A DNA stretch of 36,944 nucleotides, taken from contig CAKKPG010000120.1 in NCBI GenBank assembly GCA_919901555.1, positions 1 to 36,944 on the forward strand. Direction: 5' to 3'. A program made the position numbers and the translations under genes. The notes under the pieces were generated by a model, which saw nothing but the letters and a program-made list of their open reading frames with translations, had not been told where the DNA came from and did no database searches. The stretch comes from Nitrospiria bacterium. GTDB taxonomy: Bacteria; Nitrospirota; UBA9217. This document shows, piece by piece, positions 1 through 36,944 of the stretch; within the stretch, counting starts at the first letter, position 1; each line of letters starts with the position of its first letter.

Positions 1-102
1 CCGGCAACGGTCATGAGGGCGTTTAAAGAAGAGCTGACAGAAGAAATGCGGTGGCATCTTGTGAATTACCTCAAAAGCCTTGGAAAGGTCAAGGGCAGAT
101 GA
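1..102 (+). CDS. C-terminal fragment of a probable c-type cytochrome (partial)
   Basis: The frame is open from the window edge and ends at TGA 100-102, giving 33 residues. The tail has a Met followed by R-A-F, then an acidic stretch and the helix EEMRWHLVNYLKSLGK. This resembles the C-terminal end of class I cytochrome c domains, where the axial Met sits in an M-x-x-F context before a final helix of the kind W-x-L-V-x-Y-L. The CXXCH haem site would lie upstream of the window, so the assignment rests only on the tail. Confidence 0.5.
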   Translation, partial: PATVMRAFKEELTEEMRWHLVNYLKSLGKVKGR

Positions 103-144
103 ATTGAGAGGCTGCCATGCGGCGGGATGGATGAGGACCGGGTC

Positions 145-265
145 GTTTACCCCGTTAGAGAAAGCCGCCGACTCCTGTCGGCGGTTGATCTTCCTGTATT
201 TACAGATTGTGGTATAAAGCCGCAATCTGCCGTCGTTAGAGAACTTGTTCTCTAACGGGGTTTAC
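145..265. repeat. 121-bp palindromic (MITE-like or structured RNA) element
   Basis: The ends are inverted repeats: 145-162 (GTTTACCCCGTTAGAGAA) matches the reverse complement of 248-265 at 16 of 18 positions, with 13 perfect pairs at 150-162/248-260. Inside are a perfect 8-bp hairpin (165-172/177-184, loop TCCT) and a 10-bp hairpin with one GU pair near 203-228. A third, perfect 10-bp hairpin (234-243/248-257, loop CTTG) has a 5' arm that is a direct copy of 153-162. The 3' arm can therefore pair locally or over a long distance, but not both. The element fills most of the gap between the cytochrome fragment and the HD-GYP gene. It could be a mobile MITE-like repeat or a folded leader RNA; other copies were not seen in this window. 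Confidence 0.6.
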
Positions 266-293
266 TGATTCAGACGAATCGGGAAATGCAGAC

Positions 294-1259
294 ATGATGA
301 ATATTGCCGGCGACAAAGGGAAAAAGGCGGCGCTCCTTCTGTTCGTGCTTTTCGTAACGGCGGCGCACTTCCTGATTCCCACCGAACAGCATGATTATCA
401 TAGGATTCATATAATTTTTCGTAAACTCTATTACCTGCCGCCCGTCGTGGCCGCGGCATGGTACGGGTTGCGAGGAGCCGTCTATACGACTGCGTTCATC
501 AGCGCAGTTTTCAGCGTCCATGCTTTTCTGGACTGGCCCGGCAATTACATGGAACAGGCCAACCAGATAGGGGAGCTGGTGAGCTTCTGGGTAGTGGGTC
601 TGGTTCCCGGTTATCTCTTCGACCGGCAGCGCCTGCTTATGGCACGCCTCGCCAAAGCCAACGAAGAGACATACCTCGCCCTGGTATCGTCCCTGGATAT
701 GCGGGAGAAGAATACCCGCCTCCATTCGCAGCGGGTGCGGGACTATACCCTGCTTCTTGCCGACCGTTTTGGAGTAGCTGAAGAGAAGAAGCGGGCCATC
801 GGCCTCGGCGCCCTTCTGCACGACGTGGGAAAGATCGCCGTTTCAGACCGGATTTTATTAAAGCCGGGAAAGCTTTCCGATGAGGAATGGACAGAGATGC
901 GCAAACATCCTGCCGAAGGGTACCGGCTGCTTATTCGAATAAGCTCTCTTCAGGAAGCGGCGGAGATCGTGCATGCTCATCACGAGCATTTTGACGGCAC
1001 CGGCTATCCCAACGGGCTCAAGGAAGAGGAGATCCCTTTGGGCGCCCGGCTCTTCGCAGTGGCCGACGTCTTCGACGCGCTGACGTGCGATCGTCCGTAC
1101 CGTACTGCCGCGAGTTACGAAGAAGCAGCGCGGATAATTCGTGAAAAGTCCGGCACATACTTCGAACCGGCGGTCATAAAGGTTTTTGAGGGCATTCAGC
1201 CCGCAGAATGGGAGGCGATACGCAAACGGCATGCAGCAGGTGATAACGGGAGCCTGTAG
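294..1259 (+). CDS. Membrane-anchored HD-GYP domain protein (putative c-di-GMP phosphodiesterase)
   Basis: This 321-residue protein has three hydrophobic segments at about residues 11-29, 49-76 and 93-108, then a cytoplasmic HD-GYP domain. The HD pair is H176-D177 in HDVGK, and the GYP signature is in HHEHFDGTGYP (229-239). HD-GYP proteins with these residues hydrolyse cyclic di-GMP; that activity is inferred from the family. The N-terminal membrane region is not one I can name. ATG 294 is followed directly by a second ATG at 297, and only a weak GGGAA precedes them, so the exact start is uncertain. A structured repeat lies just upstream, and the copper-related small genes begin 32 bases downstream. 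Confidence 0.9.
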   Translation: MMNIAGDKGKKAALLLFVLFVTAAHFLIPTEQHDYHRIHIIFRKLYYLPPVVAAAWYGLRGAVYTTAFISAVFSVHAFLDWPGNYMEQANQIGELVSFWVVGLVPGYLFDRQRLLMARLAKANEETYLALVSSLDMREKNTRLHSQRVRDYTLLLADRFGVAEEKKRAIGLGALLHDVGKIAVSDRILLKPGKLSDEEWTEMRKHPAEGYRLLIRISSLQEAAEIVHAHHEHFDGTGYPNGLKEEEIPLGARLFAVADVFDALTCDRPYRTAASYEEAARIIREKSGTYFEPAVIKVFEGIQPAEWEAIRKRHAAGDNGSL

Positions 1260-1291
1260 AATAAAAGTGGAAAAAGGAGGTGAAAGGGATC

Positions 1292-1693
1292 GTGAACAAG
1301 CACTGCGTTGGATTTTTTGTTGTCGCCTTTGTGATGCTCTTTTTCTCGGTTGCAGTCGAAGCGGCCCAGAACAATCCTCCGATCCGGAAAGATGAATCCC
1401 TGAGAAGAGGTGAAACAAGGGAAACACTGGACCAGAATCTGTTCAGGGATGCGCGTGTGAAAAAGGCATACCAGGTTGCGAAGGATATCCCCTGGGTCCT
1501 GGACAGCATCTACTGTTACTGCCACTGTGATGTTTTTTCCAAGCACAAGAGCCTGCTGAGCTGCTATGTGGACGACCATGCGGCGATGTGAGAGATCTGT
1601 CTCGGGGAGGCCCTGCGGGCCTTCGAGCTGTATGAGAAGGGTTACCCGGCTAAGAAAATAAAGGAAACAGTCGAGCTGGAATATAAACGATAG
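1292..1693 (+). CDS. PCYCGC-type exported protein with in-frame TGA, likely selenocysteine
   Basis: The frame starts at GTG 1292 (AAGGAGG at 1274-1280) and meets TGA at 1589-1591. It then continues without a break to TAG 1691-1693, giving 133 residues if the TGA is read through. Residues 8-24 form a signal peptide core. The mature part has C75, C77 and C79 (CYCHC), then HKSLLSCY with C91, and DDHAAM-U100-EIC103. The PCYCGC family has the pattern CYC...HxS...C...DxH...CxxC. The TGA falls exactly on the first Cys of the CxxC, and the 33 residues after it continue the family pattern (LGEALRAFELYEKG). A hairpin follows at the right distance. GTG 1280 is an in-frame alternative start, but it touches the ribosome site. 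A nonsense mutation or sequencing error is the alternative. Confidence 0.8.
1601..1627 (+). promoter_or_regulatory. SECIS-like hairpin after the TGA of the PCYCGC-type gene
   Basis: Six perfect pairs (AGGCCC 1608-1613 with GGGCCT 1617-1622) close a TGC loop. Four more pairs (CTCG 1601-1604 with CGAG 1624-1627) lie below an internal loop. The apical loop begins 22 bases after the TGA, within the range known for bacterial SECIS elements, which lie inside the coding sequence just after the UGA. The loop is small and not a close match to the E. coli fdhF loop, so this is structural support only. Confidence 0.5.
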
Positions 1694-1702
1694 GAGGGTG
1701 CC

Positions 1703-2104
1703 ATGACTAAGATATTGTCGGCAGCAGTCGTGATAATTGGCTTCACGGCATCGGCGGCCCTGGCCCAGATGGGCGGTCACGAAGGGATGGGTTCTCAGCA
1801 ATCCCATCAAATGACGGGCGGGCAGATGATGAGCCAGGAGATGATGAAAGACATGACCGGGATGATGAAGCAGATGAACGAGATGATGCAGAAGCTGTCT
1901 CATCCCCTGGGCCACATGACGGTGACGGACCATGCGAAGATGCAGGACATGGCGAAGGTCATGCGCGACATGGCCGCTCAGATGAACGAGATGGCGGCCC
2001 ATATGGAAAAAGGAGAAATGGACAAGGCAACGGTCAAAAAAATGCAGGAAAGAATGAAGGCCATGAACCAGTCGATTGAAAATCTACAGAAAGAAGGGAA
2101 ATAA
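1703..2104 (+). CDS. Met/His-rich exported small protein, possible metal binder
   Basis: This 133-residue protein has a clear signal peptide (residues 1-21, ending ALA-Q). The mature chain is unusually rich in Met and His: MGGHEGMG near the N terminus, then repeated MM, MKQM, MNEMM and HMT motifs, ending in an amphipathic helix with charged residues. Met- and His-rich periplasmic proteins often bind Cu(I) or Ag(I). The position between a thiol-rich exported protein and the cusCBA genes supports a copper-related role, but no named family is recognised. AGGAGGG precedes the ATG and overlaps the stop codon of the upstream gene, so the two are probably co-transcribed and translationally linked. 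Confidence 0.8.
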   Translation: MTKILSAAVVIIGFTASAALAQMGGHEGMGSQQSHQMTGGQMMSQEMMKDMTGMMKQMNEMMQKLSHPLGHMTVTDHAKMQDMAKVMRDMAAQMNEMAAHMEKGEMDKATVKKMQERMKAMNQSIENLQKEGK

Positions 2105-2106
2105 AA

Positions 2107-2505
2107 ATGAGGAAAATGGATCTGATAGTGATAGTCGCCGTATTCACCACGATATTCGTATTCGGGTGTTCAAAGGGATATGAGTCGCAGAAGACCGCGG
2201 ATGACCTTACGGTCACGCTTTCAGTCGGCAGTTACCCTCTGGTTAAAGGCGACAATACTCTTACGGTAAAAGTGGCCGACTCATCCGGCAAAGCGGTAAC
2301 GGACGCGCAGGTCAATGTGCGGTTCTACATGCCGCCCATGCCCGGGATGGCGCCCATGGAGCTCAACACTCAGACGAGGCCTAAGGGGAATGTCTACGCA
2401 TTTCCGGTCAACCCTCCGATGGAAGGCGGATGGAAGGCAGAGGTGTCGATTGCCCGGTCGGGCAAGCCCGCAGTTACTGCAACGTTCAATCTCGACGTGC
2501 GTTAA
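2107..2505 (+). CDS. YtkA/FixH-like lipoprotein
   Basis: This 132-residue protein has a lipoprotein signal (FVFGC, lipidated C21). An immunoglobulin-like domain follows, with LTVKVADSSGKAVTDAQV and then YMPPMPGMAPM and PPMEGGWKAEVSI. This is the pattern of YtkA-like and FixH-related domains, which are often found near copper-handling or cytochrome oxidase genes. The Met-rich MPPMPGM loop is typical and may touch copper, though that is inference. The ATG lies 2 bases after the stop of the Met/His-rich gene, so the two form one operon. A strong hairpin terminator follows. Confidence 0.85.
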   Translation: MRKMDLIVIVAVFTTIFVFGCSKGYESQKTADDLTVTLSVGSYPLVKGDNTLTVKVADSSGKAVTDAQVNVRFYMPPMPGMAPMELNTQTRPKGNVYAFPVNPPMEGGWKAEVSIARSGKPAVTATFNLDVR

Positions 2506-2560
2506 CCACTGGTTCCGATTCTGTGTTATTCTTATCAGTGTAGGAAATACTACATCACTG

Positions 2561-2606
2561 AGAGCAGGCGCTTCAACCGATAGCGCCTGCTCTACCTCTC
2601 TTTTTA
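2561..2606 (+). terminator. Rho-independent terminator after the YtkA-like gene
   Basis: A perfect 12-bp stem (2561-2572 with 2582-2593) and a 9-base loop are followed by a pyrimidine-rich tract ending in TTTTT at 2601-2605. It separates the small-gene operon from the cusCBA-like genes. Confidence 0.8.
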
Positions 2607-2684
2607 TAACATGTTGAATTTGTGCGATATTTTCAGATGTGTCTTCTGGTCTGCGGATTGCAATTACCCTTGCCGGAGGTTTGA

Positions 2685-3932
2685 ATGCGGAGAAAAATAA
2701 TTTTTTCTTTCGTTGTCTCTATCGCTCTTCCGATGGTTTCGCTGGCCGATGATGCATTGATTACCCTCAGGGACCTGGAACGGGAGATGCGTGCGAACAA
2801 CCCCGAAATCCTCATGGCGCGGAAAAAGGCCGAGGCGGCGCAGGAAAAGAAGGCCGTGGCTTCGGCCATGCCCGACCCCATGATCGGCTTCGAGGTGCAG
2901 AACGTGGGACGGCTGAGCAATCTTACCATCGGCGAGGAAGAGATGAGCATGCGGGGCGTTGTGGTCACGCAGGAGATACCCTTTCCTGGGAAGCTCTCCA
3001 CCATGGGAAAGGCGGCGGGAAAGCGGGCGGAGCAGGAGCAGGAAAATGAGCGCGGGACCGCGCTAAAAACCCTGAACAGCCTCAGGGCCTCCTACTACGA
3101 TTACTACCTTGCCTATAAATCCGCCGATATTCTGGCCCAGAATAAGGAGATCATGAAGAACTTCCAGCGCATCGCCGAGACGCGCTATGCCACGGGCCAA
3201 GGCATCCAGCAGGACGTGCTCCGGGCCCAGCTCGAAGTCTCCATGCTTCTCGAAAAGATCGCCCTCCAGGAACAGAAGAAAGAAGCACAGGCCGCCATGA
3301 TCAACAGCCTGCTCGGACGGGACCCGCGCCTGCCGCTGGGCAGACCCGGCGATGCCCTGAAGGCATCTTTTGGCGCGAACCTTGAAGATATTTCCAGCAA
3401 GGCCCTGGCCCGCTCTCCGGCGGTCCTGGGAAAGCAGCGGATGGTGGAGCAGAGCGAGTACGAACTGTCGTCCAGCAAAAAGGAGTTCCTGCCGGACATG
3501 GTCGTCTCGGCAGGGTGGTTCAACCGGGGCGACTTCACGGACGTCTGGCAGGCGAGCGTGATGTTCAAGGTCCCGCTCTATTTCTGGAACAAATCGGCGG
3601 GCGTGCGGGCCGCCTCCGCGGAGCTCGGGTCCGCGCGGTACGATTACGAATCGCAGAAGCTCATGGTCCTCTCGAAGGTCAAGGACCTCTACACCATGGC
3701 CAAAACCTCGGAGCGGCTCCTCAGCCTGTACGAGGCAGGGATCATCCCCCAGGCGCGGATGGCGCTCCAGTCCGCCGCGTCAAACTACCAGGTGGGGAAG
3801 ATCGACTTTTTGATGCTCCTCGACAGCCAGACGCTTTTGTTCAAATATCAGCTCGCGTATCAGGAAGAGCTGGTGAACTTGAACAAGACGATCGCGCAGA
3901 TCGAGGAAACAACCGGAGGCGCTGAAAATTGA
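2685..3932 (+). CDS. TolC-family outer-membrane efflux protein (CusC-like)
   Basis: This 415-residue protein has a signal peptide (residues 1-21, FSFVVSIALPMVSLA) and two outer-membrane efflux (OEP) repeats. They are rich in long alpha-helical stretches such as ARKKAEAAQEKKAVASAMPDP and the TRYATGQGIQQDVLRAQLEV hairpin region typical of TolC/CusC. It would form the outer-membrane channel of the tripartite metal pump encoded with the next two genes. GGAGG lies 5 bases before the ATG. Its TGA (3930-3932) overlaps the TTG start proposed for the adaptor gene. The length is within the family range. Confidence 0.92.
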   Translation: MRRKIIFSFVVSIALPMVSLADDALITLRDLEREMRANNPEILMARKKAEAAQEKKAVASAMPDPMIGFEVQNVGRLSNLTIGEEEMSMRGVVVTQEIPFPGKLSTMGKAAGKRAEQEQENERGTALKTLNSLRASYYDYYLAYKSADILAQNKEIMKNFQRIAETRYATGQGIQQDVLRAQLEVSMLLEKIALQEQKKEAQAAMINSLLGRDPRLPLGRPGDALKASFGANLEDISSKALARSPAVLGKQRMVEQSEYELSSSKKEFLPDMVVSAGWFNRGDFTDVWQASVMFKVPLYFWNKSAGVRAASAELGSARYDYESQKLMVLSKVKDLYTMAKTSERLLSLYEAGIIPQARMALQSAASNYQVGKIDFLMLLDSQTLLFKYQLAYQEELVNLNKTIAQIEETTGGAEN

Positions 3933-3958
3933 AGATTGAAAATTGGAAATTGAAAGAT
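3925..3958 (+). repeat. AT-rich intergenic-type repeat at the cusC/cusB junction
   Basis: This stretch is made of ATTGAA/ATTGGAAATTG units. The exact 11-mer ATTGGAAATTG (3942-3952) recurs at 30976-30986, and inverted at 31022-31032 between the two tRNA genes. Here it lies across the end of the TolC-family gene and the start of the adaptor gene, so it may be translated as the first residues of the adaptor. Confidence 0.55.
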
Positions 3959-5263
3959 GAAGCGAGAAAGGCCTCCGCAATTCCATGTTTTGCATTTTGC
4001 ACGGCGCATGTTGCTCTTGCAGCGATGCTGATCCTGATGTTCACCGGCAGTGTCGCCGCGGCGCAGGACCATTCAGGGCACACCGCGCCTCCGACCGCGG
4101 AAGGCCAGGCCGGACACGGCACACCCCAGCCCGCGGTGACGGAGCAACATCCGGCAGGACATGAGGCTGCGCCGGCGCCTACCCAGGAAGAAAAGAAGAG
4201 GGCGAAACAGCCGAAGGCGGAAAAAAAGAAGGTCGAGGAGCAACAGCCCGTGACAATCACTCTCCCGGAGGAGAAGCGCCAGCTCATCGGCGTGCGCACC
4301 GCCGTCGCGGCATACCGGTCCCTTGACCGGCAGATCCGCACGGTGGGCAAGGTGGATGTGGACGAGACGAGGCTCGCCTTCGTGAACACCAAGGTCGCCG
4401 GATGGGTGAAGAAATTGTACATCGATTACACCGGCCAGAAGGCCGTGAAAGGGCAGCCGCTGCTCTCGATCTACAGTCCGGACCTGGTCACGGCCCAGGA
4501 AGAGTACCTCCTTGCGCTCCGCTCCCAGAGCGCCGCTACGGCGCCCGGCGGGTTCAGCGAGGTTGCCGCATCGCAGCAGTCGCTCATTGATTCGGCCAAG
4601 CGGAGGCTCTTCCTCTGGGACATTACGGAAGAACAGATCGCGGAGCTTGAGAAGTCCGGAAAGCCGAAGACCGATATCACGCTGCAGGCGCCGCTGGACG
4701 GCATTGTGCTCGAGAAGATGGTGCTGGAGGGCGCCTACGTCATGCCGGGGATGAACCTGTACAAGATCGCCGACCTCTCGAACGTCTGGATCATCGCGGA
4801 CGTCTACGAGTATGAGGCGCCGCTGGTAACGGTGGGGCAGGAGGCGCGGGTGAGTCTGGCGTACGAGCCTGGCGAATCGTTTACTGCCGCGGTGATTTTC
4901 ATCTCTCCCGTTCTCGATCCGACCACCAGGACCATCAAGGTGAGGCTGGCCGCAAAAAATCCCCATCTCAAACTCAAGCCGGAGATGTTCGCAAATGTGG
5001 ATATTACGGCTTCCTCAGGCGCACGGCTCGCTATTCCGACTGAAGCAGTGCTCGATTCGGGCCTGCGCCAGATCGTGTATGTGGAAAAGAAGCCCGGCGT
5101 GTTCGAGATGCGCGAGGTGAAGCTCGGCGTGCGCGGCGAGACCTACGTCGAGGTGCTTTCCGGGATCAGAAAGGGCGAGCGCGTCGTGACGTCGGGAAAT
5201 TTTCTCATCGACTCCGAGAGCCAGCTCCGCGCAGGGCCGGGAGGCGGAGGACATCAGCATTGA
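3929..5263 (+). CDS. cusB: RND periplasmic adaptor (membrane fusion protein), CusB-like
   Basis: This 444-residue protein has a hydrophobic export segment (about 26-44), then a His-rich stretch (DHSGH, GQAGHG, EQHPAGHE at 47-79). A Lys/Glu-rich linker and a canonical adaptor core follow: VAGWVKKLYIDYTGQKAVKG (lipoyl/barrel-sandwich), a helical hairpin with EEYLLALRSQ, and beta-barrel elements (ADVYEYEAPLVTVGQEARVS). CusB homologues link the inner-membrane pump to the outer-membrane channel and deliver Cu(I)/Ag(I). The start is uncertain: TTG 3929 has GGAGG at 3914-3918 but begins inside a repeat. ATG 4025, closer to the signal segment, is possible but has no ribosome site. The His-rich extension is probably a metal-binding add-on. 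Confidence 0.9.
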   Translation: MKIENWKLKDEARKASAIPCFAFCTAHVALAAMLILMFTGSVAAAQDHSGHTAPPTAEGQAGHGTPQPAVTEQHPAGHEAAPAPTQEEKKRAKQPKAEKKKVEEQQPVTITLPEEKRQLIGVRTAVAAYRSLDRQIRTVGKVDVDETRLAFVNTKVAGWVKKLYIDYTGQKAVKGQPLLSIYSPDLVTAQEEYLLALRSQSAATAPGGFSEVAASQQSLIDSAKRRLFLWDITEEQIAELEKSGKPKTDITLQAPLDGIVLEKMVLEGAYVMPGMNLYKIADLSNVWIIADVYEYEAPLVTVGQEARVSLAYEPGESFTAAVIFISPVLDPTTRTIKVRLAAKNPHLKLKPEMFANVDITASSGARLAIPTEAVLDSGLRQIVYVEKKPGVFEMREVKLGVRGETYVEVLSGIRKGERVVTSGNFLIDSESQLRAGPGGGGHQH

Positions 5264-5324
5264 TATGGAGCAAGCCGACCATGTCGGCGTGAATGACGGC
5301 AACGCGGTTGCCTCGGTCCAAAAA
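5263..5324 (+). repeat. Two-hairpin module, copy 1 (between cusB and cusA)
   Basis: Two small perfect hairpins, GCCGAC-CAT-GTCGGC (5274-5288) and GGCAAC-GCG-GTTGCC (5298-5312), are followed by TCGGTCCAAAA. Nearly the same 62 bases recur at 9245-9306 with both stems unchanged. Five of the six codon changes between the copies would alter the amino acid in the small open frame here, so the copies look like a structural repeat and not a peptide gene. Confidence 0.6.
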
Positions 5325-5335
5325 TAGGATGGAAC

Positions 5336-8300
5336 ATGTTAGCCAAGATCATCGAACTTTCGGCCAGAAATAAATTCCTCATCTTCCTCATGGTGACGTT
5401 CCTCGTCGTCTGGGGCGTCTGGGCGCTTTACCATACGCCCCTGGACGCCATCCCCGACCTCTCCGACGTCCAGGTGATCGTCTATACCGAGTGGACGGGC
5501 AGGAGCCCCGATCTCGTGGAGGACCAGATCACCTACCCCATCGTCTCCACCATGCTCTCAGCTCCCAAGGTGCGCGTGGTGCGCGGCAAGTCCTTTCTGG
5601 GGATCTCGTTCGTGTACGTGATCTTCGAGGACGGCACGGACATCTACTGGGCCCGGAGCCGCGTGCTTGAATACCTTCAGGGGGTGACCGGCAGGCTGCC
5701 TGCAGGGGTGACGCCGGTGCTCGGGCCGGACGCCACGGGCGTGGGCTGGGGGTTCCAGTACGCAGTGATCGATGAGACCGGAAATCACGACCTGGCCCAG
5801 CTCCGCTCGCTCCAGGACTGGACGCTCAAGTACGCCGTCGAATCCGTGCCGGGCGTCTCGCAGGTGGCGAGCGTGGGCGGGTTTGTGAAGCAGTACCAGA
5901 TCACGATCGACCCGAACCGGATGCACACCTACAACCTCTCCATTATGAAGATCATGGAGGCGGTCCGAAGGAGCAACAGGGACGTCGAAGGCCGCGTGAT
6001 CGAGTGGTCAGGAAGGGAGTACATGGTCCGCGGCCGGGGCTATATCAAGGACAAGAGGGACATCGAGAAGATCGCCGTGGGAACCGACGGCAAGGGCACG
6101 CCGATCATGCTCCGCGACGTGGCCGCAGTCCAGCTTGGGCCGGAGATTCGGCGCGGCATGGCCGACCTCGACGGCAAGGGGGAGGCCGTCGGCGGCATCG
6201 TCGTGGTTCGCTTCGGCGAGAACGTGCTCGCTGTCATCGAGCGCGTGAAGGAAAAGATCAAGGAAATTACGCCCTCTCTGCCCGAAGGGGTGAAGATCGT
6301 CACCGTTTATGACCGCTCCGAGCTCATCCACCGATCCGTCGAAACACTTCGTGATGAGATCATCAAACTCGGGCTTGCAGTAAGCGTGGTTTGCGTTGTT
6401 TTTCTCTTCCACCTCCCGAGCGCCCTCGTCGTGATCCTCACACTGCCCGTGGCGATCCTCATCTCCTTCATCTGCATGTACTACCTCCGCATCAGCTCGA
6501 ACATCATGAGCCTCTCCGGCATCGCCATAGCCATCGGCGCAATGGTGGACGCTTCGATCATCATGGTCGAGAATGCGCACAAAAAGCTGGAAGACTGGGA
6601 GAAGGCGGGAAAGCCCGGTTCGCGAATTGATGTGATCATCCACGCGGCCCAGGAGGTCGGTCCCTCGCTCTTCTTTTCGCTCCTTGTGATCACCGTGGGC
6701 TTTCTTCCGGTCTTTACCCTTGAAGAGCAGGCCGGCAGGCTGTTCAAGCCCCTTGCCTTTACCAAGACGTTCGCCATGCTCTTCGCGAGCTTCCTTGCCA
6801 TCACGTTCACGCCGGTGCTCATGACGCTCCTCATCAAGGGAAAGATCAGGCCCGAAGAGAAAAATCCGATCAATAACTTCCTGCTGAAGGTCTATCATCC
6901 CGTTGCGGAGTTTTCGCTCAAGTTTAGGAAATCCGTGATCAGCGCCGCAATTATTATTGTTCTTATTACATTCGCATTATTTATTTTGCCATTGTTCGGT
7001 CTTACGCTTATTGAAAGAGTGCAGCTCGGTTCCGAGTTCATGCCTCCTTTGTACGAAGGGACGCTGCTCTTCATGCCGTCGGCGCTCCCCGGCACCTCCA
7101 TCACGACGATGGCCCAGGTCCTCCAGGCCCAGGACAGGATCATGAAGCAGTTCCCGGAAGTGGAACAGGTCTTCGGCAAGGCCGGCCGGGCCGAGACGCC
7201 CACGGACCCGGCGCCGCTGGAGATGATCGAGACCGTCGTCAATCTGACGCCTCCGGACAAATGGCGTCCTCAATTTAGAAAGTGGGAAGATCTCAGAGAC
7301 GAAATGGATGACGCCCTTGCCATACCCGGTGTGGGCAATACGTGGACCATGCCGATCATCGGCAGGATCGACATGCTCTCAACGGGCATCAGAAGCCCTC
7401 TGGGCGTTAAAATCTTCGGCCCGCACCTCGACGAGATCGAGCGTATCGGTCTGGACGTGGAGAGAACCTTGCGGGAGATCCCCGGCACGAGGATGGCCTT
7501 ATCCGAGCGCGCGAATACCGGATACTTTCTCGATTTTACCATAAACCGCGACGAGATCGCCCGATACGGGCTCACCGTGGAAGACGTACAGGACGTGATC
7601 GAGACCTCCATCGGCGGGATGAACCTTACGACCACGGTAGAGGGACGGGAGCGCTATCCCGTCAACGTCCGGTACGGCAGGGAGCTGCGGAGCGACATCG
7701 ATAAGCTCAAGCGGGTGCTCGTCCCGATCATGGGCGGCGGGCACGTGCCCCTGGTCCAGCTCGCCGATATCCGGGTGACGAAGGGACCCGGCATGGTCCA
7801 GAGCGAGGACGGCAGACTTGTGGCGTATGTCACCCTGTACATCGAGGGGAGCGATCTCGGCGGGTATGTGAAAAAGGCGGCAAAAGCGCTTGCCGAAAAG
7901 GTAAAGCTCCCTCCCGGGTACCTCCTTAAATGGAGCGGTCAGTACGAGTACATGGAAAAGGTAAAGGCCAAGCTCTTCTATGTGATCCCCCTCACTTTGC
8001 TCATCATCATCGTGCTCATTTACCTGAATACCGGGTCATGGATCAAGACCGCCATCGTGCTGCTGGCCGTGCCCTTCTCCCTGGTCGGCACGGTCTGGCT
8101 GCTGTACCTCCTCGGCTATCACCTGAGCACGGCGGTCTGGGTGGGAGTGATCGCCCTCGCCGGGCTCGATGCCGAGACAGGCATTATCATGCTCCTCTAT
8201 CTCGACCTTGCGTATAACAAGTGGAAGGGCGACGGGAAAATTCATTCGCTGCGCGATATCGAGGACTCGGTCATGGAAGGCGCGGTCAAGCGCATCCGGC

Positions 8301-8521
8301 CGAAGATCATGACCGTGTCGGTGATCCTGGCGGGCCTCGTGCCGATCATGTTCTCGACCGGAACGGGCGCAGACGTGATGAAGCGCATCGCCGCGCCCAT
8401 GGTCGGCGGCGTGATCACCTCCACCATCCTGGAGCTTGTCATCTACCCGGCGATCTATGTGATCTGGAAGGAACGGGAGCTGAAGAAAGGCGTGAGGAAA
8501 AACAGCGGCTCCCCAGCATGA
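5336..8521 (+). CDS. cusA: CusA-type heavy-metal RND transporter (Cu+/Ag+ efflux)
   Basis: This 1061-residue protein is the usual length for heavy-metal RND pumps, with the first membrane helix at about 13-31. The central motif AIAIGAMVDASIIMVENAHKK is close to the CusA signature for monovalent ions and carries the Asp and Glu of the proton relay. The three periplasmic Met ligands of CusA are present: M580 in FMPSALPG, M630 in APLEMIET and M680 in RIDMLSTGI. Their spacing (50 and 50) is near that of M573/M623/M672 in E. coli. This supports Cu(I)/Ag(I) as substrate more directly than family membership. It is encoded 72 bases after cusB, with the two-hairpin module between them. The ribosome site before ATG 5336 is weak. 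Confidence 0.96.
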   Translation: MLAKIIELSARNKFLIFLMVTFLVVWGVWALYHTPLDAIPDLSDVQVIVYTEWTGRSPDLVEDQITYPIVSTMLSAPKVRVVRGKSFLGISFVYVIFEDGTDIYWARSRVLEYLQGVTGRLPAGVTPVLGPDATGVGWGFQYAVIDETGNHDLAQLRSLQDWTLKYAVESVPGVSQVASVGGFVKQYQITIDPNRMHTYNLSIMKIMEAVRRSNRDVEGRVIEWSGREYMVRGRGYIKDKRDIEKIAVGTDGKGTPIMLRDVAAVQLGPEIRRGMADLDGKGEAVGGIVVVRFGENVLAVIERVKEKIKEITPSLPEGVKIVTVYDRSELIHRSVETLRDEIIKLGLAVSVVCVVFLFHLPSALVVILTLPVAILISFICMYYLRISSNIMSLSGIAIAIGAMVDASIIMVENAHKKLEDWEKAGKPGSRIDVIIHAAQEVGPSLFFSLLVITVGFLPVFTLEEQAGRLFKPLAFTKTFAMLFASFLAITFTPVLMTLLIKGKIRPEEKNPINNFLLKVYHPVAEFSLKFRKSVISAAIIIVLITFALFILPLFGLTLIERVQLGSEFMPPLYEGTLLFMPSALPGTSITTMAQVLQAQDRIMKQFPEVEQVFGKAGRAETPTDPAPLEMIETVVNLTPPDKWRPQFRKWEDLRDEMDDALAIPGVGNTWTMPIIGRIDMLSTGIRSPLGVKIFGPHLDEIERIGLDVERTLREIPGTRMALSERANTGYFLDFTINRDEIARYGLTVEDVQDVIETSIGGMNLTTTVEGRERYPVNVRYGRELRSDIDKLKRVLVPIMGGGHVPLVQLADIRVTKGPGMVQSEDGRLVAYVTLYIEGSDLGGYVKKAAKALAEKVKLPPGYLLKWSGQYEYMEKVKAKLFYVIPLTLLIIIVLIYLNTGSWIKTAIVLLAVPFSLVGTVWLLYLLGYHLSTAVWVGVIALAGLDAETGIIMLLYLDLAYNKWKGDGKIHSLRDIEDSVMEGAVKRIRPKIMTVSVILAGLVPIMFSTGTGADVMKRIAAPMVGGVITSTILELVIYPAIYVIWKERELKKGVRKNSGSPA

Positions 8522-8591
8522 GCGTCATTTCCACGCGACGAGCTTTTCTTCTGTCAAAAAAGTCGGGATCGTTCCTTCACCGTAAAAATCC

Positions 8592-8620
8592 TTGACGGCT
8601 GCCGTTAGTGGGTATATAAT
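8592..8620 (+). promoter_or_regulatory. Sigma70-type promoter for the HTH regulator gene
   Basis: TTGACG (8592-8597) and a perfect TATAAT (8615-8620) are separated by 17 bases. Transcription would start near 8627, giving a leader of about 150 bases before the regulator. The leader contains an AT-rich GCAATTT repeat (8711-8754). Confidence 0.75.
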
Positions 8621-8710
8621 ACCAACTATGAGCGCAAACCTCCTAGTCAGTTACAAATCAAATTCTTCTCAAAATGGGTAGAATATTTTTTCAATGTCTT
8701 GATTTTTACC

Positions 8711-8754
8711 GCAATTTTGCAATTTGCAATTTGCAATTTGCATTTTACAATTCC
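8711..8754 (+). repeat. Tandem GCAATTT(T) repeat in the leader of the HTH gene
   Basis: Several consecutive GCAATTTG units are followed by GCATTTTACAATTCC. The same vocabulary appears at 29423-29462 and 31015-31055. It belongs to the AT-rich intergenic repeat family of this window and has no visible coding role. Confidence 0.6.
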
Positions 8755-8778
8755 GGCTTGTCCGGGTTAGGGATTGGG

Positions 8779-9144
8779 ATGAAGATTAAGAGAATACAAA
8801 TAGGAATCAAGAGCCTTGACGATACGCTCAGGGAGGCCGGCGAGGTCTTTGAGAAGGTTGCCGCAGGGAAGTCCGTAAGGCGCAGGTCGGCGATCTACTT
8901 CCGCACGATCACTGAGATGCGGCGCGTCCTCACGGAGAAGCGGCTTGAACTGATCAAGGTCATCAAAGACAGGAAACCGTCATCGGTCTATGAGCTGGCG
9001 AAGCTCGTGCACCGTGACCTCAAAAACGTACTCCAGGATCTGACTTATCTTCAGGAACTCGGCCTGGTAGAGGTGACTGAAACTGCGGACAAGAAGGTCC
9101 CCGAGGTCCATTTTGATAAAATCGCCTTTGAAGTTGCCATCTAA
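8779..9144 (+). CDS. Winged-HTH transcriptional regulator, HVO_A0114-like
   Basis: This 121-residue protein has a helix-turn-helix in its C-terminal two thirds: MRRVLTEKRLELIKVIKDR, then SSVYELAKLVHRDLKNVLQDL (recognition helices), then LTYLQELGLVEV. The pattern matches small MarR/ArsR-like regulators often labelled HVO_A0114 family. The reading frame is open from ATG 8674, but the first 35 residues there are encoded by AT-rich repeat. ATG 8779, preceded by GGGATTGGG, is preferred. It lies between intact cusA and the broken tail of another CusA, so it may regulate metal genes, but nothing in the sequence proves that. Some relatives act as antitoxins; no toxin gene is adjacent. Confidence 0.75.
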   Translation: MKIKRIQIGIKSLDDTLREAGEVFEKVAAGKSVRRRSAIYFRTITEMRRVLTEKRLELIKVIKDRKPSSVYELAKLVHRDLKNVLQDLTYLQELGLVEVTETADKKVPEVHFDKIAFEVAI

Positions 9145-9149
9145 ACAGC

Positions 9150-9239
9150 AGCGTGGTCACCTCGACGATCCTCGAACTTGTCATCTATCCGGCAATCTAC
9201 GTGATCTGGAAGGAGCGGGAATTGAGGAAGAAGGTGTGA
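9150..9239 (+). pseudogene. C-terminal remnant of a second CusA-like pump
   Basis: Read from 9153, the sequence encodes VVTSTILELVIYP and then AIYVIWKERELRKKV before TGA 9237-9239. This is almost the same as the end of the intact CusA (about residues 1025-1053). Most nucleotide differences fall at third codon positions, so the source was a diverged paralogue under selection and not a recent copy. No start or upstream part exists: similarity begins 5 bases after the stop of the HTH gene. The rest was probably lost by deletion or replacement. Confidence 0.8.
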
Positions 9240-9244
9240 GGGGA

Positions 9245-9306
9245 ATATGGAGCGAGCCGACCATGTCGGCGTAATTCACGGCAACACGGTTGCCTCGGTC
9301 CAAAAT
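9245..9306 (+). repeat. Two-hairpin module, copy 2, with a degenerate half copy after it
   Basis: This is a near copy of 5263-5324 with both hairpin stems intact. The second half is repeated again in worn form at 9309-9336 (GAACGTGGTTGCC...GGTCCAAAA). It follows the CusA remnant, whereas copy 1 follows cusB. Confidence 0.6.
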
Positions 9307-9330
9307 ACGGGAACGTGGTTGCCTTGGTCC

Positions 9331-9368
9331 AAAAAAAGTTCAGGCGCAGGAAAATTTCCTGCGCCTGA
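9331..9368 (-). terminator. Rho-independent terminator of the DUF799-type lipoprotein gene
   Basis: Fourteen perfect pairs (9340-9353 with 9355-9368) are followed on the minus strand by a run of T (the A-run at 9331-9337). In practice the loop is formed by the inner A/T pairs. The core TTCCTGCGCCT is shared with the terminator at 10233-10266. Confidence 0.85.
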
Positions 9369-9407
9369 TGATGCTCCAAAATATGCAGTGCAGAAACGCG
9401 AGATTCA

Positions 9408-10085
9408 CTACCTCCTTGCGCCGACCGGGCCCGAGGGGATCGGGCTGGTGATGAGCTTTTCGATGAGTTTCGCCGTGGGCTCAGGCAGCGGATTCTGGCG
9501 CGGCACTTCCTTGAAGCGGTCCGCCGCCAGCTCCATGATCTTGCCTTTGGCGGACTTGAGGGCCTCCGAGGCCGAGACATGGGTCTCGCTGTCGGCCTCC
9601 TCCGCCACGCGTTCCCATACCACCGCGCCGGTCTTTGCATTTACGAGCTTGAACCTGACCTTGATCTTATATTTGTTGTAGAATCCCGTGACGAAATTTG
9701 AAAAGGTGTCAAGGGACCCGTAGAACAGGCCGTCCACGCCCAGAGCCGCCCCGACCTGCTGCGGTGTCGGCGTTGCGGGAGTGGGGTTGTCAATGTCAAG
9801 CTGGGCCCCCAAGCTCAGCCCGATTTTCTCCTTCAATTGTTGATCGACCGCGGAAAGGGGCATCGCGCTGTAGTACCGGCGGGGGACCGCATCGCTGAAG
9901 GCCTCCCTGATCCAGTCAGGGGCGTAGAGGTGGTCGGTGTTGTTCCGCAGGGGCAGCACAGCGACCTTTGCGATCGGGTTTTTCGGGTCCGGCGGCGGCA
10001 GCTTTTTCCCGCACGCCCCAAGCAAGAGCGACACCCCCAGCACGGCCATCAGCAACACCTTCGTGAAAATCCTGTAAGCCCTCAT
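9408..10085 (-). CDS. DUF799/GNA1162-like lipoprotein
   Basis: This 225-residue protein has a lipoprotein signal (LLLGAC, lipidated C26). The domain begins IAKVAVLPLRNNTDHLYAPDW, continues with AALGVDGLFYGSLDTFSN and FKLVNAKTGAVVWERVA, and ends in a Pro-rich tail. This pattern matches the DUF799/GNA1162 group of outer-membrane-associated lipoproteins, often encoded with CsgG- or curli-like lipoproteins; those partners are not seen here. Their molecular job is not firmly known. The start is supported by GAGGAGG 8 bases upstream. The gene has its own promoter and terminator. Confidence 0.8.
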   Translation of the reverse strand: MRAYRIFTKVLLMAVLGVSLLLGACGKKLPPPDPKNPIAKVAVLPLRNNTDHLYAPDWIREAFSDAVPRRYYSAMPLSAVDQQLKEKIGLSLGAQLDIDNPTPATPTPQQVGAALGVDGLFYGSLDTFSNFVTGFYNKYKIKVRFKLVNAKTGAVVWERVAEEADSETHVSASEALKSAKGKIMELAADRFKEVPRQNPLPEPTAKLIEKLITSPIPSGPVGARR

Positions 10086-10152
10086 TTCATTTGCCTCCTC
10101 TATGACAGTAGGTTTTCGCTTCCGTTCTATGATGCGTTATACGATCAGCGAA

Positions 10153-10181
10153 AGTTAACCATATGCTTCAGGAACTGTCAA
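10153..10181 (-). promoter_or_regulatory. Promoter for the DUF799-type lipoprotein gene
   Basis: On the minus strand TTGACA (10181-10176) and TTAACT (10158-10153) are 17 bases apart. The -35 is perfect and the -10 moderate. The predicted start lies about 60 bases before the ATG. Confidence 0.6.
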
Positions 10182-10232
10182 GGTAAAATTCACCAAGAAC
10201 GCCCGCCTGAGTCCATGAGTCGTGAAGAGATG

Positions 10233-10266
10233 AAAAAAGAGGCGCAGGATAAGTCCTGCGCCTCTT
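10233..10266 (-). terminator. Rho-independent terminator of the DUF2914 gene
   Basis: The stem GAGGCGCAGGA (10239-10249) pairs with 10254-10264 around a 4-base loop and is followed on the minus strand by TTTTTT. It is near-identical in core sequence to the terminator at 9331-9368. Confidence 0.85.
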
Positions 10267-10292
10267 CATGTATAAATCCTTTCTGAAAAAAG

Positions 10293-10760
10293 CTACTCGA
10301 CCTTGAACGTCCCGGACTTGAGCACCGCGCCCGAGCCGTCCACAACCTCAACCTTCCAGTCGCCCTTCATGCCGCCGATGGACTTGTAGGCCCAGGTCCT
10401 GAACTTTGAGAAGGGCTTGATCGTGAGGGGCACCTTGCCCATTTCGTTCATGCCGAGCGTCCAGACCACGTTCACGCTTGTTTCGGCCTTCACGTCCTTG
10501 AACTCCAGGAACAGGAAGACCTTCTCCTGGGTCGCCGGGAACGATGCCGCGATACCCACGGGCTCGCGGTTCTCCACGCTGCTCGCGATCTCCATGCGGG
10601 CAATGGTGAGGTCTGCCGCTGCTGCCGGGGCTGCAGGGGCTTTGGCCGGCGCCGGGGCGGGGGCGGGCGCCGGTGTTGGAACCGGGGCCTGTTGCGCCAT
10701 CGCTATTCCTGCGAAGACGGTAAGACATACAACCAGAACAAACACTGCTGCTTTCTTCAT
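10293..10760 (-). CDS. DUF2914 domain exported protein with a Pro/Ala linker
   Basis: This 155-residue protein has a signal peptide (residues 1-22, ending AMA-Q), then a low-complexity PTPAPAPAP/AKAPAAP stretch (28-48). A DUF2914-like domain follows, with FLFLEFKDVKAETSVNVVWTLGMNEMGKVPLTI and then KFRTWAYKSIGGMKGDWKVEVVD. DUF2914 proteins are small beta-rich extracytoplasmic domains of unknown function. The Pro/Ala stretch probably spans or tethers. AAGGAGG lies 7 bases before the ATG, and a strong terminator follows. It is likely a single-gene unit. Confidence 0.8.
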   Translation of the reverse strand: MKKAAVFVLVVCLTVFAGIAMAQQAPVPTPAPAPAPAPAKAPAAPAAAADLTIARMEIASSVENREPVGIAASFPATQEKVFLFLEFKDVKAETSVNVVWTLGMNEMGKVPLTIKPFSKFRTWAYKSIGGMKGDWKVEVVDGSGAVLKSGTFKVE

Positions 10761-10960
10761 GTTCTTTCCTCCTTGTATGATGGTAAAGTGTTGGTGCCGG
10801 TGTCACGGGCGGACGCGGAATAGGGCAGATACCTTTCTTCATCTATCGACCTTCTGCCGCCGCTGTCAGCCACATGGGGTAAACGGTTTGTAACGTCTTC
10901 TGCTCCGTGAGAAAAAGCCACCCGCTATAACCTGCCGAGAACGCCATCCTCTCACGGCGT

Positions 10961-11641
10961 CTACTTCGGCTTTGCCGCCTCGTACCGCTTGAGATAGTCG
11001 GCGATCATCCGCTCGGAATCGCATCCGAGGGCCTGTGCGTAGAGCAGAAGGAATCCCCGGAGGTATGGCCGCGCCGGAAGCTTTCCAAAGTGCTCGGCTT
11101 CGATATACTCCAGGTATCGCGAACCGATCTTGGTCATGTCCGCGATATTTCGAATGGTGAGGCCGGCGCGTTCCCTGAGCGCTTTTATGGCCGGGCCGTT
11201 GAACTCCGTAGTAGCAGATGCGGCCGGCTCGGCTGCAGGCGCCACGGGTGCCATCAGATCATCCAGTGGCGGGGTCTGCGGCGGGGCCGCACGGTATTCA
11301 GCGCGGTCAGGACCGGGCGGGCGCTGGACCGGCGCAGACGCGGCCGGCACGGGCCTGCGTTTGGATGCGGGCGGCTCGGGCTCCGGCAGCTCGTTTCGTT
11401 CCTTCAGCATCCTGTTGTACTCTTTGCGGCTTTCTTCGTAGACGAGCGTGCGATAGGCATCTTCGATGCGCAGGCGGATGCGAGCGGTCTCCTCGGGGGT
11501 GAAGAGGGAATAGAGCGCAATGGAGTTGGGGTCGTAGATACGCCGGACCCGGTCGTAGGCGCGGTGCACGTCCTGGGTGCCGGCCGCGGGGCTGATCTCC
11601 AGCAGCTCGTAAAAGTTCATGTCGTCGATTTTTTTGACCAT
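10961..11641 (-). CDS. J-domain-like / RodZ-type HTH fusion protein
   Basis: This 226-residue protein has three parts. Residues 9-80 look like a J domain (FYELLEISPAAGTQDVHRAY, then a region ending AYRTLVYEESRKEYNRML), but the HPD tripeptide needed to stimulate DnaK is not visible, having DPNS in that area. Residues 85-145 are a Pro/Ala-rich linker. Residues 150-215 are a RodZ-like cytoplasmic HTH (IKALRERAGLTIRNIADMTK, YLEYIEAEHFGKLPARPYLR, LLLYAQALG). No membrane helix follows. It lies 13 bases after the MinD-like gene, whose stop is next to its GAGGAG site, so the two are co-transcribed and may act together. The function is unknown. Confidence 0.8.
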   Translation of the reverse strand: MVKKIDDMNFYELLEISPAAGTQDVHRAYDRVRRIYDPNSIALYSLFTPEETARIRLRIEDAYRTLVYEESRKEYNRMLKERNELPEPEPPASKRRPVPAASAPVQRPPGPDRAEYRAAPPQTPPLDDLMAPVAPAAEPAASATTEFNGPAIKALRERAGLTIRNIADMTKIGSRYLEYIEAEHFGKLPARPYLRGFLLLYAQALGCDSERMIADYLKRYEAAKPK

Positions 11642-11654
11642 GGCGGCACTCTCC

Positions 11655-12599
11655 TCAGAAGAGCATGCTCGCGGTGAGCTGCTCTTTCCTGAGCAGGTTG
11701 TGTACGATGCGCTCGATGCAGCGCGCCGGCCGGGAAAAGGGATATTCCACGGCGAGGGGGCGTTTGCTCCGGATCGACTGCCACACGCTGTCGTCGTATT
11801 CCACGTACCCCAGATATTCGAGGTCGATGCCGAAATACTTCCGGCAGGCGCTCTTCATGGAGAACCCGATCTGGATGTCGTTCTTGGTCCGCACCTGGTT
11901 CACGATGAGCTTGGGCTTGAACTTGAGCACCTCGAGTTCGAGGATCTCCCCCACTTCCTGCTCCATCTGTTTTACGCGTTCGATGAGGTCGAAGGGCGTG
12001 CGGATGCCCATGGTGTTCTTCTGGTCCATGGCCGCATCGATGAGGTCCTTGATCCCCTGATGGGTGACGACCTTCCTGAACCTGCGGTAGAAGGCGCTCT
12101 TGATGAACCGGTAGGCGTTCTCAATGGCCGTAGGCTCGGGCAGCACCACGAGAATGCCGTGGTCCGAGAACAGGAAAAAGTCAAGGATGTTGAAGGATGT
12201 GCCTGCGCCGAGGTCGAGGAGGATGTAGTCCACATCGATGGCTTCGAGGTGTCTGAGGAGCCGTGTTTTCTGGGCGAAATTCGGGTTGGCCGCGTCGAGG
12301 AAGTCCTGGGCGCCGCTGATGAGGCTGAGGTTGGGGACGCCGGTCTTGATGATGACGTCCTGGATGTTCTCCACGCGGCGGTTCAGGAAGTCCGAGAGCG
12401 TCATCTCCGGAACGCCGATGCCGAGGGTGGTGTGGAGGTTCGCGCCTCCCAGGTCCGCGTCAACGAGGAGGACCTTTTTCTTGAGGCGGGCGAGGCAGAT
12501 GCCGACGTTGCCGGTGATCAGGCTCTTGCCGATCCCTCCCTTGCCGCCCCCGATGGCCCAGATTTCCTTCTTGCGCAGAGCGTCCTGGATCTCTATCAT
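11655..12599 (-). CDS. MinD/FlhG-like P-loop ATPase
   Basis: This 314-residue protein has a deviant Walker A, GGGKGGIGKS (17-26), with the first signature Lys typical of MinD/ParA ATPases. VLLVDADLGGANLHTTLG follows, with the Walker A' Asp, and then YILLDLGAGTSFNILDFFLFSD as the Walker B region. FlhG-like members share the LGGANLH phrase and work on polar placement of flagella or other machines. No flagellar gene is nearby, so the cargo is unknown. The ATG overlaps the stop of scpB by ATGA. The J/HTH fusion follows directly, so this ATPase sits in a chromosome-segregation operon. Confidence 0.88.
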   Translation of the reverse strand: MIEIQDALRKKEIWAIGGGKGGIGKSLITGNVGICLARLKKKVLLVDADLGGANLHTTLGIGVPEMTLSDFLNRRVENIQDVIIKTGVPNLSLISGAQDFLDAANPNFAQKTRLLRHLEAIDVDYILLDLGAGTSFNILDFFLFSDHGILVVLPEPTAIENAYRFIKSAFYRRFRKVVTHQGIKDLIDAAMDQKNTMGIRTPFDLIERVKQMEQEVGEILELEVLKFKPKLIVNQVRTKNDIQIGFSMKSACRKYFGIDLEYLGYVEYDDSVWQSIRSKRPLAVEYPFSRPARCIERIVHNLLRKEQLTASMLF

Positions 12600-13234
12600 C
12601 CCGTCTCTTTCGCCTCCGCCCCGGCAGCGGCGCCGACCTCATCGCCCCCGGCAAGAGGATCCGGTTCCGCGTTCTCTGCCGGAATGGGTGTCATGGCCTC
12701 TTCGCCCGCCTCGAGCTCCTGGAACTCCTTGAGCGTCGGCAGGGCGGAAAGGTCCTTCAGGCCGAAGTACTGCAGGAACTCCGTTGTCGTACCGTACATC
12801 ATGGGCTTGCCGGGAACGTCCTTCTTGCCCACGATCTTCACGAGCCGGCGCTCCATGAGGTTCCTGACGATGCCGCCCACGTTCACGCCGCGGATCGCTT
12901 CGACCTCCGTCCTCGTGATGGGCTGCTTGTAGGCGATGATGGCGAGGGTCTCCAGGGCGGGCCGGGACAGCTTTGTCGACACCTTGACGGACTTGAACTT
13001 CCTGATCCATCCCGCATACTCGGGACAGGTGGCGAGCTGGTAGCCGCCGGCCACTTCCGCGAGCAGAAGGCCCGCGCCCCGCGCCGCGTATTCCTGCTTG
13101 ATGACGCCGAGTTGCGCCTCGATCCGCTCTTTCGTCGCGTCTTCGAACACGCCCTTGAGCCGGTCGACGGTCAGAGGGCTTCCGGAGATGAAGAGCAGGG
13201 CTTCAATGGCTGATTTCAATTGCAGGTCGTCCAA
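12596..13234 (-). CDS. scpB: Segregation and condensation protein B
   Basis: This 212-residue protein begins LDDLQLKSAIEALLFISGSPLT, contains LSRPALETLAIIAYKQPITRTEVEAIRGVN, and has the second winged helix LVKIVGKKDVPGKPMMYGTT. This is the classic ScpB pattern with two winged-helix (kite) domains. The C-terminal tail is acidic and Ala/Gly-rich. The start is set at TTG 13234, preceded by GAGGCGG. The 32 codons upstream are open but lie in an AT-rich inverted repeat. ScpB binds ScpA and the SMC complex to compact and separate chromosomes. No smc gene is in the window. It overlaps the ATPase gene by ATGA. Confidence 0.93.
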   Translation of the reverse strand: MDDLQLKSAIEALLFISGSPLTVDRLKGVFEDATKERIEAQLGVIKQEYAARGAGLLLAEVAGGYQLATCPEYAGWIRKFKSVKVSTKLSRPALETLAIIAYKQPITRTEVEAIRGVNVGGIVRNLMERRLVKIVGKKDVPGKPMMYGTTTEFLQYFGLKDLSALPTLKEFQELEAGEEAMTPIPAENAEPDPLAGGDEVGAAAGAEAKETG

Positions 13235-13239
13235 ATTTC

Positions 13240-13342
13240 CGCCTCTCGGTGAGTTGTAAGTTTTTAGTGCTGAGTTTTGAGCTGCTGACGCCGGATCACA
13301 CGAACTAAAAACTAAGAACCCTGAACTCAAAATTGCATTTTA
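13240..13342. repeat. AT-rich inverted repeat upstream of scpB
   Basis: AGTTTTTAG (13259-13267) pairs with CTAAAAACT (13305-13313), and GAGTTTTGAG is matched by CTCAAAATT-type sequence further right. It lies between the HEAT gene and scpB and looks like one of the low-complexity intergenic repeats of this genome. It could weaken or tune the step from the HEAT gene to scpB. Confidence 0.5.
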
Positions 13343-14188
13343 TCACATTGCCGCGGGGTCGCCGAGCCTGCCCAGCGCCACCTTGGCGTTCATTTTCACG
13401 TCGATGTCCGTGCTGTCCATGAGCTTTCGTATCCTCGGGACGGCGTCCTTCACAAGGTCCGGGTTCCCGCTCCCGATGTTGCCGAGGGCCGCCACGGCAT
13501 TCTTGACCGCGTTCGGGTGGCCGCTGTCGAGGTACCGGATGAGGCGCGGCACGAGGCCGGCCACTTCCTCCGGGTAGTGCAGTCCGATGGCGCCCAGGGC
13601 GAAGAGCACGCCGCCGCAGGTGGCCTCCTTCGAGAATTCCAGCACCTCCACGAGCTTCGGCAGGATCCCGCGGATCAGCTCCGGCGCGTTGATCCCCACC
13701 TTGCCCAGGGCGTGGGCCGCGGCCTCGCGCTCGTCGTCGTCGCCCCCTTCGAGCATCCGGATCAGCCTCGGGACCGCGTCCCTGACCAGGTCCGTGTGGG
13801 CAAAGCCGATGTTCCCGAGGGCATAGGCCGCTTCCTGGCGGACCAGGCTTTGCTCATGATCGAGCATGAGCTTCAACTTCGGAGCCGCCTGGGCCGCCGA
13901 GTCCTTGAAGCTGAAGCCCAGGTTCCCGACGGCGTTCGCAGCGTCGATCTTGATGAACATGTCCGGATCATCAAGGAGCGCGATGAGCGCCGGGAGATGG
14001 GGCCGGGTGTCGCTGGGGTAATCGAAACCCACGCGAGACAGGAGGTTCAGCGCGCCGGACCGGACGTCCCCGTTTTTTTCGGACAGCGTATCCACGAGAG
14101 CGCCGATGAGGGCCCGGTCTTCGTAGACCGCCTTTTCGATCTCGCCGAACTTCCGCTCGAGCGCGAGCGTTTTGATGTCAGGTTTCAT
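13343..14188 (-). CDS. HEAT-repeat protein encoded between scpA and scpB
   Basis: This 281-residue protein is built almost wholly of helical repeats of 38-40 residues. Recurrent phrases are AANAVGNLGFSFKDSAAQAAPKL, AAYALGNIGFAHTDLVRDAVPRL, AAHALGKVGINAPELIRGILPKL and AVAALGNIGSGNPDLVKDAVPRI. These are HEAT/Armadillo-type repeats with a D-P or D-L turn, and they give a curved protein-binding scaffold. No signal peptide or enzyme motif is present. It lies in the same direction between the two condensin subunit genes, so it may bind the ScpAB-SMC complex or the chromosome; that is inference. The ends of the gene are flanked by AT-rich repeats. Confidence 0.88.
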   Translation of the reverse strand: MKPDIKTLALERKFGEIEKAVYEDRALIGALVDTLSEKNGDVRSGALNLLSRVGFDYPSDTRPHLPALIALLDDPDMFIKIDAANAVGNLGFSFKDSAAQAAPKLKLMLDHEQSLVRQEAAYALGNIGFAHTDLVRDAVPRLIRMLEGGDDDEREAAAHALGKVGINAPELIRGILPKLVEVLEFSKEATCGGVLFALGAIGLHYPEEVAGLVPRLIRYLDSGHPNAVKNAVAALGNIGSGNPDLVKDAVPRIRKLMDSTDIDVKMNAKVALGRLGDPAAM

Positions 14189-14189
14189 G

Positions 14190-14328
14190 ATTCCTTTTGT
14201 AACAGATTAACACGGATACACACAGTAAAGAAATTTTAATGACGATGTCTGTATAAATCCAAAAATCCGTTCTATCTCATTTTTGCATTTATCTGTGTCC
14301 ATCTGAGTTCATCTGTGGTTCCATTCGC
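14190..14328. repeat. Intergenic repeat of the ACACGGATACACACAG / ATCTGTGTCCATCTG type
   Basis: The left end has AACACGGATACACACAG and the right end ATCTGTGTCCATCTGAGTTCATCTGTGGTT. The two are loosely inverted and enclose an AT-rich centre. Repeats with this vocabulary are found between genes in many environmental bacteria. There is no open frame with a ribosome site. Confidence 0.5.
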
Positions 14329-15060
14329 TTATCCCGCCGCCGTTTCCGCCACCGCCTTCATGAGGCGGATGGCGCCGAACTGTTCGATCTGGAACACCTT
14401 CACGATTCGCGTTTTCATGAGTTCGAGGAGGGCAAGGAACGTGGCGATCACCTGGGCACTGGTGGTGCTGCCCTCGAAGAGGTCGGTAAAGAGCAGGCTG
14501 TCCGTGGATTCAAGCCGTCCGAGGATATAGGAAATTTTCTCGGTGATGGAGACGGCCTCGGCGGTGATCTCGAACTCCGCGTCGGGGACCCTGGCCATCA
14601 CGTCTTTGAGCGCGGCCAAGAGGTCGAACAGGTGAAAATCGAAGAGAAGCGGCTCGTCTTCCGCGGGAACGTCCGGTACGGCCTCGGCGGTCCGCGTATA
14701 CACCTGCGACCAGGTCTCTTCCTTCTGCTCCAGCGAGAGGGCGGCGTCCTTGAACCGCTTGTACTCCAGCAGCCTGCGGATGAGTTCCGACCTCGGGTCC
14801 ACGCCCTCATCGTCGCCCTCGGGGTTCTCGGGCGGCGGCAGGAGCATCCGGGATTTGATGTGCGTCAGCGTCGATGCCATGACGAGGAAATCTCCGGCGA
14901 TCTCCATGTCCAGGCTTTTCATGAGGTCAAGGTATTCCAGGTACTGATGGGTGATGAGCGCGACGGGGATGTCGTAGATGTTCAGTTCGTGCTTCCTGAT
15001 GAGGTGCAGAAGAAGGTCCATGGGGCCTTCGAAAATCTCGAGCTTTATGTGGTAAGACAT
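14329..15060 (-). CDS. scpA: Segregation and condensation protein A
   Basis: This 243-residue protein begins MSYHIKLEIFEGPMDLLLHLIRKHELNIYDIP, the N-terminal signature of ScpA, followed by FLVMASTLTHIKSRMLLP. The C-terminal winged helix has VIATFLALLELMKTRIVKVFQ. ScpA is the bacterial kleisin that bridges the SMC heads and binds ScpB. ATG 15060 is chosen because the family begins here; GTG 15084 in the same frame is possible. It is the first gene of the scpA-HEAT-scpB-ATPase-J/HTH operon, and a good promoter lies upstream. Confidence 0.93.
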   Translation of the reverse strand: MSYHIKLEIFEGPMDLLLHLIRKHELNIYDIPVALITHQYLEYLDLMKSLDMEIAGDFLVMASTLTHIKSRMLLPPPENPEGDDEGVDPRSELIRRLLEYKRFKDAALSLEQKEETWSQVYTRTAEAVPDVPAEDEPLLFDFHLFDLLAALKDVMARVPDAEFEITAEAVSITEKISYILGRLESTDSLLFTDLFEGSTTSAQVIATFLALLELMKTRIVKVFQIEQFGAIRLMKAVAETAAG

Positions 15061-15124
15061 GGGCGTGCGCAATCCTCCGCTCACGGGCCCCCGCGTGCGG
15101 GGCTCATGAAAAATATTTATACAA

Positions 15125-15153
15125 AAATTAGCGTTATTTACTCAAAAAGTCAA
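15125..15153 (-). promoter_or_regulatory. Promoter of the scpA operon
   Basis: On the minus strand TTGACT (15153-15148) and TAATTT (15130-15125) are 17 bases apart. The leader to scpA contains the short GC hairpin CCCCGC-GT-GCGGGG. Confidence 0.65.
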
Positions 15154-15171
15154 GGGAAAACATTGCGATTG

Positions 15172-15226
15172 CGGAGTTCGGAATGCGGAATGCGGAGTGA
15201 AAACCACCCCCTACCCCATTCCGCAA
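15172..15226. repeat. GCGGAATGCGGAGTG-type repeat with inverted arm
   Basis: Tandem GGAATGCGGAATGCGGAGTG is followed by the inverted ATTCCGC. Related units occur at 21779-21795 and 24661-24736. It lies between the divergent scpA and kinase-like genes. Confidence 0.5.
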
Positions 15227-15276
15227 TGAGAAAGCCGCACCAGCTTGTCTGATATAATGTAAAAGGGAGAAAACAG

Positions 15277-16266
15277 GTGACAATTGAGACCGGAGGATAT
15301 ACCGAAAAGCAGCTGCTGCGCATGATCCGGCAATGGGTCCCCCGCGAACGGGTGCCGCAGAAGGTCCGGATCAAGGACACCGCGGACTTTTTCCGCGTTG
15401 ATTATGACGACGTGGTCGTCCTGGACGGCGTGCCCTTCTTTGTGCGGAACAACGAGCGGGAGGGCCGGTTCGGGCTCGAAGACGAGCCGAAGTTCTGGGT
15501 CAAGCGCTCCATCAACCTCGTGACCGGCGGGGTGAAGGTCCTCAAGTGGGTCTTTTGGGAACGGTTCAGCGCCAGGATCGGCGACCTTGTTTTTGAGTGC
15601 GTGCGGAGCCCCCGGAAGGAAGCGCGGATCCTCGAACTGGTGCGCGGGAGGCCCGATTTCATGCAGGGGGAGACCGTGCCGGATTCCACGGGCAACCCGC
15701 TCCGGATCCTGGACTATATCCGCGGGAAGACGCTGGGCGAGGCCATCCTCACCCTCGGCGCGGATCATCAGGAATTCTTTTACCGCTATTATCCCGCCCT
15801 GCTCGATGAGTTCATCGGCGTGGTGGAGGCCATCCGCTTTCTCCACGAGAGCGGCGAAAAGCACGGCGACATCCGGCGCGACCATCTCATCAAGGACAGC
15901 GCCACCGGCCGCTACCGGTGGATCGACTTCGATTTCAACTACCGCCACGGGGCGAGCCGCTTTGCCTACGACCTCTTCGGCCTCGGCAATATCCTCATCT
16001 ACATCACGGGCCGGGGAGACGTTACCACCCACCGGCTCCTCCGGGACGACCCCGATGTGCTCAACCGTCTTTCCGAAGACGACGTGAACATCGTGTTCCA
16101 CAACCGCGTGGCCAACCTGAAGAAGGTCTATCCCTATATTCCCGATTCACTGAACCGGGTGCTCATGCACTTTGCCGCGGGCGCGCCCGTGTACTACGAC
16201 GATACGCGGGAGCTCTTGGAGGACCTGGGAGAGGCGAGGGATGAACTGTTTGACAATGTCAAATGA
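15277..16266 (+). CDS. Atypical protein-kinase-like protein
   Basis: This 329-residue protein has a kinase-like core in its second half. HGDIRRDHLI (196-205) takes the place of the HRDxxxxN loop, and WIDFDF (215-220) takes the place of the DFG motif with D217. K76 in FWVKRSINL may be the ATP-binding Lys. This pattern, H-G-D and D-F-D, is seen in small-molecule and lipopolysaccharide kinases (Kdo/RIO-like) as well as atypical protein kinases, so the substrate is open. The Asn that normally binds metal is missing in the catalytic loop (DHLI). The start is GTG 15277, with GGGAG 7 bases upstream. It lies divergent from the scpA operon, followed by uspA. Confidence 0.7.
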   Translation: MTIETGGYTEKQLLRMIRQWVPRERVPQKVRIKDTADFFRVDYDDVVVLDGVPFFVRNNEREGRFGLEDEPKFWVKRSINLVTGGVKVLKWVFWERFSARIGDLVFECVRSPRKEARILELVRGRPDFMQGETVPDSTGNPLRILDYIRGKTLGEAILTLGADHQEFFYRYYPALLDEFIGVVEAIRFLHESGEKHGDIRRDHLIKDSATGRYRWIDFDFNYRHGASRFAYDLFGLGNILIYITGRGDVTTHRLLRDDPDVLNRLSEDDVNIVFHNRVANLKKVYPYIPDSLNRVLMHFAAGAPVYYDDTRELLEDLGEARDELFDNVK

Positions 16267-16385
16267 CAAAGTTCAAATGCCAAAATAAAGTGATAAGCGT
16301 CAAATGCCTCAGGTTAAACGTCTTATCGGTATCGAATTTTGACATTCGATTTGAACCTTGAGCTTTGAAATTTGAACGTTATCTG
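16267..16385. repeat. AT-rich AATGACAAAGTTCAAATG-type repeat before uspA
   Basis: AATGACAAAGTTCAAATGCCAAAA on the left is answered by ATTTTGACATTCGATTTGAACC on the right, an imperfect inverted repeat. GATAAGCG and CGTCTTATC form a second internal pair. It fills the gap between the kinase-like gene and uspA. Confidence 0.45.
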
Positions 16386-16409
16386 TATTCGGAGAAAGGA
16401 GCGGCAGCC

Positions 16410-16886
16410 ATGAAGACCGAAACCGACAGCCCGATGAAAGACAAACACATCCTCATCGCCGTGGACGAGACCGAGAGCTCCAAGGGCGCGGTCCTCTACG
16501 TGGCCGACATCCTCGGCGGCTTTCCCGGGTTCCGGGTAACCCTCCTGAGCATCATTCCGGAGCCGGAGGAAGACTTCTTCGACACCGCCGAGGAGCAGGC
16601 GGCCTGGACCAGGAAGAACCTCGAAGCCGCCAAGGCCATGCTGGAGAACTACGGACAGATCCTGAATCAGGCCGGGTTCCCTCCGGACAAGATCCAGATC
16701 CGCGCATGCGTGGGGGAGACCAAGGAGTTTGCCGACGCTATTCTGGAGGCGCAGCGGGGCATGGAGTCCTGCACCGTGGTGGTGGGCCGGCGCCACAAGA
16801 CCAAGACCGAGGAGTTCCTCTTCGGCAGCACGTCGACCCGTCTCATTCGCGAGGCCAAGAACTGCGCCATCTGGGTGGTGGAATAG
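16410..16886 (+). CDS. Universal stress protein family (UspA-like)
   Basis: This 158-residue protein starts MKTETDSPMKDKHILIAVDETESSKGAVLYV, the usual beta-alpha start of Usp domains with the Asp that contacts nucleotide. The C-terminal ATP motif reads GRRHKTKTEEFLFGSTST. It fits G-x2-G-x9-G-S/T except that the second Gly is His. The family binds ATP or other nucleotides and responds to stress; the altered motif leaves nucleotide binding uncertain. The start at ATG 16410 is chosen by AAGGAG 8 bases upstream; the frame is open further upstream from 16365, but that part is repeat. A hairpin terminator follows. Confidence 0.9.
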   Translation: MKTETDSPMKDKHILIAVDETESSKGAVLYVADILGGFPGFRVTLLSIIPEPEEDFFDTAEEQAAWTRKNLEAAKAMLENYGQILNQAGFPPDKIQIRACVGETKEFADAILEAQRGMESCTVVVGRRHKTKTEEFLFGSTSTRLIREAKNCAIWVVE

Positions 16887-17013
16887 AGTTGGGGGGCTTA
16901 AGAGTTGAAGAGTTTAAGAGTTGGGGAGTTTAGGAGTTGAGGAGTTCAAGGGGTTGAGGGGTGGGGGAGTTGAACTCCTTAACCCCCGAACCCCTCAACC
17001 CCTAAACTTTTTT
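16887..17013 (+). repeat. GAGTTGAGGAGTT low-complexity repeat ending in an inverted repeat
   Basis: A run of GAGTT/GGAGTTT units leads into a long inverted repeat. The same family, in the complementary orientation (CTCAACTCCTGAACCCTTAAACTCC), lies at 18875-18945. The DEAD-box helicase gene is therefore flanked by two copies. Confidence 0.6.
16949..17013 (+). terminator. Terminator of uspA formed by the repeat
   Basis: Fourteen perfect pairs (16949-16962 with 16990-17003), extended by GGGGG/CCCCC inside, are followed by AAACTTTTTTAT. The stem is long and GC-rich with a T-run on the plus strand, so it should stop transcription from uspA. It ends just before the helicase stop codon on the other strand. 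Confidence 0.7.
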
Positions 17014-17018
17014 ATCTC

Positions 17019-18395
17019 CTACCGAACCTTGCTGAATCGGTAATCCCCGATCTTGCCGCCCTGCCGCTTCGCGTCCCACTTCTTTTCCCTGGTATAGCCG
17101 TCTTCGCTGCTCCCTTTCCGGTCGGACTTGGACCAGAAGGGCCGCGGGGACGCCGGATTCGAGCTGTATCGCCGCCCTGATGACGGAGTTCCCCGCCTTC
17201 CGGCGGACTGAGCGGGCCTGCTGCTGCTGCCGCCGGTCGAGCGGCGCAAGGGGCGCGCCGGCTCCAGTCCCGGGATCACCTGCTGCGGGATCGACTGGCC
17301 GATGTAGCGCTCGATCGAGCGCAGGGAATCCATTTCCCTGAACGACGCGAAGGAGATGGCGATGCCCGACGCGCCGGCGCGGCCGGTCCGGCCGATGCGG
17401 TGCACGTAGTCCTCGGCGTTCTTCGGCAGGTCATAGTTGATGACATGGGTGATGCCGGCGACGTCGAGTCCGCGGGCGGCCACGTCCGTTGCCACGAGGA
17501 GCCGGATCTTGCCGCGGCGCATGTTCATGATGGTGCGGTTTCGGGCATTCTGGTTCATGTCTCCGTGAAGGGCCGCCGCCGAATGTCCCTGGGCCGACAA
17601 CTCGCCGGCAAGCTGGTCGGCGTTCCGCTTGGTGCTGGAAAAGATGATCGCCCTGGTCATGGCGCTGTCGGAAATAAGGTGGTTCAATATCCGGTTCTTG
17701 TGCTGCATGTCGTCGGCGGCATGGAGGCGCTGCTCGATCGCTTCAAGGGTGGTCTTCTTCCCGGCGATCTCTACCCGCACCGGGTCCTTGAGCAGACGCT
17801 GGGCAAGCTTTGCCATGGCGCTGTCCATGGTTGCCGTGAACATCAGCGTCTGGCGCGAGGCCGGCGTCGCCGCGGCAATGGTGTCCACTGCCTCGCTGAA
17901 ACCCATGTCGAGCATGCGGTCGGCTTCATCAAGGACCAGTATCTCAAGACGGGAAAAATCGATGCGTCCCCGCTCCATATGGTCCATGAGCCGTCCCGGC
18001 GTTGCCACGATAAGGTCCACGGGCTGCGACAGGAGCCGCTGCTGCTCGAAGTAGGGCATGCCGCCGAGGATGGCGCCGCTCCGTATGCGCATGAACTTTC
18101 CATAGGTGCTCACGGCCGCGGTCACCTGGTTCGCCAGTTCGCGCGTGGGCGTAAGCACCAGCACGCGGGGGCCTTTGGACCTCCCCGTTGATTTTGAAGG
18201 CACGCTCAGTCGCTGGAGCGCGGGCAGCACGAAGGCCGCGGTCTTGCCGGTCCCGGTCTGGGCCGTGGCGATCAGGTCCTGGCCTGCCAGGGCCTTGGGA
18301 ATGGCCTGCTCCTGGATGGGCGTCGGCGCGGCATAGCCGCAGAGTTTTATTGCCTTGAGGATCGGTTCGTTGAGCTGCAATTTTGAAAAAGACAT
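17019..18395 (-). CDS. DEAD-box RNA helicase (RhlE-like)
   Basis: This 458-residue protein has the full motif set: Q motif APTPIQEQAIP, motif I AQTGTGKT, motif Ia PTRELA, motif II LDEADRMLDMG, motif III TAT in MFTATMDSAM, and motifs V-VI VAARGLDVAGI and HRIGRTGRAG. The C-terminal tail (about 370-458) is basic and rich in Arg, Ser and Gly and probably binds RNA. Such enzymes remodel RNA in ribosome assembly and cold adaptation. ATG 18395 is chosen by AAAGGAG 4 bases upstream. The frame is open for another 83 codons, but those lack family similarity. The promoter lies about 375 bases upstream, giving a long leader. Confidence 0.92.
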   Translation of the reverse strand: MSFSKLQLNEPILKAIKLCGYAAPTPIQEQAIPKALAGQDLIATAQTGTGKTAAFVLPALQRLSVPSKSTGRSKGPRVLVLTPTRELANQVTAAVSTYGKFMRIRSGAILGGMPYFEQQRLLSQPVDLIVATPGRLMDHMERGRIDFSRLEILVLDEADRMLDMGFSEAVDTIAAATPASRQTLMFTATMDSAMAKLAQRLLKDPVRVEIAGKKTTLEAIEQRLHAADDMQHKNRILNHLISDSAMTRAIIFSSTKRNADQLAGELSAQGHSAAALHGDMNQNARNRTIMNMRRGKIRLLVATDVAARGLDVAGITHVINYDLPKNAEDYVHRIGRTGRAGASGIAISFASFREMDSLRSIERYIGQSIPQQVIPGLEPARPLRRSTGGSSSRPAQSAGRRGTPSSGRRYSSNPASPRPFWSKSDRKGSSEDGYTREKKWDAKRQGGKIGDYRFSKVR

Positions 18396-18777
18396 ACTAC
18401 TCCTTTGTGATTCTGACTTCGGACATCGGTCCGGACGCAGAATGGTTAGTGGCCTGCCAGGTCGGATATTCGACAGGATCAACAGGATGATAAAGACGGT
18501 ATATCCGCATGTATCCCGTTGTCCCGCCGGAAATGCATCGGCAAGACGTGAGCGTGCGTGCCGCAGGAAGACACCTGTCTCCCTGAGAACGAGGACGGCA
18601 ACAGCACAAATATGACCGGCATAACGACATCGTTCGCCAACCATACATGCTGTCGCTATTTCAGATGAGTGCTGAAAAGCAGGGGGGTTAGAGATCGATG
18701 ATGAGTGATCGGCGGGCAGAGGGGAAGTCGATGTGCGTTCCTGCCAGAATCCCGCCGAACGTTAAACAGTCAGGTGC
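18396..18777 (-). promoter_or_regulatory. Long 5' leader of the DEAD-box helicase
   Basis: No supported gene lies here. Between the promoter at 18778-18805 and ATG 18395 are about 375 transcribed bases. Near the ribosome site, ATTCTG and CAGAAT enclose CGGA...TCCG, a nested hairpin at about 18410-18445. A short AT-rich GACAGGATCAACAGGATG repeat unit lies at about 18471-18490. Long structured leaders are known for bacterial cold-shock RNA helicases, which can act on their own mRNA. Whether this one does is not shown. Confidence 0.5.
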
Positions 18778-18805
18778 ATTATACAGGTTCGGCAACGAAT
18801 AGCAA
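18778..18805 (-). promoter_or_regulatory. Promoter for the DEAD-box helicase
   Basis: On the minus strand TTGCTA (18805-18800) and a perfect TATAAT (18783-18778) are 16 bases apart. This is the only good promoter seen upstream of the helicase. Confidence 0.65.
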
Positions 18806-18874
18806 GACATATTTTTCGCCTCTATTTGCGGTTTCTTTTGTGAGCTGTCATCGGTTTTAACTCACTCACTCCAT

Positions 18875-18945
18875 AACCTTCCGGCTCCCCAACGCCTTAA
18901 CTCCCAAACCCCTCAACTCCTGAACCCTTAAACTCCCGCACTCTG
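18875..18945 (-). repeat. CTCAACTCC-type low-complexity repeat, second copy
   Basis: The units AACTCCCAAACCCCTCAACTCC and TTAAACTCCC are the complement of the repeat at 16887-17013. With that copy it brackets the helicase gene. The stretch 18806-19100 holds no supported gene; it contains this repeat and a small GAGTTTTTAAACTC palindrome near 18998-19011. Confidence 0.55.
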
Positions 18946-19102
18946 AATATCCCGGACCCCTTCACGTCTTTTTCCGTCCCGGCCGCAACTGGCGCGGAGT
19001 TTTTAAACTCTGTTTTATTCCGGCCTTGATTGGCGCTTAAGGGAAAAGCATGTATTGTTAAAATACGCATCAGGCCTGCCTAAATGTAGTATTAGTTTTG
19101 CC

Positions 19103-19130
19103 TTGACAACACTAGATGTTGTGGTATACT
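19103..19130 (+). promoter_or_regulatory. nrdJ promoter with an NrdR-box-like spacer
   Basis: TTGACA (19103-19108) and TATACT (19125-19130) are separated by exactly 16 bases, ACACTAGATGTTGTGG. That spacer matches the NrdR box consensus ACACwATATmTwGTGT at 13 of 16 positions. NrdR represses ribonucleotide reductase genes, usually through two boxes; a second box 31-32 bases away is not seen. The promoter lies about 285 bases before nrdJ, leaving a long leader. Confidence 0.55.
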
Positions 19131-19343
19131 TCAATTCGATTTGCATGGTAAATACTTTGTTCTTCATGTCGCCGGATCGGTTTTTTCCTTCTGTATACTG
19201 TAGAGGCAATACGTACTACCAGAAACTCAGGCAGCTTCATCTATAATTTATAATTCTCTGTAATTTTCAGGCTGGACCGTATGCGAAATTCTCTAAAATT
19301 TCGTTCTCTGAGCGCGGATTCGAGCAACGGTTAGGATATGACA

Positions 19344-19378
19344 CCGGAGTGGCCTTGCGGTCACTCCGGCTTTGTTTT
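19344..19378 (+). terminator. Terminator-like hairpin in the nrdJ leader
   Basis: CCGGAGTG (19344-19351) pairs perfectly with CACTCCGG (19362-19369) and is followed by CTTTGTTTT. It lies between the promoter and the nrdJ ribosome site, so it could be an attenuator or the end of a small RNA of about 240 bases. A second leader hairpin, CGAAATT...AATTTCG, lies upstream near 19281-19300. Confidence 0.55.
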
Positions 19379-19420
19379 GAAATTTATATTTTGCAGGATA
19401 GTAAGAGGAGGGGTTTTATC

Positions 19421-21775
19421 ATGAAGAGCACGGCGTCCGCTACGGTGTCCGGCAAAGGGCTTGCACTGTCCGAGAACAGCCTCAAAGTTCTGGAGAAGCG
19501 CTATCTCAAGCGCAATGAGGACGGGACCGTGGTCGAGACCGCCGTGGACATGTTCACGCGCGTGGCGCGGACCATCGCCGAGGCCGACAAGGCCTACGGC
19601 AGGAGCGACGCCGACGTGGAGCGGACCGCCACGGAGTTCTACCGCATGATGACCTCCCTTGAGTACCTTCCCAACAGCCCCACGCTCATGAACGCCGGAC
19701 GGGAGCTGGGCCAGCTTTCGGCCTGTTTCGTGCTCCCCGTGGGAGACTCCATGGACGAGATCTTCGAGGCCGTGAAACACGCGGCCCTCATCCACAAGTC
19801 GGGCGGCGGCACGGGCTTCTCCTTCTCCCGGGTGCGGCCGAGGAACGACGTGGTCAAGTCCACCAAGGGCGTTTCCTCGGGCCCCATCTCCTTCATGACC
19901 GTGTTCGACGCGGCCACGGAGACGGTGAAGCAGGGCGGTACGCGGCGCGGCGCCAACATGGGCATCCTCCAGGTGGACCACCCGGACATCCTCGATTTCA
20001 TCACCTGCAAACAGCAGAACAACCGGCTGAACAACTTCAACATCTCCGTTGCCATCACGGACCCCTTCATGCAGGCGGTGGAAAAGGACGGGGAATACGA
20101 CCTCGTTTCCCCGCGCAGCAAGACGGTGGTCAAGCGGCTCAAGGCGCGCAAGGTCTTCGACACCATCGTGAACATGGCGTGGAAGAACGGCGATCCCGGC
20201 ATCATCTTCCTGGACCGCATGAACGAGCACAATCCCACGCCGCACGCGGGCATGATCGAGTCCACGAACCCCTGCGGAGAACAGCCCCTGCTGCCCTATG
20301 AATCCTGCAACCTGGGCTCCATCAACCTGGCCAAGATGCTTACGGCGACCAAGGGCCGCATCGGGGTGGACTATGACAAGCTGTGCCATACGGTGCGGGA
20401 GGCGGTCCACTTTCTGGACAACGTCATCGACGTGAATAAATACCCCATCGAGAAGATCGCCGAGAACACCCGGGCGAACCGCAAGATCGGCCTGGGCGTG
20501 ATGGGTTTTGCGGACATGCTCCTCCAGATGGGCATCCCCTACAGCTCCGACGAAGCGGTGCAGCTCGGCGAGTCGGTCATGAAGTTCATCACCGACGAGG
20601 GCCGGAAGGCGAGCGAGGAACTGGCTAAAGAGCGCGGGGCGTTCCCGAACTTCAAGGGGAGCAGCTACGACAAGCCGGGCCATGCACCGGTGCGGAACGC
20701 GACCGTGACCACGATCGCGCCCACGGGCACGCTTTCCATCATCGCGGGCTGCTCCAGCGGCATCGAGCCGCTCTTTGCGCTCTCTTTCATTCGCAGGGTG
20801 CTGGACGGGGCGGAGCTTGTGGAGGCGAACCCCCACTTCGAGAAGGTCGCAAAGGAGCGAGGGTTCTATTCCGACGTCCTCATGAAGGAGATCGCGGAGC
20901 ACGGCGGTTGTACGGGCCTCGAGACGGTGCCCGGGGACGTGCAGCGGGTGTTCGCGACCTCCCATGACATCAGCCCGGAGTGGCACATTCGCATGCAGGC
21001 CGCGTTCCAGAAGCACACGGACAACGCCGTGTCCAAGACGGTGAACTTCCCGCATGCCGCTACGCGGGAAGACGTGGAAAAGGTCTATCTGCTGGCGCAC
21101 AGGTTGGGCTGCAAAGGCGTGACTATTTACCGCGACGGCTCCCGGGACGAGCAGGTGCTGAACACCGGCGCGACCGAAAAGGCGCGCAGGGCCGCGCAGC
21201 AGCCGATGACCGTGGCGTCCGCCTCGCCCGAGCTTGCCGAGGAGAAGAAGCCGCGGAAACGGCCGGTCTTCACCCAGGGGGTGACCCAGAAGATCCCGAC
21301 CGGATGCGGCAACCTCTACATCACGATCAACGAGGACGAAGAGGGCATCTGCGAGGTCTTTTCGACTATGGGCAAGTCAGGCGGGTGCGCCTCGAGCCAG
21401 TCCGAGGCGGTAACTCGCATGGTTTCAATCGCCCTTCGCTCCGGTGTCAGCCTCGGCACAATCATCGAGCAACTCAAAGGCATCCGCTGTCCGTCGCCGG
21501 CCTGGGGCGAGGGCGGATCCATCCTGTCCTGCCCGGACGCCATCGCCCGGGCCCTGGAGCGGTACATGAAGGACAGCATGGGCCAGCGGCACCATCACAA
21601 GCCCCGGCAGGCGACCGCCCTGCCCATGGTCCCTTACGCCTCGTCAGACTGCACAAACGGGGGGAGCAAGAACCACCTGGGCCTCTGCCCGGAGTGCCCT
21701 GACTGCGGCGGGCTCCTGGAATTCGGCGAAGGCTGCGCCTTCTGCCGGGGCTGCGGGTTCTCCAAGTGCGGATGA
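19421..21775 (+). CDS. nrdJ: Class II (adenosylcobalamin-dependent) ribonucleotide reductase
   Basis: This 784-residue enzyme reduces ribonucleotides to deoxyribonucleotides using a B12-derived thiyl radical, with or without oxygen. Seen motifs are NSPTLMNAG (85-93), [11 protein letters not shown] with C102, the active-site loop NPCGEQPL with C285 and E287, and [21 protein letters not shown]. The C-terminal tail [20 protein letters not shown] ends in SKCG. The Cys-rich tail supplies the redox pair that re-reduces the active site and looks like a zinc ribbon. ATG 19421 is preceded by GAGGAGGGG; the 24 open codons upstream overlap the leader hairpin. A terminator follows at 21874. Confidence 0.96.
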
Positions 21776-21873
21776 TTTCAGTGCGGAGTGCGGAAGGTAG
21801 AACCGGAGGCGCGGTGAGGTCGAACGATTTCCTCACGCGTCAGAACCAGGAAAAGGCAATCTTGTTTAACCGG

Positions 21874-21900
21874 CCGGGAGCTTTCTCTCCCGGTTTTTTT
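21874..21900 (+). terminator. Rho-independent terminator of nrdJ
   Basis: CCGGGAG (21874-21880), a 6-base loop and CTCCCGG (21887-21893) are followed by seven T. Confidence 0.9.
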
Positions 21901-21976
21901 ATGGCCGCTCATGATCATTTTTGCGCAGGCAGCGCCTGCTATCGAATATAACCTGCTGTATTTAAAGGAGATTATA

Positions 21977-22168
21977 ATGACCCTGGACGAGGTGATTCTC
22001 GAGCTCTACAGGCTTGCTGAAACAAAAAAATGGAACGGCGCGGTCTCAGACGAGGCGCTGGCGGTTGCCATAGAGGGTATGGAGCAGATATGGTCGCTTC
22101 GGTTGGCGGACAGAAAGAAGAGCGCAAAGCCGAACGGAACGAGAAAACAGCCTCGTCTGTGGTCGTGA
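21977..22168 (+). CDS. Small hypothetical protein (63 aa)
   Basis: The protein begins MTLDEVILELYRLAETKKWNGAVSDEALAVAIEGME and ends in a basic tail. The start is well supported by AAAGGAG (21964-21970) 6 bases upstream. The N-terminal two thirds is predicted helical and amphipathic; no signal peptide or known motif is visible. The family is not recognised. It is a stand-alone small gene between the nrdJ terminator and the promoter of the zinc-ribbon gene. Confidence 0.65.
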   Translation: MTLDEVILELYRLAETKKWNGAVSDEALAVAIEGMEQIWSLRLADRKKSAKPNGTRKQPRLWS

Positions 22169-22214
22169 ACCGAAGACCGCTTTTCAAAAAAAACATTCAA
22201 CGGGCAAAAACAGC

Positions 22215-22243
22215 TTGACATTTGATTGCTATGATTCTAAATT
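22215..22243 (+). promoter_or_regulatory. Promoter for the zinc-ribbon/Lys-tail gene
   Basis: TTGACA (22215-22220) and TAAATT (22238-22243) are 17 bases apart. The leader to ATG 22376 is about 125 bases. Confidence 0.65.
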
Positions 22244-22375
22244 TACATTCAAGGTCCTTTGCGTGAGGATGTTTCCTCGCCACGGTGCGCACTTCTTCAT
22301 CGTGTCCAGATGATACTCCGGTGCAGACGCGGACCCCGTTGCGGCGGGTTATCAAGATTAAAGGAGGGTATGGGG

Positions 22376-22714
22376 ATGGATAGAGAGAAGGTTATGCAGT
22401 ACGAGTGCAAGGTGTGCGGCAGGAAGATCGATGTCACACGGACCGGCGATGTGTATGAGGAGCCGGTGTTCTGCTGCGGTGTGGAGGCAGCGGAGGGCGG
22501 CATGGCGGGCGGAATGGAAGCAATGATGCCATTGACGATGCCGAAGCCGAAGAAGAAGGCCAAGAAAAAGGCTGCGAAAAAGGCGAAGAAAAAAGCCGCC
22601 AAGAAGGCCAAGAAAAAGGTTGCCAAGAAGGCCAAGAAAAAAGTCGCCAAGAAGGCCAAGAAAAAGGCTGCCAAGAAAAAGGCAAAGAAAGCCTCGAAAA
22701 AGAGAAGGAAATAA
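22376..22714 (+). CDS. Zinc-ribbon-like protein with a histone-H1-like Lys/Ala tail
   Basis: This 112-residue protein has a short N-terminal domain with C10-x2-C13 (YECKVCGRKIDVTRTGD) and a C32-C33 pair (VFCCGVE), which may bind zinc. From about residue 58 it is almost only Lys and Ala: KKKAKKKAAKKAKKKAAKKA and so on to KKASKKRRK. Such tails resemble histone H1 and the bacterial H1-like proteins that bind DNA through charge. The DNA is a tandem repeat of GCCAAGAAAAAGG-type units, so tail length could vary by slippage. ATG 22376 has GGAGG 8 bases upstream; ATG 22370 is too close to it. A terminator follows. Confidence 0.8.
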   Translation: MDREKVMQYECKVCGRKIDVTRTGDVYEEPVFCCGVEAAEGGMAGGMEAMMPLTMPKPKKKAKKKAAKKAKKKAAKKAKKKVAKKAKKKVAKKAKKKAAKKKAKKASKKRRK

Positions 22715-22749
22715 CAGAGCGGGAAAGAATGACGGCATTCGTTCTCCGT

Positions 22750-22781
22750 GAGCCCCCGGGTATGGTCCGGGGGCTCTTTCT
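22750..22781 (+). terminator. Rho-independent terminator of the zinc-ribbon/Lys-tail gene
   Basis: Ten perfect pairs (22750-22759 with 22767-22776) form around a 7-base loop and are followed by TTTCT. Confidence 0.75.
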
Positions 22782-22843
22782 GCTTCCGGGAGCGCCCGGA
22801 TAAAGGTGTTGACTTATCCAGCTCCCGATTATAGAGTGGGGCC

Positions 22844-23662
22844 ATGAGAACACCGGATCTCCTGCGGGTGGAGCGCCATATCCGCCGGCTTGCGGGCAGG
22901 GCCATCGGCGATTTCGACCTCATAAGGAACAACGACAGGATCCTCGTGGCCCTGTCGGGCGGCAAGGACAGTTGGACACTCCTCCATATCCTCTCGAGCC
23001 TTAAGGAGCGGGCCCCGGTGAGCTTTTCCCTCATTGCCGTGACGGTCCATCCCGGGTTCCCCGGATTTCAGACAGAAACCATGGAAGCGTATCTCGCCGC
23101 AAAGGGCTACGACCACCGGGTCGTCCACGCCCCCATTCACGATACCATGCTCGAAAAACTCAAGCCCGATGACGTTCCGTGCTCGCTCTGCTCCCGCATC
23201 CGGCGCGGGATCCTGTACACGCAGGCGCAGGAACTGGGCTGCAGCAAGGTGGCCCTCGGCCACCACCGGGAGGACGTTATCGAGACGCTCCTCCTGAACC
23301 AGTTCTATAACGGCACGATAAAGGCCATGGCCCCCCTGCTTGCGGCCGACGACGGCAGAAACGTCGTGATCCGGCCCCTCGTGTACGTGCCCGAGGATGA
23401 TATCATCCGGTATGCGTCCCTGGCCGGGTTTCCCGTCGCGTGCTGCGCCTGCCCGTCCTGCGGCGACCCCGATATGAAACGGGTGCAACTCAAAAAACTG
23501 CTGGCTGAGCTGGAGCGGCGGCACCCCGGCATCAAGGCGAGCCTTCTGTCCGCCCTTGCCCGCGTGGACCAGCGCCACCTGTTCACGCCATCGAAGTCGG
23601 TGACGGAGCCTGACGGGAGGAACGAAGCGCCAAAAAAGATTTTGACATCTCCGGACAGGTGA
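22844..23662 (+). CDS. TtcA-like PP-loop ATPase (tRNA 2-thiocytidine-type sulfur transferase)
   Basis: This 272-residue protein has the PP-loop SGGKDS (38-43), C113-x2-C116 (PCSLCSRIRRG), and GHHREDVIETLLLN (139-152). A third cysteine group is C200-C201-x-C203-x2-C206 (CCACPSCG). TtcA uses a [4Fe-4S] cluster held by CxxC and a further Cys to thiolate C32 of tRNAs, and the same order of motifs is present here. The extra cysteines in CCACPSC are more than the one needed. It could also be a related member of the TtcA/TuaA group with another target. The ATG is only weakly preceded by GAGTGGGG. Confidence 0.85.
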   Translation: MRTPDLLRVERHIRRLAGRAIGDFDLIRNNDRILVALSGGKDSWTLLHILSSLKERAPVSFSLIAVTVHPGFPGFQTETMEAYLAAKGYDHRVVHAPIHDTMLEKLKPDDVPCSLCSRIRRGILYTQAQELGCSKVALGHHREDVIETLLLNQFYNGTIKAMAPLLAADDGRNVVIRPLVYVPEDDIIRYASLAGFPVACCACPSCGDPDMKRVQLKKLLAELERRHPGIKASLLSALARVDQRHLFTPSKSVTEPDGRNEAPKKILTSPDR

Positions 23663-23710
23663 CCTATAATCACTATCATTAATCATAACCCGCTCTATAA
23701 TAAATAGTTC

Positions 23711-23899
23711 GTAACTGCTCAGGTCTGCCGCTGAGCACAGGCGCAAAAAAGCGCGCCGCGACAATCATGGCAGCGCCGCTTCAGCCAAAACAGCGCTTGC
23801 GCAGCGAAAGCGCTGCGGGTACGGGCGCCGACAGCGTGAAGGGCGATAGGACACCGGCGCGCCTTGCGCCGAAGCGAAGTGGCTGACCTGAGTAGTTAC
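23711..23899. repeat. 189-bp GC-rich MITE-like element with 15-bp terminal inverted repeats
   Basis: GTAACTGCTCAGGTC (23711-23725) matches the reverse complement of 23885-23899 at 14 of 15 positions, and partial similarity continues inward for about 11 more bases. Inside are nested hairpins: GCGC-AAAAAA-GCGC, CAGCGCTT...AAGCGCTG and GGCGC...GCGCC. The 8-base flanks on either side do not match, so a target duplication is not seen. A 39-codon frame (23767-23886) inside has no ribosome site. The element is far more GC-rich than the AT-rich sequence around it. It may be a non-autonomous insertion element or a folded RNA gene. Confidence 0.6.
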
Positions 23900-23954
23900 C
23901 ATGGATCATAGGTGATGAAGGCCGGGCGTGAACTCTCGTATCCAGGAGGTTCTG

Positions 23955-24659
23955 ATGGCCGAACGGAAAAAGCTGGGTGATTTCCTGATAGAGGCGGGGC
24001 TGATCGACGACATGCAGCTCCAGGCGGCGCTTGCTCACCAGCGCAACTGGAACGGCAGGCTGGGATCCATCCTCATTGAGATGGGGTTCATCGGCGAGGC
24101 CGACCTCACCAGGGTCATCGCGGAGAAGCTCCGTATTCCGTCGGTGAATCTGTTCGAACCCGAGATCCCCGATGGGATCATCAAACTGATCAAGCCCGAC
24201 ATCGCCAAGAAATACGGCGCTGTCCCTGTCAGGAAGGACGGCGGGGCGCTCGTGGTCGCCCTGTCGGACCCCATGGACATTGCAGCCCTCGACGAGATCC
24301 GTTTTATTACCGGCCTCGTGATAAAACCCGCCCTGGCCGCGGAGGCCGAGATCAAGGACGCCATCAAGAAATACTACGACCGCGAGGCGGTGGTCCACCG
24401 GGAACGCCAGACCATCCAGGAGAAATTCAAGTCATCGCCTTCCGAAAAGATGGAGATTATCCGGGAGGCCGAGATGAAGGCGGACCCCGCGGCAGGCGTT
24501 GAGTGGAAGCCGCGGAGCGAGCCGGCAAAGCCGGCAGAGCAGGAGCCGGTCCCGGACCGGCTGCTCCTGGACGCGCTCGTCAGCCTGCTCATTGAAAAGG
24601 AGCTCGTTTCGCGGGAAGAACTGGTGAAAATGGTCGCGCAGAAGAAGATGGGGCTGTGA
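23955..24659 (+). CDS. Stand-alone GspE/PilB N-terminal domain protein
   Basis: This 234-residue protein begins KLGDFLIEAGLIDDMQLQAALA and continues GRLGSILIEMGFIGEADLTRVIAEKL and then KKYGAVPVRKDGGALVVALSDP. This is the N-terminal domain (T2SSE_N/MshEN) of the ATPases of type II secretion and type IV pili. The Walker motifs of the ATPase are absent. Instead there is a Pro/Glu linker and a short C-terminal segment, LLLDALVSLLIEKELVSREELVKMV, that repeats the helical theme. MshEN domains can bind cyclic di-GMP. With an HD-GYP and a PilZ-like protein in the window, that is a reasonable but unproven role. AGGAGGT precedes ATG 23955. Confidence 0.82.
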   Translation: MAERKKLGDFLIEAGLIDDMQLQAALAHQRNWNGRLGSILIEMGFIGEADLTRVIAEKLRIPSVNLFEPEIPDGIIKLIKPDIAKKYGAVPVRKDGGALVVALSDPMDIAALDEIRFITGLVIKPALAAEAEIKDAIKKYYDREAVVHRERQTIQEKFKSSPSEKMEIIREAEMKADPAAGVEWKPRSEPAKPAEQEPVPDRLLLDALVSLLIEKELVSREELVKMVAQKKMGL

Positions 24660-24660
24660 A

Positions 24661-24736
24661 AATGCGGAACGCAGATTTCACCCTGCACTCGCGCGAGGCA
24701 CTCGTAAGCGCTGGGTGCAGGCGGAATGCGGAGTGA
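24661..24736. repeat. Hairpin with GCGGAATGCGGAG-type flanks before yjbQ
   Basis: AATGCGGAACGCAG on the left and GCGGAATGCGGAGTG on the right belong to the same repeat family as 15172-15226. Between them, CCTGCAC and GTGCAGG form a hairpin stem. The small gap is filled by it. Confidence 0.45.
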
Positions 24737-25159
24737 ATGGAGCTGATGAAAACTTACAGGGACTTTATTAAGATCACGACCGATGAGACCATGGAGATCC
24801 GGGACATCACCGGCGAGGTCTCCCAGATCCTGGCGAAGAGCGGCATCAAGGACGGCATGGTGCTCCTGTTTCCGCACCACACCAGCGCCGCGGTCTACCT
24901 GAGCGATTCCGACCGGAGCCTCACCGAGGACTTTGCCGCTCTGATGCGGAGGCTCATACCCGAGGCGGAGTACCGGCACAACCTGTCGGATGCCAAGAAA
25001 AACGCCCGGGCCCATCTGATGTCTCAGCTCGTGGGCCACAGCCTGACCCTGCCTGTTACGGAAGGGGGCCTGGATCTCGGCGTGTACCAGACGGTATATT
25101 ACGCCGAGTTCGACGGAAAGCGCGAAAAAGAGGTTCTGGTCAAGATTATCGGTGAATGA
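24737..25159 (+). CDS. YjbQ/UPF0047 family protein (secondary thiamine-phosphate synthase-like)
   Basis: This 140-residue protein matches the family along its whole length: LFPHHTSAAVYLSDSD with the conserved His pair, and EYRHNLSDAKKNARAHLMSQ. It continues GHSLTLPVTEGGLDLGVYQTVYYAEFDG near the end. The family shows weak thiamine-phosphate synthase activity in E. coli; the main role is unknown. ATG 24737 has a close GGAG. ATG 24746 could be the start and would remove three residues. Confidence 0.88.
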   Translation: MELMKTYRDFIKITTDETMEIRDITGEVSQILAKSGIKDGMVLLFPHHTSAAVYLSDSDRSLTEDFAALMRRLIPEAEYRHNLSDAKKNARAHLMSQLVGHSLTLPVTEGGLDLGVYQTVYYAEFDGKREKEVLVKIIGE

Positions 25160-25285
25160 CGCCTGACCCGGCAAGAGGGAACCAGGATCTTTGAACCCCG
25201 CCGAGGCGCGGCAAGCGTCTTTTGCCTGTCAGCAAGAAGCAGACGGGTACGTCACGAAAGGGTATTCAGGGGGGAACGAAATAGT

Positions 25286-25690
25286 ATGAAACGAATGAAC
25301 GTGGTATTGGCGGCGGTGACAACCATTTTTGCCGTTGCCGGGAGCGGCACGGTCTTTTCCCAGGACCACAAGGCTCCGCGCATCGAAATCAAGGAAGAAC
25401 GATTCGATTTCGGCAAGGTCACCCAGGGCGAGCAGGCCGTGCATGTGTTCGAGATCAGGAACGCCGGGAACGACGTTCTTGAAGTTCAAAAGGTCCAGAC
25501 CTCCTGAGGGTGCGCCGCAGGGCTGGTTAGTTCTAACCGGCTGGAACCAGGAGCTACGGGGCAGGTGAAGGTGAGCGTGGACACGACAGGCAGGAGCGGG
25601 CGCCTCACGAAACACATCACCGTCTATTCCAACGACCGCACGACGCCGGCGTTTACCATGACGGTGACCCTTGAGGTGGCGCCGCGGTAG
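25286..25690 (+). CDS. DUF1573 exported protein with in-frame TGA, likely selenocysteine
   Basis: The frame runs from ATG 25286 to TGA 25505-25507 and continues without interruption to TAG 25688-25690, giving 134 residues with read-through. A signal peptide (1-25, VFS-Q) is followed by IEIKEERFDFGKVTQGEQAV and FEIRNAGNDVLEVQKVQTS. Then come U74-G75-C76 and, after it, NRLEPGATGQVKVSVDTTGR, ITVYSNDRTTP and VTLEVAPR. DUF1573 proteins carry S-C-G-C at this place, then PG, G and ND motifs, all present here. The TGA is on the first Cys. Both halves match one family in one frame, so a frameshift is not needed. A SECIS-like hairpin follows. A mutation or sequencing error is the other reading. Confidence 0.82.
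25521..25542 (+). promoter_or_regulatory. SECIS-like hairpin after the TGA of the DUF1573 gene
   Basis: GGCTGGTT (25521-25528) pairs with AACCGGCT (25535-25542), with two GU pairs, around the loop AGTTCT (25529-25534). The loop starts 21 bases after the TGA. The E. coli fdhF SECIS has a stem ending GGTTGC, the loop AGGTCT, and 17 bases between UGA and loop, so size, position and loop sequence are alike. Confidence 0.65.
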
Positions 25691-25761
25691 CCGTCCCTCT
25701 GCGTTCTATCCGCGTCCCGGCAAACGATTTAACACTGCGATGGCAGCCCAAAGGAGGACCT

Positions 25762-26184
25762 ATGAACAAGGCACCGAAGAAATCACTGTCAAAAGCGAAG
25801 GAGCAGGTCACTTCGCGGACAAAGACGTTGCTTCAATCGGCGAAGAAAAAATTCGACGCTATCGATTTTCCACCCCTTTGGCAGAAGGTGAAGAAGGGGT
25901 TCGAGCAGACCGCAGAGGCCGTGGGAAAGGGGACGGAAAAGGCGGCGGAAAGGGCCGTATCCGCGGCAAAACGCGCAAGCGTCGAGTACAAAATCGTCGA
26001 ACACCGCCGGGAGCAGCAGAAGCTGTTTGCAGACCTCGGCGGCAGGGTCTATGATCTCATGAAACAAAGCCCCCAGGCCCTGAGTCCGAAGGACCCGCAC
26101 ATCATGGCGACGATCGACTCCCTGGCGATGACGGCGAAGAAGATCGCAGCGCTCGAGGAAGAAGCCGGGGCCCTCAAGAAATAG
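25762..26184 (+). CDS. Lys/Ala-rich helical protein of unknown function
   Basis: This 140-residue protein is preceded by AAAGGAGG 5 bases before the ATG. It is strongly basic at the N terminus (KAPKKSLSKAKEQVTSRTKT). A long amphipathic helical region follows (KKGFEQTAEAVGKGTEKAAERA), then FADLGGRVYDLMKQSP, and a predicted coiled coil to the end (IAALEEEAGALKK). No signal peptide or enzyme motif is present. The first part resembles apolipoprotein-like or YtxH-like helical proteins in composition only. The family is not recognised. Confidence 0.7.
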   Translation: MNKAPKKSLSKAKEQVTSRTKTLLQSAKKKFDAIDFPPLWQKVKKGFEQTAEAVGKGTEKAAERAVSAAKRASVEYKIVEHRREQQKLFADLGGRVYDLMKQSPQALSPKDPHIMATIDSLAMTAKKIAALEEEAGALKK

Positions 26185-26507
26185 CATGGCTTGGCATCGC
26201 CCGGGTCCCGCCGCCGGCCGGCTTCCGCAGCCCCCAAATACTGACTTTATTTTCTTGACAATTTTCCGCCCGGTATGTTAGTGTCATAGCGCAATTGCGA
26301 CGTGAACAGGCCAAAAGAGAGGCAGCACGACCTTGAAACAGCACCGACATCCTCAATTTCCCAGTGACATGCCAACCCCGGGCATAGGTCCCGCCCCGGC
26401 GGGACTATAACTTCTTCTCGTTGACGGATTCATTACATCTCAATCGGCTGCTTAATTAAAAGAAATCGCAAAGAAGCTTTTTTTGACTATTTTGGGAGGA
26501 TAGACCT
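26185..26507. promoter_or_regulatory. Leader region of the aminotransferase gene
   Basis: A perfect TTGACA lies at 26255-26260 with a poor -10 (TAGTGT, 18 bases on), so a promoter here is plausible but weak. The leader then holds a GC-rich hairpin, GTCCCGC-CCCG-GCGGGAC (26388-26405), without a T-run. A second possible -35 (TTGACG) lies at 26421-26426. No open frame with a ribosome site and no known riboswitch pattern was seen. Confidence 0.35.
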
Positions 26508-27644
26508 ATGCAGAAAAAATATCTTTTGGCTCCCGGCCCGACGCCGGTGCCCCCCGAAGCACTGATGGCCATGGCCATGCCGATCATCCATCACCGGGCG
26601 CCCGATTTCGTGCCCGTTCTCGATTCAGCAAAGAAGGGCTTGCAATGGCTGTACCAGACGAAAAACGACGTCCTCATTCTCTGCTCCACCGGCACCGGCG
26701 GCATGGTCGGCTCGGTGAACAATTTCCTGAACCCCGGCGATGACGTGCTCGTGGTGAACGGCGGAAAGTTCGGCGAACGGTGGACCAAGATCTGCCAGGC
26801 CTACGGCATGAAGGTGGAAGAGATCGTCGTGGAGTGGGGCCACGCGGTGAAGCCCGAGCAGGTCGAGGCCGCGCTCAAGAAGAACCCGAAGATCAAGGCC
26901 GTGTTCGTCCAGGTCACCGAGACGTCCACCGGCGTGAACCACGACGTGAAGACCCTGGCGGGCATCGTCAAAAAGACGGATGCCATCTTCGTGGCGGACG
27001 CCATCAGCGCTCTCGTCGCCCATGACCTCAGGACCGACGAGTGGGGCATCGACGTGATGATCGGCGGCTCCCAGAAGGGCCTGATGCTTCCGCCGGGCCT
27101 GGCCTTCGTCTCGGTGAGCGACAAGGCCTGGAAGACGGCCGATACGGCAAAGACGCCCAAGTTCTACTTCAACTTCAAGAAAGAGCGGGAGAACCTGGCC
27201 AAAAACCAGACGAACTTTACCTCGGCCGTAACGCTTATCATCGGCCTGAACTCCTGCATCACGATGCTCCGGGAGGAAGGCCTCCCGAACGTTTTTGCCC
27301 GCCATGAGAGGCTTGCCAGGGCCACCCGCGCGGCGGCAGCGGCCCTGGGTCTCAAGCTCTATCCCAAGGACAACCCGAGCACGTCGCTTACGGCGATCGA
27401 GTCCCCCGCCGGCGTGGATGGCCAGGCCATCTACAAGAACCTGCGGGAGAAGTACGGCATCACCGGCGCGGGCGGCCAGGACAAGCTCAAGGGCAAGATC
27501 TTCCGCATCGCCCACCTGGGCTACGCCGATACCTTCGACGTGATCACGGCCGTGGCTGGCATCGAGATGGTCCTGAAAGGCCTCGGCCATCCGGTGAAGC
27601 TCGGCACCGGCGTCGCCGCGGCGCAGGAAATTTTAATGAAATAA
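26508..27644 (+). CDS. Class V PLP aminotransferase (alanine/serine-glyoxylate type)
   Basis: This 378-residue protein begins KYLLAPGPTPVPPEALMAM and has IIHHRAPDF and CSTGTGGMVGSVNNFL. The Asp that binds the PLP ring nitrogen is in IFVADAISALVAHD, and the catalytic Lys is K190 in GGSQKGLMLPPG. This is the signature of the alanine-glyoxylate/serine-glyoxylate group. It is directly followed by serA. In several bacteria and archaea a member of this group serves as the phosphoserine aminotransferase, so it may do the second step of serine synthesis here. GGGAGG lies 8 bases before the ATG. Confidence 0.9.
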   Translation: MQKKYLLAPGPTPVPPEALMAMAMPIIHHRAPDFVPVLDSAKKGLQWLYQTKNDVLILCSTGTGGMVGSVNNFLNPGDDVLVVNGGKFGERWTKICQAYGMKVEEIVVEWGHAVKPEQVEAALKKNPKIKAVFVQVTETSTGVNHDVKTLAGIVKKTDAIFVADAISALVAHDLRTDEWGIDVMIGGSQKGLMLPPGLAFVSVSDKAWKTADTAKTPKFYFNFKKERENLAKNQTNFTSAVTLIIGLNSCITMLREEGLPNVFARHERLARATRAAAAALGLKLYPKDNPSTSLTAIESPAGVDGQAIYKNLREKYGITGAGGQDKLKGKIFRIAHLGYADTFDVITAVAGIEMVLKGLGHPVKLGTGVAAAQEILMK

Positions 27645-27649
27645 AATGA

Positions 27650-27770
27650 GTTGATATGAATCGGGGAAACGGGGAACCGGCGAAACGGTGAATGTGGATT
27701 GGTCTCCGTTTCACCCCCTCTCCGTTTCTCCGGGTCATGTCTCCCACCTTTTCAAACCATTGGAGGCTTC
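27650..27770. repeat. GAAACGGGGAAAC-type inverted repeat between the aminotransferase and serA
   Basis: ATCGGGGAAACGGGGAACC and GAAACGGTGAA on the left are loosely inverted to CCGTTTCACC and CCGTTTCTCCGGG on the right. It belongs to the set of gene-spacing repeats in this window. The serA ribosome site lies at its right edge. Confidence 0.5.
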
Positions 27771-29348
27771 ATGAAGGTCCTGATCAGCGACAACCTGTCC
27801 TCTACAGGGGTCGAAATACTCAAGAAGGCCGGGCTCGAGGTGGATGCCCGGAGCAAGACGAGCCCCGAGGAGATCGAGAAGATCATCGGCGACTACGACG
27901 CTCTGATCATCAGGTCGGCCACCAAGGTCACCGCGGCGCTGCTCGACAAGGCGACGAAGCTCAAGGTCGTGGGCCGCGCCGGCAGCGGCCTGGACAACGT
28001 GGACACCCCCGCGGCCACGAAAAAAGGGGTGGTGGTGATGAACACCCCGGGGGGCAACACGGTCACCACGGCAGAGCATACCATGGGAATGATCTTTGCC
28101 TGCGCCCGGATGATTCCCCAGGCCTATGCCTCGCTCAAGGCGGGCAAGTGGGAAAAGAAGAAGTTCGAGGGCGTGGAGCTTTACGACAAGACCCTCGGCG
28201 TCATCGGCCTGGGCGCCATCGGCGGCGTCGTGGCGAACCGGGCGATCGGACTCGGCATGAAGGTGCTGGCCTATGACCCGTTCATTTCCACGGAAAAGGC
28301 CAAGAGCCTCGGGATCGAGCTCGCCGACCTGCCCGCGCTCTACAAACGGTCCGATTTCATCACGATCCACACGCCCAAGACCAAGGAGACGGCGAACCTT
28401 ATCAACAAGAACACCATCGCCCAGATGAAGGACGGGGTGCGCATCATTAACTGCGCCCGCGGCGGCATCGTAAACGAGCAGGACCTTTATGAAACCATGA
28501 AAAGCGGCAAGGTCGCGGCAGCGGCCTTTGACGTGTTCGAGAAGGAGCCGCCGGAGAACCACCCCCTCCTCACCCTGGAGAGCTTTATTGCAACGCCGCA
28601 TCTCGGCGCGTCCACGCAGGAGGCCCAGGAGAACGTGGCCGTGGCCATCGCCGAGCAGATCGTGGACTACCTTATCGCAGGGACCGTGCGGAACGCGGTG
28701 AACGTGCCGTCAGTGCCGGCGGACCAGCTCCCGACGCTCAGCCCCTACATCAATCTTGCCGAGCGGATGGGGTCCTTCGAGGCCCAGCTTTACGAGGGAG
28801 GCCTCACGCAGGTGACGGTGGAATACAGCGGCGAGGTGGCGAACCTCAAGCTCGAGCCCATCACCCTCGCGGCGCTCAAGGGGCTGCTCACGCCGATCCT
28901 CAAGGAGAACGTGAACTACGTGAACGCGCCGCTCATCGCCAAGGACCGGGGCATCGAGGTCAAAGTGTCCAGTTCGAGCGATACCCGGGAATATACGAGC
29001 CTCATCACGCTCAAGGTCAAGACGAACGGGAAGGAAATGTTCGTGGCGGGCACGCTCAACAGCAAGAAGGAGCCGCGCATCGTGCAGGTGGATAACTTTC
29101 CCATGGAGGCGGTTCCCGACGGAGACATGCTGGTGCTCATGAACAACGACAAGCCGGGCGTGATCGGCGGCATCGGCACGCTGCTGGGCCAGAACGGCAT
29201 CAATATCGCGCGCATGCAGTTCGGCCGCGAGACGGCCGGCGGCCTGGCGGTCTCCGTCGTGAGCATCGACAGCCCCGTCTCCGATGAGCTGATGGAGAAG
29301 ATCAAGAAGCTCCCGAACGTGCTGTCGGTGAAGCAAATCAGAATATAG
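27771..29348 (+). CDS. serA: D-3-phosphoglycerate dehydrogenase
   Basis: This 525-residue enzyme oxidises 3-phosphoglycerate to 3-phosphohydroxypyruvate, the first step of serine synthesis. Seen are the NAD motif G146-x-G148-x2-G151 (GVIGLGAIGG), the catalytic Arg in INCARGGIVNE, the Glu in KEPPENHPLL and the His in TPHLGAST. The C-terminal third has the intervening domain and an ACT domain (MLVLMNNDKPGVIGGIGTLL) that can bind serine. The length is that of the long type of SerA. ATG 27771 is preceded by GGAGG. The upstream in-frame 24 codons are repeat-encoded. Confidence 0.95.
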   Translation: MKVLISDNLSSTGVEILKKAGLEVDARSKTSPEEIEKIIGDYDALIIRSATKVTAALLDKATKLKVVGRAGSGLDNVDTPAATKKGVVVMNTPGGNTVTTAEHTMGMIFACARMIPQAYASLKAGKWEKKKFEGVELYDKTLGVIGLGAIGGVVANRAIGLGMKVLAYDPFISTEKAKSLGIELADLPALYKRSDFITIHTPKTKETANLINKNTIAQMKDGVRIINCARGGIVNEQDLYETMKSGKVAAAAFDVFEKEPPENHPLLTLESFIATPHLGASTQEAQENVAVAIAEQIVDYLIAGTVRNAVNVPSVPADQLPTLSPYINLAERMGSFEAQLYEGGLTQVTVEYSGEVANLKLEPITLAALKGLLTPILKENVNYVNAPLIAKDRGIEVKVSSSSDTREYTSLITLKVKTNGKEMFVAGTLNSKKEPRIVQVDNFPMEAVPDGDMLVLMNNDKPGVIGGIGTLLGQNGINIARMQFGRETAGGLAVSVVSIDSPVSDELMEKIKKLPNVLSVKQIRI

Positions 29349-29370
29349 AATTCAAAATGCAGAGTGAAAA

Positions 29371-30817
<1,447 letters not shown>

Positions 30818-30823
30818 TTCCTG

Positions 30824-30853
30824 TTGACAACCGTTGCGGTTCTTTGTTAATAT
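30824..30853 (+). promoter_or_regulatory. Promoter of the tRNA-Lys gene
   Basis: A perfect TTGACA (30824-30829) and TAATAT (30848-30853) are 18 bases apart. The tRNA begins 26 bases after the -10. Confidence 0.6.
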
Positions 30854-30878
30854 ACGCATTCTTTAAAAGTCCCCTGTC

Positions 30879-30954
30879 GGGCCGATAGCTCAGTTGGTAG
30901 AGCACCGCCCTTTTAAGGCGGGTGTCCTGGGTTCGAATCCCAGTCGGCTCACCA
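30879..30954 (+). tRNA. tRNA-Lys (anticodon TTT)
   Basis: This is a 76-base cloverleaf. The acceptor GGGCCGA pairs with TCGGCTC, with one GU. The D-arm is GCTC...GAGC, the anticodon arm is CCGCC-CTTTTAA-GGCGG with TTT in the centre, and the T-arm is CTGGG-TTCGAAT-CCCAG. The encoded CCA ends at 30954. Confidence 0.97.
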
Positions 30955-30975
30955 TGTAACCGAAAAACATTGAAG

Positions 30976-31058
30976 ATTGGAAATTGTAAATTTTGCCGGT
31001 TGAGGTCGTTTTCCCATTTTGCAATTTCCAATTTCAAATTTTCAATTTTCAATTCGCT
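30976..31058. repeat. AT-rich inverted repeat between the two tRNA genes
   Basis: ATTGGAAATTG (30976-30986) and CAATTTCCAAT (31022-31032) are perfect inverted 11-mers, followed by TTTCAA and TTTTCAATT units. The same 11-mer occurs at the start of cusB (3942-3952). Confidence 0.6.
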
Positions 31059-31068
31059 TTAGCGTTCC

Positions 31069-31146
31069 GTCCCCATCGTCTAGCCCGGCCCAGGACACCG
31101 CCCTTTCACGGCGATAACGGGGGTTCGAATCCCCCTGGGGACGCCA
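31069..31146 (+). tRNA. tRNA-Glu (anticodon TTC)
   Basis: The acceptor GTCCCCA pairs with TGGGGAC. The D-loop is long and C-rich (TCTAGCCCGGCCCAGGACA), as in many tRNA-Glu. The anticodon arm is CCGCC-CTTTCAC-GGCG(A) with TTC, and the T-arm is GGGGG-TTCGAAT-CCCCC. The 3' end carries encoded CCA and is followed by a T-run. Confidence 0.95.
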
Positions 31147-31259
31147 ATTTTTTTTCCTCGTCACCTTCCGTCCACAGTAACACTTCCAGCCATCTGCTCA
31201 TCGTCCGATTTCCGTCTTCTGACCTCCGGGATGATGCAGCATTTCCTTGTTCCACACCC

Positions 31260-31287
31260 TTGACAAAATTGAAACCGGTGTTATCCT
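31260..31287 (+). promoter_or_regulatory. Promoter of the response-regulator pair
   Basis: A perfect TTGACA (31260-31265) and TATCCT (31282-31287) are 16 bases apart, about 50 bases before the first response-regulator gene. Confidence 0.55.
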
Positions 31288-31337
31288 TTTACTGTAATCT
31301 CATGCTAAGGTATTCAGCGCCCGGTGCAGGAGTGCCC

Positions 31338-31730
31338 ATGGAAGATGCTCACCAGTACCAGTATAAGATACTCGCCGTCGATGACGACGAGTTCAGCCTC
31401 AGGCTCCTGGAAAAGTTCCTTGCCCCGGCCGGATACGCCGTGACCAAGGCTCACGACGGGGCCGAGGCCCTTGACCTGCTCTCGCAGGAGCGCTTCGACC
31501 TTCTCATCACCGACATCAGCATGCCGAGGATGAGCGGCCTTCGGCTCCTTGAAGAGGTAGAGAAGCGCCACGGGGCCATCCCCACCATCGTGGTCACCGC
31601 CAGCGAGATCAATTCCACGACGCAGAGAAAGTCCCACTCCCTGGGCGCCCGGTCATTCATGGTCAAACCCCTGGACAGGGACGAACTCCTGGACGTCGTA
31701 GAGCAAGTACTCGGGAAGGAGAAGGCATAA
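31338..31730 (+). CDS. Single-domain response regulator (CheY-like)
   Basis: This 130-residue receiver domain stands alone. It has the acidic triad AVDDDE near residue 13, the phosphoacceptor Asp in LLITDISMPRMSG, the Thr in VVTAS and the Lys in FMVKPLDR. No output domain is attached, so it must act by protein contact. ATG 31338 has AGGAG 5 bases upstream. The next gene starts 4 bases after its stop, so the two are co-expressed. No histidine kinase gene is next to them. Confidence 0.92.
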   Translation: MEDAHQYQYKILAVDDDEFSLRLLEKFLAPAGYAVTKAHDGAEALDLLSQERFDLLITDISMPRMSGLRLLEEVEKRHGAIPTIVVTASEINSTTQRKSHSLGARSFMVKPLDRDELLDVVEQVLGKEKA

Positions 31731-31734
31731 ACCG

Positions 31735-32475
31735 GTGAACAGGGACCCCCGCACGGTCATGGTGGTGGACGGAAACACGTCCATGCTCTTCTATCTCGGG
31801 ATGCTGCTCAAGAGGCTTGAGTACCACGTCTCCACATCCCGGAGCGCCGAGGAGGCGCTCCGCATGATGGAAGAAACGGTCCCTTCCCTTGTGCTTACGG
31901 ACATCGCCCTGCCCCGGATGAGCGGCATCAACCTCCTCAAGCGCATCAAAGACACCCCGAAGCTCACGACCGTACCCGTGATCCTGATCACCGCAGAGAG
32001 CGACCCCGGTATGAAGGATACCTGCCTGCGCGCCGGCTGTGCGGCGTACCTCGGTAAACCGGTGGAGCCCGGCGCACTCTACCGCGCCATTCAATCTGCA
32101 ACAGAATCCCTGCCCCGGGAGAACATCCGCCTCAGCACGTCCCTCAAGGTCCTCGTCGGGGACGGGACCACCCTCGGAGGGGGCGCTCGAACCGAGTATG
32201 CGACGGCAATATCCGAGGGCGGCCTCTACGTGAGGACGCTCTACCCGCTGCCCAGGAACACTCTTGCGCCGATCTCGATCTTCATGGGCGACCACGAGAT
32301 CCGGGCGAAGGCGGTGGTGCTCTACACCTTCTCCGTGGGCGCGGGGCCGTTCCTGGAGCCGGGTATGGGGCTGAAATTTGTGGAGATCGGCGAGGGGGAC
32401 CGGAAGGTCATCCAGGACTTCATCAAGGAACAGCTCACCAGCGATCTGACGCCGGCGCCGGACCTCAATCCCTAG
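31735..32475 (+). CDS. Response regulator with C-terminal PilZ-like domain
   Basis: This 246-residue protein has a receiver domain at 1-125: MVVDGN replaces the usual DD-acid start, and the phosphoacceptor Asp is in VLTDIALPRMSG. A PilZ-like domain (about 133-240) follows, with RLSTSLKVLVG, TAISEGGLYVRT and LGP-type GMGLKFVEIGEGDRKVIQDFI. Canonical c-di-GMP-binding PilZ domains have RxxxR and D/NxSxxG. Here the second appears as SEGG and the first is weak, so ligand binding is doubtful. The start is GTG 31735, just after the first regulator. An AAGGAG within the end of that gene could serve it. Confidence 0.85.
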   Translation: MNRDPRTVMVVDGNTSMLFYLGMLLKRLEYHVSTSRSAEEALRMMEETVPSLVLTDIALPRMSGINLLKRIKDTPKLTTVPVILITAESDPGMKDTCLRAGCAAYLGKPVEPGALYRAIQSATESLPRENIRLSTSLKVLVGDGTTLGGGARTEYATAISEGGLYVRTLYPLPRNTLAPISIFMGDHEIRAKAVVLYTFSVGAGPFLEPGMGLKFVEIGEGDRKVIQDFIKEQLTSDLTPAPDLNP

Positions 32476-32478
32476 GCC

Positions 32479-33702
32479 TCAGTTCGCGGTCCTGTCTGTT
32501 CTCTTCTTTTTTTTCTTGGGCGATCCCGAGCGTTTTGACTTGGAAACCGAAGGCTCTTTCTTCTGCTCCACCGTTGCCGTCGGCGGCTGGGGCGCGATCG
32601 GCACGGGGGCCTGCGGCTGCTGAGGCACGCTGTGGGACGGGGCCGCCGGCCGCTGGGCGGTGTTCCGGTAATAGTAAGCGGCCGCGCCGAGGGCAAGCAG
32701 CGCCGTCGCGGCGATAAGGGCTTTTTTGAAGGGCCCCATGGCACGCATCTTCGTGATGACCATGGTCTCGCTTTCGGACAGCGCCTGAAGCACGCCGTTC
32801 TCAACGAGGTGATCCGATACCCTCTTGAGCGAGGCGGATTTGGTCGTGCCCGCGATCCTCCTGCCCAGGGCCCGCGCGAGCTCCTGGACGGAGCCGTACC
32901 GTCGGTGCGGTTTTTTCCTGAGGCACTTTTTGATGATCCACTGGAGCCGGCGCGGGATGCGGTCGTTGAGGCCTCGCGGCGAAATGTACCCGTCCCTCAG
33001 GATCTTGGCGCTTACGGAGCGGGTCTCGTCGTCCTGGAAGGGCTTGAGGCCGGTGAACATCTCGTAGAGCACGATGCCGAAGGAAAAGATGTCCGACTGG
33101 ACGTCGAGGGACTGGCCGAGGATCTGCTCCGGGGACATGTAGGCAGGCGTGCCGAGGAACGTGCCGGGCTGGGTCAGGGTCTGGAGCTTCTTGGTGTGGG
33201 CGATGCCGAAATCCATCAGCTTCACCTCGCCGTTCCGCTTGACCATGATGTTGCTCGGCTTGATGTCGCGGTGGATGAGGCCGCGCATGTGGGCGTAGTC
33301 CAGGGCGCTGCAGGCCTGGAGCGCGATCATGACCCCGACGTCCACGGGCAGCGGGCCGGTCTTCTCGAGGATTTCGGCGAGGTCCGTCCCGTCGACGAAC
33401 TCCATGACGATGCAGTAGTCCGGCTTCTTCCAGTAATCGTAGATATGGACGATGTTCTCGTGCTGAAACGAAGCCGACGTCTTGGCCTCGCGCTCGAAGC
33501 GCTGCACGATCTGCTCGTCGCCGTGGTACGCTTTCTTGAGCTCCTTGATCGCCACGGGCCGGTCGAGGGACTTCTGAACCGCCTTGTACACGGTGGCCAT
33601 GCCGCCCGTGCCGAGCTCGCCTCGTATCTCGTATTCGTCTTTTAATCTGGGTATAGAGTTCATGATAGTTCCGGCAGCGAAGGGAAGGTGTTGCGCCGTC
33701 AT
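32479..33702 (-). CDS. Hanks-type Ser/Thr protein kinase, membrane-anchored
   Basis: This 407-residue protein has a complete kinase domain (about 24-285): G-loop GELGTGGMATVYKA, K53 in AIKELK, the catalytic loop HRDIKPSN (144-151), DFG (164-166) and GTPAYMSPEQ. A linker and a single membrane helix (about 327-345) follow. The outer tail is rich in Pro and Gln and ends in a Lys/Arg cluster (KSKRSGSPKKKKKRTDR). No PASTA sensor is present. The ATG (33702) overlaps the stop of the PP2C gene as ATGA, so translation is coupled; ATG 33663 is an alternative start. Kinase, phosphatase and two FHA readers form one phosphosignal unit. Confidence 0.92.
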   Translation of the reverse strand: MTAQHLPFAAGTIMNSIPRLKDEYEIRGELGTGGMATVYKAVQKSLDRPVAIKELKKAYHGDEQIVQRFEREAKTSASFQHENIVHIYDYWKKPDYCIVMEFVDGTDLAEILEKTGPLPVDVGVMIALQACSALDYAHMRGLIHRDIKPSNIMVKRNGEVKLMDFGIAHTKKLQTLTQPGTFLGTPAYMSPEQILGQSLDVQSDIFSFGIVLYEMFTGLKPFQDDETRSVSAKILRDGYISPRGLNDRIPRRLQWIIKKCLRKKPHRRYGSVQELARALGRRIAGTTKSASLKRVSDHLVENGVLQALSESETMVITKMRAMGPFKKALIAATALLALGAAAYYYRNTAQRPAAPSHSVPQQPQAPVPIAPQPPTATVEQKKEPSVSKSKRSGSPKKKKKRTDRTAN

Positions 33703-34460
33703 AATTCCACTATGGTCACCACAACGGCGGTGATGTTGTCCACCCCGCCGCGCTCGTTCGCCAAGCGGATGAGTTCTTCCACAACGGCCTCGGGCGTCGT
33801 CCGGGCGAGGACCGCGGCGATGTCGCCGTTTTCCACGAGCTCCGTGAGCCCGTCGGTGCAGAGGAGGAACGTGTCGTTCTTCTGGAGCGGAAGGGTCGCG
33901 TGGTCCACGGCCACTTCCCGGTCAATGCCCACGGCCCGCGTGATGATATGACGGTAGGGGTTGGTACGGGCCTGTTCGGAAGTGAGCCGCCCCGCCTTGA
34001 TCTGCTCCGCAACATAGGAGTGGTCGGTGGTGATCTGCTTCAACGTCCCCGACCGGAAGAGATAGGCGCGGCTGTCGCCGACGTGGGCGAGGTAGGCGGT
34101 GTCCCGCGACAGGAGCAGCGCGGTGATGGTGGTCCCCATGCCGGTGAGGGAGGGGTTCTGCGCGGCGGCATTGACTATCTTCTGGTTCGAAAGAGTGATG
34201 GAGTACCGGAGGGCCGACAGCTTCGGGTCCACGTCCTGGGTCAGGCTGAAAGGAGGCGTGAGGTGCTCGCCGGTGAGCAGGTCCGGCAGCACTTCGGTAA
34301 ACGTTTCCATGGCCATGCGGCTCGCGATCTCGCCGCCCTCGTGGCCGCCGATCCCGTCCGCCACCGCATAGAGCCCCAGACGGTCGTCGAGCAGGAAGGA
34401 GTCCTCGTTGTTCGCCCTCTTTTTTCCGGGGTCCGTGCCGCCTGAGGAGAGTATTTTCAT
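33699..34460 (-). CDS. PP2C-family protein phosphatase
   Basis: This 253-residue protein has all metal-binding motifs of bacterial PP2C (Stp/PrpC) enzymes: RANNEDSF, AVADGIGGHEGG, GTTITALLL, AHVGDSRAYLFR, TDHS, CTDGLTELV and GGVDNIT. It would remove phosphate from Ser/Thr residues set by the kinase encoded immediately downstream, with overlapping stop and start codons. It has no membrane segment. It lies third in the FHA-FHA-PP2C-kinase operon. Confidence 0.95.
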   Translation of the reverse strand: MKILSSGGTDPGKKRANNEDSFLLDDRLGLYAVADGIGGHEGGEIASRMAMETFTEVLPDLLTGEHLTPPFSLTQDVDPKLSALRYSITLSNQKIVNAAAQNPSLTGMGTTITALLLSRDTAYLAHVGDSRAYLFRSGTLKQITTDHSYVAEQIKAGRLTSEQARTNPYRHIITRAVGIDREVAVDHATLPLQKNDTFLLCTDGLTELVENGDIAAVLARTTPEAVVEELIRLANERGGVDNITAVVVTIVEL

Positions 34461-34491
34461 AATGCCATGACCTGTTTCCTTCGCCCTCTCG

Positions 34492-34929
34492 TTATTCGAT
34501 GACGTAGACCGATTCGCCGCGCTTTTCCACGAGCGCGAACTCGATGACCACCGCGCCCAGCTGGAACCGGGCGCCGTGGACCAGGTCCGACTGCTTGATG
34601 GAGTTCCCGTCCATGAAGGTGCCGTTCGTGCTCCCCAGGTCCTTGAGCACGAACTTGTTCCTGGAAAACTCGATGGCGGAGTGCATGCGCGAGACGGCGG
34701 GGTCGTCGATGATGATGTCGGAGCCCGTTCCCCGGCCGATGACGGTGCGGCCGCTCGTGATGGAGTACTCGGCGTCTTTTTTCGGCCCCGTCTTGATCAC
34801 CAGGGACGCGGCATACCGCTTCGGAATGTCGAGGTCCTCCTGGTCCGAATCGAGCCGGAGCGTACTGTCCTGCCCGGATGCCGTCTGGTCGCCGTCCTTC
34901 TCTTTTTTGTTCTCCCGGCCGGAACTCAT
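34492..34929 (-). CDS. FHA domain protein, second of two
   Basis: This 145-residue protein has an acidic, Ser/Thr-rich N-terminal part (DGDQTASGQDSTLRLDSDQED) that may be phosphorylated. A FHA domain (about 45-140) follows, with TVIGRGTGSDIIIDDPAVSR, MHSAIEF and LKDLGSTNGTFMDG. These are the residues that bind phosphothreonine. Start ATG 34929 is chosen because GGGAG lies 9 bases upstream; ATG 34938 would overlap it. It is probably a target and reader of the kinase encoded two genes on. Confidence 0.9.
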   Translation of the reverse strand: MSSGRENKKEKDGDQTASGQDSTLRLDSDQEDLDIPKRYAASLVIKTGPKKDAEYSITSGRTVIGRGTGSDIIIDDPAVSRMHSAIEFSRNKFVLKDLGSTNGTFMDGNSIKQSDLVHGARFQLGAVVIEFALVEKRGESVYVIE

Positions 34930-34947
34930 AGGGCTCATCTCCCTGGG

Positions 34948-35349
34948 CTATCTTATCTCGAACACCTTGCCGGCGCCCGAGTCTTCGAGGATGAACTGGA
35001 TGGTCGTGTCGCCGACCTGCACCCGGTCCCTGTTCTGCAGACGGGCCTGCTCCACCGGTCTTCCGTTGTGCAGCGTGCCGTTCGTGCTGCCCATGTCTTT
35101 GAGTATGAACGCGCCGTCGTCAAAGGATATGGACGCGTGCTGCCGCGAGATCAGGGCGTCTTTAACGGGGATATCGGCGGTCTTGTCCCTGCCGATGACG
35201 GTATGCGCTTTGGTGAGCGGGTATTCCATGCCCTCGGCATAGCCGTCGAGGATGACTATGGACGCGCGGTAGCGCTCAGGAATGTTGTGCGCCGACTGGG
35301 CCGGGACGCGGATCCGCGTGCTGTCGCCGCCCGACTCCTGTCCCTTCAT
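34948..35349 (-). CDS. FHA domain protein, first of two
   Basis: This 133-residue protein is a shorter cousin of the next gene product. It has a short N-terminal tail with Thr and Ser (GGDSTRIRVPAQ), then a FHA domain with HTVIGRDKTADIPVKDALISR, QHASISF and LKDMGSTNGTLHNG. ATG 35349 has GGAGGG 6 bases upstream. The open frame upstream to 35469 lies in the leader and promoter. The two FHA genes share both layout and N-terminal style, consistent with a tandem duplication. Confidence 0.9.
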   Translation of the reverse strand: MKGQESGGDSTRIRVPAQSAHNIPERYRASIVILDGYAEGMEYPLTKAHTVIGRDKTADIPVKDALISRQHASISFDDGAFILKDMGSTNGTLHNGRPVEQARLQNRDRVQVGDTTIQFILEDSGAGKVFEIR

Positions 35350-35412
35350 GTCTTTCCCTCCGTCCTGGTGAGCATCATGAGCGAATCGTTCCTCATGCGA
35401 GATATAGGTAGT

Positions 35413-35441
35413 AATATAGATTAAGATAAGGGAATCGTCAA
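35413..35441 (-). promoter_or_regulatory. Promoter of the FHA-FHA-PP2C-kinase operon
   Basis: On the minus strand TTGACG (35441-35436) and TATATT (35418-35413) are 17 bases apart, about 60 bases before the first FHA start codon. Confidence 0.75.
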
Positions 35442-35482
35442 GGCCAAAAAAGCGCTTCTGTTGCAGCAATTCCGTACACGCC

Positions 35483-35511
35483 TTGCTATTTTGGGTGCAA
35501 CCACCTATAAT
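35483..35511 (+). promoter_or_regulatory. Promoter of the BrkB-CNB gene
   Basis: TTGCTA (35483-35488) and a perfect TATAAT (35506-35511) are 17 bases apart. It lies back to back with the FHA-operon promoter, with 41 bases between the two -35 boxes. Confidence 0.75.
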
Positions 35512-35544
35512 AACGTCTCAGAAGTTCCCGAGGTCAGCGTTCCG

Positions 35545-36747
35545 ATGAAAACCGTGCTCACCGATGTCCTCAGAAAACTGCGGGTGGTGGTGTCCGAGGC
35601 CTTCTCGTCGTTCCGGAAGAACAACGACCTCACCGCCGCCTCGTCCCTGGCCTTCTCCGCGATGCTGGCGCTCATCCCGGCGCTCTTTCTCCTCACCTCG
35701 CTCGTGGGCGCCGCCGTCGGCTCGTCGCAGCAGGCGCTCGCACGAATGCAGGACATCGTCCAGGAGCTGATCCCCACCTACAGCCGGGAGATACTCCGGG
35801 AGGTGCAGTTCCTGACCACCCATACCACGACGATCGGCGCGGTGAATGCCGTCCTCCTTCTCTGGACCATCACCCCGCTGGTATCGGAGATGCGGCTGGT
35901 CCTCGGCATCGTCTTCAAAAAGAAAGCGGGCAGGCCGTTCCTGCTGGAAAAGCTCCTCGACGTGGCAATCACCATCGTTTTCCTTGTGGCGCTCTCGGCC
36001 ATGGCCGCGGCGGGCGTCGCCCTCGCCCTTGCCGGGCGATTTCACGCGTTTCAGTTCATCCCCGCGTACTTCGGCGGCTTTCTTCCCCTCCTCTTTGTGG
36101 CCGGCGTCGTGTTCGCGCTTTACTACCTCTTCGCCCCCCGGATGCGGACAGGCTGCTTCATCGCCGGCGCCCTCGTCACGTCGCTCCTGTGGTTCATGAT
36201 GAGGCCGGCCTTCACCTTCTTTCTAACCTATAATCCGGGATACGGCTTCGCCTTCGGTTCGTTCAAATCCTCCTTTGTGGTCCTCATCTGGATTTACTAC
36301 TCCATGGGCGTGTTCCTCTTCGGCGCAGAGACCGCGGCGAGCCTGGGCCGTACGGAGACGCTCTTCGTCAGAAAGCTCATGGAGGGGAAGCGGAATGTCC
36401 CCGGCCCGGTGCTGGAACGGCACGTAATGCGATACGACCGCGGGAGTGTCATCTTCTCCGAGGGCGACCGGGGCACGGAGATGTTCTCCGTGCTCTCCGG
36501 ACAGGTGGTGATCCGGAAGGGGGGCAAGGAGATCGCGATAATCCCGGCGGGAAAGTTCTTCGGTGAAATGTCATTTCTCCTCAGGGCGCCGCGAACGGCC
36601 ACGGCCGTGGCCCTGGACGACGTGGAGCTTGTCTCCATCAGCGACCGCACGATCGCCGCGCTCATGAGCGAATTTCCCGAATTCGTCTTCGAGATGCTCC
36701 GCGACATGGCGGCGCGGCTGCGGGAGACGAGCCGGCTCGTGGTATAA
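35545..36747 (+). CDS. YihY/BrkB membrane protein fused to a cyclic-nucleotide-binding domain
   Basis: This 400-residue protein has a BrkB/YihY part (about 1-275) with six likely membrane helices. It includes the family phrases LAFSAMLALIPALFLL, LLLWTITPLVSEMRLVLG, FTFFLTYNPGYGFAFGSF and LIWIYYSMGVFLFGAE. Residues about 285-400 form a cyclic-nucleotide-binding domain, with YDRGSVIFSEGDRGTEMFSV and then AGKFFGEMSFLLRAPRTATAVA. The phosphate-binding cassette keeps G-E and R-T-A, so cAMP or cGMP binding is possible. No DNA-binding domain follows. BrkB proteins have no settled function; the old RNase BN name is an error. The fusion suggests a ligand-gated membrane role. GAGGT lies about 10 bases before ATG 35545. 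Confidence 0.88.
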   Translation: MKTVLTDVLRKLRVVVSEAFSSFRKNNDLTAASSLAFSAMLALIPALFLLTSLVGAAVGSSQQALARMQDIVQELIPTYSREILREVQFLTTHTTTIGAVNAVLLLWTITPLVSEMRLVLGIVFKKKAGRPFLLEKLLDVAITIVFLVALSAMAAAGVALALAGRFHAFQFIPAYFGGFLPLLFVAGVVFALYYLFAPRMRTGCFIAGALVTSLLWFMMRPAFTFFLTYNPGYGFAFGSFKSSFVVLIWIYYSMGVFLFGAETAASLGRTETLFVRKLMEGKRNVPGPVLERHVMRYDRGSVIFSEGDRGTEMFSVLSGQVVIRKGGKEIAIIPAGKFFGEMSFLLRAPRTATAVALDDVELVSISDRTIAALMSEFPEFVFEMLRDMAARLRETSRLVV

Positions 36748-36944
36748 GCGGAGGCAATTGTGCGCAGCCACGGATACACTCGGATCTATTTTGTCCTTAA
36801 ACTCCGGGAGAATACCGCTTTCAACGGCAGGGGAGTTGTAGTATAATGCTGCGATTTTTACCGGACAAGCCGGAACCAAATATGCCAGGTCGACGGGTCG
36901 GCACGAAGAAATTCATAAAGAGGTTTGAAGCTTGGTAATTACTT

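Follow-up and report, generated by a model that had tools for sequence, protein, structure and literature searches.

An OS_HP4/CYCXC family selenoprotein gene predicted beside a CusCBA-type pump in Nitrospirota

The window, i.e., the whole stretch of 36,944 nucleotides that was analysed, contains a plus-strand frame at 1292-1693 in which a GTG (1292), a TGA (1589-1591) and a TAG (1691-1693) share one reading frame. The question is whether this TGA ends the protein or is decoded as selenocysteine (Sec) and, if so, what a selenoprotein may do next to the genes of a metal pump.

The interrupted frame and its family

The TGA is the sole in-frame stop inside 1292-1693 and is followed by 33 sense codons up to the TAG; this frame check agrees with the sequence-only reading, which had described a frame broken by this codon alone. 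The features concerned are:

1292-1693, + strand: predicted OS_HP4 / CYCXC family selenoprotein gene, 133 residues, Sec at residue 100; matches to NF041379 and PF13798
1589-1591, + strand: in-frame TGA, predicted Sec, first residue of the C-terminal U-x-x-C; aligned TGA/Cys column
1606-1624, + strand: SECIS-like hairpin, 8 bp, loop UGC, loop 22 nt past the TGA

The read-through protein runs from a signal-like N-terminus (...AVEAA, judged by eye), according to which the product would be exported, through CYCHC...KHKSLLSC to DDHAAM-U-EIC. Thus, CYCHC is followed by one more Cys and by two His that are invariant, and the C-terminal part holds (Sec)-x-x-Cys. Compared with the NCBIfam model NF041379, "CYCXC family (seleno)protein", the 133 aa scored 120.4 bits (cut-off 90) and the match spans model positions 1-89; the score against the Pfam family PCYCGC (PF13798) was 41.2 bits (gathering cut-off 25). 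Chance is excluded as an explanation of the frame, since the read-through product matches a curated family over 89 of 90 positions. Other TGA-extended main frames in the window were inspected by eye and none resembled a second selenoprotein.

The family itself is known. Zhang and Gladyshev predicted OS_HP4 in 2007 from the Delta 1 symbiont of Olavius algarvensis, and it has been tabulated since then with one Sec in the motif UxxC, according to the available passages of two sources (PMC13188914, PMC9312934). The window protein, which exceeds the curated cut-off and has one Sec in UxxC, is therefore no discovery as a selenoprotein but another OS_HP4 member, with a host in Nitrospirota instead of the Olavius symbiont. 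The earlier belief that the family stands outside the selenoprotein lists has to be corrected: it has been listed since 2007 and is named (seleno)protein by NCBI, and the model NF041379 lets current pipelines find the gene. Regarding PCYCGC, for which the gathering score is exceeded, the passages available for a Firmicutes member describe a lipoprotein with conserved cysteines only beside an Fe3+-binding protein (PMC13068155), whereas the window protein is predicted to contain Sec and is encoded beside CusCBA-type genes.

What is added here are the operon contexts, a link to CcmH and a UxxU variant. In a limited literature search, which did not cover the 2007 paper, the passages searched did not state a linkage of OS_HP4 to CusCBA, TlpA or ResB-CcsA, and neither the CcmH link nor the UxxU variant was found in them. 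The variant is an OS_HP4 paralogue in genome G272 (L126, 3223-3714, + strand) with two in-frame TGA codons and U-x-x-U (RHAAAUNLUQDEA); the review table gives one Sec for OS_HP4.

To compare codons at residue 100, the window and relatives from its phylum were aligned (30 loci); the named relatives are Nitrospirota MAGs. This column is TGA in 14 loci, the window included, and TGC or TGT in the remaining 16. The earlier claim that the TGA occupies the position of a Cys in relatives is hence confirmed, homologues having either Cys or TGA there. Among 395 genomes of the phylum, an in-frame TGA was present at 65 of 89 family places according to our own tally from the list of these places; a stop other than TGA occurred only once in the 89, in a decayed copy. 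C75, C77, C79, H85, C91, H96, C/U100 and C103 are invariant in the alignment, and the 33 codons past the TGA are conserved among homologues. A UGA aligned with the Cys of homologues, with conserved sequence beyond it, is one mark of a bacterial selenoprotein, and both are found at 1292-1693.

The hairpin and the selenocysteine machinery

Downstream of the TGA, a hairpin is formed by a 5' arm at 1606-1613, the loop UGC at 1614-1616 and a 3' arm at 1617-1624. Its loop lies 22 nt past the TGA as previously described, but the stem starts after 14 nt and not after 10 nt. According to the available passages, the bSECIS rules ask for a loop of 3-9 nt, an upper stem of 4-16 bp and a G in the first two loop positions (PMC13188914); the hairpin found here has 8 bp and a 3-nt loop with G second, 22 nt from the UGA. 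Over an identical 39-nt stretch, the mean fold energy was -14.2 kcal/mol (sd 1.7) for 17 Sec forms versus -6.8 kcal/mol (sd 2.6) for 16 Cys forms; the hairpin is found in TGA forms and is weak in Cys forms. Folded alone, it is not unusual with respect to composition (z -0.69), which was counted against it. It does stand out from synonymous recodings, of which 42 in 2000 folded as well as the native sequence, and from the Cys homologues. In two pairs of the hairpin, both bases have changed, and pairing is kept in 96.7% of the cells; sliding the 3' arm destroys the conserved pairing, and the compensated-pair count was reached in 15 of 500 shuffles. This count and the single-sequence z-score are both modest, hence the energy contrast between Sec and Cys forms is the stronger argument.

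These results also bear on a sequencing or assembly error, in which a Cys codon TGC or TGT was read as TGA. The genome is a draft and a single base separates these codons, but TGA is present at the same codon in many independent genomes and the hairpin accompanies TGA, not Cys. An error is therefore hardly credible.

The machinery for Sec decoding, which the sequence-only reading had proposed to look for in the genome, was recovered in part. The tRNA-Sec gene selC (61.7 bits, above the cut-off, anticodon TCA) and selD (381.8 bits, above the cut-off) are present in the window's genome; SelD has its own TGA at the Sec/Cys position (SHGAG-U-ACK). The formate dehydrogenase alpha chain FdhA is full length with one TGA (1423 bits). 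As a side observation, another gene resembling formate dehydrogenase (G000:C111:12085-12816) also has a TGA in frame and is a further selenoprotein candidate of this genome.

In contrast to selC and selD, neither selA nor selB was recovered from the draft assembly of 220 contigs (completeness 96.5%), either by profile or with the proteins of a close relative. The SelA protein of the relative gave no match, fragments included, and its SelB protein matched only two genes, both EF-Tu-like, which were rejected. Absence of selB had been named beforehand as an observation speaking against a selenoprotein, and selB was not found in the window's draft genome; close relatives possess both genes. G001 and G004, the two nearest relatives carrying OS_HP4, have selA adjoining selB, and selB lies beside kefB and selC. 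In the window's genome, the order kefB-selC is retained, but the usual order selB-kefB-selC is broken, which was counted against the selenoprotein. A fragmented MFS transporter gene (L072, 4767-5515) is located by kefB/selC where relatives have selB. The TlpA flank of selA was also sought in this genome (G000) and did not locate a gap; each match was either a different TlpA-like gene or a fragment lying where a contig ends, and all were discarded. Across genomes, searches recovered selB from 15 of 16 that carry the TGA form versus 5 of 18 that carry a Cys form (Fisher p 1e-4), the single TGA-form genome without a selB found being that of the window. The exchange of Sec and Cys thus tracks both selB and the hairpin, and offers a clean natural comparison.

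The two missing genes could indicate that this lineage no longer decodes Sec and that the gene is a fossil, now ending at residue 99; the failed searches by profile and by protein and the broken order beside selC agree with this. On the other hand, tRNA-Sec, SelD(Sec), full-length FdhA(Sec) and the OS_HP4 gene, hairpin included, are all intact and the 33 codons past the TGA remain conserved. Furthermore, one gap would remove both selA and selB, because they are adjacent in relatives, and the assembly consists of 220 contigs at 96.5% completeness. Either the pair has moved and falls into an assembly gap, or it was lost recently; a gap is favoured, since three intact TGA genes and tRNA-Sec are present, and a fossil gene is considered improbable.

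The curated family match, the TGA/Cys column, the hairpin, tRNA-Sec and SelD together uphold the selenoprotein claim. Judging from sequence, the product of 1292-1693 is very probably a selenoprotein and belongs to the known family OS_HP4/CYCXC (probability approximately 0.93). Decoding of UGA 1589-1591 as Sec by the ribosome via tRNA-Sec, directed by the hairpin just downstream, is strongly supported as the predicted mechanism.

Gene neighbourhoods of OS_HP4

The genes following OS_HP4 in the window are:

1703-2104, + strand: exported Met/His-rich protein, probably copper-binding judging from its sequence
2107-2505, + strand: YtkA-like exported protein (PF13115, 69.8 bits)
2685-3932, + strand: TolC-type outer membrane efflux protein, CusC role (PF02321, 141 bits)
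3929-5263, + strand: CusB/CzcB-type periplasmic adaptor (PF16576, 270 bits; the CusB and CzcB models stay below their cut-offs)
5336-8521, + strand: CusA-type heavy-metal RND pump with the CusA Met triad (TIGR00914, 1109.9 bits, cut-off 701)

Neither Pfam nor NCBIfam has a family that matches the product of 1703-2104; a comparable Met-rich protein is encoded at another locus (L130) beside a frame which, by eye, has features of a heavy-metal P-type ATPase. The best PDB match of the pump is E. coli CusA, whose metal path contains the Met triad M573, M623 and M672; the window's pump keeps three Met, which align at chain positions 580, 630 and 679, a constant offset of 7 from this triad. The neighbourhood next to cusCBA, as proposed before, is thus real, and its order is conserved in relatives: OS_HP4-(YtkA)-TolC-CusB-CusA recurs with the Sec form at L062, L064, L065, L069, L078-L081, L138 and L165-L168, some of these loci being cut by contig ends. 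All 14 Sec forms of the cus type cluster together in the tree, with a support of 93/84, just below the strict mark.

Other members have different neighbours. OS_HP4 lies directly before a TlpA gene in four loci with TGA forms (L135, L137, L163, L170) and in two with Cys members (L067, L160). Four further Cys members (L066, L153, L154, L155) head a run of genes for TPR, thioredoxin-like, ResB and CcsA proteins, and TlpA is also within this run in three of these four.

At four loci, only the last ~41 codons of OS_HP4 are left, TGA included (L131, 2648-2770; L132, 2552-2656; L133, 2816-2938; L130, 3090-3212). These remnants look like decaying gene copies. At L131-L133, from three related genomes, YtkA-, TolC- and CusB-like frames follow the remnant; hence, the pump operon can persist without OS_HP4.

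Comparison with CcmH and possible roles

The AlphaFold model of the OS_HP4 protein is helical with a mean pLDDT of 84.5. According to this model, the product would form a small domain of helices in which CYCxC lies in a loop and U-x-x-C starts a C-terminal helical hairpin. Solved structures searched by sequence gave no match and Foldseek of the model against the PDB gave nothing credible. In a structural second look, the top row was the N-terminal domain of CcmH, whose fold has three helices and a CxxC (Z 4.8, rmsd 3.2, 67 residues), although Z values below 8 are common for helical models. When the family profile was compared with that of a small alignment of CcmH, both trimmed to the domain, the probability was 83.7% and the score 32.2, versus at most 23.1 in 150 column shuffles; untrimmed, the probability was only 16.5%. 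None of 26 members matched Pfam CcmH (PF03918) directly. In G272, a 219-aa frame (L128, about 2639-3300, - strand) combines a CcmH domain (39.1 bits) with a PCYCGC domain (35.7 bits), a natural fusion with each half above its cut-off. The structure and profile comparisons point weakly to CcmH, a cytochrome c maturation thiol oxidoreductase, which has comparable partners (TlpA; cytochrome c assembly genes). CcmH has a single LRCxxC, whereas OS_HP4 has CYCxC plus UxxC.

Based on the CcmH comparisons, the fusion in G272 and the partners TlpA and ResB-CcsA, the OS_HP4 product may be a CcmH-like extracytoplasmic thiol/selenol protein. That the window protein is such a CcmH-like periplasmic protein and is used in copper handling is a tentative proposal, to which we give somewhat less than even odds. 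In the window's branch, the selenol would serve YtkA and the CusCBA-type pump next to it in one of two ways, either by maintaining thiols that react with Cu(I)/Ag(I) in the reduced state or by binding Cu(I) and handing it on. In the remaining branches, the domain would work together with TlpA and proteins of cytochrome c maturation. More doubtful, though still possible, is the wider reading that CYCXC/PCYCGC proteins are divergent CcmH-like thiol oxidoreductases, of which one Nitrospirota Sec branch was recruited to CusCBA-type copper efflux and others kept a TlpA/System II role. If this is true, the handling of copper in the periplasm would include a step based on a selenol.

A serious rival, concerning the function only, is a purely metal-binding selenoprotein, i.e., a copper chaperone or store in which the Cys, Sec and His form a metal site instead of acting in redox chemistry. 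It is taken seriously because the eight Cys/Sec/His positions listed above are invariant, and a copper-type pump and the Met/His-rich protein adjoin the gene. However, other branches are tied to TlpA, ResB and CcsA, not to metal efflux, and Sec usually serves catalysis; we regard a plain metal-binding role as possible, with odds against it. CusF, which serves CusCBA as a Cu(I)/Ag(I) chaperone in the periplasm, is likewise a small exported protein encoded with such a pump; OS_HP4 differs in having a helical model with Cys/Sec/His residues.

The family has been labelled a hypothetical selenoprotein since 2007 and is a protein of unknown function in Pfam. Its neighbourhoods offer jobs that can be tested: together with CusCBA the handling of Cu(I)/Ag(I), and together with TlpA and ResB-CcsA a role in thiol chemistry. 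In genome G139, an in-frame TGA would give a TlpA-like protein the motif WTTW-U-PWC; its gene (L071, 6532-7161, - strand) is convergent with a Sec-type OS_HP4 gene, so that two selenoprotein genes would be neighbours there.

Follow-up and report, generated by a model that had tools for sequence, protein, structure and literature searches.

A Nitrospirota DUF1573 gene with an in-frame UGA and a downstream hairpin as a predicted OS_HP2-type selenoprotein

Our analysis of a 36,944-nt stretch of DNA from a Nitrospiria bacterium (the window) points to a gene for a DUF1573 selenoprotein, in which an in-frame UGA at positions 25505-25507 is, judging by its relatives across the phylum, almost certainly read as selenocysteine (Sec). 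We consider it quite likely that the full explanation is an exported protein of the DUF1573/OS_HP2 type, with the UGA decoded by means of a hairpin and with Sec and a nearby cysteine acting as a redox couple. To our knowledge, DUF1573 occurs widely among exported proteins of bacteria, and no function is known for it. When most members in a phylum have Sec in place of the domain's first cysteine, under a covarying SECIS element, this shows which residue bears the chemistry and opens the function to testing.

The selenoprotein family itself is already known, and the window gene is a further OS_HP2-type case. Proteins with a DUF1573 domain (pfam07610) and a UGC (UxC) motif were described by Zhang and Gladyshev in 2007-2008 under the name OS_HP2, selenoprotein catalogues include a DUF1573 domain-containing protein (PF07610, UGC), and the GOS survey counted 2 Sec versus 354 Cys sequences for OS_HP2 (pfam07610, UxC) (PMC2398784, PMC9312934, PMC13188914). 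With this record, and with an NCBIfam model, NF041425, that bears the title “OS_HP2 family (seleno)protein”, the novelty implied by an earlier, sequence-only reading of the window does not hold. The window gene has what the literature uses to define OS_HP2, a pfam07610 domain with Sec in U-G-C, and thus shares its domain family, Sec position and motif; the known hosts of OS_HP2, however, are a marine deltaproteobacterium or ocean metagenomes, whereas the relatives of the window gene are found in Nitrospirota. What was less expected than the family is how far it dominates in Nitrospirota, that it is fused to cytochromes and that it has tandem versions with two predicted Sec residues and shifted motifs, and for none of these three did we find a report in the open literature (many subscription papers lie outside it). 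The case is of interest for how common the family is here and how its proteins are built, and not for the family as such.

The gene, its in-frame UGA and the hairpin

The gene occupies positions 25286-25690 and, with UGA as Sec, encodes 134 aa that include U74 and C76; the gene, its neighbours and all of its elements given below are on the forward strand. The lone in-frame TGA is the one at 25505-25507, and the remainder of the frame is open when TGA is translated as U (MKRMNVVLAAVTTIFAVAGSGTVFSQ... to ...TSUGCAAGLVSSNRLEPG...). A Shine-Dalgarno-like AGGGGGG is located at 25268-25274, 11 nt 5' of the ATG, and positions 25286-25363 encode a putative signal peptide (MKRMNVVLAAVTTIFAVAGSGTVFSQ), a signal-like N-terminus from which we predict that the protein is exported. 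The PF07610 (DUF1573) profile matches residues 33-122 with 86.8 bits (gathering cut-off 26.1 bits), spanning the TGA, and the approximately 60 residues after the UGA complete the domain. Alignment of homologues places the TGA at the first Cys of (S/T)-C-G-C, so the sequence-only reading had the frame, its coordinates and its motifs right, and its description of an exported DUF1573 protein with a U-G-C motif is supported as well. The first-Cys column of CGC is TGA in 96 sequences from 81 genomes and TGC or TGT in 21 Cys homologues, while the partner cysteine C76 (TGC, 25511-25513) is invariant in the family alignment and the U-G-C motif is present in 81 of the 96 Sec forms. Cys-containing members of PF07610 have a full-length domain like that of the window protein and are alike in all but the Sec codon.

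The best NCBIfam match of the protein is NF041425 (OS_HP2), which covers residues 35-131 with 87.2 bits and does not reach the curated cut-off of 100. The siblings and other single-domain forms from Nitrospirota that were scored also fall below it, at 78.6-90.5, while a tandem form scores 143. Because this cut-off misses single-domain forms, standard annotation is likely to split single-domain Sec-DUF1573 genes into halves at the UGA, and automatic annotation would therefore probably not rescue the window gene. The adjacent genes are recorded here as neighbours only: upstream, a UPF0047 (YjbQ-type) gene at 24737-25159 (PF01894, 119 bits), and downstream, a gene at 25762-26184 for a 140-aa protein without an accepted domain. 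Gene order at the locus is syntenic within the family, and because the neighbours are housekeeping genes they are uninformative on function. Elsewhere in the window, a REP/MITE-like element of approximately 189 bp is located between a TtcA-like and an MshEN gene (23711-23899) and has at its ends inverted repeats of 15 nt that mismatch at one position (GTAACTGCTCAGGTC / GACCTGAGTAGTTAC), and AT-rich intergenic palindromes are found after serA (29347-29463, arms of 39 nt) and between the tRNA-Lys and tRNA-Glu genes (30966-31042, arms of 25 nt).

The putative SECIS hairpin at 25522-25541 consists of a 7-bp stem (25522-25528 with 25535-25541) and the 6-nt loop AGTTCT (AGUUCU) at 25529-25534, with a spacing of 21 nt from TGA to loop. 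This fits the model for bacterial SECIS elements, which have a loop of 3-9 nt, a stem of 4-16 bp, a G in the first two loop positions and a distance of 16-37 nt from the UGA. The loop can also be drawn as a closing A-U pair plus GUUC, and an extra G-U pair extends the hairpin to the 25521-25542 given in the sequence-only reading. The window hairpin resembles the SECIS of E. coli fdhF and the bacterial consensus model in its small apical loop, which has G in its first two positions and then U, in the distance of 21 nt between UGA and loop, and in its 7-bp stem; the loop here is AGUUCN, which differs from that of fdhF.

For this sequence alone, the RNAfold energy is unremarkable (z about 0) because the region is GC-rich. 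When the same residues were recoded synonymously with the codon usage of the window, all 7 pairs arose at this register in 0.4% of the recoded sequences, the 7 pairs plus the closing A-U pair in 0.09%, and any 7-bp hairpin that obeys the SECIS spacing and loop rule in 3.6%. The comparative evidence, drawn from alignments, is decisive for a predicted hairpin beyond chance and coding constraint. Across 84 U-G sequences, a mean of 6.10 of the 7 stem pairs could form, compared to 5.36 +/- 0.05 (maximum 5.54) in 2,000 permutations that exchanged codons only between sequences sharing the amino acid at a column and so left every protein unchanged; none of the permutations gave a value as high. All seven pairs occurred in 42 of these 84 sequences, against 15.3 after permutation (maximum 24). 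In a set of 29 aligned sequences, 95.1% of cells pair versus 78.5% when shuffled and 14-44% when the arms are slid by 1-3 columns, both sides of the stem have changed in a compensatory manner at 5 of the 7 pairs, and RNAalifold recovers the same stem unprompted. The Cys homologues, which differ from the window gene in having neither UGA nor hairpin, average 2.95 of 7 pairs. This covariation beyond protein constraint supports a SECIS role for the hairpin, as the sequence-only reading proposed, and, together with the recurrence of TGA at the column, its proposal that the UGA encodes Sec. The Rfam model RF00031 (SECIS_1) had no match in the window's own genome or in any control genome and is hence uninformative.

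The Sec form and its decoding machinery in Nitrospirota

We searched 396 Nitrospirota genomes at a threshold of E <= 1e-12 and found a match in 102, with the TGA form in 81 of the 102, across 14 families. By these sequence counts, a selenoprotein family thought to be rare appears to be the usual form of DUF1573 across much of the phylum. Within the window's own family (f1), each of the 12 siblings that carry the gene has a single TGA, always at this column (13 of 13 when the window's own genome is included), so that the check on the same clade proposed by the sequence-only reading comes out in its favor, and the frame decay that could have contradicted it is not seen after the TGA, where 0 of 16 conserved columns are changed versus 2 of 13 before it. 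Cys forms in Nitrospirota occur in families f2, f3, f4 and f8 and in one f17 genome, and those outside the phylum come from Aminicenantes, Ignavibacteria, Acidobacteria, Desulfuromonadales and anammox planctomycetes. In a tree of both forms the Sec sequences are strongly clustered, with 4 changes compared to 32.5 after shuffling; the tree has few columns and does not fix the number of origins. A scan of genome contigs with the single window protein found no relatives, and one with the family alignment returned Cys forms only, because its pattern requires a Cys codon at the Sec column. Viral contigs gave no relative, and plasmids gave only distant matches (32-35% identity; DUF1573 where annotated). 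Two additional DUF1573 matches were observed among the genomes of this family: a second, distant one in the window's own genome (G000:C70:2472-2732, L002; 27.9 bits) within a 521-aa frame without a stop, and, in one of the siblings, a Sec-DUF1573 paralogue that is the second in that genome (G006:C41:64238-64537, L175).

The machinery for Sec decoding follows the TGA form, with SelA/SelB in 14 of 16 TGA-form genomes versus 5 of 20 Cys-form genomes (Fisher P = 0.0002, a rough figure, as the genomes are related). The window's own genome (G000; 3.45 Mb in 220 contigs, 96.5% complete) contains a tRNA-Sec with anticodon TCA (UCA) that scores 61.7 bits, compared to 59.9-66.1 in the siblings, and a SelD (G000:C10:23074-23988, L212) that is in turn predicted to contain Sec, since its frame has a TGA where Sec is usual in SelD (SHGAGU-ACKLG). 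It also contains two molybdopterin formate dehydrogenases of 892 and 1058 aa (G000:C111:12253-13527, L311, and G000:C148:2759-4234, L319), which are otherwise intact and have Sec at the canonical site, AR(Y/I)-U-HSATVA. Neither SelA nor SelB turned up in this 220-contig assembly, in which the SelB search matched best to EF-Tu, IF-2 and LepA, so the sequence-only reading's call for Sec machinery is answered by the clade and by the genome's own tRNA-Sec and SelD, but not by its own SelA and SelB, and this is the main caveat on Sec decoding. Most siblings have selA and selB, siblings carry the two genes next to each other, and several have the order phosphoesterase, selA, selB, MFS or Kef transporter, tRNA-Sec. 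In the window's own genome both flanks of this locus are found, the phosphoesterase on C126 and the MFS-Kef-tRNA-Sec block on C7, but no selA-selB lies between them; the locus has therefore moved, is missing from the assembly (in a gap) or, less likely, has been lost. Signs of rearrangement are seen at G000:C7:1711-5455 (L019), where the MFS gene is broken and three partial copies of its N-terminus are next to tRNA-Sec, in the place of selB in siblings.

Two explanations would leave the UGA as a stop. A single in-frame stop is the usual appearance of a pseudogene, but the same codon at the same column in so many genomes, with a covarying hairpin, refutes an ordinary stop, a pseudogene or a sequencing error, to which we give next to no chance. 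The other is that this lineage has recently lost SelA and SelB, so that the TGA now terminates translation and the gene is an intact-looking relic; the missing selA and selB, the syntenic neighbours present without them and the broken, partly duplicated MFS gene are what this would predict. Four Sec-encoding frames (DUF1573, SelD and the two formate dehydrogenases) and tRNA-Sec are intact, however, with no spoiling at the conserved columns after the TGA, the assembly is fragmented (220 contigs) and 96.5% complete, and selA/selB are often at contig edges or partly missing in siblings (G007, G011, G012 and G013). We regard a relic as very improbable.

Predicted fold and candidate function

AlphaFold gives the protein a mean pLDDT of 87.3, with about 97 in the domain, which begins at residue 33, and low confidence for residues 1-20. 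The predicted fold is, with high confidence, a PapD/HYDIN-type Ig beta-sandwich of eight strands; the loop that contains U74-G75-C76 connects strands 65-72 and 77-81. The best Foldseek match is 2qsv, a protein of unknown function from Porphyromonas, followed by HYDIN and the PapD-like Ig domains of VesB/VesC, and a profile search agrees with these PapD-like matches. The window version is a single domain with no cytochrome attached, while 32 of the 96 Sec forms and 17 of the 21 Cys forms have the domain fused to a C-terminal cytochrome c (Cytochrome_CBB3, two CXXCH). Given Sec at the first Cys across Nitrospirota, the U-G-C loop must presumably be reactive, and the cytochrome fusions suggest a destination for the electrons. 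The Sec residue, the invariant partner Cys and the fusions together lead us to favor, with some reserve, a redox-active U-G-C pair, a reading that is strengthened because relatives are fused to c-type cytochromes. A few relatives have no second Cys (UGA-D, UGS, UGG, UKRA), and the U-C pair is therefore not obligatory everywhere.

Most likely, the protein would be a periplasmic selenol-thiol redox protein with a PapD/Ig fold, linked to cytochrome-based electron flow. By analogy with the known bacterial mechanism, SelB with Sec-tRNA-Sec would bind the hairpin at 25522-25541 when the ribosome reaches the UGA at 25505-25507, and selenocysteine would be inserted in place of termination, allowing the rest of the domain to be made. 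The protein would then be exported and fold with U74-G75-C76 in its loop, and the Sec/Cys pair would most likely act in the periplasm as a selenenylsulfide/selenol-thiol couple that hands on electrons or takes part in disulfide exchange, with the fused c-type cytochrome as its direct partner in many relatives.

The main functional rival to a redox role is that Sec is inserted, but that U-G-C serves as a copper ligand in a periplasmic metallochaperone. Cox11/CtaG has an Ig-like fold on the periplasmic side and a CFCF (C-x-C) copper site, and the window protein resembles it in its predicted Ig/PapD-like fold and exposed C-x-C-type motif, by analogy only and with no membership claimed. Eight tandem-clade loci also occur with genes for NosD (copper-binding type), NosF/NosY-like ABC, AhpC-TSA/SCO1-like and cytochrome proteins. 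Still, Cox11 is absent from the top Foldseek matches, no copper genes are found next to the window locus, many family members are fused to c-type cytochromes rather than copper proteins, and Sec is nearly always retained for redox catalysis, so we judge a copper role unlikely. We think it similarly doubtful that the pair is structural or a passive redox switch, with a selenenylsulfide that holds an adhesion or carrier domain stable but undergoes no turnover. Domains of the Ig/PapD-like type usually serve for binding, and the relatives without a second Cys would be consistent with this, but selenium comes at a high cost and is seldom kept just to form a structural bond, Sec has been retained over 14 families together with a covarying SECIS, and the fusions suggest electron flow.

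Motif variants and tandem forms

Departures from U-G-C were predicted from frames and hairpins in other Nitrospirota. One clade has a U-x-x-C motif instead (URAC, UKAC, URLC, URRC) and also a further Sec domain, in which the motif is U-K-(R/K)-A and Cys is absent; its SECIS retains the AGUUC loop at 24 nt from the UGA, in step with the one inserted codon. Four loci (L173, G373:C46; L180, G395:C41; L186, G349:C267; L192, G155:C23) have two in-frame TGAs, and thus two predicted Sec residues, in a single tandem DUF1573 frame that carries the motifs U-R-x-C and U-K-(R/K)-A with SECIS-like hairpins. Genes next to these four tandem frames encode NosD-type, ABC, AhpC-TSA, transglutaminase-like and cytochrome proteins. 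These observations allow a bolder and tentative proposal, which we hold to be possible though doubtful: Sec-DUF1573 may be a major, overlooked periplasmic selenoprotein of Nitrospirota and a new selenol-based electron carrier, in which a PapD/Ig fold bears a U-G-C couple that trades electrons with c-type cytochromes, often within one fusion protein, and of which a tandem version with two Sec residues (U-R-A-C plus U-K-R-A) has been derived and belongs to a NosD/ABC/cytochrome gene cluster. Three further loci (L174, L190 and L195) encode Sec DUF1573 forms in which the second Cys is replaced (UGAD, UGSR and UGGT), and L187, L193, L194 and L196 have relatives with one Sec in the gene cluster of the tandem forms.
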